Shown: positions 1-64,000 of the stretch, one piece after another
Position numbering within the stretch: position 1 is the first letter of the stretch
Layout of the letters: each line of letters starts with the position of its first letter
Assembly: GCA_019217005.1 (NCBI GenBank)
Contig: JAHBNG010000018.1
Coordinates: 62,001 to 126,000, forward strand
Length of the DNA stretch: 64,000 nt
Direction: 5' to 3'
Source: Chloroflexi bacterium TSY
Lineage (GTDB): Bacteria > Chloroflexota > Anaerolineae > Caldilineales > Caldilineaceae
Notes under the pieces: model-generated
Told to the model about the DNA's origin: nothing
The model's input: only the letters and a program-made list of their open reading frames with translations
The model's database searches: none
Program-made: the position numbers and the translations under genes

Positions 1-64
1 AAGAACAGAACGGATGTGTCTGGTAACTGGAGTTGCATTATTAAAAAATTAGGTCAGCCTCAAA

Positions 65-2395
65 ATGAAAAGGGGGGGTATCAGGCGGTCCCCGTTTTTG
101 ATAATAGATATGAGTCGGCGCCCAAGTTCTCTAATTTCTATTCCCAAGTCTACCAGTCAGACCATACTCCAAAATTCATGGTTAACAAAAAAGCAGCGAG
201 TATTGCATCTCTCCTTTCTTCTTATCTCCTTTCTTCTTATCGCAATCATTGCCGCTGCCCTGCTGCGATTCTGGTCTATTGGAGCTATTCCCCCGGGCTT
301 TCATTTTGACGAGTCTTTCGAAGGTTTGGAAGCGTGGCGTATTCTAACTGATCCAACTTACAGACCCATCTTCCTTACCGGCAACTTTGGCGTCCCGCCC
401 CTCAATGCCTATGCCAATGCCATCACGTTTTGGCTTTTCCAGCAACTAGGTCTTCCACCTGGACCAACAGCGATGCGTATCACAAGCGCGTTCTTTGGTA
501 CCTTAACAGTCGCAACCATTTATGGTCTGGCAATCGAACTATGTTGGCTAGACTCGGCAAAAGAAGATCCGAACAACCAATCAAACTGGCACGCTCTTTT
601 GTTTGCTTTCTTCTGTGCTGCTTCACTCGCAACTATGCGTTGGCATATCCACTTTAGTCGTATGGGGATTGAGCCAGTAATTGTTCCCCTCGTCTGGGTC
701 GCCTCAACATGGTTTCTATTGCGCGGCTGGCGCACTGGATTTCCCTTTGAGTTTGCTTCCTGTGGCCTTTTCTTAGCAGCAGGCATGTATGCCTACCAAG
801 GGGCCTGGATCCTTCCCTTTATGATGATTCCAGTTGCTCTGCTGCTTGTCTTTGATTTCGCACATCGCTCTGTTGATGAAGAAGATGCGGGTCAAGGTAA
901 AGGACAAAGAAACTTTAAGCAAATTTACTGGACGCCCGAGTTGCAACATCGCTATGGCGGCCTGTTCATTACGGTTATGATTGCCATCGTTCTAGTTACA
1001 CCGCTCGGTTGGTTCTTCATCCAAAATCTTGATCTAGTATTTCTACGACCAGCACAGGTCGCGGTTGTGGGTGAAACGGGTAGTCCAGCTGATGACAGCG
1101 TGTGGAGCAGTGCCTTGGCGACGATCAATATGTTCACACCGCTTGGCCTGCCAGGCGATCTTGATCCACGGCGCAACATTCCGGGATTACCTGTACTCAA
1201 CCTCTGGCAGGTGACCCCTTTCTACCTTGGATTGCTTATCGCTTTAAGAAACATTTTGCGGCCTGCCTACACAATACCTGTCGTTGGGCTGGCTGGATTG
1301 GCGCTTCCGGGGATGGTGAGCGAATATGCGCCTCACTTTCACCGCATTCTCGGCGTGGCTGGCCCAACCGCCATTCTCTGTGGTCTTGGATTGAATACAA
1401 TATGGCATGGAAGGCTGAAGCCAACACAATGGTGGCAGACAAAGGGGGCTTCACTATTTTTACCCAGAAATGTCTTGCCCCCTCATTACTCAGATAGACA
1501 AAAAACGAAGCATTTTCGAGGAACAAAAAATTGGACAAAATGGACAACGATCGTTTTACTGCTATTAGGAACCGCAACGGCTAAATGGAACTACTTTGAA
1601 CGCTGGGCCAAGCAACCAGATCTCTTTTATGCTTTTGATGTTGGGCTGTGGGAAATTGGTCAGTGGATTGCAACTCAATCACCCACCACCGGGCTCTATT
1701 TGACACCTCGTCAGCCCGATCATCCAACGCTCGCCTTTGCCATCGAGACGGTTGACAACGCCCCTCAACCAATCTCTTTTGATGGACGTGCCGTGTTCCC
1801 TGTCAGGGAATCTCCTTCTGTTCAACCGGAAGCATATATTTCAATCGAACATGAAGATTTCCGCACGCGGCTGCTCCTACCAGGCGTTCTGCCCGATGCA
1901 ACTGTCGAAAAAGAGATTCTAGATGAATATGGAGAACTCTATGCACGCATCTATCTTCGTCCACAAGGATCGGCGACAGATCGACCACCTCATCATCCAC
2001 ACCTCGAGATGCTTGGCGACGGCATTTCTCTTATAGGTTATGACGTACAGCCGCCTGAATTACAGAGTGGGCAAATCCTCTATTTGCAATTACACTGGCT
2101 CATTGATTCGGTACCAAAGAACAATTGGACTGTATTTACACACTTGCTGACCGTTTCAGCGGACGGCCGAGAAGAACTTGTCGCTGGTCATGATAGTCCG
2201 CCGGGTGGTGGAAGTCTACCGACGGTACGTTGGCAAAGCGGTTGGCGTGTTCTGGATGAATATCAAATTCCTATACCGCCGGAGCTATCTGCTGGTGCAT
2301 ACCGCTTGAAGATAGGCATGTATCATCAATCAGGTGAACATCTCCCGGCAAATGGGCAGGGAATCATTCTGGGAGATGTTGAGATCAGAAATTAA
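65..2395 (+). CDS. GT-C family membrane glycosyltransferase (GT39/PMT-like)
   Basis: A 776-residue polytopic membrane protein. A basic N-terminus is followed by a first membrane helix near residues 48-68, then a short loop with an acidic pair (HFDESFEG, about residues 80-87). That loop pattern is typical of the first extracytoplasmic loop of GT-C enzymes using polyprenyl-phosphate sugars. About ten further hydrophobic helices follow, up to roughly residue 500. The last 250 residues are soluble and beta-rich, presumably extracytoplasmic. It probably transfers a sugar from a polyprenyl-phosphate donor. A methyltransferase and a DPM1-like synthase follow on the same strand with short gaps, and the latter could supply the donor. 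An internal ATG at about 110 is an alternative start. The acceptor cannot be read from the sequence. Confidence 0.7.
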   Translation: MKRGGIRRSPFLIIDMSRRPSSLISIPKSTSQTILQNSWLTKKQRVLHLSFLLISFLLIAIIAAALLRFWSIGAIPPGFHFDESFEGLEAWRILTDPTYRPIFLTGNFGVPPLNAYANAITFWLFQQLGLPPGPTAMRITSAFFGTLTVATIYGLAIELCWLDSAKEDPNNQSNWHALLFAFFCAASLATMRWHIHFSRMGIEPVIVPLVWVASTWFLLRGWRTGFPFEFASCGLFLAAGMYAYQGAWILPFMMIPVALLLVFDFAHRSVDEEDAGQGKGQRNFKQIYWTPELQHRYGGLFITVMIAIVLVTPLGWFFIQNLDLVFLRPAQVAVVGETGSPADDSVWSSALATINMFTPLGLPGDLDPRRNIPGLPVLNLWQVTPFYLGLLIALRNILRPAYTIPVVGLAGLALPGMVSEYAPHFHRILGVAGPTAILCGLGLNTIWHGRLKPTQWWQTKGASLFLPRNVLPPHYSDRQKTKHFRGTKNWTKWTTIVLLLLGTATAKWNYFERWAKQPDLFYAFDVGLWEIGQWIATQSPTTGLYLTPRQPDHPTLAFAIETVDNAPQPISFDGRAVFPVRESPSVQPEAYISIEHEDFRTRLLLPGVLPDATVEKEILDEYGELYARIYLRPQGSATDRPPHHPHLEMLGDGISLIGYDVQPPELQSGQILYLQLHWLIDSVPKNNWTVFTHLLTVSADGREELVAGHDSPPGGGSLPTVRWQSGWRVLDEYQIPIPPELSAGAYRLKIGMYHQSGEHLPANGQGIILGDVEIRN

Positions 2396-2431
2396 CCCGA
2401 CCACTCCGAAGGATTTGTCAAAGAACAATTA

Positions 2432-3211
2432 GTGATAGATAGTCAACGAATGCAAGATTCTCAGGCGCCGCTAAATTTGCTTTCTCTCCTCTACGAAACC
2501 GAACAGACATACGGCTGGAGTGTTGGAATGCGGCAGATCACGCATAGATTGCTCGAGAATGTACCAATACCATTCGGCTTAATCATAGAGGTTGGCTGCG
2601 GTGGGGGTACGTTTGCTCAGGAATTGGCTAAATGTCACCCTGAGCACTCAATTGTGGGGTCGGATATCAGCGCACGAGCATTGACCGTTGCAAATCAACA
2701 CCGAACAGAGAAGATTCTGTTCACACAAGCAGATCTCGAACAGATGCCATTTGGTTCCTCAACTGCAGCCTGTATTGTTGCACTCGATTCATTTGACCAA
2801 CAGGGCATTAAGCTGCAAAATGCACTGGCAGAGAGTTATCGCGTCCTAGAACATGGTGGACTTCTATTTACACGTGTGAGCGCCCATGAGTGGCTTTGGG
2901 CACCGCATGATCGAGCTTTCAATACGGGGCGTCGCTATGGAATGGTCGAATTTGTTCAGGCGACAGAAAGTGTTGGGTTTAATATTGAGCGTGCGACCTA
3001 TGCCAATACATTTTTGTTATTTCCAATTACGCTACAACGTTGGCTTCAGAGAAAAGGCTGGCTGGTCTTCGAGTCATCCCTTTACACGAACCAAATTGCG
3101 AATTATCTTGTACGGCTCTTGTTGTCGATAGAAGCATCTTGGCTGCGTCGATATAATCTGCCAACAGGAATCAGCTTATTTGTGATGGCGCGCAAAAATC
3201 ATCATTCCTAA
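2432..3211 (+). CDS. Class I SAM-dependent methyltransferase
   Basis: 259 residues. The glycine-rich SAM motif I (IEVGCGGGTFAQEL) lies near residue 52, an acidic motif II-like segment (VGSDIS) follows, and an ADLEQMPF segment matches the adenine-binding region. This is a Methyltransf_11/25-type Rossmann fold. The chosen start is GTG at 2432; an ATG at 2450 is a credible alternative. It lies 36 bp after the membrane glycosyltransferase and 10 bp before a GT2 gene, so the three probably form one transcript for lipid-linked sugar or glycoconjugate modification. The substrate is unknown. Confidence 0.7.
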   Translation: MIDSQRMQDSQAPLNLLSLLYETEQTYGWSVGMRQITHRLLENVPIPFGLIIEVGCGGGTFAQELAKCHPEHSIVGSDISARALTVANQHRTEKILFTQADLEQMPFGSSTAACIVALDSFDQQGIKLQNALAESYRVLEHGGLLFTRVSAHEWLWAPHDRAFNTGRRYGMVEFVQATESVGFNIERATYANTFLLFPITLQRWLQRKGWLVFESSLYTNQIANYLVRLLLSIEASWLRRYNLPTGISLFVMARKNHHS

Positions 3212-3221
3212 CCTAATCCTG

Positions 3222-3995
3222 ATGAACACAGACACAGTGATCCAATCTAACCTTCTTGTTTGTACCCTCTTGCCTACATTCAACGAGCATGACAACATCG
3301 GTCCGCTGATCGATGGTGTGCTGGAATCAGCCATCACGCGGCACATGGTACTCGTGGTAGACGACGATTCACCTGACGGTACTTGGCGAGTGGTTCAGGA
3401 ACGGATGAAACAGTTCAATACCAACGATGAAACCAAAGTTGTTTTGGAACGCCGCATAAACGAAAGTGGGCTCACCTCGGCTATCCAACGGGGCATCGAT
3501 CTAGCGATTCAACAACACAATGCTGATATTATCACCTGGATGGACTGCGATCTCTCCATGCCGCCACAGGATATTCCCAAACTGATTACAGCCATTATCG
3601 AGCAACGAGCCGATATGGCTGTTGGTTCTCGTTGGATTAAGGGCGGTGCAGATATAGCACATGGACCGATGGCTCGCGCTTTGAGTTGGATCATCAACCA
3701 CTTTGCCATCTTGGTTCTAGGCAACCAAGTACATGATTATACAAGTGGCTTTATTGCGGCACGTGCGTCTGTTCTCCAAAAACTGCGTCTACGTGGTGAT
3801 TATGGTGAATATTGTATCGACTTACTTGGACGAGCCCTTCAAGCAGGATATAAGCTTCAGGAAGTACCCTATATTTGTGTGCCACGCACATCAGGCGAGA
3901 GCAAGACAGGTGTGAACCTATGGGACTACCTGGTGAAAGGGCGAAAGTATGTAAGAACGATTGTGCGCTTATCCGGTCACAACTCGAACAGATGA
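3222..3995 (+). CDS. Family 2 glycosyltransferase, polyprenol monophosphomannose synthase-like
   Basis: 257 residues. A GT-A fold is shown by LPTFNEHDNI near the N-terminus, the nucleotide-binding VVDDDSPDGTW, and the metal-binding DCD of WMDCDLSMPP. SRWIKGG and TSGFIAARA segments match dolichol/polyprenol phosphate mannosyltransferases. There is no C-terminal membrane anchor, as in the short DPM1 type. The likely reaction is transfer of a sugar, probably mannose, from a nucleotide sugar to polyprenyl phosphate on the cytoplasmic face. The upstream GT-C protein would be the natural consumer. It starts 10 bp after the methyltransferase gene. Confidence 0.75.
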   Translation: MNTDTVIQSNLLVCTLLPTFNEHDNIGPLIDGVLESAITRHMVLVVDDDSPDGTWRVVQERMKQFNTNDETKVVLERRINESGLTSAIQRGIDLAIQQHNADIITWMDCDLSMPPQDIPKLITAIIEQRADMAVGSRWIKGGADIAHGPMARALSWIINHFAILVLGNQVHDYTSGFIAARASVLQKLRLRGDYGEYCIDLLGRALQAGYKLQEVPYICVPRTSGESKTGVNLWDYLVKGRKYVRTIVRLSGHNSNR

Positions 3996-4224
3996 TCGTC
4001 AAGCACATTTCTGGGGCGGTACTTTACGTTTTATGACCCATTCCGGAATGACCTGTCGATCCCCTTGCTTCGATCGAGCCGACCGCCACCGGTTGAAACT
4101 GGCGTCTCGCAACCAAAGTACGCTGAAGCGCACTACAGTTCAACCCGCTTGAGCGAGTTTACCTTATTAGACCAGCGTTTCAACGTTGGGTCGCAAAGTT
4201 TGCGACTGCTCTATGTATATAATT

Positions 4225-4252
4225 TTGACAGGTTAATAAAATATGGTATAGT
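4225..4252 (+). promoter_or_regulatory. Sigma70-type promoter of the phosphonate regulator gene
   Basis: TTGACA (4225-4230) and TATAGT (4247-4252) are separated by 16 bp, close to the vegetative consensus. The predicted start lies near 4259, leaving a leader of only about 20 nt with no evident Shine-Dalgarno before the ATG at 4279. The -10 element overlaps a candidate repressor half-site. Confidence 0.6.
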
Positions 4253-4278
4253 CGTATTATACAAATTGGTATAGACCA
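4244..4278 (+). promoter_or_regulatory. Candidate GntR/HutC-type double operator
   Basis: The 12-mer TGGTATAGACCA at 4267-4278 is a near-palindrome of the TGGTnTAnACCA kind used by HutC/PhnF-type regulators. It abuts the start codon at 4279. A degenerate copy, TGGTATAGTCGT (4244-4255, 8 of 12 matching), lies 23 bp upstream and covers the -10 element. The arrangement suggests autorepression by the adjacent GntR protein. Confidence 0.55.
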
Positions 4279-5034
4279 ATGGACCATTTAGATTCGTTAA
4301 TTCCTTTATACGTTCAAATAGCAGATGGACTTCTCGGGCGCATTCAGTCAGGAGAATTAGCACCAGGTAATCGTCTCCCCCCAGAACGAGAGCTCAGTAA
4401 AATGCTTGGCGTCACTCGGGTAACATTACGTCAAGCACTGCAAAATCTGGAATCCCAAGGACTATTAGTACGACAGCAAGGAAGCGGGACTTATGTTGCT
4501 GAACCGAAAGTTGAGCGCGAAGTTGGGCAATTGGTGCCCTTTACCAAAGGGATGGAACGGCGTGGTTATACGACTGGGGCAAAGCTGATTAAATTGGAAC
4601 AGCGGGTCGCCAATGCAGCGCTCGCAAGACAACTCCAGATTCCAATCACTGCACCGGTTTATTATGTTCATCGATTGCGCCTATTGAACCAGGAGCCAGT
4701 GATGTTAGAAAAGTTTACGTTGCCTGCTCATCGAGTTCCAGGATTTGAACAACATGACTTAGCTACACGTTCGATCTATGAAACCTTGGAAACCGAGTAT
4801 GGCGTTACAGTAAGCAAAGCGCAACAGAGTCTGGAAGCTGTGAGGGCCAGCGACTATGAAGCAAACTTATTGAGCATTGAACGAGGCTGGCCTTTGATGA
4901 TAGAAGAGCGTCTTGGTTTCGATCAAAACGGACAACCAATCGAGGTGGCGAAGGATTTATATCGAGGCGACCGGTTTCGATTCGTTACAAAGATGGTTCC
5001 TCTGGAAACGGTCACTCCATCACCCAAAGTTTAA
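4279..5034 (+). CDS. phnF: GntR family regulator with UTRA domain (PhnF-like)
   Basis: 251 residues. The N-terminal winged helix is typical GntR ([19 protein letters not shown], then [21 protein letters not shown], residues about 8-60). A UTRA effector domain follows (about 95-240), with the [18 protein letters not shown] segment characteristic of HutC-subfamily proteins. It sits 23 bp upstream of phnW on the same strand, so it most likely senses a phosphonate-pathway metabolite and represses this cluster. A matching operator lies immediately upstream of its own start. The symbol is assigned by context, and another UTRA ligand is possible. Confidence 0.75.
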
Positions 5035-5057
5035 GTGATGTAGATATAAGGAACTTT

Positions 5058-6191
5058 GTGTTTAATCAACCTATTCCTGGATGGAAAGATAAAACCCTTT
5101 TTACACCCGGCCCTTTGACAACGAGCCAAACAGTCAAGCAGGCCCTATTGCGTGATGTTGGATCACGTGATTTTGAGTTTGTCCAAACTGTCAAGACCAT
5201 TCGCCAACGATTACTTGAGATCGGTCAGGTGGCGCACAAAGGATATGAAGCAATTTTGATGCAGGGCAGCGGAACATTTGGCATTGAAGCTGTATTATCA
5301 TCTTTGACTCCTCCCGATGGCAAATGGCTGGTCGTGATCAACGGTGCCTATGGACAGCGAATCAATCACATTGCCAACGTTTTAAAGATTGAAACCACAC
5401 CCTTGGAAACGCCTGAAAATCGAAAACCTGATGTAAAGGTAATCGAGGAAATCCTATCAACGGATGAAACCATTACACATGTAGCTGTGGTTCATTGCGA
5501 AACCACGACTGGTATCATGAACCCAGTTCAAGAAATTGGACGGCTTGCACAGCGGTTCGGCAAACGTTATTTTGTTGATGCGATGAGTAGCTTCGGAGCA
5601 GTACCAATCGATCTAGCCCACTATCATATCGATTATCTGGTTTCCTCAGCGAACAAATGCCTTGAGGGCATTCCAGGCTTCAGCTTCGTTCTGGCGTGCC
5701 GAGAAGCCCTGCTTGAGACAGAAGGATATGCTCGTAGCGTTAGCCTGGATTTATTTGCTCAATGGCAGGGTTTGGAAAAGAATGGACAATTTCGTTTTAC
5801 TCCTCCGACCCATACCCTGCTTGCTTTTGCCCAAGCCTTAGACGAATTAGAGCAGGAAGGTGGTGTGGCTGGGCGTTCGGCACGCTACAATCACAATTAC
5901 CAAATATTGATAGCGGGGATGCGGGCGTTCGGTTTTAGGGAGTACCTCACCCCAGAAGATCAAGGATATATCATCACCTCTTTTCACTATCCGAACCATC
6001 CCAACTTTGATTTTGACCACTTTTATGAATTATTGAACGAACGAGGGTTCGTCATCTATCCTGGCAAAGTGAGCGATGCCGGTTGTTTTCGCATTGGCAA
6101 CATTGGTCGAATTTTTGAAGCAGATGTCCGTAACCTTCTGGCTGCAATCCGAGAAGTGTTGATCCAAATGCATGTTGCTTTGAGCAGTTAA
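5058..6191 (+). CDS. phnW: 2-aminoethylphosphonate--pyruvate aminotransferase
   Basis: 377 residues, the usual PhnW length. It is a fold-type I class V aminotransferase. It opens with the TPGPLTTS segment, has the GSGTFGIEA cofactor-phosphate loop, and contains the PLP lysine in [13 protein letters not shown]. The reaction transfers the amino group of 2-aminoethylphosphonate to pyruvate, giving phosphonoacetaldehyde and alanine. The start is GTG at 5058, preceded by AAGGA at 5048-5052. The gene follows the GntR regulator and precedes phnX, the next pathway enzyme, which is broken here. Without it, PhnW would release phosphonoacetaldehyde with no visible local sink. Confidence 0.92.
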
Positions 6192-6292
6192 GGCTTTTCC
6201 AACAATTAAAATCCCTGATTTGATATGGAAAAGCTCAAGCCATTCCAGAGAAATCGATTTGGCAAATCAGGAATTTATTTCTCTGGAATGGC
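6192..6292 (+). repeat. Nested inverted repeats between phnW and phnX
   Basis: The clearest arm pair is a 16-bp perfect stem at 6239-6254 and 6277-6292 (GCCATTCCAGAGAAAT and its complement). Its loop holds CAAATCAGG, which pairs with CCTGATTTG at about 6214-6222. GGCTTTTCC (about 6192) pairs with GGAAAAGC (about 6227). The mutually exclusive pairings could fold the phnW-phnX spacer into alternative structures. It may equally be a MITE-like palindrome. There is no clear T-tract. Confidence 0.5.
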
Positions 6293-6387
6293 CTAAATTC
6301 ACGCATTACGAGCTGCAATAGTTGGGAGAGTTCGCTCGTCAATCGTGAATCCAAAATCGTAAATCCTGATCTTGAGGAGACAACAAA

Positions 6388-7412
6388 ATGGACTTTGTCT
6401 TTCAACGTTCCTATCGAGGCCCCTTAAAGGCCATTTTATTAGATTGGGCGGGCACCACTATGGATTACGGATGCTATGCGCCAGCCGTGGTCTTTGTTCA
6501 AGTCTATGAACGAAAAGGTGTCCCAATCAGCGTAGAAGAAGCGCGTGTTCCGATGGGTGCCCACAAAAAGGTTCACATTCGCTAAATTTCGCAAATTGAC
6601 GCTGTCAATCAGCGGTGGCAGAAAATCCATGGACAAACGCCAAATGAAGATGACATCGAAACCATGTTCCAGGACTTTGTTCCACTACAGCTAGACTGTT
6701 TGGCTGACTACGCCGATCTCATCCCTGGAACTTTAGAAGCCGTTGCCGATTTCAGACAACGCGGTCTCAAAGTCGGTTCGACTACTGGCTATACGGGTGA
6801 TATGATGCAACTTCTTTTATCTGAAGCCAAAAACGCGGTTATGAGCCCGATTCGACCGTCTGCGCCAACCGATGTCCCAGAGGGTCGTCCGGCACCTTGG
6901 ATGTGCATCAAAAACGCGATGGACTTAGGAATCTATCCTTTTGAGTCAATTGTCAAGGTCGATGATACTCTACCTTAGGGCAATCGCGAACTTTGCAGCC
7001 AAGGTCCCAAGCAAGTCTAGATGGTCAGATGCACGGGGCGAGCAAACCCGGATTGGACCAAGAACTCTCTCTTGAGTGGATCATTGAGTGGTCCAATCCG
7101 GATTGCGGATGGCTCCTTCCAGTAACAATGCCACTTTTTTAAGGTACGCGATTGCCCTATACTCTACCTGGCATTGAAGAAGGGCTAAACGCCGGCATGT
7201 GGACCATTGGGCTGGCCAAAACTGGTAATGAAATCGGCCTCAACCAAGAAGAAATCAATCAGCTAGATGCCGATGTGTTGGCGCGTAAGATGGAGCGAGC
7301 CTACAAGCGAATGTGGCAAAGCGGCTCCCACTATGTGGTCGACGGGATTTGGGATGTACCCGCAGTGGTAGACGACATTCATGAGCGATTAGCCCGAGGT
7401 GAACGACCTTGA
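6388..7412 (+). pseudogene. phnX: Phosphonoacetaldehyde hydrolase, inactivated
   Basis: It encodes the HAD-type phosphonatase: DWAGTTMDYG nucleophile loop, MGAHKKVHI with the Schiff-base lysine region, PTDVPEGRPAPW and SIVKVDDT. A good GGAG lies before the ATG at 6388. Three kinds of lesion are visible. An in-frame TAA at 6583-6585 falls inside the conserved HIR-ISQ segment. Next, residues that should read roughly GYEPDSTVCATD are shifted between about 6837 and 6866 by a one-base loss and a compensating one-base gain. Finally, a 184-bp MITE at 6976-7159 has a 10-bp target duplication; removing it plus one duplicate joins DDTLP to GIEEGLNAG in frame. The normal role is hydrolysis of phosphonoacetaldehyde to acetaldehyde and phosphate. 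Confidence 0.9.
6976..7159. mobile_element. MITE R8 (184 bp) inside phnX
   Basis: The ends are TAGGGCAATCGCG and its complement CGCGATTGCCCTA. The 10-bp direct repeat TACTCTACCT flanks it (6966-6975 and 7160-7169). An internal hairpin has 13-bp perfect arms at 7048-7060 and 7089-7101. It has no coding capacity. The 10-bp duplication fits IS4/ISAs1-type transposases acting in trans. No second copy was noticed in the window. Confidence 0.88.
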
Positions 7413-7482
7413 CTCGACCAAGGCTAGATTTGAGTTTTATTTATCTCAAATGTGTGCTTGCCTGAGCAATTGGGGAATCGAA

Positions 7483-7543
7483 ATTAAATAAGTTGAACAG
7501 ATTCTTCGCTTCACTCGAGAATGACATGTTCAACTTATTTAAT
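7483..7543. repeat. Perfect 17-bp inverted repeat downstream of phnX
   Basis: ATTAAATAAGTTGAACA (7483-7499) is exactly complementary to 7527-7543, with a 27-nt loop. It may be a tiny MITE or a terminator-like structure between phnX and the convergent DUF5946 gene. There is no T-tract on either side. Confidence 0.6.
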
Positions 7544-7586
7544 GCTCATTCCTAGAGGATAATGTCTTGTTTGCACATATTCTGAA

Positions 7587-8120
7587 TCATGGAGTTCCAC
7601 CGGCGAGCCATTTGTTATACCATTCAACGATGGTTAGCCGATGGCTATCTGACCAAAGTCCCCATACGCCTTCCACATACTGCTTTACCAACTCTGTTCG
7701 TGCTTCTGGCGTTGGCAGATGAATAATATCGACTATGGTCAGCGAACCGGAAAAATCGGGCGGTGCTAACCAAGAAAAGCGCTCCTGTTTCGAAGAAGGA
7801 TCTCCCTGCAATGCATGGCGACGCATCCAGAGTGCATTGGCCGGGTCGATACCTTTTTCAAAGACACCGTAAAGCACAAGCAAATGAACAGCAACAGACT
7901 GAATTGCTTGGGGCGATGGTCTACCAGGATGTTGTGCAGCATAAGCATCGACGAGCAACTGGTTCGTCGATGCTGGCGACAGCGGTGGCTCGCCAGCGTT
8001 GTTTAACGCCGAAAATATGGCCCAACAGGCAGCCGATGCACCGATATAGCGATGAGTTGGACCATCAACTGGTGGGAGTTCCGCTCTGCAGTCTGGACAG
8101 GATTCTAGAGCATCCATCAT
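7587..8120 (-). CDS. DUF5946-like protein
   Basis: 177 residues. The N-terminal CPDCRAELP looks like half of a zinc knuckle. It is followed by DGPTHRYIGASAACWAIF, a segment I associate with the DUF5946 family. The rest is alpha-helical with no recognisable catalytic motif. It stands alone, convergent to the phn cluster. Function unknown, and family assignment is from memory of conserved segments. Confidence 0.6.
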   Translation of the reverse strand: MMDALESCPDCRAELPPVDGPTHRYIGASAACWAIFSALNNAGEPPLSPASTNQLLVDAYAAQHPGRPSPQAIQSVAVHLLVLYGVFEKGIDPANALWMRRHALQGDPSSKQERFSWLAPPDFSGSLTIVDIIHLPTPEARTELVKQYVEGVWGLWSDSHRLTIVEWYNKWLAGGTP

Positions 8121-8305
8121 GTTATCCTATTGACGTAACAGGGTATCCGAACGATTGAAATATTGGCTCGACCGGATCTGAGAGGGGCGACCCGCTTTGG
8201 TTTCGATACGGCTACGCCACTCAACCGGCGCTAACCTTTTCAGTGTTTTACCCCCTGAACTCCTGGAGAACTGAAATATTGTCGGACATTTGCGTGATGT
8301 TGATA

Positions 8306-8374
8306 TACTCCGCAGCAGCACATTATAACATTCTTTCTCGACTAAAAAGTGTTATTTTATGGCGCTGCTCAGTA
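8306..8374. mobile_element. MITE R4, intact copy (69 bp)
   Basis: A hairpin-like element flanked by TA (8304-8305 and 8375-8376). Its ends begin TACTCCGCAGC and finish GCTGCTCAGTA. A second copy lies at 29424-29574 in reverse orientation with another element inside it. After removing that insert, both are 69 bp. Confidence 0.75.
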
Positions 8375-8384
8375 TAGTATCAAT

Positions 8385-9944
8385 TCATACTGTTTCGCTT
8401 TCCCATGCGGTGATCTTACGTGCGTTGTTGCTGTCGAAATTGGCCCCAATTAAAATGAGGGGCTTTCCGGTCCGAAGATATTTTTCGGCATATTCCGTCT
8501 TTCGAATCTGCGCGAGTGCATCACCAGCATTGCCGTTTAATTTGAACTCAAAGAGGAAGAGGCGGTCGTCAAATTTGATTACAGCGTCAATTCGTCCCTG
8601 GTTGGTCTTGCCTTCTGCATCAACGCGCAATCCCAACAATTTAAAGATGATGAAGAAGATCGTCTGATAATACTTTTCCTGTTTGATTTGCAAATCATAA
8701 TCTATATTGGCAAAGAAGACATTCAATATGGCGAAAAATTGATCCAGATCCTCCGTTTGTAGTGCATAGAGCAACTGCCGCAGGTAACCGTCGGAGAGCG
8801 TCACTTCGATCTGATTATAGGCATTGAGCAAATAAGTAAGAAAGGCATTCTTTACTTCATAGTTGGGGTAGGAGAGTGTATAGATTTCACCAAATTGATT
8901 TGTACGAAAATCTTTAATCGTGAGGTAGCCTGTCTGGTAGAGTAGCGGGATCAACTCCAGGCTCTCAATTTCATAGGTGCTAAAGCTCAATTCGGGCACG
9001 AGCAATTCGTCAAAGGGTTCAATATCGTAATTGCGATCTTTAATCAACTTGATGAGAAATGTGGGTGTGCCGGTTGCAAACCAATAGTTGGCGAAGCGCT
9101 GATGATGGAAGAGTTGCAGGGTGGAAAACGGATTATACACATTATCGCCATGCTCCACAAAGCGAAAGCCATTATACCAGTGACGAATTCTCGCCAACAT
9201 CTCATGTTCAGTCATTGCTGTCTTAACTGCAAAAGCTGCGATATGTTCCTGAAAATAGTCCACAAGCTCATCATCGGTAATGCCAAGCGCGTTCGCAAAG
9301 TGTGGACTCATTGATAAGTCATCCAAATTGTTCATCACTGAGAAGACGCCAACCTTGCTAAACTTGCTAATGCCTGTCAGTAGGACAAATCGCAAGTGGC
9401 GATCCATCGCTTTGATAACTCCGTAGAAGTTACGCAGCACGTCGCGAATCCGGATTGCCTCTGACAGTGTATCAATGTTGTCAAGGATTGGTTTGTCATA
9501 TTCGTCAATCAGGATAACAACCTTGCCGTCGCCTGCTAGCCTCTGAATCAGCCAGCGAAACTGACGCTGATAGGGTGCTTCTGAGAGTGCAATTCCATGG
9601 TGAGCCGCAATCCCGTCCATAAAGACGCGTAGCACCTCCTTTAACTCTTCACTACTTCGAATGCTTTCCTGACTAAAATCAATGCGAATGATCGGATAGC
9701 TTTGCCACTCGTAATCGCTCTGATCGAGCCACAGACCTTGAAAGAGTTCTCGGTTGCCCTGGAAAATCTCGTACAATGTAGAGATCATCAGACTCTTGCC
9801 AAACCGTCGCGGACGCGCCAAAAAATAGAGACCTTTGCTATAGCGGATCAACTCATAGAGATAGCGAGTCTTGTCCACATACAAGAATCCGCCCTCGATG
9901 ATATCGCGAAATGTATATGAGCTGGCTTGAATCGGTTTGGGCAT
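8385..9944 (-). CDS. AAA-ATPase-like protein with C-terminal PD-(D/E)XK nuclease domain
   Basis: 519 residues. The N-terminal AAA-ATPase_like domain (PF09820 type) has IEGGFLYVDKTRYLYELIR, a Walker A-like segment in RPRRFGKS and Walker B in VVILIDEYDKP. The C-terminal PDDEXK_9-type nuclease fold has GRIDAVIKFDDRLFLFEFK, which supplies the D...E-x-K signature. Such proteins are abundant in environmental bacteria with large accessory genomes, and their role is unknown. It is a stand-alone gene, and the start codon is supported by the conserved N-terminus. A truncated relative lies at the right edge of the window. Confidence 0.85.
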   Translation of the reverse strand: MPKPIQASSYTFRDIIEGGFLYVDKTRYLYELIRYSKGLYFLARPRRFGKSLMISTLYEIFQGNRELFQGLWLDQSDYEWQSYPIIRIDFSQESIRSSEELKEVLRVFMDGIAAHHGIALSEAPYQRQFRWLIQRLAGDGKVVILIDEYDKPILDNIDTLSEAIRIRDVLRNFYGVIKAMDRHLRFVLLTGISKFSKVGVFSVMNNLDDLSMSPHFANALGITDDELVDYFQEHIAAFAVKTAMTEHEMLARIRHWYNGFRFVEHGDNVYNPFSTLQLFHHQRFANYWFATGTPTFLIKLIKDRNYDIEPFDELLVPELSFSTYEIESLELIPLLYQTGYLTIKDFRTNQFGEIYTLSYPNYEVKNAFLTYLLNAYNQIEVTLSDGYLRQLLYALQTEDLDQFFAILNVFFANIDYDLQIKQEKYYQTIFFIIFKLLGLRVDAEGKTNQGRIDAVIKFDDRLFLFEFKLNGNAGDALAQIRKTEYAEKYLRTGKPLILIGANFDSNNARKITAWESETV

Positions 9945-10469
9945 GAATATCTCCTGCTATGAGAAACAGATCTGTCGGCAGACCTATTTTATCATATTGG
10001 ACAAGTGCACCCAACGTTCTGATGAGAAATGGGTTTATTGCAGGAGAGGGTGACTGTCTATTTTGGCGCTTCCAAAAAAATTGATCATCCACAGATGAAC
10101 AGGATTGACAGGATTAGAAGAGAGAAATCCAGTCCATCCCATCAATCTGTGGATCCTTTAAAAATTGGGTTGACCTTTAATATGACCCAGGTGAGGGTTC
10201 GATCAGAGTTTGGATAGATTACGGTTAGAGCGCGGTGAGTGCCGCCGTGGTATGCTGGAGGTGGCAGGAACGTTGCATTGGATAGGTTGCGTGGTTTCCT
10301 CGACGCGCAACCAAAATATTGGTGTAGCTGTTGAATGTGTTTTATGATGTAAAATCTCTGGTAAAAACATAAATTCGTTTTATTGAAAAGCCCTCACTGC
10401 AAATTTAGATTAGTTAAGCATCTAGATATCCAGATGGTTTTTCCGATATCTTGATAAATAATCGTTAAA
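9945..10469. other. Intergenic region with one hairpin repeat
   Basis: Only one structure is visible: ATCCACAGAT (10087-10096) and its complement at 10145-10154 bound a 68-bp palindromic element of the ATCCACAGAT type often seen as dispersed repeats. No ORF with coding character was recognised in the rest. Confidence 0.4.
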
Positions 10470-11082
10470 ATGGAATTCAATGCCATGATGACTCCGCTTT
10501 TTTGGTTGGTACTAACAATTGCTCTAGTCGTTCTGTCTAGACTTATATACATTATTGATTTGATTAGGACTCACAATTTAACGAGGGCCCTCGAAAATCC
10601 AACAGAGATACCTGATGGTTTATCGCAGTGGGCAAAAACAGCTAATAAAACATATCAGGAGGTTTGGCAAAGCGTTGTCACTGTTCTCGTTTTAGTCTTA
10701 TTTGCTCATGTTGCGAATTATTTAGATAAAAAAATCATTGAGCTCGTAATTGGTTCTGCAACAAGCATATATTTTTTATCTCTACTTCGGGGTGGTTCAA
10801 AATTAGGTTTACACTTTTGATATATAGACAAAAATCTATATGAGACCGTTTTCTCTCTGAGAACCGGCGAAATCAGAGAATATAAACGTTCTTTCTGTTT
10901 CTAAAAGTGTAAACCTATCTATCCAGCTAAAATGAACCACCCCTCTACTTCTCCTATTTATTAATACCTTGACAGATAGCGACAGAGCAAAAAAAACCGC
11001 CAATTTTATTAGACATTTTATCGAATTACTGATATTGATTCTAATTATTCTCCAGGGAATTATTTGTGGAGGGAGCTGCTAA
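10470..11082 (+). pseudogene. Small membrane protein split by an R1 MITE
   Basis: The visible product is 116 residues, with a hydrophobic N-terminal helix and a second hydrophobic stretch near residues 75-110. R1 occupies 10789-10943 with an 8-bp duplication. Deleting 163 bp continues the frame for about 42 more residues, including a strongly hydrophobic final segment (ELLILILIILQGIICGG) and a TAA at 11080-11082. That gives a 149-residue ancestral protein. The element replaces this tail with ten residues of its own. No family recognised. Confidence 0.6.
10789..10943 (+). mobile_element. MITE R1 copy A (155 bp)
   Basis: The ends are GGGGTGGTTC and GAACCACCCC. The 8-bp target duplication TCTACTTC lies at 10781-10788 and 10944-10951. 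By eye the sequence is identical to copies D and E. No ORF spans the element. Confidence 0.92.
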
Positions 11083-11185
11083 TAGAGTCATTGTCTACGT
11101 TCTGCTAACATTTAATCTAAGATACAAAGCTAGGTTAATCAGTAACGCTATTGAAAGGCTTTACGGAATAAATTTCACGATTATT

Positions 11186-11340
11186 GGGGTGGTTCATTTT
11201 AGGCGGACAATTAGGTTTACATTTTTGCAAAGAGAAAAGATGTTTATATTTTCTAATTTGAGCCATGCTCAGGCAGAAAATGACCTCATATAGATTTTTG
11301 TCTATGTATCAAAAGTGTAAACCTAATTCTGAACCACCCC
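11186..11340 (-). mobile_element. MITE R1 copy B (155 bp)
   Basis: It has the same terminal repeats, and the 8-bp duplication CGATTATT lies at 11178-11185 and 11341-11348. It belongs to a second sequence subtype, differing from copy C at only about two positions. It sits between the split membrane protein and the 3' end of the NB-ARC gene. Confidence 0.92.
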
Positions 11341-11353
11341 CGATTATTGAATT

Positions 11354-13942
11354 TCAATCCAATTTCTTTATCATGTTGTAAGCTAGCTTAGTTTTTGTAT
11401 GCTCATCTCCTAGTAGCCTTGCGTATATAATCGCTGCATCATTAAAATATCGATTTGCGTCTTCCATCTTTCCTGTTAGTTGAATAATTTTTGCAAGGTC
11501 ATAGCTAGCATCTGCAGTTGACAAGTGGTTCTCACCGAATACTTTGAGCCGAATCTCTAATACTTGCTCGCAGTATGTATGTGCCATGTCGGGTTCGTCG
11601 AGCGCAACCATCACTTGTGATAGTATGTGAAGTGTGTCGGCTGCTAACCTATGTTGAGTCCCCAACACATTAGCACGAATTTCTAGGGCGACATTTAAGA
11701 CATCACGTGCCTGTTCTAGCTCGTTTAGTTCGAGCATAACCTGCCCCAAAAACGTCTGTGCTTCAGCAATCCTTACGTGTTTTGGTGGTAGAATACGCTC
11801 GAAAATATCGAGCGATTGTATATAATAAGATTTTGCTTCGCTCAGTTGACCTTGAACATACAGAATATATCCAATATTGCTTATACTAAGCGCTGTACGT
11901 TGGTGTTCTAGACCAAAAACCGTTAGATGAATTTTGAAAGCTTCTTCATAGTATACCTGTGATTCTTTGTACTTTTCTTGGTTCTGTAACATGAGCGCCA
12001 AATTGTTTAAGGACTCGGCTATATCGGGATGATCTTCAACAAATATTGTCTTGCGCATTGCTAAGGCGGTTTGTAATAAACTACTTGCCGTTCTAATGTC
12101 TCCAGCAGCATAGTATACAATCCCTAAATTGTTCAGGCAGGTGGCTGTATCTGCGTGATCGCCACAAACATCTTCATAAATGTACCTTGCTCTTTCAAAG
12201 CAATCTTTTGATTGGTCAATCTGTCCAAGCATCCATAAGTGTTCACCTAATACAAGAAGCAGATCGGCGTATCTCTTATCCATACGGAGACTATCGAGTG
12301 CAGTCACAGAAAGCAGGTGTTTAACCAATTTGGCCATGTGTTCGGGATGCTCGAGTTCGTTAAGCCTGGATCCCATCCGAATCAGTTCCAGTTCAACACA
12401 TTCATTGGCTATGGAAAGTACAGCCGCTGGTATTGTAGTCCGAGCGAAAGCTGTAATAAGTCTATGAACGTGTAACCCACTTGCTTGTTCGTCACGAACC
12501 AGACCTAATTCACTTAATCTAGCGATAGTGTCTTCAAAAGTCTCTCTGTTATCATTTTCTGAGTTCCGTGTTGCAATTGAAAACAGCAGGTCTCGCTCAA
12601 TCGGCTCATCTGGAGCAAGAAATGCTGCAAACGCAAGCAGAACGATTGCTTCAGAATCAATCGGGTTCTCTATATCCAATCTTTCATAGCTTAGTGCAAT
12701 AACACGACTTACGTTCTGAATATGACCAGTTGGCGAAACCCTATCTCCCTGTAAGGAACGATGCTTAAGTAACTCAAGGTTGTGCAACTGCTTTATGTAC
12801 TCCGCTCCATCAATTACTCGCCGATAGCGAGCCAAATAACTTCCCGCTAAATGCAGTGCAAGGGGCAGATCACCCAACTCTTTTGCAATCGTTCCGAGGA
12901 CAGTCGTATCCTCATTCGGAACATGCTCCTGCAGTAGCTCAATGCTCTCTTGTCGTGCCAATATATCCAATGCTAGAGTTTGTACATCGAGAGTGGAGTC
13001 CCATCCTTCGCGGCGACTCGTAATCAGCACGCGACATCCACCGCTAGACGGCCGCCATTGGGCAACTAATTCCTCGTCTTCACAATTGTCAAAGATCAAC
13101 AGGCGTGGAACGGGCTCACGCCACGCTCCTTGTACAAGATTCACTTGATCGGTTAGCGATAGCTCGCCATAATCCGGACGCAAGTCTAGCATCCCTGGAC
13201 CACCGCACGCAGCAATTTCCGATGGAACGGTCTTCGGATCGGCAAAGCTTAGCCAAAAGATACCTCCTGCAAAAAATTGCCCATATCGATGGACAAACTC
13301 ACTGGCAAGTTGCGTTTTACCAATACCTCCCAGCCCTGTCGCCGCTGCCGTCTTTACCTGGCCGATGGCAATGGTGTCTCCACCTTTGAGCGTACGAGCC
13401 AACTGCAACAGATCATTCTTGCGACCTACGAAAAGTGGGTTGCGACTAAATGGCATACGTGAGCAAGGCGGCAACGGGACCTGTGTCGGAAGTTCATCCA
13501 GCGGCATGGATGCTATTCGTTCGATTGGGTCATCTTGGATAGGCTTCACTTCCTGCAAAGCAACTTCGACGCGCTCAACCAGTTGCTTCAAGTCTGTTAC
13601 TTGCTCATTCGCCGATTGCACAACCTCGGAATGTGGTTTGTTCGTCAGTCTCTTCCACTCATTATCCCCAATCGGCACCCACTCCCACTCCTCGACCAGA
13701 ATCTCCCATACCTCCACGAAACGGTCTGGGGTATGGTGCAATCCCAAGTCGGTCCATAGATAGCCGATGAATTTGGCGCGTCGGCGTCGCTCGTTTGGTC
13801 TATATTCGCCGCGCTCCCAGGCACCAGCGGTCTGGTGGCTCTGCTTGCCTGTCAGCCCGCAGTGCTGCGCCATTTGGGTGAGGGTGAGTCCTGCTTCCTG
13901 GCGTAGTTCGGTTAGAATAGAGAGTCTGTGTGGATTGGGCAT
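11354..13942 (-). CDS. XRE-type HTH, NB-ARC and TPR STAND protein
   Basis: About 862 residues from the ATG at 13942. An upstream in-frame ATG at 14227 would add 95 residues without domain character. Domain order: a helix-turn-helix (LTELRQEAGLTLTQMAQHCGL, then AGAWERGEYRPN); an NB-ARC NTPase with Walker A TGLGGIGKT, Walker B RLLIFDNC, sensor VLITSRR and GDLPLALHLAG; and at least six TPR units in the C-terminal third (repeated A..LNNLG/Y...G pattern, kinesin-light-chain style). This is the architecture of bacterial STAND regulators or sensors. The 3' end is 14 bp from R1 copy B. It is divergent from the M20 peptidase gene. Signal and output are unknown. Confidence 0.82.
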   Translation of the reverse strand: MPNPHRLSILTELRQEAGLTLTQMAQHCGLTGKQSHQTAGAWERGEYRPNERRRRAKFIGYLWTDLGLHHTPDRFVEVWEILVEEWEWVPIGDNEWKRLTNKPHSEVVQSANEQVTDLKQLVERVEVALQEVKPIQDDPIERIASMPLDELPTQVPLPPCSRMPFSRNPLFVGRKNDLLQLARTLKGGDTIAIGQVKTAAATGLGGIGKTQLASEFVHRYGQFFAGGIFWLSFADPKTVPSEIAACGGPGMLDLRPDYGELSLTDQVNLVQGAWREPVPRLLIFDNCEDEELVAQWRPSSGGCRVLITSRREGWDSTLDVQTLALDILARQESIELLQEHVPNEDTTVLGTIAKELGDLPLALHLAGSYLARYRRVIDGAEYIKQLHNLELLKHRSLQGDRVSPTGHIQNVSRVIALSYERLDIENPIDSEAIVLLAFAAFLAPDEPIERDLLFSIATRNSENDNRETFEDTIARLSELGLVRDEQASGLHVHRLITAFARTTIPAAVLSIANECVELELIRMGSRLNELEHPEHMAKLVKHLLSVTALDSLRMDKRYADLLLVLGEHLWMLGQIDQSKDCFERARYIYEDVCGDHADTATCLNNLGIVYYAAGDIRTASSLLQTALAMRKTIFVEDHPDIAESLNNLALMLQNQEKYKESQVYYEEAFKIHLTVFGLEHQRTALSISNIGYILYVQGQLSEAKSYYIQSLDIFERILPPKHVRIAEAQTFLGQVMLELNELEQARDVLNVALEIRANVLGTQHRLAADTLHILSQVMVALDEPDMAHTYCEQVLEIRLKVFGENHLSTADASYDLAKIIQLTGKMEDANRYFNDAAIIYARLLGDEHTKTKLAYNMIKKLD

Positions 13943-14226
13943 AGTTAATCGAGGGTGAGGAGAATAAAATAGGTATATTTGATATTCAGACCAAATTTCA
14001 TGTTTATTTGTTCTGTATTGAACCCCGGACGCATCGTCGGATAAACGTTGTTCACGTTCGATACTCCGCAGTAGAAATTGCATTATATGGACAAAACCTC
14101 TCTCCGTCAACAATGAGAAAATCTGGCGTCCATCCTGCAAAATAGACAGAGTAGACAATTGTTCATGAATCGTGTTACCCTTGTGGATAGTACTTAGGAT
14201 TTCCAAGTTGACCAGAGGATGCACCA

Positions 14227-15408
14227 ATGGAACTTTCTATCGATCGCGATTATCTTCTCGATACACTCACGAATCTTGTTCAAATCGATTCAACCAATCC
14301 ATCACTTTCACCTACTGGCGCAGGGGAGGCAGAAATTGGCGCTTATGTAGCCAATTCGCTGGATGAACTGGGTTTAGATGTAACAACTCATGTTCATGAG
14401 CCGGGTCGCGTCAGTGTGGTTGGTATTTTACCTGGCTCGAGTAAGGGACGCTCCTTGATGCTCAATGCACATTACGATACGGTTGATGTTCAAGGGATGG
14501 ACGAGCCTTTCTCGGCCACAATTCGTGATGGTCGCTTATATGGCCGCGGCGCTCAGGATATGAAAGCGAGTCTGGCCGCTTCGATGGCGGCGGTCAAGGC
14601 GATCTGCGATGCTGATATTCAGCCAGCCGGCGATCTTCTCATTGCCGCAGTAGCCGATGAAGAATATGCGAGCATTGGCACAGCAGGCATTCTTGAACAG
14701 TGGCAGAAAGACGGATATAGAGTAGATGGGGCCATTGTCACAGAACCGACTGATCTAGAGCTGTGTCGAGCCCACAAGGGGTTTATCTGGTTAGAAGTGG
14801 AAACGATTGGGCGAGCTGCACATGGTAGCCGCTTTTTGGATGGTATTGATGCCAATATGCGAATGGGTCGCTTTTTGGCTGAATTAGACAAGTTGGAACA
14901 GGAGCTACGAGGAAGAGAGGGGCACCCATTGACAGGACCACCTTCGCTTCATGCAGCAACGCTGCACGGTGGTAAGGAGCTGAGCGTTTATGCAGACCGT
15001 TGCGTCTTGCAAATCGAGCGCCGCACCATACCTGGCGAAACAGAAGAGCAAGTTGTGGCTGAGCTCCAATCAATTATCGATCAGCTCAGTGCATCTGACT
15101 CAACCTTTCAGGCAACAATCAAATCTCTTCTTGTACGTGATTCGTTTGTCGTGGAACCCGATTCACTGATCGTCCAAACACTTGAGTCAAGTGCCACTCA
15201 GATCCTCGGACACAAACCACCGCATGTAGGACACACTCCCTGGATGGATGCTGCGCTTCTGAGTGCGGCAGGTGTCGATACCGTTGTTATGGGGCCGACC
15301 GGTGCGGGACTGCACTCGGTTGAAGAATGGGTGGAACTAAATTCAGTTTATCAGTTGGCTCAGATATTGGCGCAAACAGCGCTAGACTATTGTCAAGTTC
15401 GATCATAG
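14227..15408 (+). CDS. M20 family metallopeptidase/deacylase
   Basis: 393 residues. The M20 hallmarks are in order: NAHYDTVDV (metal His and Asp), GRGAQDMKAS, the catalytic DEEY, the metal ligand in TEPTDL, a dimerisation-domain GRAAHGS, and the C-terminal GLHSVEEWVELNS with the last metal histidine. It matches ArgE/DapE/carboxypeptidase G2-like enzymes that cleave N-acyl amino acids or peptides in the cytoplasm. The exact substrate cannot be told. The cytidine deaminase gene starts 10 bp after its stop, so the two are likely co-transcribed. Confidence 0.85.
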   Translation: MELSIDRDYLLDTLTNLVQIDSTNPSLSPTGAGEAEIGAYVANSLDELGLDVTTHVHEPGRVSVVGILPGSSKGRSLMLNAHYDTVDVQGMDEPFSATIRDGRLYGRGAQDMKASLAASMAAVKAICDADIQPAGDLLIAAVADEEYASIGTAGILEQWQKDGYRVDGAIVTEPTDLELCRAHKGFIWLEVETIGRAAHGSRFLDGIDANMRMGRFLAELDKLEQELRGREGHPLTGPPSLHAATLHGGKELSVYADRCVLQIERRTIPGETEEQVVAELQSIIDQLSASDSTFQATIKSLLVRDSFVVEPDSLIVQTLESSATQILGHKPPHVGHTPWMDAALLSAAGVDTVVMGPTGAGLHSVEEWVELNSVYQLAQILAQTALDYCQVRS

Positions 15409-15417
15409 GATAAAGCC

Positions 15418-16332
15418 ATGCCGCACCCAAACATTGACTCTGCTATTTCACTGCTCCCTACAGCCTTACAGGCTCCTTTACAAGCACTGCTCCTGACTCC
15501 TGACTTTCACGGTGTAATCCAGAGCCGGGACGTTCAACGTTTGGCTCAAACGTTCGATGTTTCTATCGAGCAGCTAGCATTGCTTTTGTTACCAATGGCG
15601 CGCCTGTACGCGATCGCACCAATATCCGATTTCTATGTCGGTGCCGTTGCCATTGGTGACTCTGGCTCGCTCTATTTTGGTGCGAATGCAGAATTTGAAA
15701 ATCATCCACTCAACAGCACAGTTCATGCAGAGCAGGCCGCAGTGATGAACGCCTGGATTTGTGGTGAACAGGGGCTTTCTGCTGTAGCAGTCAGTGGAAT
15801 TCCTTGCGGTCATTGTCGTCAGTTTATGAATGAACTCGTGAGCGCTAGCTCCTTAGAAGTTCTAAGACCAAACGAAAATCCACTCCTTCTCTCAACACTT
15901 CTTCCCAATGCTTTTGGGCCCCAAAGCCTGGGCAATTCTGGCGGTCTCATGGAATCCGTTGATCACCAATTGCACTTCAATCATTTGCCATCCTTGAATC
16001 CCCATACAAAGCAGACGTTGTTGGCCGCATTAGCAATGGCAAACAGAAGTTACGCCCCCTATTCCGGTAATTATGCGGGCGTTGCTCTCATGACGACAGA
16101 TGGTCATATTTTTGGTGCACCTTATGCAGAAAATGCTGCCTTCAATCCCTCCCTTTCCCCTTTGCAAAGCGCATTGTTCCAAATACATCTAGCAGGAATG
16201 ACTCCAAGTGCCATAAGGACAGCAGCTCTTGTTGAAGCTGGCGATACACTCTGTCGTCAGGTTGATGCAACTCGGCAATTGCTGCAATCGGTTACCGATA
16301 TCGAGCTACTTGTCGTACCGGCAAAAAACTAG
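15418..16332 (+). CDS. cdd: Cytidine deaminase, two-domain type
   Basis: 304 residues, matching the long E. coli-type CDA rather than the short tetrameric type. The N-terminal catalytic domain has the zinc site TVHAEQAAV and PCGHCRQFMNEL. The C-terminal degenerate half begins near residue 195 (LLAALAMANRSYAPYSGNYAGV). It deaminates cytidine and deoxycytidine to uridine and deoxyuridine in nucleoside salvage. An AGGA precedes the ATG by a few bases, directly after the M20 gene. Confidence 0.9.
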   Translation: MPHPNIDSAISLLPTALQAPLQALLLTPDFHGVIQSRDVQRLAQTFDVSIEQLALLLLPMARLYAIAPISDFYVGAVAIGDSGSLYFGANAEFENHPLNSTVHAEQAAVMNAWICGEQGLSAVAVSGIPCGHCRQFMNELVSASSLEVLRPNENPLLLSTLLPNAFGPQSLGNSGGLMESVDHQLHFNHLPSLNPHTKQTLLAALAMANRSYAPYSGNYAGVALMTTDGHIFGAPYAENAAFNPSLSPLQSALFQIHLAGMTPSAIRTAALVEAGDTLCRQVDATRQLLQSVTDIELLVVPAKN

Positions 16333-16409
16333 AATTTTCTTCGACCACCCCTAATTATAGCAGGATTTCCTAGAAGATAAATAGTACTATTGGCCTAGTG
16401 ACGTCTCGT

Positions 16410-16466
16410 ATGACGCTTGTTATAGTTGCTTTCACCCAGTTCCTGAGAGGTGAAAACAAGCGTCAT
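16410..16466 (+). promoter_or_regulatory. Hairpin ending at the start region of the metalloprotease gene
   Basis: ATGACGCTTGTT (16410-16421) and TTTCACC (16430-16436) pair with GGTGAAAACAAGCGTCAT (16449-16466), with an 8-nt bulge on one arm. The loop and arm carry the GAGAGG Shine-Dalgarno-like sequence, and the far arm ends in the ATG at 16465. If transcribed, it would occlude translation initiation. A MITE origin is the alternative. Confidence 0.5.
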
Positions 16467-19400
16467 GAAATCACTTTTACAACAAAATACAGATCGCCAG
16501 AAACGTTCTGAGTCATCTTTCTCAAAGCCGAGACAGGATAAAACTTTTCTGGGCAGGTATTCGTCTCAGAGGCTTAGAATCCGGTTCCATTTGATTCTAG
16601 GCGTCTTTGTATTTTTGTTACTTGGGCCTATTTTAGCAAGTTTTTGGCTAGCTCCTTCATGGAATGCCATCCATTTCAATAGGCTACAATCGTTAGATTC
16701 TTTTGACTTCGCACAAGACAAATCTTCACTTCATTCACGATTGACACGATTGCTATTTACTGATTTTGAACGATGGCCATCCGTATTGCCAGAGTTTGAC
16801 AGGTTTGTTCATCCATACTTGGATAAGGTTGCGGATAGCCAGCCCCAAGCTGTAAGTGTAACACTTTCAGGACAGATTGATGATGTAACAAGCCTTAAAC
16901 AAAATATTTTAAGCAGTGCTCAACTAGTAAATCATCAAGTATCTGAGCCCGATCGCGCCCTAAGTCAGGGCAAACCCGAGATTGTTCTAGATGCAGAATT
17001 GCTCCAGCGAACACCATTGTGGCCCAATCCCTATCTAGCTTTTCTCCCCACTGGTGCTAGGCCTGAATATGCTCTATGGGAAGCACGCATGCGTACAGCG
17101 TCACAGCAGCGCGCTGAGCAGTACAGTATATCCTCTGCTGCATTTACCCAGTTCAATGAAGTGGAGCCAAACAATTCCTTAAATTCAGCGAATTTTATGG
17201 GGTGGTTCAGAATTAGGTTTACACTTTTGATACATAGATAAAAATCTATATGAGGTCATTTTCTGCCTGAGCATGGCTCAAAGTAGAAAATATAAACATC
17301 TTTTCTCTTTGCAAAAATGTAAACCTAATTGTCCGCCTAAAATGAACCACCCCAATTTTATCGCCAATTTAGGAACCGCTCCGGGAGATGCATCTGCTAT
17401 GCAGCTTGTGGGTATTCTGATCCCACCACCGGATGCCATACAGATTGCCTCATTTGATGAGGACAACGGAAGCATCTCGGTCTCAAGCGTTGTTCGTCTT
17501 GTTGAAGGCAGTCAGATCCGAACCACTGGCACGATTGGTGATGGTCCATATGGTGGGCAAGGGACAAGCTCTGGCGATTTTGATTTCTATCAGGTTGAGG
17601 CTCGTGCAGGTCAGACACTTCTTATTGATATTGATACGCCTCAACCGACCGCTGGTTTGGATTCGATCGTTGGCATTTACGCGTCTAATGGAGTTTTATT
17701 GGCTTACAATGATGATGATCTTTCCGGAGGTACATACGATAGCTATATAGAATTTAACGTGCCCGAAGATGGTCTTTACTATGTGGCCGTTGGAGGATTT
17801 ATCCAAGTCCCTGTTTCTCCCGATAGCTTTCCCCTCAATCCATTTGATTCAAGTAGTGGCCCTGGAGTTGGCAGCGAAGGAACTTATGCGCTCATAGTCG
17901 GTCTCAATGTTCCCATGGACTTTGACTATTTTAGCTTTGATTTGCAAGCTGGAGATATTCTTGGCATCAATGGACTGGAAAGTGTCCGAATGATTAAGTT
18001 GCTTGATGCTGCTGGGAACTCGCTAATTACTTCCTCAAAAGATACAGCTGGTGCATACCCAGAAACCTCACCTTTGCCCGCTGGGGGAAACACATCTTTG
18101 GCCTATGTTGCAAGCCGGGATGGTCGTTTCATCATTTCCGCTGAGAAGGGAGCCGGTCAGTACAAAATCGAGGTCAATGTATATCGACCTTTGCTGTCCC
18201 AACAGGATGGAGAAGCGATTCAAACCATTTTTCTGGATTTTGATGGTGCCACAATCAACCCCTCTATTTTTAGTGGTCCAGATGAAGAGCGAACGCTTTC
18301 GCCTTTCCGCACATTTTTACCCCGTTGGGGTCTGACGGCAGCAGATGAAAACGCAGTGCTCGATGCCATATTAAAAGTTGTCCATGAAAACTTAGCGCAT
18401 GATGTCAGCGGTAGTACAGGCAAAGGACGCAATGGCGATTTTCTGATTACAGGCATTCCAGGCGAATTTGCCATTCAAATTCTCAATAGCCGAGATCATA
18501 CCGATCCAGTTGGACATCAGCATGTCAGCCGCGTGATCATCGGGGGAACAACCGAACAGGCAGGTATCAATACGATTGGTGTTTCTGAGTCCATCGATGT
18601 TGGAAATTTTGATACGTCCGAGAGTGCACTGGTTCTTCTTGATCTGTTGAGTGGGGGCACCAACGATCCAAATTCGCTTAATCGATTCGGCCTTGCCGGT
18701 TCACTATCCAAAATTGATTTGGTGGGCATCGGAGTTGGAAACATCGTTGCACACGAAGCTGGCCACTTTTTTGGCAATTGGCATACAAATAATAGCTCCT
18801 CAACTCCGGCTAATATCATGGACCGCGGTGGGGACTTGTCGAATATCGTTGGTATCGGTCCAGATAATATCTTTGGATCTGCCGACGATCAAGATGTTGA
18901 TTTTGGCATCGATCAATATACACCAGAGGAAGATCTTGTTGGCTTGCAGGATACGTTACAAACGATAGCATTTGGTCTTTCGACAAGCGCCCTTCCTCCC
19001 CAACTTGATCTTCAGCAAAGCGTTACTCCAACAGTGATCACACCAGGGGATTCCTTGACCTTCACAATCTCTTATTCAAACATTGGCTCAGCGATTGCAA
19101 CAGGTGTTGTCATTTCCAATATTTTCCCTTCTCTTATCACAGAGCTTTCCTATGTTAGCCAAGGTGCAAAGTTGGAAACCATTGGATCAAAACCTTATGT
19201 TTGGCAGGCTGAAAATCTAGCTTCAAGACAAGGGGGCATCATTCAGGTAACAGGGATAGTTTCTCCTGATCTTGTGGATGAAGAAACCATTATTAGCAAT
19301 GCACTTCTTCATGCCAACCATCTCGACGTCTCCGGAAGTAGTAGTGTATCAACGGAGTACGAGATCAATCTCCCCCCATCTGTTGATATTGGTGGACCCT

Positions 19401-21088
19401 ATCGAGTCTTCCGAGATACACCGGTTCATTTGGCAGCCAGTGCAACCGATCCAGGAAATGATGAGTTGTTCTTTCGCTGGGATTTCGATGGTGATGGAAA
19501 TTTTGATGACGGTGAAGGCCTCAAACCACTATTTAATCCGTCTGACTTTGGCGAACTTGAGGTTGTCGAGATCACCGTACGCGTAAATGATAGCGACGGT
19601 GCTTATGATACGGCGACAACCGCAATCGTGATTGTCGACAGAGAAGCAATCGCCAATCCTGGTGGCCCCTATCATGTAAATGAAGGTGATGTCGTAACAC
19701 TGGATCAAACGTTTGTGAGCGCAGCGTTTGGCAATGCTGTTCAATATGAATGGGATTTCGATGGTGACGGTGTTTTTGATGACGCAACGGGCAAAACACC
19801 AATCTTTGATGCACGCCAGCAAGATGGCCCTGCGACTGTCACGATAGCCATGCGTCTACTACTCCCAGAGAATGAACAACCCTGGGTCGGCACAACAAGC
19901 GTCATGATACAAAATGTGATGCCCATCGCTCGCGGTGGTGGTCCATATAGTGTCGATGAGGGAGGAACCGTCATGTTAACTGGCTCTGGTGAAGATGCCT
20001 CTTCACTGGATTCACTAGAGTATGCTTGGGACCTGAATGGGGATAGATTGTTTGATGATGGAGCTGAGGCAGAGCTTCTATTTGATGCCGCTGGCTTGGA
20101 CGGTCCACAAACTCTTGATGCCATGTTGCGCGTCATGGATGACGACGGGGGATTCATGACAAGCACGATCCAGATTAATATCCAAAACGTTAAGCCAGTA
20201 GCAGTTGACGATGTCGCAAAACCTTATATGAATCGGGCAACGAATATCGACGTGTTAAAGAACGATATCGATGCAGGAGGAGATACCCTCACAATACAAG
20301 CGGTTGGAACACCAAATAATGGCGTGGCAACAACAGATGGTATTACAGTGGTCTACACGCCAACAGCAGAGTTCATCGGGTCGGACGAGTTAGAGTACAC
20401 AATCATGGATAAGGATGGGGCTAGCGATTCAGCAGTCGTAACGATTCGAGTGGAACCCCAGCCTGCGGCAATTCATGTGACCGACGATGTCGTCACAGGA
20501 ACACAAGATACGACTCTTACTATTGATGTTTTGGCCAACGATCATGGCGCAGATGAAGAAACGTTGCTGATTCGCGAAGTTGGTGAAGCGCTTAATGGTA
20601 ACGCAACGACTGATGGTTCAATCATTGTCTATACACCACGTAGTGGGTTTAGCGGTCGCGATCAGTTTTCATATCTAGCAACCAACTCAATCGGATTAAC
20701 TGACTCCGGATTGGTTGCTGTAGAAGTACGCAAAGGCGGCACCGTTTCCGGTACTATCTTCTTGGATGAGAACGAAAATGAGCGATTCGATGAAGGGGAA
20801 GAAGGGATAGCCAATGCCACAATTACATTAACAGCTATTGAGCGCTTCGCATCCTTTGGAAATCCAGACGATCGGCTTTCGTTCCAGACAAAAACAAACT
20901 CACGAGGCTTTTTCTACTTTGACTTTGTACTCCCAGGTAGCTACGATATCTCAATGGAACCACTCGTATTGAACCGTAACGCTCCAATCGGTTCAGTGAT
21001 TGAAAGTCGTGGTCAAATAGATGTTCCGCAAAGACTTCCTCTATCAAATAAACAATTAAAGTTTTTCTTGCCATTGATGCAAAGGTAA
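16450..21088 (+). pseudogene. Giant secreted PKD-rich zinc metalloprotease, split by R1
   Basis: Two visible pieces (16450-17198 and 17362-21088) join in frame after removing R1 and one 8-bp copy: SANF runs into IANLGTAPGDA, giving 1491 residues. There is an N-terminal membrane anchor near residues 50-72. Two PPC-like beta domains follow (DFDFYQVEARAGQTLLID, then DFDYFSFDLQAGDIL). A metzincin site HEAGHFFGNWH lies at about 714-724 with NIMD as a plausible Met-turn. Then come a DUF11-like segment, three PKD repeats with DFDGDGxFDD calcium loops, two cadherin-like repeats (DVLKNDIDAG, DVLANDHGAD) and a C-terminal SdrD-B-like repeat. It would be a cell-surface or secreted protease. Start is GTG 16450 or ATG 16465. 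Confidence 0.8.
17199..17353 (+). mobile_element. MITE R1 copy C (155 bp)
   Basis: The target duplication AATTTTAT lies at 17191-17198 and 17354-17361. It belongs to the same subtype as copy B. It introduces a stop that truncates the metalloprotease after 263 codons. Confidence 0.93.
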
Positions 21089-21234
21089 TGACGTATATCT
21101 ATCTGTTGGTCTGAGGTCATGTTCTATCTTCTCGAAAATCTTCCTGCTCACTACCGAAAAGTTCGACATCAAATCAAATAAATGGATCAATCGGATCTCG
21201 GAGGTAGACAAAAAAGATCCTGTTGAACGAAATC

Positions 21235-21279
21235 AATGACTCTGGTATAAGCAATCAAATCTTACGCCAGAGTCATTTT
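21235..21279. terminator. Hairpin terminator between convergent genes
   Basis: AATGACTCTGG (21235-21245) pairs with CCAGAGTCATT (21267-21277) around a 21-nt loop, followed on the plus strand by TTTT. It lies between the end of the metalloprotease gene and the end of the DUF3307 gene, so it may serve both. Confidence 0.55.
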
Positions 21280-21343
21280 GGCCTTGAGTTATCGTCAATC
21301 TTCTTTGACCGGGTCAATGCCACCTATCCATCAACTCAGATCC

Positions 21344-21727
21344 TTACATTATAGGCATCTCTATTTCCAGCAAGAAGCGAACCAAAAGTGCAATGATAAT
21401 TAGGTGAAACGATTGGTCTACCATTATTCGGACAAAATCATCGTCACTTTGTTGCACGATGCATCCCCAACGACCAGCTAAAGCGAGCGCGTCAATTAAC
21501 CAGTGTGAAACAAAAGTAAAAAACCCAAAAAGTAAAAGCTCCATCAAGCGTAAAGTGTTCGGGTAAATTGACCATAACATCAGCATCATGCAGAGCGTAT
21601 AAATGATAAAGTGAGTAAATCCAGCAATTGTGAACAGGTTGCGTTGTTTATTTTTGGCCATCCAATCATTCTGCAAGAGCCAATCACCAATCAAATGCCC
21701 AATAAAGAGCCATCCAAATAGAGACAT
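21344..21727 (-). CDS. DUF3307 family membrane protein
   Basis: 127 residues with four hydrophobic segments. The N-terminus GHLIGDWLLQNDWMAKNK matches the DUF3307 pattern (D-x-L-L-Q with a following basic stretch), and SHWLIDALAL recurs as in that family. An inner-membrane location is likely. DUF3307 proteins sometimes accompany SatD-like regulators, but none is present here. Function unknown. Confidence 0.7.
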   Translation of the reverse strand: MSLFGWLFIGHLIGDWLLQNDWMAKNKQRNLFTIAGFTHFIIYTLCMMLMLWSIYPNTLRLMELLLFGFFTFVSHWLIDALALAGRWGCIVQQSDDDFVRIMVDQSFHLIIIALLVRFLLEIEMPIM

Positions 21728-21783
21728 AATTAGAATCCCGCTTATAAGTTACTCATCAAGTAGTGGTATACTATTACAACTTA

Positions 21784-21863
21784 TACTTTGCTCTGTATGA
21801 AAATCGGTGTTTACTTCTCTGGTAGAGCGATGGAAAGCTCCAGTTTTCATCACACCCGCAGTA
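21784..21863 (+). mobile_element. MITE R6 copy 1 (80 bp)
   Basis: It begins TACTTTGCTCTGTATGAAAA after a TA, and has an internal inverted repeat around ATGAAAA and TTTTCAT. It ends CCGCAGTA. The right-hand TA is eroded. It aligns along its whole length with 27560-27640. Confidence 0.7.
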
Positions 21864-21949
21864 AATGAATCCTGGCATAGAACTCGACCATTTATACCAG
21901 AATCAATTAATTAAGTTACAATAGTATCTTATGCAGTAATTTCACTCGA

Positions 21950-22085
21950 GGTCGCTGACATTTGTTGGCGCAAACACCTGCATAGCGAGCATACCTGGGT
22001 GTACAGCACCACAACCTCCTTAAGCGAAATGACTATTCGATGGGGCCAATGCTTCTGAGAGCACACTCTAAATGTCAACAGAGCC
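21950..22085. repeat. R7 inverted-repeat element, copy 1
   Basis: GCTGACATTT (21954-21963) and AAATGTCAACAG (22070-22081) form the ends. A GAGAGC-x-CAC-x-CT motif lies just inside the right end and is shared with copy 2. Confidence 0.5.
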
Positions 22086-22554
22086 TATTATTCAATCAGG
22101 TATAGCTCAGTCGGGTATAGTGGAGGGGAACGTTGGAATAGAAATTCAGAGTATGTTTTCGTAGGAGGTTGATGGATCAGTCTCTGACGAAAACGACCAT
22201 CTTGAGAAATCTTTTTCTGAACAACTATAATCAGTAGTTCGCAATCGTGCCATTCTCGAACGACGTGAAGAATCTAGCGATTGCAGTCTACTGATAATCG
22301 TTACGATTAAATCACATAGAGCCGTGTATTTATAGATTCTTACTGTTTCGGCTATCGTAGAAAACAAATTATCTGGTTTAGTAATCCAGATAATCCAATT
22401 ACTTTACTGTCATTATTCTTTGGTCGCTATGTTCTCCAATACAGTCAGCATGTGTACCAAAACACAACTGGTTTATATGCCACAAATGTGTATTTTACAT
22501 AATCAGAAACTGCAGTCGTGTCATTCTTAAGCGAGGCGAAAGCTTGTTCTAACT

Positions 22555-22645
22555 AGGAGTCGTTGACATTTGACAGCTCTCCTCAGAAAAATGATTGCGT
22601 AATGCAACCAACGCTCTGAGAGCGCACGCTAAATGTCAACAGAAC
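22555..22645. repeat. R7 inverted-repeat element, copy 2
   Basis: GTTGACATTT (22562-22571) and AAATGTCAAC (22631-22640) are perfect inverted ends. CTGAGAGCGCACGCT inside the right end resembles copy 1, but the interior is shorter, so these are related non-identical elements. Confidence 0.55.
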
Positions 22646-22743
22646 CCAGAGCCGAAGGATAAATCCTCATTTCACGCAGGAATGACGCATGGATTCATCT
22701 AGTCTATTATTCTATAATATATGCAGAGTTAGTACAGGGTAAA

Positions 22744-23529
22744 ATGATGACAAAAAATTTGCAAAATGAACATAGCCTAGATTCAAAGCATCGCGACACT
22801 GCATTGACGAGACGTTTGGACTTTCTTCGTACGGTCACGCTCTTCTCTGAGTTAAACGATGTTGAACTCACCACAATTTTAAATAATTTACGACCCAGAG
22901 AATATACGCGCGATGAAATTATCTTTCGCCAAGGAGATGAAAGTCGTGAACTTTACCTTGTTTTCCAAGGAAAGGTGCGGATTTTCAAGGTTAGTCCTTC
23001 GGGCAACGAAACCTCGCTCGTCATATTTGGGCAGGGAGACGTAATTGGAGAGTTTGCTGCGCTTGACCACGAACCGCGGAATGCAACAGCAAAGGCGATT
23101 GGTAAAGTAACGCTCTTGGCACTTTCACACGATGATTGGCATCAACATTTGCGTATGATGCCTAAGCTGACCCTGGGCTTGTCGAAGATGTTGGTGCAAA
23201 AGCTGCGTTGGACAGCGTCCTATGCAGAAGCTGTTGCACAATTCGATGCTGCTGGCCGTCTTTTGCACATTCTGCTCCTTTATACAGCCCAATACGGACA
23301 CCAAGATCCCGACAATCCGCTTCGCTATACCCTTGATCTAGCCCTCAATCAGTCGGATCTCGCATCGATTGTCGGCGCTCGGCGAGAATGGGTCAACCGC
23401 ATCCTGCGTGATTGGCGCAAGCGAAACCTCATCGAGTACGCAGGTGGTATCATTACCATTCTGAACATCGAGCATGTGCGGGCCGAACGCGATAGCCGGA
23501 TTGAAGCGAATCAAGGTGGAGACTGGTAG
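22744..23529 (+). CDS. Crp/Fnr family transcriptional regulator
   Basis: 261 residues. The N-terminal cyclic-nucleotide-binding beta-roll runs about 25-140 (LFSELNDVELTTIL, IFRQGDESRELYLVFQGKVRIF, GDVIGEFAALD). A long dimer helix leads into a C-terminal winged helix with LNQSDLASIVGARREWVNRILRDW as recognition helices. There is no Fnr-type cysteine cluster at the N-terminus, so an iron-sulfur oxygen sensor is unlikely. The SDR gene starts 9 bp after the stop, pointing to a co-transcribed unit it may regulate. Confidence 0.88.
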   Translation: MMTKNLQNEHSLDSKHRDTALTRRLDFLRTVTLFSELNDVELTTILNNLRPREYTRDEIIFRQGDESRELYLVFQGKVRIFKVSPSGNETSLVIFGQGDVIGEFAALDHEPRNATAKAIGKVTLLALSHDDWHQHLRMMPKLTLGLSKMLVQKLRWTASYAEAVAQFDAAGRLLHILLLYTAQYGHQDPDNPLRYTLDLALNQSDLASIVGARREWVNRILRDWRKRNLIEYAGGIITILNIEHVRAERDSRIEANQGGDW

Positions 23530-23538
23530 CAAGCATTT

Positions 23539-24321
23539 ATGACACCAAAGAAACTACAAGATAAAGTTGCAATCATTACTGGGGCAGCATCTGGAATCGG
23601 TCGAGCAACGGTGAAACGCTTTGTCGCAGACGGGGCTCATGTCGTGGCGAGCGACATTCAAGAAAGAGTTTTACAAACCCTCGTCAATGAACTCGCTGGC
23701 CATGGTCACAATGTTCAACCAATTTCTGCCGACGTCACCCAATATGACGATACAGTTTCCGTTGTCGAGCGGACCATCTCGGTCTTTGGCCGGCTCGACA
23801 TTCTGGTCAACTCAGCTGGAATTACCTCTCGGACGGTCGATTCTGAGGCAACTTTGGAAGAAAAGTGGCAGGCAGTCATGGATGTCAATGCAAAAGGAAC
23901 GATGATGATGTGCCATGCCGCAGTCGAGGCGATGCGCCAGACCGGTAGTGGGGCCATCATCAACATTGCCTCGATTATGGGCTTGCTTGGTTACTCGCAT
24001 GTTTTACCCTTTGCGGATGGCTTCAGTCCCTATACGCAAAGTAAGGGTGCAGTTGTGCAACTCACGCGCGATCTGGGTGTACGACTTGCGTCCGAAGGGA
24101 TACGAGTCAATGCAGTCTGCCCCGGCTTCGTCTACACGGCTCTCACCGATAATGTGACAGAAGACCCAGAGATCCACGAAACCATCCGCAATTTGCATCC
24201 GATGCAACGGATGGGACAACCTGAGGAAATCGCCAATGTGATTGCTTTCTTAGCGTCCGATGAAGCCTCCTTTGTGACAGCAGCTACTTGGCCTGTGGAT
24301 GGTGGTTACACAGCTACGTAA
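23539..24321 (+). CDS. SDR family NAD(P)-dependent oxidoreductase
   Basis: 260 residues, classical SDR. It has the cofactor loop TGAASGIGRATVKRF, DVNAKGTMMM, an IINIASIMGLLG strand with the active-site serine, and the catalytic YTQSK, followed by VNAVCPGFV. The C-terminus ends with the usual WPVDGGYTAT. An acidic residue after the second strand (ASDIQE) favours NAD(H). It lies between a Crp/Fnr regulator and a CE7 esterase. The substrate is unknown, but a sugar or polyol fits the neighbourhood. Confidence 0.85.
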   Translation: MTPKKLQDKVAIITGAASGIGRATVKRFVADGAHVVASDIQERVLQTLVNELAGHGHNVQPISADVTQYDDTVSVVERTISVFGRLDILVNSAGITSRTVDSEATLEEKWQAVMDVNAKGTMMMCHAAVEAMRQTGSGAIINIASIMGLLGYSHVLPFADGFSPYTQSKGAVVQLTRDLGVRLASEGIRVNAVCPGFVYTALTDNVTEDPEIHETIRNLHPMQRMGQPEEIANVIAFLASDEASFVTAATWPVDGGYTAT

Positions 24322-24412
24322 AGGGTTCAACGAGTTTAATTCGCTGAGCCATACCCACCTAATCAGAGCGACATCGGTAGAAACACCACATGAAACCTAC
24401 CCGGAGGACGCC

Positions 24413-25396
24413 ATGCCCTTAACGTTTGATTTCTCTCTCGATCAACTTTATGAATATCAAGGTCGCAATCCACGTCCAGATGACTTTGACAGCTTTTGGG
24501 ACGCGGCGTTAGCCGAAATGAATGCGCTCGATTCAGAAGTAGAGTTGGTTTCGGCTGATTTCCAAACATCCTTTGCGGAGTGTTTTCATCTCTACTTTAC
24601 CGGCGTTGGTGGAGCCAGGGTTCATGCCAAGCTGGTTCGCCCGCGCCAGGTCACTGCACCACATCCGGCTATCCTGCACTTTCATGGCTATACAGGCCGT
24701 ATTGGAGATTGGGCCGACGAGATGAAGTTGGGCTTTGCCGCGGCTGGCTATACATATGCCGGTCTTGATTGCCGTGGTCAGGGTGGTTACTCTGAAGATG
24801 TAGGTGGTGTTCATGGGACAACACTAAGGGGACACATTGTCCGCGGCTTAACGGATGCCCTTAATGGAGCGCCGGAAAAACTACTCTTTCGACAGATCTT
24901 TCTGGACACAGCTCAATTGGCCCGCATCGTTATGGAAATGGAGGATGTTAATGAGACACGAGTAGGGGCTTGGGGCGGCAGTCAAGGTGGTGCGTTGACT
25001 GTGGCTTGTGCAGCCCTCGAACCACGTATCAAACGACTCGCGCCCATCTTCCCCTTTCTTTCTGACTACAAACGAGTTTGGGAGATGGATCAGGCCAAAG
25101 ACGCTTATCATGAATTGCAAGACTGGTTTCGCCGTTTTGACCCTCGGCATGAACAGGAAGAAGCTGTCTTTACCAACCTCGGCTATATTGACATACAGCA
25201 TCTCGCACCTCGAATTCAGGGCGAGGTCTTGTGGACGATCGGCCTCATGGATACGATCTGCCCGCCATCCACGCAATTTGCGGTCTACAACAAGATCCGG
25301 TCTCAAAAAAGGCTCGATATCTACCCTGATTTTAAACACGAGGGGGCTTATCCAGGATCAAAGGATCGGATCTATCAATTCATGATGGAGCTTTAA
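24413..25396 (+). CDS. CE7 family acetylxylan esterase/cephalosporin-C deacetylase-like hydrolase
   Basis: 327 residues from the ATG at 24413, which has GGAGG six bases upstream. An earlier in-frame start overlaps the SDR gene and adds nothing recognisable. The CE7 signatures are present: DCRGQGG, the nucleophile elbow GGSQGG, the acid in GLMDTICPP and the histidine in KHEG. It is expected to deacetylate small acetylated saccharides in the cytoplasm. Its stop overlaps the stop of the convergent enoyl-CoA hydratase gene. Confidence 0.85.
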   Translation: MPLTFDFSLDQLYEYQGRNPRPDDFDSFWDAALAEMNALDSEVELVSADFQTSFAECFHLYFTGVGGARVHAKLVRPRQVTAPHPAILHFHGYTGRIGDWADEMKLGFAAAGYTYAGLDCRGQGGYSEDVGGVHGTTLRGHIVRGLTDALNGAPEKLLFRQIFLDTAQLARIVMEMEDVNETRVGAWGGSQGGALTVACAALEPRIKRLAPIFPFLSDYKRVWEMDQAKDAYHELQDWFRRFDPRHEQEEAVFTNLGYIDIQHLAPRIQGEVLWTIGLMDTICPPSTQFAVYNKIRSQKRLDIYPDFKHEGAYPGSKDRIYQFMMEL

Positions 25397-26187
25397 TCTG
25401 ACTTACGACCGATTGTCCTGTTTACGTACGCTTGTCGTTCTTCGGCAGAAGCAGGGTCAGCCACAGCAGCAAGGAGCGAATCTCCATCAGCAAAAGATGT
25501 GGAACCTGCACTCATGGCGCGTGCCACCGAATTGATGTGCTCTTTCGTAATGACAATCGGTACACTTGGTTTTGCGGCAATCTTGTCCGCAAGTTGGCGG
25601 CAGGTTGTCGGGAGTTGCTCCAACGACACGACGCGATTGACAAATCCCGCCTCCTTGGCTTCTTGGGGTGAAATGTGACGACAGGTCATGACCCACTCTT
25701 TGGTCAGAGCAGGTCCCACTGCGCTGACTAGACGTGGAATGCCACCCCAAGCCAACGGAATGCCCAAATCCACCTCAGGAATGAAAATGACAGTATCCTC
25801 GGCCACAACGCGCAAATCGCAGGCAGACATCAGGACAACGCCACCTCCAATCGCATAACCGTGGACCTGGGCAATTGTGACGGCGCGCATTCCCTCGATT
25901 GCCTCGGCCATCCGTCGTCCAAGCTGTGCTCGTTCGCGCCGTTCAATCCAGTTGGTTCCCTCTACTGGTAAGACCGATGGTTCCTTAAGATCGGCTCCCG
26001 CACTGAAGGCACGTCCCGCACCCTGGATGATGACAACGCGTATATCCGTCTGCGTATCGAACCAACGTGCGGCGTCAGCCAAATCGCGCAAGATCTTTGG
26101 ACTGAGTGCGTTCATTCGTTCCGGCCGGTTTAACGTTAAGGTGCCGATTGAGCCGTTGATTTCGATGGTCAATGTGTCAAAATTCAT
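25393..26187 (-). CDS. Enoyl-CoA hydratase/isomerase family protein
   Basis: 264 residues from the ATG at 26187, preceded by GAGGGG; the longer frame to 26325 lacks family character. The crotonase fold is shown by LNRPERMNALS, the oxyanion-hole segment GAGRAFSAGADLKE, and VHGYAIGGGVVLMSACDLRV. The two catalytic glutamates of true hydratases cannot be confirmed by eye, so another crotonase-fold reaction is possible. The serine hydrolase gene lies upstream on the same strand with about 130 bp between them. Confidence 0.82.
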   Translation of the reverse strand: MNFDTLTIEINGSIGTLTLNRPERMNALSPKILRDLADAARWFDTQTDIRVVIIQGAGRAFSAGADLKEPSVLPVEGTNWIERRERAQLGRRMAEAIEGMRAVTIAQVHGYAIGGGVVLMSACDLRVVAEDTVIFIPEVDLGIPLAWGGIPRLVSAVGPALTKEWVMTCRHISPQEAKEAGFVNRVVSLEQLPTTCRQLADKIAAKPSVPIVITKEHINSVARAMSAGSTSFADGDSLLAAVADPASAEERQAYVNRTIGRKSD

Positions 26188-26317
26188 TTTTGGTGTACCC
26201 CTCTGTTTATCGCTCACCAGACGAAAGTGCGCAATCCACGAATAATTCGACAGTTTGATCGCATATTTGCACACTTTCTGTAAGAAAGACTTTTTCCATA
26301 GATGAGCCTTGTTTATT

Positions 26318-27526
26318 TCAATCAACGATCGCTTGATAGGTCAACACCCGCAATTCGCGTCGAATCGGATAAGAAGATGAAGGCATCAATTGTGTGAGAA
26401 AGATCATGCTCATCTCTTCGGCAAAATCAACCCAAAAAGCCGTACTGGCAGCACCGCCCCAAGCAGATTCACCCGGTGAACCTAAAATTTGTGCTCGTGC
26501 TGGATCGAGCATGACAGAGAAACCCAACCCAAATCCAATTCCGTCATATGGTGTCTCACTAAAGACCGCCTGCCCCATACTGGTTAAATCACCACCGGTT
26601 GGCAAATGGTTCGATGTCATCAACTCAACAGTCTTGCGCCCCAAAACTCGCTTGCCATTCAGTACGCCTTTGTTCAACAGCATTTGCGTAAAACGAAAAT
26701 AATCGGCTGCAGTTGAAACAAGACCACCGCCACCAGAAAAACAACTCGGTTGCGACAGATATTTGCTCTCAGCAGGACGATCAATGAGGCGGAAGCTATT
26801 GCCATCCCGTTCATAGTTGGCCGCAAAGCGCTGAACTTTGTCTGCGGGAACAACAAACCCTGTGTCATTCATGCTGAGTGGATCAAAGATCGTCTTTTGG
26901 AAAAATCGATCCAGCCTTTGTCCTGATAGCACCTCAATCAAATACCCAAGAACATCTGTGGCTACGCTGTAACTCCAACGAGTTCCGGGAGAGAAGAGCA
27001 GTGGAATTTCACTTAGATGCTGAATCATTTTTGTCAGGGATTCGCCTTGAATATCACGCTCACGATACATGGCATCGACGGGATGATTGTTCATGAAACC
27101 ATAGGTCAATCCAGACGTATGCGTTAGCAGATCGCGTACAGTCATCTCACGCTCCGCGGGAACTGTCTCATAATTCTGGTCAGCGCCCGATGAAAAGACG
27201 GCTAAATCTTTAAATTCAGGAATGAACTTGGAAACTGGATGATCAAGTTGGAACATGCCGCGTTCGTAGAGCGTCATCAATGCCACGCTCGTAATCGGCT
27301 TCGTCATGGAATAAATACGAAAGATGGTCTCTTCTTCGACCGGTTTCTTGGTCTCAACATCACATAGGCCATAGGAACAGAGATAGACTGGTTGCGAACG
27401 CCGTGAAACAAGGACAAGATAGCCGGGGATTTTCCCGCTATCGACATATTGATTGAGATGGTCGGGGATATAGCCAAGTCTCTGGCTGCTTAAGCCAACG
27501 CTTTCGGGTGATGCAAGTTCAATCAT
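26318..27526 (-). CDS. Serine hydrolase of the beta-lactamase/class C family (EstB-like)
   Basis: 402 residues from the ATG at 27526, with GGAG about nine bases upstream. The catalytic SxxK is SMTK (IFRIYSMTKPITS). The tyrosine of the second motif is likely YSVATDVLGYL. AWGGAASTAFWVD near the C-terminus fits the third motif region. No signal peptide is visible, which favours a cytoplasmic esterase or transesterase over a periplasmic beta-lactamase. The substrate is not determinable. Confidence 0.82.
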   Translation of the reverse strand: MIELASPESVGLSSQRLGYIPDHLNQYVDSGKIPGYLVLVSRRSQPVYLCSYGLCDVETKKPVEEETIFRIYSMTKPITSVALMTLYERGMFQLDHPVSKFIPEFKDLAVFSSGADQNYETVPAEREMTVRDLLTHTSGLTYGFMNNHPVDAMYRERDIQGESLTKMIQHLSEIPLLFSPGTRWSYSVATDVLGYLIEVLSGQRLDRFFQKTIFDPLSMNDTGFVVPADKVQRFAANYERDGNSFRLIDRPAESKYLSQPSCFSGGGGLVSTAADYFRFTQMLLNKGVLNGKRVLGRKTVELMTSNHLPTGGDLTSMGQAVFSETPYDGIGFGLGFSVMLDPARAQILGSPGESAWGGAASTAFWVDFAEEMSMIFLTQLMPSSSYPIRRELRVLTYQAIVD

Positions 27527-27559
27527 TGCTGTTTTCTCCGTTTTTTGGAGGCTCATCTA

Positions 27560-27640
27560 TACTTTGTTCTGTATGAAAACCGGAGTTTGATCGCTCTGGT
27601 AGGACTTCAGAAAACTCCGATTTTCATCACAACCGCAGTA
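27560..27640 (-). mobile_element. MITE R6 copy 2 (81 bp)
   Basis: TA flanks both sides (27558-27559 and 27641-27642). The ends are TACTTTGTTCTG and CCGCAGTA, with ATGAAAACCGGAGTTT pairing internally with AAACTCCGATTTTCAT. It lies just upstream of the serine hydrolase gene and could alter its promoter region. Confidence 0.75.
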
Positions 27641-27719
27641 TACGAAACACTATCTTTTGATGAGCGTTTTTGGCTCGTAGTTTGAACAACGTATTGGCAT
27701 GATACCCAATAATAGTGCG

Positions 27720-27941
27720 TTATACAAGCTTCTTCTCCAGGCTTCGAAGCCGCGCATCTAAATCAGCCAAAGAATGGGTCAATTCCTCCCATTCACGCAG
27801 CAGGGTCAGCAGGCAACCTTCTTGTTGTTGTACCCAGATGAGCAAGTGTCCCACCACTTCTTCCGTGCAGAGCTCATTTGCTTGCCACTTATCACACAGT
27901 TCCTCCCAAGGATGCAAAATCGGGGCTGTTTTATCGCTCAT
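27720..27941 (-). CDS. Small protein of unknown function, 73 aa
   Basis: It starts at the ATG at 27941 with AAAGGAG about nine bases upstream; the longer frame is not supported. It is rich in Trp, Leu and Glu, with a predicted C-terminal coiled helix (LTHSLADLDARLRSLEKKL). The ATG overlaps the stop of a short upstream frame (27938-28163) in an ATGA arrangement, the coupling often seen in toxin-antitoxin pairs. Neither partner matches a family I can name. Confidence 0.5.
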   Translation of the reverse strand: MSDKTAPILHPWEELCDKWQANELCTEEVVGHLLIWVQQQEGCLLTLLREWEELTHSLADLDARLRSLEKKLV

Positions 27942-28163
27942 CGCTCGCTCCTTTCCGTAAAGCTGAGGGGATATTGCGTCTCGTGTATCGCGATGATCCG
28001 TACAACACGATGCGCAACACACCTTTTCCATTGTGAATGGCCAGAAGCATGGCTAGGTAAATCATTGTCTTCTGGCTGTGAGAATCGCCAAACAGAAAGC
28101 GGCCACCCCAACAGATGGAAGGTCTGTCGCATCAAGGCAACAGGGTATCCAAAATCGAGGTGA
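27938..28163 (-). CDS. Short ORF coupled to the 73-aa gene
   Basis: The frame runs from about 28163 (after an in-frame stop) to the TGA at 27938, with candidate starts TTG 28135 and ATG 28132. The product of about 65 residues is basic with several Trp and His (LLGWPLSVWRFSQ, HRVVRIIAIHE). It could be a small RelE/HigB-like or membrane-proximal protein, but no catalytic motif is certain. The main support is its 4-nt overlap with the downstream gene. Confidence 0.3.
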
Positions 28164-28207
28164 CCTCATCTCTTTTGACAGACTCGTAAGGAGCAAGTAG
28201 ACTGAAA

Positions 28208-28272
28208 CACAGCCACCCAGACAGTTCGGGTGGTTAGCCGTTCGCTAGGTGCTGGTACACCTGACGAACGGC
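28208..28272 (+). other. Two adjacent hairpins upstream of the Uma2 gene
   Basis: GCCACCC (28212-28218) pairs with GGGTGG (about 28228-28233). Immediately after it, GCCGTTCG (28237-28244) pairs with CGAACGGC (28265-28272), with an inner AGGTG/CACCT pairing. They lie in an otherwise featureless 280-bp gap. A structured RNA or a repeat remnant are both possible. Confidence 0.4.
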
Positions 28273-28449
28273 GACTCTTCAATTGACCACTCCAGCAAAA
28301 TGCACGATATTTTCTGAAATGTCCAGATAATAATGTATCAAGTGGGATGTGTCAAATGTAATTGAGTCGGCCCATGCTCACTGTACGCACACATGACATT
28401 TCTGCGCAGATAAAGTATAATCATCACTCTTGTTTACGAAAGGAGTCTG

Positions 28450-29371
28450 ATGATGGCAAAAACATCAACAAAAGTAGACAAAAAAATTCGTTAGCCAGCG
28501 GAACCAATGGTCACCCGGTCCATCGCAATGGGATAAGAACGTCCCAGAGTGATCTGCTCAAACGAGAGGGCGCGCCCGATGATGGACGATATGTTTCGCT
28601 CGAAGAATATTGGGAGACCTGGTATGATCATGGCGATGCGAGCTATGAATGGAACAATGGCCGTCTGGAGGCAAAACCTTTGACAACGCCGACACAATAT
28701 AGCCTCTATGTGTGGTTTTTGATGTTACTCATACAATACGCCAAATCAAACTCAGATGTGGATATTATGGGTTTGGAAACAGGCTTCACGATGAATAACA
28801 TACCAAATCCTGACTTGCCTGGTACATTCAAAGATGTGGTTCGAAACCGGATATTGCAGCGATTCGTCACGATAACCCAGTGCAGTGGGGGGAAAACGAT
28901 CGATCCTATAAGGGCATCTGCAACGTCTGCATCGAGTCATTGTCTGATTCCGACCCACACCAAATCCTACGTGACATCAAGACAAAATATGACGAGTATG
29001 AGTTCTCTGGGGTGCAAGAGTATTATATTCTTGATCCTAGCGGCGAGCACATGCATTTCTATGAGCGAACAGCAGCAGGTGTTTATGTAGATTTGTCACC
29101 AACGACGGATGGTATTGTCTCTTCAAAAGAGCTACCTGGTTTTCAGTTTCGCGTGTCTGATCTCTACGACAGACCAGCGTTAGAAGATTTGGCTATGGAT
29201 GAGATCTACCAAGGCTATGTTCTTCTCGAATATCAAGCCACAATGAGGCGGGCAGAGGAAGAGCGTCTGCGGGCGGAGGAGGAACGTCTACGGGCAGACA
29301 AAGCGGAGGAAAATGCGAAGCAATATAGAGATATGTTACGCAAATTAGGTATCCCGGTCGATGAAAACTGA
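28450..29371 (+). pseudogene. Uma2 family PD-(D/E)XK endonuclease, frameshifted
   Basis: A good AAAGGAG (28439-28445) precedes the ATG at 28450. Uma2/DUF820 features are EEYWETWYDHGDASYEWNNGRLE, the D of a reconstructed RKPDIAAIRHDNP, the E of CNVCIESLSDSDP, and a later EYYILDPS. Two lesions break it, each explained by loss of one A in an A run: 28480-28486 (needs eight A) and 28844-28846 (needs four). The C-terminus is a charged coiled coil (repeated EEERLRAEEERLRA), typical of Uma2 proteins in multicopy hosts. Recent decay or homopolymer sequencing error are both possible. Confidence 0.75.
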
Positions 29372-29423
29372 AATCGGTTAACAAATTTAGCGTTTGGTTT
29401 AGAACCTGTCCGAATAGTGGTTA

Positions 29424-29574
29424 TACTGAGCAGCGCCACAAAATAACACTTTTTAGTCGAGAAAGAATGTTATACTGAGCAAGGCCATAGATGAGAAAAA
29501 TTAGCCCAGTTTTACCCGAGTAGATCATTCTCATCTATGAGCGCTTGCGGTATATAATGTGCTGCTGCGGAGCA
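29424..29574 (-). mobile_element. MITE R4, copy interrupted by R5
   Basis: It is inserted at a TA of R3 (TA at 29422-29423 and 29575-29576). Removing R5 and one TA leaves a 69-bp sequence nearly identical to the reverse complement of 8306-8374. Confidence 0.75.
29473..29552. mobile_element. MITE R5 (80 bp) nested in R4
   Basis: It begins TACTGAGCAAGGCCATAGATGAG, so pairs with the right end CTCATCTATGAGCGC...GCGGTA. The TA duplication lies at 29471-29472 and 29553-29554. It is the innermost of three stacked insertions. Confidence 0.75.
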
Positions 29575-29633
29575 TATGAGTTCGACCGATTTCTCGAGCA
29601 AGAATAGATCGTCATAGAACTTTTCGGACAAGC

Positions 29634-30043
29634 CCTTAGTCAACGGTGCCTGCATGATTCACATGTAATTTCCATACGTTGTTCAAAAGGAGGTGATTCG
29701 CTCATCTCCTTTATAATTGCAAATTAGACTCGTTTGTTCCCCAAATTGGTTCATCTATAATTGCGGAGTTAGCATCCTCAGATGTCAAATACAGTCGAGT
29801 AGATACGTATATGCAAATGCCTATTCAACGGTAATTTGATCTAGTTAAGACTTTACGCCTCCTAGAGAATCGTCAATTATGCAAAACCATTGGTGCTGTA
29901 TCTTACTGGACAGAACTATCCACTCATGAGACAATAAAGAGCGTTCCTTCAAACGGGCAAATCGTTGTAGACAGCTCATCGTCAAAGGTGCAAGTAGCAT
30001 TTCTACCGGGCTACATGTTTAACACCTTGACATGAGCTTTATT
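29634..30043. other. Intergenic region, nothing recognised
   Basis: AT-rich sequence without a convincing ORF, tRNA or repeated motif. An 8-mer AAAGGAGG near 29688 resembles a ribosome-binding site, but the frame after it closes quickly. Confidence 0.35.
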
Positions 30044-30140
30044 TATGCTGAGCACTGCCATAAATTTAAAATAAATTCACCGATTCCACCCCGCTAAAAA
30101 TGGTCAAATTTATCTTAAATTTATGTGCGAGTGCGGTATA
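30044..30140. repeat. R5-like hairpin element
   Basis: It opens TATGCTGAGCACTGCCATAAATTT and closes AAATTTATGTGCGAGTGCGGTATA. These share the TGAGCA and GTGCGGTA ends of R5 but have different arms (AAATTTAAAATAAATT pairs imperfectly with AATTTATCTTAAATTT). Confidence 0.55.
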
Positions 30141-30199
30141 TTAAGGAGGCGCTTTATGTGTACAAACCTGAAGTTCATACGATATTCTCCCGATTCCAG

Positions 30200-30240
30200 G
30201 AATCCCTGAGAGCACAATGCTCCAGGGATTCTGCCTTTTT
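30200..30240 (+). terminator. Rho-independent terminator upstream of the ABC exporter
   Basis: GAATCCCTG (30200-30208) pairs with CAGGGATTC (30223-30231), extended by AGAGCA/TGCTC pairing, and CCTTTTT follows within four bases. No gene ends just before it, so it may act as a leader attenuator for the exporter genes 68 bp downstream. Confidence 0.6.
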
Positions 30241-30308
30241 AGGACAGATCAAAAAATTGCTGCGATTGTCATGAAAATGAAAGTTGTCAATAGTCCGGAA
30301 AAACCATT

Positions 30309-32193
30309 ATGAAACAACGAGGATTGCGCTTTCTCTTACCCTATATGAGACCATATCGGCGGGATCTCATCATTGGGACGATCTATGCGCTCATCAGCGC
30401 AGGCGCACAAGCTTATAGTCCGACCTTGCTCGGCTATGCCGTCGATAACTTAACCCCAAGGTATTCAAGCAGGTATGTTGGCCCTTTATGGGGCTGGTTT
30501 GGTGCTTCTAGCTGGAATACTTGCTTCCTTTCGCTACCTGTTGCGTATGCTCACTGGCTACATTGCGGCGGGTGTCACCTATCGCATGAGCGCTGAATTG
30601 TTTCACCGCCTGCTGCTCTTCGATAAGGAGACGCGTGAACAATATGGAACAGGGGATCTACTCTCGCGTGCAACCAGCGACTTCATCTACATTGGACGCT
30701 TTTACAGCGCTGGTTTTCAGATGTCCATGCACGCACTTTTTCTGCTGCTCATTGGCTGTGGCTTGATTGCTATTACAAGTCCCTCTCTAGCTGTGTTTGT
30801 GATGGTCACGCTTGCGGCAAGCATTGCGGTACAAGTGCGGCTAAGCCGCCGAATGGAGCAAACATTCTCAAACGTCCAAGAACAGATGGCCAAGATTTCG
30901 GCCTTTGTCGAAGAGCATCTGGGCGCGGCCCGTATGTTGCGCGCCTATGCCCAAGAAAAGGCGGTTGGTCAAGAATTTGCCCATGCCAATCAAAACTATG
31001 TGCGGGATAACCTGCGCTTTGTTCTTCAATCGAGCACCATTTCACCGTTACCCCGTTTTGTGGTGCAACTTCCCTCTGCTGTCGTGATTTTTGTCGGTGG
31101 TATCTTCATTCTTGGCAACCAGCTAACTCTGGGACAATATGTTCAGTTTATTGTCTACCTAACTGTCCTCAATGGCGCCGCACAGATGATCACTGGTGCA
31201 TATGAACGCTTATTGCAGGGAAGCGCTGCAGCTGGACGTGTTGGAGAAATATTACATCGGTGGCCCAAGATCGTAGATGACAAAACAGCTGTCAACCCCA
31301 AATTAGACGGGCATATTCGTTTTCGAGATGTAGGCGTCTATGCAGAAGATCAAGAGCGCTGGGTATTGCGCAATATTAATTTAGAGATTCCCGCGGGGCA
31401 GACAGTCGGGATCGTTGGACCAACGGGCGCTGGGAAGAGTATGTTGCTTGGACTTCTCGGGCGAATTCATGATCCTGATGAGGGAAGCGTTGAAATTGAT
31501 AGCCATGATCTGCGTCAGCTCATGTTGACTACTCTCCGTGAAAATGTCATTTATGTTCCTCAAGAGACGTTGCTTTTTAGCATGAAACTGCGTGACAATG
31601 TCGCCTTGGGTGTCCCTGAAACGCCCGAACCACGCATCTATCGGGCAATCGAACAGTCGCGCTTGGCCAATGACCTACCACTTCTTCCCAAAGGGCTCGA
31701 GAGCCTCGTTGGTGAACGAGGTGCCACCCTCTCTGGCGGCCAGAAGCAGCGCACAGCTATTGCGCGTGCCTTGGTCCGTGATCCCAAAGTACTCCTGCTG
31801 GATGACGCATTGGCGAGCGTCGATATGAAGACATCGGCAGAGATTATCCAAGAGCTACGCACGGCTCGCACGAGACGCACTTGCATTATCGTCAGTCAGC
31901 GTATGGCTGCTGTCCAAGATGCTGATCAGATTGTTGTATTGGATCATGGGAACATTGTTGAGCAAGGAGATCACGAGGAATTGTTGGCTCGAAATGGACT
32001 CTATGCAGAGATGTACTATCGCGAAATGGAACAGGCACAAGAAGATGGAACGAATGGGCTCATCACGGATACAAAAACAACAGACGGAGGAACAAGAAAT
32101 GGCCTCAATGGATTCAAACCAAACGGACAACGTCCTCGTTCCCAAAATGGAAGGGAACGGCACGAACGGAACAAAATTCCAGCATACAATTGA
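30309..32193 (+). pseudogene. ABC exporter subunit 1 (degenerate-site half), frameshifted
   Basis: The N-terminal frame (30309 to about 30455) and the main frame differ by one base within the CCCCAA at 30454-30459. Correcting it joins AVDNLTP to GIQAGMLALYGAG. The protein has six transmembrane helices, then an NBD with Walker A GPTGAGKS, signature LSGGQ and H-loop region IIVSQR. After Walker B it reads VLLLDDALASVD, with Asp in place of the catalytic Glu, as in the degenerate half of heterodimeric exporters. The C-terminal end overlaps the next gene by 95 bp, so the two are coupled. The single indel may be genuine or a read error. Confidence 0.8.
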
Positions 32194-34120
32194 GAACAAA
32201 ACAGATGCTCCCCTGGATTGGGCTCAGGCCCTCGAGCAGGCGAAGGAGGATCGCGCCAAGATCGACCAGGCGAAACTGATTGATGAGCCGGGGGAGTTGG
32301 CGCTAGAGTCTAGTCAAAAAATTAGTCAAGATTGGGCACTCTTCCGTCTGTTAGGAGAATCACTTTGGCCCTATAAAGGCTGGATGCTGGCCGCTTTATT
32401 CCTGATGATCATTGTGGCTACGCTCAACGTCATTCCGCCACTTCTTTTGCAATGGGCAATCGATGGTCCACTTGCACAAGCGATCAACAATCCGCAAGGA
32501 AGTGGATTCAATGGACTTCTTGCCCAGTCGACAGAAAGCGGATTGTTAGGCATCGCCGCATTGTATGCTCTCACTGCAATTGGCATCTATGGAATTACCT
32601 ATGCTTATACCTATTTCTTGCAACAGGCAGGGCAACGTGCATTGGCCGATCTGCGCGTGCGTCTCTTTAATCATCTACTGAACCACGACTATGCTTTTCT
32701 TTCCCAAACGTCTACGGGTGAACTGGTCGCAAGGTTGACCAATGATATTGACCAACTGAATGCCGTATTATCGAGCAGCGTCGTGGTGGTCCTAGTGGAA
32801 GGGGCAACGCTAATTGCTGTCGTGACGATGATGTTTGCGATTAATTGGCGTCTGGCGCTCCTAGCATTGGCTATTTTGCCGGTTGTTCTCGTGGTAACGG
32901 TCTATTTTCGTGCACGCCTGCGCCGCTCATCGACGGGTGAGCGTTCAGCGATGGCCCGCATTAGTTCATTTTTAAACGAGCATCTCCACGGCATGACAGT
33001 TGTTCAACTCTTTAATCGAGAAAGTGAGAGTGAAGAGGAGTTTGACACCTACAACAGTCGGTATCGTCGAGCGCTGATTTTGGTGCGCAAGCATAGTGCC
33101 GTTTTTCTTTCCGTGCAAGAGATTCTGGCCTCGATCGGGCTGGCCCTCATGCTCTATGCTGGCGGCTTGGGCGTACTGGCTGGCTGGGCCACCTTGGGTG
33201 TCTTGGTTGCCTTTATCCAGTATACGCAACGCGCCTTTCGTCCCGTTATTATGTTGTCACAGCAATACAATGCGGTACAGATTGCGCTGGGTGCGGCGGA
33301 ACGGATCTATCGAATGTTGAATACTGAGCCAAACATTCAAAATCCACAACGGCCTACATCCCTAACCAATTTGTCTGGTTCCATTCAACTTGAGGATGTC
33401 CATTTTCGCTATGTTGAAGATGAGCCTGTTTTGCGCGGCGTGTCGCTGGATATTCCGGCCGGACAATCCGTGGCCATTGTAGGGGCAACAGGTGCAGGGA
33501 AGTCCAGCTTGGTGAGTCTACTTGCCCGTCAATATGATCCCCAAAAAGGAGCCGTCAAGCTAGACGAGATCGATATCCGCGAATTAAATCTGGCTGACCT
33601 GAGACGGTCGGTGGCTGTAGTCCCACAGGATCCAGTCTGTTTGGCAGGAAGCATTGAGCGTAATATTCGTCTTTACCGCAACGATGTGAGTGAAGAAGAG
33701 ATACGCAAAGCTGCAGAATTTACAAACGCGGCTCAGTTCATCGATGAATTACCAGGGAGATATGATTTTGAGGTTCTGCCGGGCGGTGCAAATCTTTCAC
33801 AAGGGCAGCGGCAATTATTGGCATTGGCCCGTGCTTTGGCCCTCAGCCCCAACGGCGTACTGGTATTGGACGAAGCCACCAGCAGCATCGACACTGCAAC
33901 AGAGGCGCTGATCCAAGATGCTCTGGAACGTGTTTTGCGCACCCGCACCAGCCTCGTCATTGCTCATCGCCTGAGCACCATTCGCAACGCTGACCGGATT
34001 ATCGTGATGGACAAAGGGAAAGTTGTCGAGGACGGGGAGCATGATTCGTTACTGGCCCTGAATGGTTTTTATGCACGGTTGCATGAGCACCAGGTTATGC
34101 CAGAGATGGTGGCTGTATAA
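32099..34120 (+). CDS. ABC exporter subunit 2 (catalytic half)
   Basis: 673 residues from the ATG at 32099, with GGAGG eight bases upstream, inside the end of subunit 1. A hydrophilic 70-residue N-terminus precedes six transmembrane helices and an NBD with Walker A GATGAGKSS, Walker B VLVLDEATSSID (Glu present) and H-loop VIAHRLSTI. Its signature reads LSQGQ instead of LSGGQ. In a heterodimer this deviant signature faces the degenerate Walker B of subunit 1, so both oddities fall in one ATP site. It matches TM287/288-like multidrug or lipid exporters. The substrate is unknown. Confidence 0.88.
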   Translation: MASMDSNQTDNVLVPKMEGNGTNGTKFQHTIENKTDAPLDWAQALEQAKEDRAKIDQAKLIDEPGELALESSQKISQDWALFRLLGESLWPYKGWMLAALFLMIIVATLNVIPPLLLQWAIDGPLAQAINNPQGSGFNGLLAQSTESGLLGIAALYALTAIGIYGITYAYTYFLQQAGQRALADLRVRLFNHLLNHDYAFLSQTSTGELVARLTNDIDQLNAVLSSSVVVVLVEGATLIAVVTMMFAINWRLALLALAILPVVLVVTVYFRARLRRSSTGERSAMARISSFLNEHLHGMTVVQLFNRESESEEEFDTYNSRYRRALILVRKHSAVFLSVQEILASIGLALMLYAGGLGVLAGWATLGVLVAFIQYTQRAFRPVIMLSQQYNAVQIALGAAERIYRMLNTEPNIQNPQRPTSLTNLSGSIQLEDVHFRYVEDEPVLRGVSLDIPAGQSVAIVGATGAGKSSLVSLLARQYDPQKGAVKLDEIDIRELNLADLRRSVAVVPQDPVCLAGSIERNIRLYRNDVSEEEIRKAAEFTNAAQFIDELPGRYDFEVLPGGANLSQGQRQLLALARALALSPNGVLVLDEATSSIDTATEALIQDALERVLRTRTSLVIAHRLSTIRNADRIIVMDKGKVVEDGEHDSLLALNGFYARLHEHQVMPEMVAV

Positions 34121-34354
34121 AAGCATTTATAATATGTTGGAGCCTGTATAAATCAAGCAGGGCGATACGGCAAAGTTTACAAACTCGTAGAATGGTCTTG
34201 TGGGGCAGTGTGGCTACTTTAGGAATGGGAATTTAATAACTTGTACAGTTGGTGCGAGATTAGAGATTACATGGGCCGAATCTCTCTATCTCTACTCTCA
34301 CAATCTCCAAATGCCCAAGTTATTTACGGCTCATTCCTTAATCAATTCGAAACA

Positions 34355-34573
34355 TTATGCAGGCTCCAACCCAACCATTTGGAGCATCTTCGCCTGGACT
34401 GATTCCAGAACCGTATCTCTCATGAAGACAGAAGCATTGAGAATTTCAACACCAATTAGCTCGTTCTTCTCATTTAGTTCAACGATAATATTTGGAGTCA
34501 GTTCAAGACTATTGCTCTCAGGACCTTCCATAATCACGATATGCAATATATCTTCTTGTTCGAAATAAGTCAT
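34355..34573 (-). CDS. DUF2283 family small protein
   Basis: 72 residues. The pattern DILHIVIMEGPESNSLE then IIVELNEKNELIGVEILNAS is the DUF2283 core, a short beta-rich unit ending in the GxEIxxAS motif. It is often found singly or next to DUF4258-like toxins, but no partner is seen here. Function unknown. Confidence 0.72.
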   Translation of the reverse strand: MTYFEQEDILHIVIMEGPESNSLELTPNIIVELNEKNELIGVEILNASVFMRDTVLESVQAKMLQMVGLEPA

Positions 34574-34608
34574 CTTTGGTTAATTCATTCGTATATCTTC
34601 CCGTTTTT

Positions 34609-36990
34609 GGGATGGTTCATTCCAGCTGGAGAAATAGGTTGACACTTTGCCACGGGGAGGAGGCGTTCTCTATTACACGCAGTAGGCCAAAAAAGGGGTA
34701 AAATAGCCCTAGGAGGCCAAAATGAACCAAGAATTTAGCGCCGCAGTAACAGGATTCTGTGCCCATGTGAGAATGCTTTCTCCGCAAAGCGAAACTGTAA
34801 AACATTACGAAAGTGACCTAAATCAATTTGGCCAGGTGATAGAAAAAAGGCCAAGAGAGATAGGTCGCCAAGAGATAACGACGTTTGTAACGGCGCAACT
34901 CGAAGCGGGGATGAGCAGTGCGACGGTCAATCGCAGAGTGGCAACGTTGAGCCGATTTTTCGACTACTTGGCGGATGAGGCAGAAGACGAAAGCTGGTCA
35001 AACCCGGTGGTGTGGCGTCTACACCGACTGGATACAGGTTGCCATCTTCCCAGAGATATAGCGGAACGCATCGTCCGCCAGTTATGGGGGAGCGTGAGTC
35101 AAGGTCAGATAAGAGACCAAGTGATGTTGGCCTTGATGCTCGACGTTGGCCTGCGGGTGGGCGAAGTGTCGAAACTAGAGATGGGCGATATTGAAGCTGC
35201 CATAAATCCGGACGAACTGTGGTCACTGCGCGTACGCGGCAAAGGGAACAAAGAGCGTCGAGTCTGGTTGACGCCAGAAACCACAGCGCTGTTGGTGAGC
35301 TATATGGATGAGCGTCCTGATGCAGTCGATAGCCATCTGTTTCTGACTCGTCGTCACAAAGGCATCAGTGTCCGCGGAATCCAGGAGCGCCTCGATTATT
35401 ACCGTCAGCAAGCCGGACTCTCCGAGAACAAGGTCTCCTGTCATCGCCTGCGCCATACCTTCGCCAGACGAATGGCAGAGTCGCGTATGCCACTGCCTAG
35501 TCTCTCTCATTGGTTGGGCCACAGTCAATTGAAAACGACCCAGATTTACATCGATGGTGCCAATCCTGATATGCGAGCCGACTATGAAGCTGCTATGGAG
35601 CAGTTGTCTCGCCAAGCCGCATGCTCGGATATTGAAGGAACGACATCTGCAATAGAGACAGAGAATACTGTGCCTTCTGAACATCGCACAGTGGAGCCAG
35701 CTGTTGGCATCTGTTTGTCCGCTGATGAGATCCGTCAACGTCTCACCTCATTGCCGCTCTGGCTTCATCAACCCATCATCTCATTACTTCTCCACCAGCA
35801 ATTACGCTGGAAAGCCCTCTATCGGCGGGAACGAGCCCTTCAGTGGCTTGGCGAACTCCAACGCGGTTGGCAATGGATGCTCGACCAGCGCATGCTCTCC
35901 AGCTTATCCGAACTAAGACGGCGCGATCTCCAAGACTACATCACCCACCTATGTGACTTAGAGTATTCCGTCCATACCATCAATCATTTTATTTGTACCC
36001 TCAAGAGTTTTCTGCATTTTGCTGAAGAATGTGGCCAGTCGATCGCTCCGGCTTTATATCGCATTCAACGTCTCAAACGACCCACTACCTTACCTCGTCC
36101 GTTGCGCCAGCATGAATTTGCTCAACTTGAACAGTTCGTCTTAAACTCAACGGCTCAGAGCCTTTCTCCTTCCGACCTCCTTGACCGTGCTTGGTTTCTT
36201 ATTCTGGTTGATGCTGGGCTACGTATGGGCGAAGTGCAAGCTCTGCTCGTTTCTGACTGGAATTCGGATACACAGACTCTGCTCGTTCGAGATGCCAAAT
36301 CCCATCGTGACCGTCGGTTGCCTGTTACCCAACGCACTGCTCTTGCCATCGATGCCCATCTGCAACATCGCACCGATGACCTGGCTACTCATTCCCCGCT
36401 TTTACTACGCGATGGCTTACCTCTTCGAGCCAATTATGTGCGCAACCATCTTCATGCCTTTGCCGCCCAAGCTAACTTAGAGGGCGTCACTCCTCATCGC
36501 TTGCGCCATACCTTTGCCACCCGTTTGCTCAACAGTGGCCTTATGCCCATCACTACCTTGCAGAAACTCATGGGGCACACTCATATCGATACCACCATGC
36601 TTTATGCACAGCTCTACGATGAAACCATTCAGCAGCATTATTTAGCCGCTATGGCTTCACATTCTGTTTACGCTATCCCTGAACCTGACCCCGCTATTTG
36701 GGGTCCCACTTTGGAGAATGCCTTTGAATCAACTTTTCAACAGCAACCACTTTAACTTTTATGTCTACTGCGTGTAATAGAGAACGCCGATTCTAGTCGG
36801 GTAGAGCCGCATTAGAGATTACACGCAGTAGGATTTCTCAGAGGTAGAGCGTTCAAATGGCGAAAAAAGACGCAGTAGAGAATCTCGGACCATTTGGCCC
36901 GCTCGAGTCTGTTTTGACTGAGAAGTGCAGGATTATGTCTACTGCGTGTAATAGAGAATGCTCCCTCCTCGGGTCGACTTTGTATGCTGG
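34609..36990 (+). mobile_element. Tyrosine recombinase element bounded by inverted repeats
   Basis: The left side holds a 25-bp core GGCGTTCTCTATTACACGCAGTAGG at 34662-34686. Its complement recurs at 36764-36788, nine bases after the recombinase stop, with 24 of 25 matching. Another complement copy lies at 36939-36961, and partial cores at 36817-36832 and about 36870-36884. Outside the left core, GGGATGGTTCATT...AGCTGG...ATAGGTTGACACTTT resembles an R1 end. The right exterior has a CAAAGTCG-type segment (complement strand) resembling R9. The outer boundaries are approximate. Confidence 0.6.
34722..36755 (+). CDS. Fused double tyrosine recombinase
   Basis: 677 residues containing two complete phage-integrase units. 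Unit 1 (about 1-295) has an N-terminal SAM-like DNA-binding domain, Arg in LDVGLRVGEVS, Lys in RGKGNKERRVW, HRLRHTFARR, the LGHSQLKTTQIY histidine and the tyrosine. Unit 2 (about 330-665) repeats this with GLRMGEV, AKSHRDRRLP, HRLRHTFATR and MGHTHIDTTMLYAQ. Both active sites therefore look intact. Single XerC/XerD-type recombinases are about 300 residues, so this is an apparent head-to-tail fusion. AGGAGG precedes the ATG at 34722. Near-identical inverted cores sit 36 bp before the start and nine bp after the stop, presumably its substrates. Confidence 0.88.
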   Translation: MNQEFSAAVTGFCAHVRMLSPQSETVKHYESDLNQFGQVIEKRPREIGRQEITTFVTAQLEAGMSSATVNRRVATLSRFFDYLADEAEDESWSNPVVWRLHRLDTGCHLPRDIAERIVRQLWGSVSQGQIRDQVMLALMLDVGLRVGEVSKLEMGDIEAAINPDELWSLRVRGKGNKERRVWLTPETTALLVSYMDERPDAVDSHLFLTRRHKGISVRGIQERLDYYRQQAGLSENKVSCHRLRHTFARRMAESRMPLPSLSHWLGHSQLKTTQIYIDGANPDMRADYEAAMEQLSRQAACSDIEGTTSAIETENTVPSEHRTVEPAVGICLSADEIRQRLTSLPLWLHQPIISLLLHQQLRWKALYRRERALQWLGELQRGWQWMLDQRMLSSLSELRRRDLQDYITHLCDLEYSVHTINHFICTLKSFLHFAEECGQSIAPALYRIQRLKRPTTLPRPLRQHEFAQLEQFVLNSTAQSLSPSDLLDRAWFLILVDAGLRMGEVQALLVSDWNSDTQTLLVRDAKSHRDRRLPVTQRTALAIDAHLQHRTDDLATHSPLLLRDGLPLRANYVRNHLHAFAAQANLEGVTPHRLRHTFATRLLNSGLMPITTLQKLMGHTHIDTTMLYAQLYDETIQQHYLAAMASHSVYAIPEPDPAIWGPTLENAFESTFQQQPL

Positions 36991-37186
36991 TTTTAATTGA
37001 TGAACGCTGACCACCTTCATTCATATTGAGTGGGTTTCATTATGAATAGATCAAATCAACTCGGGCTGCGGTTTGCAATTTTGATGGTTGCCAAATCTAG
37101 ATAGGTGTGCTAATATAATAGTTGCGTGATGAATTGACTGTTGTGATTGATTATTCCCCATTTATCTCATACAGAAAAAATAGATA
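36756..37186. repeat. Core-site array downstream of the recombinase
   Basis: It contains core copies in alternating orientation (36764-36788 plus, 36817-36832 minus partial, 36939-36961 plus). From 36991 to 37186 nothing was recognised other than the presumed promoter region of the next gene. Confidence 0.6.
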
Positions 37187-38233
37187 ATGTCTCTACTGCA
37201 CGATCTCCCGAAGTTGCGGTTCTCGATAGCCTTGTACATGGTTCCCCTTTTGATTATAAGTGGGTGTGCAGGGTTCAGCTGGCTAGACGAGTCTACCCTT
37301 GTCCAGACAAGTGTATCTGGTACATCGACACCTGTTCCCTCCCTAACGCCAACCCCCACCATCGCACCAACTCCTGAACCAACTCCCACTCCCGCTGCGT
37401 ATGCTGTTTTACGAACACGCGGTGGAAATCTTCGTTCAGGTCCAGGGATGAACTTTCCCGTGGTTTTGGTGATTAAACAAGGCGATATCTATCCGATTGT
37501 TGGTCGAAGTGAAAATCGTAGTTGGTGGCAGCTCTGTTGCGTACCAAACCCGGACGATACGACGGGTGAAACGCAAATACCTGTTTGGGTTGCAGCATCG
37601 ATCGTTGACGTTGAGGGTGATGCTGCACAAATCACCGGACAAATGGAGCAAGTTGACCGGCCAGAACCTCTCTTTGCAGACGATTTTACGGCACAATGGA
37701 CAATCTCCTATCGCTGTGATTCGCAAAGATGTGAGGTCGCCGAATGCGGCGGTGAAGTGCTTGTGCAAGTCCGCAGCATTCTACAAAACACCTGGTTAGA
37801 GCTTGATCACTCTGTGACATGGCCAGATGAGTGTGGCGACGACACAGTCGCACTCTACCAGATCAATCGATATACAGGCCAAGATCGGTACGTCGGTGAA
37901 GATGCAGCATTCTTTGATCGCTACTGGATGGGTGCCAACTTTGTGAAAGCCGACAAAACCATATCTCTCCCCGATGGCCTAGCCGTACAGGCCTGGTGTA
38001 CAGAACCACAATCGCTTGAGTTGGAAGCGAATGAGAACTGGATCGTTGTTCATGACGGTGAAGCCTGCTACGACGTGGACACCGGTATGATGATCCAACT
38101 CTCCTACTCGAAACGCTGGCTTTTTACGGGTGTTGTGGAAGGGCAAAACTTTGAGCGAGCGTTCTTTGGGGACACCGAATATTATAATTTTGATCTTCAT
38201 TTCACCAATGCACCTCTCGGTGATACGAATTGA
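37187..38233 (+). CDS. SH3-domain lipoprotein
   Basis: 348 residues. The N-terminus is a lipoprotein signal (KLRFSIALYMVPLLIISGC, Cys at about 27). A Pro/Thr-rich wall-spanning linker follows (PTPTIAPTPEPTPTP). Next comes a bacterial SH3 domain (LRTRGGNLRSGPGMNFPVVLVI...WWQL) at about 68-125. The C-terminal 200 residues are beta-rich with several cysteines and no recognised family. It is probably anchored on the outer face of the cytoplasmic membrane, binding peptide or glycan. It stands just downstream of the recombinase element. Confidence 0.78.
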   Translation: MSLLHDLPKLRFSIALYMVPLLIISGCAGFSWLDESTLVQTSVSGTSTPVPSLTPTPTIAPTPEPTPTPAAYAVLRTRGGNLRSGPGMNFPVVLVIKQGDIYPIVGRSENRSWWQLCCVPNPDDTTGETQIPVWVAASIVDVEGDAAQITGQMEQVDRPEPLFADDFTAQWTISYRCDSQRCEVAECGGEVLVQVRSILQNTWLELDHSVTWPDECGDDTVALYQINRYTGQDRYVGEDAAFFDRYWMGANFVKADKTISLPDGLAVQAWCTEPQSLELEANENWIVVHDGEACYDVDTGMMIQLSYSKRWLFTGVVEGQNFERAFFGDTEYYNFDLHFTNAPLGDTN

Positions 38234-38288
38234 CCACAAGAGATCGAGTGTGTACCACAAAGTGTGTAGATGAATACTGCTCAGTTAG

Positions 38289-38879
38289 AGAACCGCTGCG
38301 TTTTTCTATGACCAGATGTATCAGGCCATGGGTGGCAGCAGCAACGGCTATTTCGATATGTTGGGTGTGCATGGCGCGGGATTTGCTGCGCCGCCAGAGC
38401 TCGATCCAGGCGAAGCAGCGGCCAATAAAGTGCCCTATGGCGGCGAACGCTTTTTCGCCTTCCGCCATGTGGAAGATATCCGCCGCATCATGGAGAGGTA
38501 TGGCGATGGGGGTAAAAAGATTGTGCTGCTGGAGTTTGGCTGGACATACGATTCCGTCAATGCGAGTTATAAATGGCACGGTGCCGATGCCGGAATCGAC
38601 CAGTTTGTCCAAGCGGACTACCTGAAGCGCTCCTATCAATACGCCGCGGCAAACTGGCCCTGGATCGGGCTAATGAGTCTGCTCACCATGCCCAATGTCG
38701 ATTGGCTCGACGGCAACCCACAAGACGAAGAGCAATTTTGGTGGGCCATCATGGCCCCCAGCCCCAACGACAACCGTTTCCGCGCGGCCTATATCGCCCT
38801 CTGCGACTACTTCAATGAAGTGCAGTTCAACTTCTATTGTCCATATGATCCGGATCCCAGTCGGCGGGGGAGTCGTTAG
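38289..38879 (+). pseudogene. C-terminal fragment of a glycosidase-like (TIM-barrel) protein
   Basis: The recognisable frame begins at about 38289, after a stop, with [14 protein letters not shown], so family similarity continues upstream of the first ATG (38316). Segments [11 protein letters not shown] and [12 protein letters not shown] resemble the last strands of cellulase-superfamily barrels, the Glu being a plausible nucleophile. A full protein would be about 400-450 residues, so the N-terminal half is missing. It lies directly behind the SH3 lipoprotein gene. An intact short protein is possible but unlikely. Confidence 0.55.
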
Positions 38880-39461
38880 GCGAAGAGCCATTCCCACTGG
38901 CTTTTCGGTCTTTCAAAAGACAACTACCATCTTTCCTATGAGCGCCAATCGAGCCGTTTCAGTTGACAGAGATGTACAGCATGCATGTTTCACAAGCAAA
39001 TTATGCGAGCTATCAACTTGGCGTGCTATACCGCAATTATTCTATTTGACTTCCAATGTCGAGCATGTTATAATTGACAAAATTTTTATTTGCTTCTCAG
39101 AAATTCCCTGCTAATAATATCATAGTTTTTTACAAAAGAGAATTGATTTTTTTAGTCAAGTCATATTGCATGTCAGTGCAGTGATACTGAGCAAGTTTGA
39201 ATAACATAAATCGTTGCAGAGTTATAAGGCAACAATATGATTCATACATTTTCCTTCTCGGTCCTCTACTCGCTCCAAGGCGTAAATTTGTTAGTTCTTT
39301 GTAATGTAACAGGTAAGTTTCTCCCAAATTAGCAAACTTTGCTAATTTTCTTTCCCGCATTCATTTTTAACGATTTTTTATTCCGTACCAGAAACGGTCT
39401 AACGTCTGTTTATCCTCATGAACTAATAGATTCTTATTAAGCAAATAGGATAGGTTTTTCT
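38880..39461. other. Intergenic region, nothing recognised
   Basis: AT-rich. The short frames on both strands lack coding character. No repeat family of the window is present. Confidence 0.4.
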
Positions 39462-40368
39462 ATGCGAACCTCAGTTAATCTAATTTTTTCAGGATTGAAA
39501 GTCATTCTCATACTAATAATAATCACCCAAGAGGTGTGGCCTTACTGTTCCCAAACCTATTCATGCTGCACACTTAGCAACACAGATTGACCGCCCTCAG
39601 CAGATATCAATAGGTCCAACATCAAGACCGCGCCCAGGCGTTCCACAGTCTGATCCTCTGGATCCGGCCTCTATCTACAACAATCTACTGGTACCAAATT
39701 TGCCGTCCCAAGCGGCAGAAGCCAGCCTGCATGGTGGTAGTGGACCTGCAGTTTCGTCTGGGGTGACAAATCTGGCCAATGGTGGCGCACTGACTTACCC
39801 AAATGTTTCCAAACCTCAAGCGTGTGTTACCTTCGATGATTTAGATAAGTGGGCCAGCAATGTTTACGCTGATGGACGGATCCAAGGCAGCGTCTGGAAG
39901 GACCGATATGCGGGGTGGAGTAGCTTTGCAGTAGACGACGGGGGATTTTATCGAGCCAGCAATGTAACAATAGGATATGACAAAACAGTCGGTAATAGCG
40001 TGTCTGCTAAGATTGCAAGCACCCAGCCTTACGCAGCTGGATTTGCCAGCCCTCCGATTCCCACCAAGCGAGGAGATAGAATCAGAGTTCGCGCACGCTA
40101 TCTTATTGTCAACCCTAATCCAGGTCGCTCGGCCTATGATTGGGCTTCGTTGGGAATAAAACCAGCGATAGAAAAGGATACATCCAGGTACGTGAATGGA
40201 TATACGCATGGCAAATGGGCAGAACTAGAAAATACGGTCATAGCCGAAGGTAATCAAATTATGATACGGTTGCAAGGTCATAGTCCTGCACCTCAGAACT
40301 CAGCTATCTATTTTGACGATGTTGAGATCTTTATTAATGAGATTGCATTGAAGACGTGTGAGTTCTAA
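39462..40368 (+). pseudogene. Secreted protein paralog 1, frameshift near the signal peptide
   Basis: The main frame (from TTG 39700) encodes a beta-rich C-terminal domain with VTFDDLDKWAS, FASPPIPTKRGDRIRVRARYL, GKWAELENTVIAEG and IYFDDVEIFIN. Upstream in the same frame coding continues back to about 39523 (VPKPIHAAHLATQ). The only hydrophobic leader (ATG 39462, GLKVILILIIIT) is one frame off, implying a single-base indel around 39500-39540. The domain resembles a carbohydrate-binding jelly roll and is shared with 40519-41415 and a fragment at 48092-48292. Family unknown. Confidence 0.55.
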
Positions 40369-40518
40369 TCACTGTGAGTTGGTGTATTCAATGCAAGTGC
40401 TTGTTCAAATACTAAGCTTTCGAACATTGTTTACTTGGGTGAAACAGTTTAACCGTGTGAAACGACTGATTTATTAGGGTACCCAATTTTTACTTCCTAT
40501 CTTGTTAAGGAGACAACT

Positions 40519-41415
40519 ATGATATTTATACGATTTAACAAATTCTTGTTCAAGGCAAGTGTTGGACTGTTGGTTTTGGCTTTGCTGTTGCCCACTACAG
40601 TTGCAATGGCGGCAGTGCCTTGTAATGATGGAGAACCTGATGGTATCTACTCTGCGCAGAATGGCTTTCCGATAAAACAGAATCCTAATGTATGTACCGA
40701 GGATAATGCTCTATACGTTAACCTAGCTGCTAACAGGGCTATCCAAACGTCTACTGAAGCTGGGGAAGACCAAGTTGCTGCGGGTGATCCAGATCCAGCT
40801 CATGTGTTTGCGCCGCGCATAGCTACAGCTGGGACAATTTTCTCGCAGCAGGCAAGTGTCGCATGTCTGGATTTCAATGACCGCACAAAATGGCGCGGCG
40901 GTGGCCAGAATTGGTCGTATGCTGGATGGGGGATCCAGGCATTAAATGCGGAGGGGCAGGGCATTTACAAAGAGAATGCCTCATTTGAACTTGAGCAGTA
41001 CTATGGCGATGGCTTGTCATTAAAACTGAATCATTTTAAGCCATTCCGATCTCAAATTATTAGCCCTGAGTTTGAAGTGAAAGCCGGTGATAGAGTCATC
41101 GCTAAAGTAAGCTACCTCATTAACGATCCTACACCTAACCACTCCGTATCGGCGGAGATTAGCGTCCATTTGGCAGGCGATACAAGTGCTCCGGTCAAAC
41201 AGGGATTTTTTAAGGGTCCGAATACTTGGGGAAAGTTAGAAAGTACGTTTATCAATGAATCTCAAGCAGCAGCCAAAATCCAGGTGTTATTGCAAGGTAA
41301 CAATCTGTATCTCGACCATGAGATTGCTATCTACTTCGATAATGTCGAAATTTTAGTCAATGATGTGCCGGCTATCAAATGTGAGTTTGCTCACATTGGG
41401 CTAAAGTTTGACTAA
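40519..41415 (+). CDS. Secreted protein paralog 2, jelly-roll-like domain
   Basis: 298 residues. AAGGAGA lies just before the ATG. The signal peptide (FKASVGLLVLALLLPTTVAMAA) has a likely cleavage after AMA. The mature part shares with the upstream paralog a CLDFNDRTKW start, FRSQIISPEFEVKAGDRVIAKVSYLI, WGKLESTFIN and AIYFDNVEILVND, about 180 residues in all. The pattern suggests a beta-sandwich ending in a conserved Asp-Val/Glu strand and CEF. Probably extracellular. Function unknown. Tandem duplication with the 39.5-kb gene is evident. Confidence 0.7.
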   Translation: MIFIRFNKFLFKASVGLLVLALLLPTTVAMAAVPCNDGEPDGIYSAQNGFPIKQNPNVCTEDNALYVNLAANRAIQTSTEAGEDQVAAGDPDPAHVFAPRIATAGTIFSQQASVACLDFNDRTKWRGGGQNWSYAGWGIQALNAEGQGIYKENASFELEQYYGDGLSLKLNHFKPFRSQIISPEFEVKAGDRVIAKVSYLINDPTPNHSVSAEISVHLAGDTSAPVKQGFFKGPNTWGKLESTFINESQAAAKIQVLLQGNNLYLDHEIAIYFDNVEILVNDVPAIKCEFAHIGLKFD

Positions 41416-41466
41416 ATAGATAAGTCATCTTTGGTTTTAAATACGAAGTAAGGTTCAAGAAGTTTA

Positions 41467-41504
41467 GGATAAGCGGTGCCGAGATATCTCGGCACCGCTT
41501 ATCC
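41467..41504. repeat. 38-bp perfect palindrome between convergent genes
   Basis: GGATAAGCGGTGCCGAGAT is followed directly by its exact complement, with no loop. It lies between the stops of the secreted protein and the STAND-WD40 gene. Without T-tracts it is either a bidirectional terminator, a protein-binding site or a cruciform-prone repeat. Confidence 0.65.
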
Positions 41505-41572
41505 GTGAGACGGCACACTATCTGAAGGGCTAAATGCAAACGGATTTATTGGAATTACCATTTTTGCCATAA

Positions 41573-44500
41573 TCAACAAACGTTATGAGGTTCTTCGCTG
41601 CCGAAATATTTGGTCCATTCTGTATCGGTGAATCTCTCCCGATTAGCACGTTGGCATGCGTGCTGTTCCCAAACCGACACATCTACATGCCACATAATAA
41701 CCGCAGACGCTGTATTTGCCACAAGCCGCTTGCCCAAACTATCAAATACCAAATGACTAGCAGAACCTAGCACAGAGTCTATCCTCAACTCACCAATTGA
41801 TCGTCGGGTGGCCATATCCCATAGTGTAATGATGCCATCCAAACTGCTCGTGGCAAGCATTGAACCATCACGATTGAATGCAAGGGATTCTACTGCCTTA
41901 CCAGCGGTAGCCAGCAGTTGCTGCTCATCGTTATCTAAATTCCAGAGAGTTGGAGGATGTTGTAATCGTGCGCCGGATGCAAGCAGATTACTCGATTGAT
42001 CGGGACTGAAAGCAATGACCATCACACCGTTGGAACCATTTAATGGCAGCTTGCCGTGTAGTTGTCCACTAGTGGTATTCCACAACGTGATAAGACCGTC
42101 TCCGCTACTGGCAGCTAAGAGTGAACCGTCTGTACTGAACGTCACGCTGGTGATAAAGTTGTCAAAAGCTTTAATTTGTGATATCAGTTGGCGATGCGTT
42201 TCAACATCCCATAAAATGACGGAACCGTCATAACCACCAGAGGCTAACTGACTGCCATCAGGACTAAAGGCCAACGTCTGAACAAAGTCCGTGTGCCCTT
42301 GAAATGCTCCCAGTGTCTGTTGCTGTACCGCATCCCATAGACGAATCTCACCGGTCTGGCAAAACCCTGCTTCATCCAGGGTACAGCCACCTGTTGCCAA
42401 TAGATTGGCCTGTTGTTTGGGGCTGAAAGCAACACTTTGCACGCCCCCCTCAGGAACTTGCAGTACCCCCAACAAAGTATTTTTCATCAGGTCCCGAATT
42501 TCGAGTTCACCTTCAAGACAGTGAATTCTATCCATTGCTGCCTCTGTACATTTACCAACTGCCAACAGCTTGTCATCTGGGCTGATTGCGGTATCCTTAA
42601 TCGCATGGTCCTGCTGCATTATTATCTTCATCAGTTTCTGATTGACCTCGCTGTCCCAAAGAATCAGCCGCCGATCACTGCCTCCGGACAACAGTGTGTG
42701 GCCATCCGGAGCAATTGCAATGTCAGTCGCCCAATCGGTGTGACCAACCAGTTCGCGCACAAGCGCAGTTGGCCGATCATCTGGATAATCCCAAACAGAA
42801 ATGGTCCCCTGTACACACTCTGGATAAAATATGGTACTCGTTCTGAAGCTGCCACACAGGCTACCAATGAGTTGCTTGCCATCAGGGGTGAACCGTAAAC
42901 TGCGTATAAAGTTGTTTGGATTTGGATATTCCCTTAAGCTTTGGCCATTGACGAGATCCCAGACAATCATGCCGCCCCGTCTGCTTGAAACCAATACATT
43001 CGGATTCCGAGGGTTGAAGGCTAAACTCAAAGGCGCATCAGGATGACCGACGAATACCTGCTTCGATGACCAGCCATCTTCAATGTCCCACAGCCGAATT
43101 TCGCCTTGGTTACAATTCCCATATTGATCACCATTGGCACAACTACTAGGAGCCAATATATGTCCATCTGCGCTAAATGCAAGATCGTTAACACTACCGA
43201 ATGGAACAGATAGTACGGGTGTAGTTCGTTCCTGAAGGACCAAATCCCAGATCCAGATCTCACCACTCTCGCAAAACTCCTCGCGAGACCAACCGGGTAA
43301 GGTACAACTTCCTGATGCCAAAAAGCGACCGTCAGGTAAGCTAATTGCCAAACTTCTTACTGATCCAGGATGGGCATAGAGTGTGCGGCTGATTACATCG
43401 TCGCTTGACAGATCCCATGAAGTAACGTTGCCTTTGACATCGGCCGAAAAGAGAATTGGTTCCTCAGGATGCCATACAATTCGAAACACTTGATTGGAAG
43501 GACCAGTAAGCGTCCTAATCTGGGTCCGTTCCAATACGTCCCACAGAGCAATCGTCCCATCTAGGTCGCCAGCAGAGGCCGCCATCCGCCCGTCAAATGA
43601 AAATTCAACGTCTAAGACTGTATCCTTGTGTTTTGGAAGAAATGCCAGCAGGCCAGGCTTGGCCTTAGCGACGGATAATAGACTCGATCGCGCTGCAAAT
43701 GTATCGGCAAGATGTTTAGCTTCCACAGCAAGTAGAAGGGCTAAATCAAGCTCTGTGTCCTTTAAGGATTCTGCTTGAGCAGCCAGTGCCCGAGAATTGC
43801 CCTGGCTAGCTGCTGTTGCGCGTCGATCCGCTAAGTAGTAGAAAAACACAGCGATCACTGCCAGGACAGCCGCAACGGTACCGATTCCGATAGCTATGCG
43901 AGCACGACGCTGGATGCGTACATTGGCCTCCTCCTTATCTTCGGCACGTTTTTGTTGCTCTTCTGCGCGCGCTTCTTCGGCCTCTGCTCTTTTACGCTGC
44001 TCTTCGGCAAATTCTCGTTGGCGCTCGATTTCTTCCTGCTGTATTCGATCACGTTCTCGAATACTAAGATTCAAAAACTCTTGTGCATCTTTGGACTGCA
44101 CTGCGACATCATCCATCTGGCGTAATTTCTCTCCCTCTGCCAAATAGACGCCGCTCAGTAAAAAGGCATCCGATCGTTGGTTCTCTAACCAATCGTTAAC
44201 ATGTAATTCAAAACGTCTACGTTGTTGAAGGTGCTCTCGCTGTTCCTGGACAGCTGCTCGTAGGTGCTGCCAGTTGAGAATCAACGATTCGTGGATGATA
44301 TCAACTGATTCGACCTCTTGATCGTTGGCGTCTATCTTCTTTTCACCAGTGCTCAGAAGGCGTTCAGTCGTAAGTTCTTGGATCAAGTTTTCGATATCAT
44401 TTTGACCCCGGGTGACATCATCTAATCGGCGGGTACGTCTTACATCTCGACGGATATCTTCTTCCAGTGAGACATCGACCAGATCCAGAAATATATTAAG

Positions 44501-45062
44501 AATGGTCTCCTGTTCTTGAGGTGTACGGTCGATCACATTGTTGTGTACATCGCGTTTGAATTGATAAACATCATCGGCACGCTTGCGAATGGCATCTGTT
44601 AGACTCAGTAGATCCAAATTTCAGGTTTAGAGAGAGAATTCTGGCTAAACAGTTGACATAAATACAAATTTGCCGGTCGATATCTAGTTTTTGCGTTAGA
44701 TTTGGGCGATTTTCAGATATGAAATAGGTTGTTTTCTGTAACCGAAATCTGAATAAATGACTCCAAAATCCCTGCAATCTCGACTGAAAATCGCCAAAAA
44801 CGCCAAATTTGGATCTACTGAGACTTGTATAATGGTCTGCAGTCAATAGACCAGTACGCCAGATATCGTCCAACGTTACCTGGAGTAGTGGGAGGTAAGC
44901 GGCGTCTTCACCGGCGTCTCTGGCCAATACATTTAGTAATGCATCTTGAAAGCGCTTGCCCGTGTTGGGGTGCATTGACTGCAACGGACGTTGAATTGCA
45001 ACTTTCAACTGTGCTTCGTTCATGACCCGCAAATCAATGCCTGTTTTGGCCAATTCGTAAAG
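41573..45062 (-). pseudogene. nSTAND1-WD40 protein A, central and C-terminal part
   Basis: This is the continuation of the gene starting at 47525. After the IS4-like insertion, coding resumes (LYELAKTGIDLRVMNEAQL) and is broken again by R2 at 44606-44820. Removing R2 plus AGACT joins HYTSL to TDAIRKRADDVYQF. Next come a helical region, a charged coiled coil (repeated EEQRKRAEAEEARAEEQQKR), one transmembrane helix (IAIGIGTVAAVLAVIAVFFYYL), and about a dozen WD40 blades with GSDRRLILWD-type endings. It ends with EWTKYFGSEEP. The ancestral protein is calculated as 1356 residues: a membrane-tethered sensor NTPase with a beta-propeller. Confidence 0.8.
44606..44820 (-). mobile_element. MITE R2 copy 1 (215 bp)
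   Basis: The ends are CAGTAGATCCAAATTT and AAATTTGGATCTACTG. The 5-bp duplication AGACT lies at 44601-44605 and 44821-44825. It differs from the copy at 49193-49407 at about two positions by eye. Confidence 0.9.
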
Positions 45063-45250
45063 CTTTACTTTCTGGTAAAGGCTTGAGTGACAAAGGGCAA
45101 ACCGAAAGGGGCGGAAAAAAGAATCCACCCTGAAAAAACGGGATAAAATGTAAAAATAGTGCTCGGCTAGTTTAAGCAGCGGCATTGAGGCGGCGATGAG
45201 CGAGAACGCCTTTAGGTAAATGGTGTGAAACCGAGGCCTTTTTCCGAAAG

Positions 45251-46620
45251 TCAGGGTCGAGTTGGAAAAAGAGCACTCGAGAGAACGCGGCGCAGCCTGC
45301 CGGGAGTGGCTTGAGGCTCTCGATCCCAGTAGCCAGTCGGTATGGGAGGAAGAGAAGCGGCTAAATGGGAAAGAAGATTGCCAGCCAGCAGCCCCAGTTC
45401 AGGTAAGCGGAAGCAAGCCTCATCGGCATGAACAAATTGACGATGTAAGCCAATCATCTGCTTGGAAGCCAAGGGGGGATGTTCAACAGGCCAGCGCTCC
45501 AGATAGAAAAGATAAATGGTTTCGGGGTGGTTCATTTTAGCTGGATAGATAGGTTTACACTTTTAGAAACAGAAAGAACGTTTATATTCTCTGATTTCGC
45601 CGGTTCTCAGAGAGAAAACGGTCTCATATAGATTTTTGTCTATATATCAAAAGTGTAAACCTAATTTTGAACCACCCCATGGTTTCAGCTTGTAAAGCCA
45701 TGACGGTCGCCAGAACCAAAGGTGTGTGATAAGCAGGATCCTGAAAGACGTAAATCGAATAGGTGCGGTTGGCTGTATCCACCTTGGTTGTCCTGGGGAC
45801 GAGATTGTGCCATGCTTGATAGCGAATCAGGCGACCACTATAGACAAATTGACCAAACGAGTCTGGAGTTGTGGCCTCGAGTCGCTTTCCCCTATAGCAT
45901 CGAGAGAGCGGACGCACAATATCACCATATTCGGGTGGTCTGCCTTTTTCCTTACGTTCGGGTAACTCATTGCGGCGCGCTGTGCAGTTAATCGCTTCCC
46001 GAAGGACAAATCGGTCGACGTCGCTTTCTAGCATTTCTCTGATTGTAAACCCGGCATCGACCACCGCCACTTCGTCTGACTCCAGTGATTTCTTCGTCTC
46101 TTTCAGCAGCTTTTTCCGAAACTCACTTTCCTTTGTGCCTACCTCGCATCTCATGATTGCCTTGAGCAGTGGCACTCGTTTCCCGCCTATCTCCCCCGAG
46201 CTTATCATCACTCCAAAGATGAGCGCGGGCAATGCCCCGACGAGCCGTTGAGTTATAGAGTCGGTTCACTTTCCCTTGCAGCTTCGGTCGCCAGAACCCT
46301 GTGATATCTATGCTTTTCACTCGGTATCCTTCTAACTTTTTTGCCTCCCATTCCCCTTTCCACTCCACTTCTTCTTGCCACGATGAGAGCAGGCTTGCAA
46401 TATCCCATGATCCATATCGAAAGCTCCACCAGCTTCGCCGGAGCTCCTCATCTTCAAACCCGCTTTCACTCAATCCACTATGGATTGCTCCTCGACTTTT
46501 CAGAAACGACCCATTCATCATCGCCCACATCAGACGCATTACATTTACGTTTGTTCCCACCGGCGTTACTTGCAATACATTCATCAGTACTGCTATAGTT
46601 ATTTCTGGCGCGGTTAGCAT
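45251..46620 (-). pseudogene. IS4-like DDE transposase, frameshifted and interrupted
   Basis: The reading frame breaks near 46245 (RLYNS versus RLVGALPALIFG) and is cut by R1 copy D at 45524-45678. Rejoining gives VMALQAETIYLFYLERW. The C-terminal segment YLERWPVEHPPLASK fits the Y(2)R(3)E(6)K signature of IS4-family transposases. The acidic residue in VAVVDAGFT and the glutamate of that signature are likely catalytic. Inactive as it stands. Confidence 0.75.
45524..45678 (-). mobile_element. MITE R1 copy D (155 bp)
   Basis: The duplication ATGGTTTC lies at 45516-45523 and 45679-45686. By eye it is identical to copies A and E. It is nested in an IS that is nested in STAND gene A. Confidence 0.92.
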
Positions 46621-46719
46621 TCCTTCCTCCTTTTTGGGTTCTCTACCTTTAGGATGAAACGCTAACCGCTTTTTGTCACATTTCTCACCTCATCTCTTTT
46701 CTTTTACCAGAAAGTAAAG

Positions 46720-47525
46720 TAAAGAGATTCATCGGCAAACAAGTCTGGTAGGTAGTCAGCACGCATAGTGGCAATGATATGCATGCGCAAGTCTCGAAAA
46801 GGAGGCAGCGATGTAAGTAAGGAGAAGATTTCTTTGCGTTGAACTGGCTCTGACTGGCTAAATATCTCTTCAAACTGGTCGATAACCAGGATCGATATCT
46901 GGTTATCGTTGACCGGATTGGGTGGTGGGGCTAGTTGATACTCAGCGGCTATGGCAAATACGTCCTTGGCGGCCAAATTGAGCTGGCGCAATGCACCAGC
47001 CAAACCAGCCAATGGCTTTTCGCCAGGACGAAAAACAGCGTGGCGCAGCGTGAATTCTTGCTGGTGGTAGTACGCTTCTAAAGCGGGCAGCAGTCCTGCT
47101 TGGGCAAAGGAGGATTTGCCGCTGCCACTAGCCCCGGTGACAAAGAGTAGGGTACGTTCGCCACCGGATTGCGTTAGTCGTGTAAGAGCATCCGCAACCT
47201 CCCCTTCGCGACCGGCATAACGATTGCGTTCGGCATAAGTGAACGCTTGCAGCCCTATGTAAGGATTTTTCATACCTCGTACATCATAGGCTTGGTCACC
47301 GGTGATCTCCTGCCGTTCAATGTAAGTTTCGGCATCGATCTTGCGCGAATGGGTGCCGGTCAATACATCGCCTTTAATGATGTCAGCGACAACACTTCCT
47401 TTCCCATCAGCCTTGGATCCAGCACCTACGGCAAGGCCATCGTCACCAGTATCGATAGTACCAGCCTTGACCATGCCACCATTCGTGTTCACGTCACCGT
47501 CAATATTGGTCTGATTTCCACCCAT
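46720..47525 (-). pseudogene. nSTAND1-WD40 protein A, N-terminal part
   Basis: It begins at the ATG at 47525 with a glycine-rich segment of alternating D/G/V (QTNIDGDVNTNGGMVKAG), a type seen before NTPase domains in Chloroflexota STAND proteins. NPYIGLQAFTYAERNRYAGRE then marks the nSTAND1 domain, with Walker A TGASGSGKSSF and Walker B ILVIDQFEEIF. The frame is stopped by the IS at 46719, whose removal continues the protein into 45062. With the other part it forms a 4071-bp ancestral gene. Confidence 0.8.
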
Positions 47526-48091
47526 GGTCTGCCCTCGTTAGTCAAAAACGGATAGAGAATTTGGTTATTTCGATTTATTATCAGATTTTCCATCAACCAT
47601 ATTTGCATTCTTACCTGTCACCGTACCATCATAAATAACGTACCTTCGCCGAGCTGAAATCTACTAATGCACATATACTCCAGCGCTTGACTGAATGGAA
47701 AAATGATCGTTTAAAGCCATCAAGGAAAGCATCAGTGCCAAAAATATTTGCCGTATTGCAAAATAGTATAATGTTTATCATCTTAAATAGCAACTGTTTT
47801 TTGCATATTGTATTGATAAAACATAGTCAAAAATACATGTCACAAGAAGTTTCTGAAGAAATGGGTGCTAACGCATAAAGCCTTGCTTCCTATAATAGTG
47901 TCGTTGTCATGGGCATTTTTATTTCAGTTTTGCAGGTGGATGAGAGGCTGGGCTCCTGCTGTTGTTGTGGGGATACTCACCTTTGTGAGTGGAATGTGGC
48001 ATGGCTTGACGATTGTCCGAATTTGTAATCGGATTTCCGGTGACCGACAACTTGTCGATCTGAGGCAAAATCTTGCTAGAATTGGAAACCC
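47526..48091. other. Intergenic region, nothing recognised
   Basis: Short frames only. The region presumably held the promoter of STAND gene A, reading leftwards. No repeat family member is seen. Confidence 0.35.
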
Positions 48092-48292
48092 TCATCTCAC
48101 CGACACCGAGCAATCATTTTGGTTGCCAACTTGGATCGACAATTCATCGAAATAAATGTTGGAATTAAGGCTCTGCGGACTCTCAGCTTGTAATAGAATC
48201 TGAATATAGTCGGATTGTGCTGTCACCGTATGCGTAAGCTCAGACCAGCATCCACGAACACAGCCGTTAACGTAGCAGCCCTTGCCACACAT
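48092..48292 (-). pseudogene. C-terminal remnant of the jelly-roll-like secreted family
   Basis: The frame contains CWSELTHTVTAQSDYIQILLQAES and NIYFDELSIQVGN. These line up with WAELENTVIAEGNQIMIRLQGHS and AIYFDDVEIFIN of the 39.5-40.5 kb paralogs. Nothing upstream extends the match, so only the last 60 or so residues remain. Confidence 0.5.
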
Positions 48293-48355
48293 AGCGTGTG
48301 CATTTGGTTTTAAACCCGGTGAGACCCAATCTCGCGAGGGGTGCCGCGATTAAAT

Positions 48356-48508
48356 ATAATAGGGTCTACGCGAGAAAGTGGGAGAACAGGTTGAAACCAT
48401 GTTCTGGGCAAGGCTGACCGTCCACCTACGTGGACGGTCAGCTCACAAATCCGCTTCGGCGCCTTCAGTCGCTTCCTTTGGTACACTTTGTCTCGTAGAC
48501 CCATATAA
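48356..48508. repeat. Inverted-repeat element with internal palindrome
   Basis: GGGTCTACGCGAGA (48362-48375) is matched by TCTCGTAGACCC (48491-48502). Inside, GCTGACCGTCCAC (48413-48425) pairs perfectly with GTGGACGGTCAGC (48430-48442) across a 4-nt loop. No second copy was noticed. Confidence 0.55.
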
Positions 48509-48600
48509 TATTTGGTGGTGACTGTAACTTCGTCACGTTCGTTCGTGGTCGAAGTAGATATCCCAGTAGCGGTTAGAGTAGATATTTTTGTAGCACGGCG

Positions 48601-49187
48601 CTAAGGACAAAGAGCGAGTTGAGGTTGTTCTCCGAAATATTCTCGCCATTCTCCTTCAGTTTGAGTCACTGGATACTAACCAGCGGCCGTCTGGACTGAT
48701 CTCAATGTCAGTTACAGTGCTGTCTGGATGACCAAGGATAGGGTCACCTATCTGACTTTTCGTCTCAGTATCCCAGAGTACGATGCTACCGTCACTTGTC
48801 GAACCGCCTACTAGAAGCGAAGATCCTGGTCTGAAGGCAATTCGTGCTAGGGCAGCAATTGTTTTCCCCCCCCGGGAAAGCTCTAATCGCTCAGGCACAT
48901 TGGTGTCCCTGTTCCAGAGATATGGTTCCCCAAACCTTGATGCTGAAGCCAGCAATCGACTATCGGCGCTGATAGCTATGTCCTCCACCGGTGCAAATGA
49001 TACATCCGTAATAAGTCTATCTATTTCTGTAAAGGTTTGAACATCCCATAAGGCAATGGTTCCATCGCTACTACCGGAGAGCATGCTCTTTCCATCTGGG
49101 CTAAAGGCCAAACTGGTTACGAAGGCATTGAGTACTTGGTGCTTAGCCGTGAACGTGAGCTCTCTCGGGAAGTGAAGTCCAGAAACC
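48601..49187 (-). pseudogene. nSTAND1-WD40 protein B, C-terminal fragment
   Basis: Three to four WD40 blades (VTSLAFSPDGKSMLSGSSDGTIALWD, then SPDGRWLVSSDSN) run to a TGA at 48656. In the next frame the DNA immediately encodes TEGEWREYFGEQPQLALCP and TAG at 48601. That matches the terminal EWTKYFGSEEP segment of protein A. About 25 codons appear deleted at the junction. The upstream side is cut by R2 copy 2. It probably belongs to the gene that starts at 57536. Confidence 0.65.
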
Positions 49188-49192
49188 AGACT

Positions 49193-49407
49193 CAGTAGAT
49201 CCAAATTTCAGGTTTTGAGAGAGAATTCTGGCTAAACAGTTGACATAAATACAAATTTGCCGGTCGATATCTAGTTTTTGCGTTAGATTTGGGCGATTTT
49301 CAGATATGAAATAGGTTGTTTTCTGTAACCGAAATCTGAATAAATGACTCCAAAATCCCTGCAATCTCGACTGAAAATAGCCAAAAACGCCAAATTTGGA
49401 TCTACTG
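49193..49407 (-). mobile_element. MITE R2 copy 2 (215 bp)
   Basis: Same ends and length as copy 1. The 5-bp direct repeat AGACT lies at 49188-49192 and 49408-49412, the same target sequence as copy 1. Confidence 0.88.
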
Positions 49408-49578
49408 AGACTGAAGGGTGAAAGTGAGGGCTCAAAGAGGGGAGGAATGCAAGCCGGAGGTAGAAAGTCGTTGTGGGATGAAAAAGAGCCTATGGTGCGG
49501 AAAGTCAGGCAGGGGGAATCAAGCGCAGTCGTGAAGGAGTGCGGAAAGCAAGAATCGGTTGGTGGCCGCTAGCGGCAG

Positions 49579-51108
49579 TCAGTCACGGATGCGAAAGAAC
49601 CAAGCATCAATGTGCTGGCACATGGCAACAAGAGCGAAGCGGAAGAACCAGCGGTCGCGCCCGGCAGTGCGAGTCTGGAGCAAGTGAAAGTCGTACTTTT
49701 TGCGCTTGACAGAGCGTTCAGCACAGGAACGAGCCTTGGCGTGAAGTTGCCAGAGGTCACAGTCTCTAGGGATGCGAGTGTGCAAGCGATAGTTATGCTT
49801 GGGATAGGTGTAGACGACGCGACCATAGGGTGAGCCGGAGCAATCCTGAGCAAAGTGAGGACAGGTGGTGAGAGCGGGGGTCTTCTTGGCGGCGGCCAAG
49901 GGACAGCGCCACTTGATGCGCAAACGGTCAGGACAGAAGCCCCAGTGAGTCATGTGCCTGCGGGACAGAGGGGAGTGCTGCCGTTGAGGGAGATGGGGCT
50001 CTCATAGTGAGTGTGGCCCTGGTTGCGTTGGTTGAGTGGAATGACCAAAGCCATGTGCCAGCGCAGTGTGGCGAGACGATAATAGCCGATGACATCATGA
50101 GCCGCATCCAAAGTGGCAGTCTGGATGGGCAAGCCGAAGAGTTCGCACCCTCGATAGAGTGTGGCAAGACCAAGGACGCTGTCGTGGCGATTGCCATCAG
50201 CCATGGTGATGACCAGGGGGCAGTTGACAGCGATGCTGGAGGGAATAGGCAGTCAATTCATAGCAAGTGTGCCCATAGACCCAACAGTGGCGATAGCTAT
50301 CCCAGCCCCAAAGGGCATGGGGGTCGTTGTAGGCCCGATGGCAGCGGCAGCGTTGGTCTGATTTCTTCCCTCGATTGTCGCAGTCACACAGTTTCTTGCC
50401 AGAAGGATTGGCCCAAGTCGGTAGTTTGGCTCCATCTCCATGTGGCTGGAGATGGTCCAGGTCGATTAAGCCCAACTCGACCGAGTGGGCCACAAAGCAG
50501 CCATAGAAGAGCCGTTGCAGCACCTGCTCCCAGGCGGGCAAGGTCGCCAGAGTGCTTTGACCTGCCAGTAATTCAGCCACGGCTGTGGGCGCATAAGGAC
50601 GTCCCAAGATACGCTCGGTCAATCGATTGATAATCCCCGCATGAGGGCTCAGGTTATTCTTCTCCTGATGGGTTGCCGCTTGGTCTCGTTCATCTCGCCG
50701 TTGATAGGGACGACGCAAGTGGCTGCGGGCTTGCCGTTTGCGTTTCAGAAGCCGGTCTTGAAAGTCGTAAAAGGTACCAACTCCTGGCACATTACTTGGC
50801 TCGAATCCGCTGATGAGGGCGTAGAAGGGCTCGTCTCGCATCTGGCCCACCCACTCATCGAAACTTGTCTGGCCACACTCCATCATGGCCAGACACGAAC
50901 GCAACATTGAGACCGGATCCCGCGCAGGGCGACCACACTCTGGCACGTATAACGTCTTCAACAAACTATACGCTCCATCGAGATTCGTCTTTGATAGCTT
51001 GCGCCATACCGCATAATGGCGATGGTTGCTTCGCAGACCGCCATTCCGGCCTGCTCGATTGCGCACAAAACGCACATACTGCTTGTGACGGAAGATTTTC
51101 GCTAACAT
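49579..51108 (-). pseudogene. DDE-type transposase with two frameshifts
   Basis: Three frames in series make one transposase of about 500 residues. The N-terminal region (DPVSMLRSCLAMMECGQTSFDEWV) ends at a C run near 50215, where five C read CQLPP instead of CQLPLVITMADGNRH. The middle ends near 49951 (CPAG, then MTHWGFCPD). The C-terminal part has ARSCAERSVKRKKYDFH. It carries a CDCDNRGKK segment. The family could not be fixed between IS4, IS5 and IS1182-like groups. The element is roughly 49413-51203, with no clear terminal repeats. Confidence 0.6.
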
Positions 51109-51227
51109 CCCAACTCCCTTTCTGTTTTGTACCGTCGTATCCCTGATTCGACGCTTTCTACATAACACTACGCTTGAAACAGCTTAGGGTTGGGGGTGCT
51201 GGCGTTAAGGCTAAACCAAAAAAATAA

Positions 51228-51702
51228 TTATACGCGAACGAGAGAATGGAGAGGGGGAATAAGGACAAACCATTTTTCTAAACCAGGTAAACGTTGGAAG
51301 CGTTGTGCCAAACGGTCCATCTCTTTCTGAGTGAGTTTGACGCCGGTCTCATAAAGAGTGGAATTCAGGTGAACGAAGGGTTGTAGTTGGTTAAAGCGAA
51401 AAGAACGGGCAAAATTGAGAACGGTCTCAAGAGAATCGAGAAGAGAACCGTTCCAGTGTTTTTCAAGATGGCCCCAAACCCGTTCGATGGGGTTGTATTT
51501 ACTGTGATAAGGAGGGTAGCAGGCGAGCTGAATAGAGAGACGATAGTGCTCAACAAACTGAGTGAGACGATACATAAACTGAGTCCGACGGGTATGATTT
51601 TCGGGACCATTGTCCTGATTGATCACGAGGGTCTTGACGTGAGGAAAGTGTTCACGTACGCTTTCCCAAAAATCAATCAGGCAGTCGACAATACAGTCAC
51701 TA
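51228..51702 (-). pseudogene. ISAzo13-like transposase, C-terminal part
   Basis: The frame encodes SDCIVDCLIDFWESV, LVINQDNGPENHTRR (catalytic D and N/E context) and YPPYHSKYNPIERVWG, a segment typical of ISAzo13 transposases. It is separated from its N-terminal part by the IS630 element. Removing 51703-53027 and one TA joins YLTQSKVT to SDCIVDC. Confidence 0.75.
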
Positions 51703-53027
51703 GTACAGAAAGGCATAAATGATTACATAGATAATTGCAGGAGTTATGTAAACTGGAGGCATCGATAATATCCCAAAGAAGGAGAAAAAAGAGATGCCAG
51801 GTCCAGAAGCCGAAAAAATCGAACTAAGCCCAAAAGCGAAAGAAGGTCTAGAGCAGTTAGTCAAGGGGCACACAACGGGCCAACAGATGGTCAAGCGAGC
51901 GCAGATAATTTTGTACGCAGCTGCGGGTAAAGATTCTGGGACAATTAGCCTAGAAGTGGGCGTGTCTCGCAAAACGGTCTTCAACTGGAAAAAGAGATGG
52001 CTAGCTCTAGAAGCGATACCGCTGGAAGAACTCACAGCGCAAGAGAGGTTGGAAGACCTGCCACGTCCTGGGGCACCGTCCGTAATCACGGCAGACCAAA
52101 GATGCCAACTGGAAGCCTTGGCCTGTGAATCGCCAGAGAAGTGCGGGCGTCCCATCAGCGAATGGACAGGGCGAGAAATCGCCGACGAACTGGTCAAGCG
52201 AAATATAGTAGAAAGTATCTCACCCAGACATGCGGCGAGGCTTTTAAAAAAGATGCATCAATTCGGCCCCATATGAGTCGCTACTGGCAAAACACGCCCA
52301 AGGATGAACTCTTTGAGGTGAAGAGCCAAACCATCAATGACCTCTATGCCCGTGCTTCTGAACTGGCGAAGAAGGGTGAACTCGTTGTTTCCAACGATGA
52401 AAAGACAGGGGTTCAAGCCCTCGAAAGGAAATATCCCGATCGTCCAACTGTCCCTGGCAAAGACCGTCTCATTGAGCATGAGTATATCCGTCATGGCACC
52501 TTAGCCTTCATCCTGACATTCAATGTTGCCTTGGGTGGCATTCTCTGGGTCACTGCTGAACCCACCCGCACCGAGCACGATTATGTTGCACATATTCGCC
52601 AGATGGTTGAGGCACACCCTCACATCAAACGTTGGCATATCGTGGTTGATAATCTCAACATCCATTGCTCCGAATCTCTTGTTCGCTACGTGGCCGCTGA
52701 GTCGGACATCACCTGTGATCTTGGTGTAAAAGGCAAATCTGGCATCCTCGAATCCATGAAGACTCGTGCCGAATTCTTGTCCCATCAAGAACATCGCATT
52801 GTCTTCTACTATACGCCTAAACATGCTTCCTGGATGAATCAGATTGAAATCTGGATTAGCATTTTGGTCCGTAAACTATTGCGCAAAGGTTCTTTTCTTT
52901 CTCTTGATGACTTACGCAACAAAGTTTTCGCTTTCATTGACTACTACAACCAAACTATGGCTAAACCTTTCCAGTGGACCTACAAGGGCAAGGCTCTATC
53001 TGCGTAATCATTTATGCCTCTTTGTAC
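51703..53027 (+). mobile_element. IS630 family insertion sequence (1325 bp)
   Basis: Terminal repeats of about 26 bp start GTACAGAAAGGCATAAATGA at the left and match with few differences at the right (ATTTATGCCTCTTTGTAC). TA flanks both sides (51701-51702 and 53028-53029), as expected for IS630/Tc1. Inserted in an ISAzo13-type transposase gene. Confidence 0.88.
51794..53007 (+). CDS. IS630 family transposase, two frames joined by a likely -1 frameshift
   Basis: Frame 1 (51794-52276) holds an HTH region ([19 protein letters not shown]) and a winged helix ending RHAARLLKK. The second frame (up to 53007) holds the DDE catalytic core: [24 protein letters not shown] and [18 protein letters not shown]. 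The frames differ by -1, and the heptamer A AAA AAG at 52246-52252 (in LLKK) is a classical slippery sequence. It gives [17 protein letters not shown] in the fused product of about 400 residues. This looks like programmed frameshifting in an otherwise intact IS. Confidence 0.85.
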
Positions 53028-53773
53028 TAGTCACTTTCGACTGAGTCAAGTAAAGAAAGAGTTCCTTGGTTGAAGGGAGGTAAATGCCAAAAGGAGTGAC
53101 TTTCTCGGTCTTCTTATCTTGAAAGTCATGATCGAGCGCTTTGACAACCACTCGACTTATCCCTTCTCTCGAGAAACGGTCAAGTAAAATCGTCGCTTTG
53201 GCATCCCAAGAGAGGCGCAGAACCGTCTCGTCTGCATCCGCTTCTTGATTGATCTGATGAATTCTATCAAAGATCGCATCGGTCTCTGGGATCTTTTTCA
53301 CTGGTTGACTTTTTTTGACCCGGTTTGAGCCATAGCCTAACTCATTGAGCTTCAAGCGGATGGCCTCTTCGCCAGGCAATTCCTCATCTGTGTATCCTTT
53401 CTGCTCGATGAGCTGGGTACGCATTTCGGCGGCGGTTAGTCGAGTGTACAATTGGGGGGGTTCGAAAGGTGGGATCGGTCTGGCTGAATTGATCGGCGAT
53501 TTCAACCATATCGGCCAGTAAAGTGGGGATATGGTCTTCGGCTTTTTTGCGACCACGTCGGTGGCTTTGGTCGACATAACAGAAGCCGCCTTCTAGTTCT
53601 TCCAGGGCTTTGGCTATCGTCGCCCGATTCCAGCCCAACTCTCGTTCTGCTTTCGTCGGACTCCCTTCGCATATCGTTTTGACCGTTTGGGCCATGAAGT
53701 GCCTTCTTTCGTATCCACTTAACATGGCCTTCGTCTCTTTCAAGACTTCAACCATTTCTGGCGAGATTGTCAT
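53028..53773 (-). pseudogene. ISAzo13-like transposase, N-terminal part
   Basis: It starts at the ATG at 53773 with an N-terminal helical region (ICEGSPTKAERELGWNRATIAKAL). A frameshift at the G run near 53455 changes TFRTPP into the next frame, QLYTRLTAAEMRTQL. Coding then continues through DEELPGEEAIRLKLNELGY and VLRLSWDAKATILLDRFSREG to the IS630 insertion. Confidence 0.7.
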
Positions 53774-53813
53774 TTTTGCTCCTTTTGGAGAGCTAGTTTA
53801 ACACCTTCTCGCG

Positions 53814-53968
53814 GGGGTGGTTCAAAATTAGGTTTACACTTTTGATATATAGACAAAAATCTATATGAGACCGTTTTCTCTCTGAGAACCGGCGAAATCA
53901 GAGAATATAAACGTTCTTTCTGTTTCTAAAAGTGTAAACCTATCTATCCAGCTAAAATGAACCACCCC
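53814..53968 (+). mobile_element. MITE R1 copy E (155 bp)
   Basis: The duplication TTCTCGCG lies at 53806-53813 and 53969-53976. By eye it is identical to copies A and D. It is inserted near the right end of the ISAzo13-like element, upstream of its transposase start. Confidence 0.92.
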
Positions 53969-54004
53969 TTCTCGCGTATATTTTATTTTTTGGATTGGCC
54001 TAAC

Positions 54005-55606
54005 AACTCGTGTGCTAACGCTCTGGCTCTCTCTCTTTGACACCGTTAGCACTTTCCGAGAAAGTTCAACTACGTGAGAGGAGGTGTCCCAGAAGATAAT
54101 GGACTGATTAAAACTACCAGACGCCAATAGAGGCTCCCTGGGATGATAAGCCAAATCAGTAATGCCAGCTTCATGAATCAGAAGTAAAGGTTCCAAAGGT
54201 GTCCATGAATCGGTTTCCCACCGCCGCAAATTGCCCCTATCGTCCCCAGCTGCCAAGCTTAATCCGTCTGGGCTGAACGCAACGCTTAGAAACTCTGCAC
54301 CATCTTCTGATGATAGTCGATGTTTAGCTTGGACTTCCTCCACATCCCAAATGTGTATTTCGTCACCGCTAGCCGACGCCAGCAACTTGCTCGATGGACG
54401 GAAGGCTACCATGTTAACCTGCGATTCATGACCATCAAGTCTCTTGACAAACGTATCATGCATAGCCAGATCTCGTAGGATGATTTGACCATCTTGACCA
54501 CCAGACGCCAAATAATTGTTATGAAAAACAATTCTGTTGACTGTATCGGAATGGCTCTTTATTACATCTACTAACTCATTCGTGGCGGTATCCCAGATGA
54601 AAACTTCTCCCACGATACATGTTTCCGTCTTTGGAACTCTTCAACGAATGAGGCACAGCTGCTAGAGGCCAGTCGCGACCCATCCGCATTGTAAACTAAA
54701 TCGTTGACCTCACCAGTGTGCGTGTTAATTAATAGAGCAGCGTCTTGACGAATGGGAACATCATCAGATAGGTCAAGCGTCCATATGATTACCCTTCCGT
54801 TGCCAGTGCCAGACGCCAATATGTTGCCTTCTGGACTAAAGGCGAGAGTGCGAATCACATCCCCTCGGATTTTAAGTGAATCTCCAACAGGCTCCCTTTG
54901 CTTTATATCCCAAAACAGGATTTCCCCTTGCGAACATGTGCCATCGGTTAAACTCTCTTCACACCCAGATGATGCCAGGATCGAACGGGTTGGATCAGGA
55001 TGAAAGGCCAAATCTTCCGTAAATCCTTGGTGAACGAGCAAAGTTGGGCTAATAGATGCCCTCTTGTTTAGATCCCAAAGAACGATTTCACCCAGTATAC
55101 AGACTGTTACTATCTCTTTCGAAAAATCGGCGCAGCTACCCGTTGCCATCAGCTGATCATCAGGACTGATAGCAGCAGAGGAAACGTATGTAGAGTTCTG
55201 TCCTTGCAACAGTGTATAAGTGATCGGCTCCGTATCAAATTGCCAGACACCAACCCGACCATTTCCATCACCGAAACCTAACAAATCCCCCTGATGTGAC
55301 CAGGCGATGCTCGACACAATCGCAGGATTGAAAGAGGCCTCAGGTTTAGACTCAGTCAACAGTCTAATGGGCTGCATCCGTTGGGTAGTAGTTTCTTGAA
55401 TGTTCCAAGTCAAGATTGAACCGTCGACTTTGCCGGCTGCTGCCAGCAAACCCTCACGACTTACTGCCAAGTCCAATATAGATTGGTTTTGTCCTCTTAG
55501 GTATGTCAACAATTGTAGATCGTCTGTGAGCCGACCGAGAAGGCCCGCATTGATGGAATTTTCATTCGATGCAATCGTTTGTGAAAATACCTCACCAATA
55601 CCGAGA
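54005..55606 (-). pseudogene. nSTAND1-WD40 protein B, central WD40 part
   Basis: Successive WD40 blades run in two frames. Frame 1 runs to about 54640 (SSSCASFVEEF). The second frame continues from there (PKTETCIVGEVFIWDTATNEL). A single lost base explains the change, by comparison with the internal blade SCADFSKEIVTVCILGEIVLWD. The right end is cut by R3 (55612-55689), whose removal joins DKALLLS to LGIGEVFSQT in frame. The left end is cut by the ISAzo13-like element after KRESQSVST. Confidence 0.72.
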
Positions 55607-55611
55607 CTAAG

Positions 55612-55689
55612 AACCTATCCGAAAAGTGGTTGTGAGTCCAATCAGCCTCTCGAGTGGAGATGCATCATCACAGAACTTTTCGGATAAGC
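55612..55689. mobile_element. MITE R3 copy 1 (78 bp)
   Basis: The ends are AACCTATCCGAAAAGT and ACTTTTCGGATAAGC. The 6-bp duplication ACTAAG lies at 55606-55611 and 55690-55695. Its removal (84 bp with one duplicate) keeps the host reading frame. Confidence 0.85.
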
Positions 55690-57536
55690 ACTAAGCAACA
55701 GCGCCTTATCCACTTCCGTATCTCTTAGACGCAGTGCCTCCAACGCTAATCTCTTGGCAAGATTAGTTTTTGTATCTGCTTCAGCCGCAATCGCTCGCTC
55801 ACGTTCATTAGCTGCCAAGGCATAAGCTGCCTCACGAGCGTCTACAGCTGTATCACGGGCAGCTTCTGATTATCCCGCGCTCTTGCAGCTTCTGCTTCTG
55901 CTGTTCGTGCCCGATCTCGTTGATCAAGAGCTTGATTGGCAAACCAGCCTGCCGCAATGGCTAGCAGAGTGGTGACGACACCGATCCCAATGGCTATACG
56001 CGCCTGTCTCCTCATGCTTTGCGCTGCCCGTGCCTGATCTTCGGCGCGCATTCGTTGCTCCTCGGCCAGTTGTTGCGCTCTTTCTAACTCACGTTGTCGG
56101 GCCTCTTCTCGTTCCTGAGTGAGCAAATTATCCTGGCGTTGCTGTTCCTCCTGGCTTGCCTCGATGAATTCCATCACCAACGAACCCAACATCTGCCAGT
56201 TGCTTTCGAGAACATTTGAGAGCAGCGTGCCGGTGAGCAAATGCTCTTTATGACGACCGGCATCCTGCCACTCCTGGGCAAGCTGGATGAGCGGCTGCTC
56301 CAGACGCCACTTTCCGTTTGCATCCAGAATCGGTTGGATGAAGCGGTCGTGGACCAGTTCATACCAGGTGCCGCCCGCCCGCACTTCGGTGCGCAACATG
56401 AATTTTGTGCTGATAAAGTTCACCACCGAAGTAGGGAGTCGTCCTGTTTCTTGATCGCCTCGATAGACCATGCCCCGCGTGCCATCATCTGTTATCAGAT
56501 CGTGTTCAAACCAATCGCGTAAGTCGATCTCCGAAACATCCGTCTCGGCGACCGTTTCGGCAATGGTTTCTTCGTAGAATCTGGCCAAGGCTTGGTCAAC
56601 GTCTGCAAAATCCTGCAGATTTTCGGTTGTGATCTGCTCGCCGGGCTGAGATTGAAGGCTTTCCCACATCTGGAAGCAGACGGTCTGCAGCTGCACTGGC
56701 TCGATGTATTCTCCAGAATAGGTTGCACTCTCTTGTTCAGCCAGCCGAATTTGGCGTAGATTGTCGACGAGTCGTTCTGCCGCTCCTGGAGCAAAGGGTC
56801 GGCCAGCCTTGGCAGCAGGATTGCGCACAGCCTCCCGTGCTGCATCATAGTTCAATCGCTGCATGTAGTAGCGGTCGCGCAATCGGCCCGGTAGATGATG
56901 CAAGTAAGGATCAAGGGCCGCCACAAAATCTTCGCGCATGATCAGGACGAGCCAAAGCTGATTGTCCAGATCCAAAGCCGCACCCAATTGTTGGAACAAC
57001 CCTTCACGCTGATCCCAAGCGATGGGGTTGCTGGTCAAGATCTCTTCAAACTGGTCTATGATCAAGATGCGGGGTTTGATTGGCTCATCCACGGCATATT
57101 CATAGGCAGGATCATAACGAAAGCCTTCATTCGCGTCTATCAGGTTATCGAGAAAGTGGGGGAGAGAAATGCTTTCGACGTCAGCCGGGAGATTCGCATC
57201 CTGCTGCAAGCTCAGCATAAGATTCAAGACGAAAACGTTCTCTGCTTTCTGTCCAAGTTCGCTTTGCCCACCAATTCGACCCACCGGCAATACCTCAAAC
57301 CCCTGGACAGTAAGACTGGGGATGAGCCTTGTGTTGAGCAGCGAGCTCTTCCCCGTGCCCGATTGAGCATAGAAGAGGACAAGGCGTTTGGATATGATCA
57401 GGGCGGTCAGTTCTCTGGCCTCCCGCTCGCGACCAAAGAAGAGATGGGCTTCGTCAGTCCGAAAGGTGCGGGGACCGACATAGGGATTGTTGATTGGATG
57501 TAGAGGTTCTTGCTCTATCTTTGCCATTGCTGCCAC
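55690..57536 (-). pseudogene. nSTAND1-WD40 protein B, N-terminal NTPase part
   Basis: It starts at the ATG at 57536, overlapping the SIR2 gene end by 22 bp. NPYVGPRTFRTDEAHLFFGRE opens an nSTAND1 domain with Walker A AQSGTGKSSLL and Walker B ILIIDQFEEIL. A long helical region with YELVHDRFIQPIL follows, then a charged coiled coil and one transmembrane helix (IAIGIGVVTTLLAIAAGWF). Near 55862 the frame shifts (ARDNQ, then AARDTAVDAREAAYALAANERERA), after which coding reaches R3. Same architecture as protein A. It would be a membrane-tethered NTPase whose propeller senses a trigger. Confidence 0.8.
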
Positions 57537-58636
57537 GTCGTCCAGAGATTCTCAATAAAATCGTGGGATGTTTCCCATTCGACGGAGAAGTTTGAGGAGC
57601 CAAAGTATTGCTCCAAGTAGTCCATCACCTGTCGCGCCGAGACAATTTGCCGCTGCTTGCGCGGGTCCAGTTGAATCGCCAAGCTGAATTGACGCAGACC
57701 AAATGGCATCGTGCCGATAATGCCTCGAAACAGAACCCGAAAGTCCCAATCGCGTAGACGGTACCCTAGCAAAATCAGCGAGGATTGGGTCAGGGCTTGA
57801 CGAAGATAGAAGGGTAGAATTGGGTTGTCTTGTCCAACGTCCTGTGAAATTGACGCCAGAAAGTCCAGATAGTCATCCTCATTCAAGACAAGGGATTCAG
57901 GGTATTTCTCCAATCCGAAAATGTGGTAAACCAAGGGTTCTCGCGGAGTCGGCACAAAATCATACTCTGTCACATGTTCCTTCTCTAGATTGATCGGTGC
58001 TTTTGACCAGAAGCAGATTTGAGTACGGGGAGACCGTCCGTCTGCCTTGATCGCACGCTCCAGAAAATCAAAATAGCTGGTTGTAATATAGATTGGCAGG
58101 TGCAGCTTGGCAAGACGCTGGATCGGGTCCGTCCATCCAGAGACTGCGCGAGGATAGCCCAGTTCGATCACAATATCAGAGAAGCTAAGGGCGTTGATGT
58201 CGGCCTGCAGATCGGCAATGATCTCAGATCCATTCAATTGGGGGTCATCCTTTGCTAAATCGAGCAAGAACTCCTTTAAAAAGTGGAGATAGCGTGTTTT
58301 GGCATGGCGATTATCTTGGCTGTTGACAACCCGATCATAGAGGGCAACGCGCGGCATCCAATGCTGTTCAGCCAGTGGGAACTCAACGATCTTGGCCCAG
58401 GTATCGGCTAACTGTTCCTCGATGCTCCAATCAAACGGGAGCTCTTCTCCGCGACTGATGCCAAGAATCTGAGCGCCGTCAATATCAAAGATGGGATCGA
58501 TGAAGACAGCGTTGCTGATGATTGGAATCACTTCTCCTGCTGCAATACGACGACAAAGCTCCGGCCAGAAACCGGCCCGTTCAGCCTGCTGTGCCTGTTT
58601 GCGCTTGCGTTTGGCAAATTCTTCGGCGCGACTCAT
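57515..58636 (-). CDS. SIR2-like domain protein
   Basis: 373 residues, apparently intact. SIR2-like segments in order: an N-terminal VIPIISNAVF, LPIYITTSYFDFLERAI, PLVYHIFGLEKYPESLVLNEDDYLDFL, and LILLGYRLRDWDFRVLF near the C-terminus. These match the SIR2_2-type fold used as an NAD-consuming effector in several anti-phage systems. The gene lies between EAD1-FGE and nSTAND1-WD40 on one strand and overlaps the latter by 22 bp. That supports an effector-NTPase pairing. NAD hydrolysis is inferred from the family. It is the only intact member of the cassette. Confidence 0.78.
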   Translation of the reverse strand: MSRAEEFAKRKRKQAQQAERAGFWPELCRRIAAGEVIPIISNAVFIDPIFDIDGAQILGISRGEELPFDWSIEEQLADTWAKIVEFPLAEQHWMPRVALYDRVVNSQDNRHAKTRYLHFLKEFLLDLAKDDPQLNGSEIIADLQADINALSFSDIVIELGYPRAVSGWTDPIQRLAKLHLPIYITTSYFDFLERAIKADGRSPRTQICFWSKAPINLEKEHVTEYDFVPTPREPLVYHIFGLEKYPESLVLNEDDYLDFLASISQDVGQDNPILPFYLRQALTQSSLILLGYRLRDWDFRVLFRGIIGTMPFGLRQFSLAIQLDPRKQRQIVSARQVMDYLEQYFGSSNFSVEWETSHDFIENLWTTWQQWQR

Positions 58637-58690
58637 TGCATTTCCTACCTAAACTGGGCTCTGTTTGAAAGCAGTTGAATGGCGTCTATC

Positions 58691-61718
<3,028 letters not shown>

Positions 61719-62141
61719 ATGATGGAATCAAATCAACACACTCAAGATCAAGTAATCAAAAAGCGAGACGATGGAATTACACTGATTGCTACTGGTCATT
61801 TTGCATTAGGTGGTTTGTTTGTCCTGTTGACAGGACTCTTGGCAATCCCAACGATCGTGACTGGCATTGTCGGCCTCTTTGAGGCGCCAGAGGCTTTTAT
61901 CGCAACATCGATCCTGGGATTTATCGCAACGATTATGATGCTTCTCAGCTTGCTCTATTTGATCGTTGGTTATGGATTATGGATGATGCGAAACTGGGCA
62001 CGAGTTGCGGCAATTGCCTTGAGTATATTGGGGATTATCCTAAGTGTTGCAAGTGTTGTAATGATTCCAATCGGTGGAATCATTAGTGGATTCGTCCTCT
62101 GGCATTTGCTGAAAAAAGATATTGCATCACAGTTTGCATAG
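61719..62141 (+). CDS. Small four-helix membrane protein
   Basis: 140 residues. A hydrophilic N-terminal 20 residues precede four hydrophobic helices (about 28-55, 62-85, 95-112 and 115-132), with a WMMRNWARVAAIALSILGI segment often seen in DUF2127/DUF4064-like small membrane proteins. There is no catalytic motif. It stands alone between eno and the fasciclin gene. Function unknown. Confidence 0.6.
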   Translation: MMESNQHTQDQVIKKRDDGITLIATGHFALGGLFVLLTGLLAIPTIVTGIVGLFEAPEAFIATSILGFIATIMMLLSLLYLIVGYGLWMMRNWARVAAIALSILGIILSVASVVMIPIGGIISGFVLWHLLKKDIASQFA

Positions 62142-62576
62142 GGACTCTCTATCATAATCAAGGGAGTGTGTCTCAAAGTGTGTAAACGCAGCCGATTCTC
62201 TGACTGAGCGGTGTCCATTTACACATTTTGTGGTATACACTTAAATCAGAGTCTGCTGGTCAGGTTTGCGTTGATCACACCCCCTTTTCATTGGCGAATC
62301 GCTATTACAACTGCCTCCACATCTAACCTCAAACAAAAGTATATCCAAAGCAGCTTACTGTTAGCGAATTAAAAGTGATTATGGTAAACTTGTTGCCATA
62401 ATTTATCCTTGCTGGCAAACACTGTTGTACTTTGTTACAACAGCGCATTTTCACCAAAATGAAAATATTATATATGGCCGCGTTTGGTGTAGATAGAGAA
62501 CGATTGAACGAGCTTACCGAAGCAGAGCGTTCTCATCTATTGGCGCGTACATGATCAATAAAGGGGGAAATTACTC
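62142..62576. other. Intergenic region with one inverted repeat and a possible 31-codon ORF
   Basis: AAAGTGTGTAAA (about 62175) and TTTACACATTTT (about 62218) bound a 55-bp element reminiscent of IS-end fragments. At 62460 a 31-codon frame (MKILYMAAFGVDRERLNEL...) has weak resemblance to YCII-type N-termini but no ribosome-binding site; it is probably a remnant. Confidence 0.35.
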
Positions 62577-63635
62577 ATGCAAAAACGCGTTTTTCTGTAT
62601 CTAGTTCTGATAATTGTGTTTTTCTTCGCTTTTGGACCAAATGTTTTGGCGCAATTTTCACCGGACGTTTTCGTGATTGATCAGCCAGTGATTGATGGGA
62701 CGGTGACAGTGAGTCGTGCCGTCATCAATGAACCTGGTTGGATTGTCATCCATGCTGATGAGAATGATGCTCCAGGACCTGTCATCGGATTTTCGCCTCT
62801 CATTGCCGGGATCAACGCCGATGTCCTTGTCGAGGTCGATCTTGATGGTGTAACCGATACTCTCTACGCCATGCTGCATGTCGATCAAGGCGAAGTTGGC
62901 ACCTATGAGTTCCCAGGTACAGATGGCCCTGTCGTGGTCAACGATGCTGTTGTTACTCCGCCATTTATGGTGACTGGCTTTGAAATAAGCCCATTGGATA
63001 TTGTTGATACCGCAGCTGCAGATGGTTCTTTCGAAACTTTGATTGCCGCCGTCACAGCAGCTGATTTAGTCGATACTCTCAAGGGTGAGGGACCATTTAC
63101 GGTTTTTGCACCAACGGATGATGCGTTTGCAGCGTTGCCAGAAGGGACCATCGATGCATTGTTGGCGGATACGGAGACGCTTGCCAATATTTTACTCTAT
63201 CATGTCGTTCCAGGCGTTTTGTTCTCTTCTGATTTGGGGGATGGCATGGAGGAAGATGCAGTCACGGTTAATGATGCGAATGTGGTGATTGCTGATATCG
63301 AAGCAGCGAATGGCATTATCCACGTAATCGATCAAGTTATTTTGCCCCCCAGGGACGATGAGTCCGAAGATGTAGAGGAAGTAGGTGGAGAAGATGAAGA
63401 ATCCGAGGTTGGTGATGGAGAGACGGAAGAACCTTCGGATGATGGGGTGAGTGATGAAAATGGGACAGACGAAGAGACGGATGGTGAGGAGATGGATGGT
63501 GGGGACAATCCCCCAGAAACCTTGCCAGAAACAGGCTTGAGTTTCGGTTCAAATGCCACAACATTTTCCACAATCGGGATTGTATTCTTGGTTTTAGTAA
63601 GTGTGGCTTATATTGATCGGCGACGGAACGTATAA
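62577..63635 (+). CDS. Fasciclin-domain surface protein with LPETG anchor
   Basis: 352 residues. The signal peptide ([21 protein letters not shown]) is followed by a DUF7282-like beta domain (about 28-130: [29 protein letters not shown]). Then comes a fasciclin/FAS1 domain ([59 protein letters not shown]). The FAS1 domain is short in its second half, lacking the usual segment after HVVPG. A 65-residue Glu/Asp-rich linker leads to LPETG, a hydrophobic helix and an RRR tail, the sortase-sorting layout. GGGGGA precedes the ATG. It is probably an adhesive surface protein. Confidence 0.85.
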
Positions 63636-63650
63636 CCTAAACTGAGCTCG

Positions 63651-63768
63651 GAATGGTTCGGAGTTAGGTTGACAAAGTCGTGGAGATCGCCTTCTCTAAT
63701 GCGGCGGGTTGGATGAAAAACGGTGCTAGAGAACGCCTACTCCACGGGTACAGATGTCAACCTAACTC
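63651..63768. mobile_element. MITE R9 with recombinase-element-like ends
   Basis: GTTAGGTTGACA (63663-63674) and its exact complement at 63755-63766 are the outer arms. Inside them, CGTGGAG and GCCTTCTCTA pair with TAGAGAACGCC and CTCCACG. TCTCTAATGCGGC also occurs, complemented, at about 36807-36819 beside the recombinase cores. AGGTTGACA...GGCGTTCTCTA also matches the left end of that element. Confidence 0.65.
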
Positions 63769-63776
63769 GACAGGTA

Positions 63777-64000
63777 ATCTACCTTGGACTACCCCAATGC
63801 CGAGGTCAGAGAATCCATGCTTTCTTACATGATTGCCGACTTGCGCAACGACCAGACGCCCTTCACCAAGCCAATGGTGATACAGCTCTACGAGGCGTTC
63901 AGAGCCAACGACGTGGAGCGAGTCATCGAGCTTGTCAAAAGCATCTTCAAGAATATCCCCTCTCAAATTTTTCTTAATAAAGCCGAAGCCTACTATCACA
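63777..64000 (+). pseudogene. Truncated AAA-ATPase/PD-(D/E)XK family gene, continues past the window
   Basis: After a TAA at about 63776 the frame reads STLDYPNAEVRESMLSYMI, then MVIQLYEAFRANDVERVIELVKSIFKNIP. It aligns with LSYPNYEVKNAFLTYLL and LLYALQTEDLDQFFAILNVFFANI of the 8.4-9.9 kb gene. Only the region before the nuclease domain is present. The 5' half is missing and replaced by R9, so insertion or recombination at R9 probably truncated it. Confidence 0.65.

Follow-up and report, generated by a model that had tools for sequence, protein, structure and literature searches.

XerC/XerD and XerA are separate chromosomal proteins with a housekeeping role, and the dif site has an overlap of 6 bp. 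Among mobile elements, Tn554 depends on the products of three distinct genes (tnpA, tnpB, and tnpC, for TnpA, TnpB, and TnpC). The Tn554 family comprises tyrosine-recombinase transposons that, in the available sections of the sources, leave a 6-bp insertion footprint (PMC3414803; PMC10214605). SEs, in the available sections of their description, have two tyrosine recombinases, a set of four conserved genes (intA, CDS2, intB, and CDS4), imperfect inverted ends of 13–19 bp, and a 6-bp spacer at both the target and the circle junction; they are described from Gammaproteobacteria and are reported to flank the insertion with the 6 bp of the target on one side and those of the donor on the opposite side, with a similar footprint reported for Tn554 relatives (PMC10214605). 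SEs are further marked by a strand-biased circle junction and by the lack of an empty site after circle formation. RIT (recombinase in trio) elements are small and, as far as the excerpted text goes, contain only tyrosine recombinases, encoded by three adjacent overlapping genes (ritA, ritB, and ritC) that span ~3.5 kb and are flanked by an inverted repeat (PMC3414803). Similarly, several integrases form a mobility module in GInts, which the title and abstract describe as genomic islands with four essential genes (PMC5385486). Insertion into dispersed palindromic repeats is described for small REP-targeting insertion sequences including IS621, ISPpu9, and ISRm22; these sequences belong to the IS3, IS110, IS4, IS256, and IS5 families, and the word "tyrosine" does not occur in the accessible text of that paper (PMC1525189).

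The locus described here lies in a 64-kb window, which is the whole stretch of DNA that was analyzed, and places a single gene for two fused tyrosine recombinases between short inverted ends. Its best explanation, with a probability of about 0.8, is a minimal, IS-like, one-gene transposon of ~2 kb that would use tyrosine-recombinase chemistry with a 6-bp stagger. Judging from its relatives, the element would insert into short repeated, often palindromic host sequences.

The fused recombinase and its relatives

A single ORF at 34722-36755 (+), with an AGGAGG upstream at 34711-34716, encodes a protein of 677 aa in which two full tyrosine recombinase units are fused, seen in Pfam as two PF00589 stretches and supported by alignment. 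The N-terminal recombinase (residues 1-295; 34722..35606, +) and the C-terminal recombinase (from residue 330; 35709..36755, +) were each recognized by Pfam, alignment, and tree. Since each half matches the phage-integrase profile PF00589 strongly by itself (E 3.1e-29 for residues 1-295 and E 1.5e-28 for residues 330-677), the initial annotation of two complete recombinases in one polypeptide, for which this profile search had been proposed, is upheld. The N-half also hits SAM-like N-terminal domains in Pfam, and the C-half match to such a domain falls below the Pfam cut-off (20.7 vs. 22.3 bits). The R-K-HxxR-H/W-Y set that characterizes the superfamily is found within a PF00589 domain in both halves (R145, K174, H241, R244, H267, and Y276 in the N-half; R501, K526, H592, R595, H619, and Y628 in the C-half). 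This double set, already read from the sequence by the initial annotation, is kept entire in 123 of 124 aligned rows (the window, fused loci L001–L012, and 111 proteins), the sole exception being L008, which has C in place of H592 in its C-half.

The top family models for both halves are XerC, XerA, and XerD. The whole protein misses the cut-offs of XerC TIGR02224 (294.8 vs. 335.15) and XerD TIGR02225 (253.9 vs. 329.6) and passes that of the archaeal-type XerA/integron-like model NF040815 with a score summed over two domains (286.9 vs. 220), but the halves alone score 157.4 and 133.9, both under the cut-off. An AlphaFold model built with 18 sequences (mean pLDDT 78.7, pTM 0.52) has a low-confidence linker at residues 300-328, and the relative placement of the halves in it is poorly determined. 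Foldseek matches of this model include XerA, XerH-difH, the Tn1549 integrase, and the integron integrase VchIntIA (2a3v, among the top 20), with XerA and XerH as the best folds; the best E is 1.4e-11, and for that match the TM-score normalized to the target is 0.55 with an rmsd of 15.8.

A protein search that scored only the 7994 candidates with most words in common returned 701 relatives at E <= 0.001, of which the best 120 were taken and the 111 of >=640 aa were used. The closest among the listed proteins comes from Chloroflexi bacterium TSY (97% identity at 89% query coverage and an internal gap of 12 residues), and its 90% cluster, for which one contig is given, holds 40 member sequences, which may hint at many copies. 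A scan of one genome per species, from which 80 of 382 loci were retained, separated two types on the basis of stop-to-stop frames. The fused type (L001–L012) has one open frame over both halves and the highest scores; the two-gene type (25 loci within L014–L039) has an N-type ORF followed by a separate C-type ORF. A stop or start between the halves of orthologs had been named beforehand as evidence against the fusion: the frame is open in 12/12 fused loci, and the interruption does exist in the ~25 other loci with separate ORFs, which form their own tree groups, apart from L012 and L025.

In a midpoint-rooted tree of the halves (85 rows, including 13 of the outgroup), the fused N-halves and the first genes of the two-gene loci form one clade (100/99), and the fused C-halves and the second genes form another (100/96). 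The protein therefore appears to have arisen by fusion of two recombinases that had long been paired, and a recent tandem duplication is disfavored by these sequences. The description of the protein as a covalent heterodimer fits this topology, as its halves match two recombinases that are encoded by separate neighboring genes in the sister loci. Both halves of L012 fall inside the two-gene group, which suggests a second, independent fusion. The stand-alone C-type ORF L025 nests within the fused C clade, so that at least one relative has the C-half by itself.

The relatives are nearly all from Chloroflexota. By title, 10/12 fused loci come from Chloroflexota, Anaerolineae, Anaerolineales, or Thermoflexales MAGs, with one from Candidatus Chloroploca and one labeled "bacterium" only. 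With at most three candidates scored per genome, the fused gene was found at E <= 1e-60 in 8/396 genomes of the class of G003, and it occurs in 3/25 genomes of the order of G001. The fused gene is single-copy in all 12 genomes that contain it, and G005 additionally contains one two-gene-type match. Neither a phage nor a plasmid origin was borne out: 76 loci on viral contigs reach at best E 6e-19 at 30% identity, no exact match to the 19-base window end was found on those contigs, the 333 phage records are all <60% identical (the 20 listed <30%), and the 3805 plasmid records are likewise all <60% identical.

Element ends, 6-bp repeats, and target copies

Perfect matches to the sequence CTACTGCGTGTAATAGAGAA lie at 34666-34685 (-), 36765-36784 (+), and 36939-36958 (+), where 0.01 occurrences are expected by chance at <=3 mismatches. 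Its 13-bp core CTACTGCGTGTAA has four exact matches in the whole 64-kb window, at 34673-34685 (-), 36765-36777 (+), 36819-36831 (-), and 36939-36951 (+). A fifth core-like place (44599-44611) has two mismatches, at which laxity 0.79 are expected. From left to right core, the putative transposable element occupies 34673..36777 (+; 2105 bp); its boundaries were set here from the cores and by analogy with the relatives, in which 6-bp repeats and target copies free of the element put the ends at these positions. The left terminal core TTACACGCAGTAG (34673..34685, -) was located by the core scan and by left/right complementarity, and the right terminal core (36765..36777, +) by the core scan. The distances of 36 bp before and 9 bp after the gene that the initial annotation gave for its cores are correct; of each 25-bp core that it described, 13 bp stand as the element end, and the rest is the 6-bp overlap and part of the target arm.

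Outside the left core lies the overlap TCTCTA (34667..34672) and outside the right core TAGAGA (36778..36783), its reverse complement and hence no direct repeat, only 2/6 flank positions matching in direct orientation. The left target arm CGGGGAGGAGGCGT (34653..34666) has an inner GGCGT that pairs with ACGCC of the right target arm (36784..36788), and the whole left arm pairs imperfectly with 36958-36971. Downstream, the same two cores bound a 133-bp unit without the gene (36819..36951, located by the core scan), which contains a partial core ACGCAGTAGA at 36870..36879. This unit has an exact 6-bp direct repeat, TAGAGA, at 36813..36818, adjoining the arm GCAT (36809-36812), and at 36952..36957, adjoining the arm ATGC (36958-36961); by these marks it is classed as a non-autonomous mini-element, a derivative that the same fused enzyme may have mobilized. 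The alternating downstream cores pointed out earlier are thus present and delimit a separate 133-bp unit, not a part of an inversion module. No RNA element scored above Rfam thresholds in 34000-38000, no other target copies beyond chance were found inside the window, and a scan with a combined core-overlap pattern gave no match. Taken alone, the window copy has the ends, with a direct repeat in the mini unit and none in the big unit.

Cores lie beside 11/12 fused loci, at both ends in nine and at the right only in L001 and L002, which are without a left end because the contig starts there; in L012, no core was found within two mismatches (best 3 of 11). An absence of conserved cores next to orthologs, which the initial annotation had set against its own proposal, is therefore mostly contradicted. 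The ends in the relatives read TTACAC(T/G)... and the inverted copy, with a core-to-core length of 1978-2105 bp (10 loci). The left core differs from the reverse complement of the right by 0-2 of 13 positions in 10/10 loci, a complementarity equaled by 0-3 of 500 base shuffles per locus. The right core supplies the TAA stop of the gene itself in 9/12 fused loci and lies just downstream of the gene in L006, L011, and the window. Similarly, 90/111 long proteins end in [NDYHST][CSYF][VMLI], vs. a background of 0.8%, and 69 of those 90 end in NCV or NCM; the core in frame would give AAC-TGC-GTG-TAA. Among 23 loci scanned for the two-gene left end CACTTATCTTAACCA (22 two-gene or partial loci and L012), it is exact in five and has one mismatch in four more, and the right ends are uneven.

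Core positions were fixed without using the 6-bp flanks, which were then compared in L004–L011 and the two units of the window; L001, L002, L003, and L012 were dropped, the right flank of L003 being masked after four bases, which agree with the left. The left/right 6-mers are identical in L004 (GAGGAC/GAGGAC), L006 (CCAGCG/CCAGCG), L008 (CCTGCG/CCTGCG), L009 (CCTGCG/CCTGCG), L011 (TCATTG/TCATTG), and the mini unit of the window (TAGAGA/TAGAGA), and differ in L005 (TGTGCA/GGCGCA), L007 (CGCAGG/CGCCAG), L010 (ACGCAC/ACGCAT), and the big unit of the window (TCTCTA/TAGAGA). As direct repeats, 51/60 positions match, vs. a mean of 19.5 when flanks are re-paired (0/20,000 re-pairings reach 51), and six of ten repeats are exact; a shift of one base leaves 43 matching positions and one exact repeat, so that the register is sharp. 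The arms outside the 6 bp are inverted at 44/60 positions, vs. 20.9 when re-paired (P 5e-5), and are poor in L010 (3/6) and L011 (2/6).

Uninterrupted target copies were searched for in ten genomes (G001–G009 and G011; G010, G012, and G013 were left out), with only the overlap and right arm as the pattern in G001 and G011 and with the outer palindrome, not the bases adjoining the element, in G007. Such copies were found elsewhere in the genome in five of the ten. In G009, the joined 25-bp site occurs at 20 places within three mismatches (one exact, reversed control 0), and the alignment crosses the junction in 8/8 fetched places; G006 has 15 places within three mismatches (none exact, control 0), with the junction crossed in 7/8 fetched. 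In G002, the palindrome predicted from the L002 right flank and the L003 left flank occurs at 15 places (eight exact, control 0), and one of them (L201), which matches 150 bp of the L002 right flank at 98.7%, runs on with no element inserted. In G011, the 13-mer of overlap and right arm has 14 exact places including the flank of the element itself (control 0). The alignment runs across the junction at three places that were fetched, and one of these shares a contig with the element, ~110 bases upstream of it. In G008, the L008 flanks joined with one CCTGCG align through the junction at two other places (235/294 and 211/269); the weight of this case rests on the alignment because the palindrome pattern alone occurs at two places vs. 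three for the reversed control. Predicted copies were not found in G003, G004, G005, and G007, and G001, for which only the right flank is known, has one place with three mismatches besides its own flank. The target copies are palindromic around the 6 bp in G002, G008, and G009 and hardly or not so in G006 and G011, where left arms such as GAGAAT stand against AAGCAT, and the case for homing to palindromes is consequently weaker than that for homing to repeats. Inverted ends, duplicated target bases, and uninterrupted target copies, the marks of a mobile element, are thus all found in the relatives.

Proposed mechanism and competing readings

Under the transposon reading, the element would be excised as a circle whose junction, core-N6-core', is itself a candidate tyrosine-recombinase site. 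The circle would recombine at the 6-bp center of a target repeat, arm-N6-arm', and produce arm-N6-[element]-N6-arm'. The N-half and C-half would work together as a tethered heterodimer, each on its own half-site, as is likewise proposed for the separate genes of the sister loci. At each end of the inserted state, 6 bp would then separate an element core from a target arm, so that two different tethered recombinases could sit one on each. For the big unit of the window, the simplest reading is that the target was symmetric and of the TAGAGA kind and that the unit entered it in the opposite orientation, in which case TCTCTA on the left may derive from the target and TAGAGA on the right from the donor circle; the symmetry of the arms would allow this orientation and account for the reverse-complement flanks. 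The self-contained transposition module that the initial annotation offered as one option agrees with the ends, 6-bp repeats, and uninterrupted target copies of the relatives.

A further, more tentative proposal assigns a reader to each partner: the N-half would read the constant ends and the C-half the arms of the host repeat, which would make the C-half a swappable targeting module. The N-half is more alike than the C-half in 62/66 pairs (the window and L001–L011), and its core-binding part in 64/66; over 123 rows, the corresponding counts of pairs with the more conserved N-half are 7179/7503 and 6754/7503. Slower change of the N-half is expected if it reads constant ends and the C-half varying targets, and other causes are possible. 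If one half does read the target, modular retargeting is suggested.

The strongest competitor, although an improbable one, keeps the same transposon and lets its target be read as a folded single-strand hairpin instead of double-stranded DNA. Integron integrases handle their attC sites in this manner, as single-strand hairpins. The presence of VchIntIA among the structural matches is in line with such a target, as is the strong single-stranded folding of the four reconstructed targets (z -3.5 to -8.6), and the arms inspected have no evident sequence in common with the element core, so that shape could outweigh sequence. However, any palindrome folds, and folding fails to separate the two readings; ordinary sites such as dif and lox likewise consist of two inverted half-sites around a center of 6-8 bp, and the G006 and G011 targets are poor palindromes.

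An inversion switch, in which the gene segment flips between inverted cores and alters the expression of its neighbors, is very unlikely and was rejected. The recombinase gene has inverted cores on both sides, and in the window copy the 6 bp on the two sides are reverse complements, a pattern compatible with recombination at inverted sites, but the relatives show direct 6-bp repeats together with uninterrupted target copies elsewhere, which are marks of insertion and displace the inversion option of the initial annotation, and the segment between the cores is filled by the recombinase itself. That the protein is a chromosomal or replicon-maintenance Xer for dimer resolution at a dif-like site, with subunits that happen to be fused, is hardly credible: the best models of the halves (XerC, XerA, and XerD), the whole-protein score over the XerA cut-off that neither half attains alone, the best folds (XerA and XerH), and the 6-bp overlap shared with dif point that way, but the whole protein scores under the XerC and XerD cut-offs, the element has its own inverted ends and lies in dispersed repeats, and a housekeeping role is disfavored by the sporadic distribution (8/396 genomes of one class, with <=3 candidates scored in each).

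Comparison with described systems

The element proposed here would, if confirmed, rank as a very compact transposon of the tyrosine-recombinase class, in which a single chain combines two half-site readers. The division of labor between half-sites by heterodimeric recombinases could be tested with one protein and defined DNA, and the element would also identify a source from which insertions and mini-elements arise in Chloroflexota. Among the literature matches listed, none on the topic of fused or tandem tyrosine recombinases was found, nor any on homing of tyrosine recombinases to dispersed palindromic repeats; a description of this element was likewise absent from the matches listed, subscription papers being mostly outside their scope.

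Of the mobile systems that use several tyrosine recombinases, SEs, Tn554, RITs, and GInts come nearest. The 13-bp cores and 6-bp repeats agree with the SE definition, in which the inverted ends are imperfect and measure 13–19 bp and the spacer measures 6 bp, and the predicted circle junction would carry an equivalent spacer; unlike SEs, the element has one fused gene between its cores, belongs to Chloroflexota, and has dispersed repeats as targets. The 6-bp footprint is common to Tn554, whereas the element encodes a single polypeptide with two catalytic sets in one ORF. Similarly, it resembles RITs in being small, in containing only tyrosine recombinases, and in its flanking inverted repeat, and differs from them in having two recombinases fused in one ORF of an element of ~2 kb. 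With GInts it has in common a mobility module of several integrases, and with the REP-targeting insertion sequences a small size and insertion into dispersed repeats; it differs from GInts in having one gene instead of four essential ones, and the paper on REP-targeting sequences names enzyme classes other than this one. XerC/XerD and archaeal XerA provide the best models and folds for each half, and dif the same 6-bp overlap, but here the protein is a fusion, its gene lies between element ends, and its distribution is sporadic. By its gene content, the element does not qualify as an SE, a Tn554 member, or a RIT. Relative to these known systems, what is new is a variant of tyrosine-recombinase transposons in which the two recombinases are fused.

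Repeats in the window and around a fused-gene relative

Comparison of repeats within the window identified a dispersed repeat of ~156 bp, which is present in five copies and in both orientations (10789-10943, 11186-11340, 17199-17353, 45524-45678, and 53814-53968), three of them 100% identical and the remaining two 99% alike. One copy bridges the gap between the ORFs at 16450-17241 and 17273-21088, and the copy at 45524-45678 sits between the N-part (46704-47525, minus strand) and the WD40-containing C-part (41573-44617, minus strand) of an nSTAND1/WD40 gene, which is seemingly broken into several ORFs over 41573-47525. The repeat resembles a recently arisen miniature element from a family other than that of the fused-recombinase transposon. 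The window also contains a 225-bp direct duplication (44601-44825 and 49188-49412) with 99% identity.

The dispersed repeat hosting the fused-gene element at locus L008 has its own inverted ends of 34 nt (L008 818-851 and 3134-3167), which are 71% complementary and start GCCTAATGTGACC, and may itself be a miniature element.

RHS-type motif beside two-gene relatives

An RHS-type core motif (like YDPxLGRF...DTIVP) adjoins the recombinase pair in 6 of the 15 inspected loci of the two-gene relatives, lying in the left flank of L014, L016, L020, L021, L022, and L039; in three of these six, LGR[FW] lies directly at the presumed element end. The two-gene relatives may use RHS genes as targets, inserting into the conserved core.

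Other recombinase arrays in Bacillota

In six Bacillota loci (L053, L054, L065, L068, L072, and L080), an ORF encoding two recombinase domains (628-664 aa) is followed by a separate third recombinase ORF, and three other Bacillota loci (L044, L048, and L067) contain four or five single tyrosine recombinase ORFs in consecutive runs. The two double-domain ORFs placed in the tree of recombinase halves (L054 and L065) fall outside the fused-recombinase family of the window, and double tyrosine recombinase fusions therefore seem to have arisen more than once.
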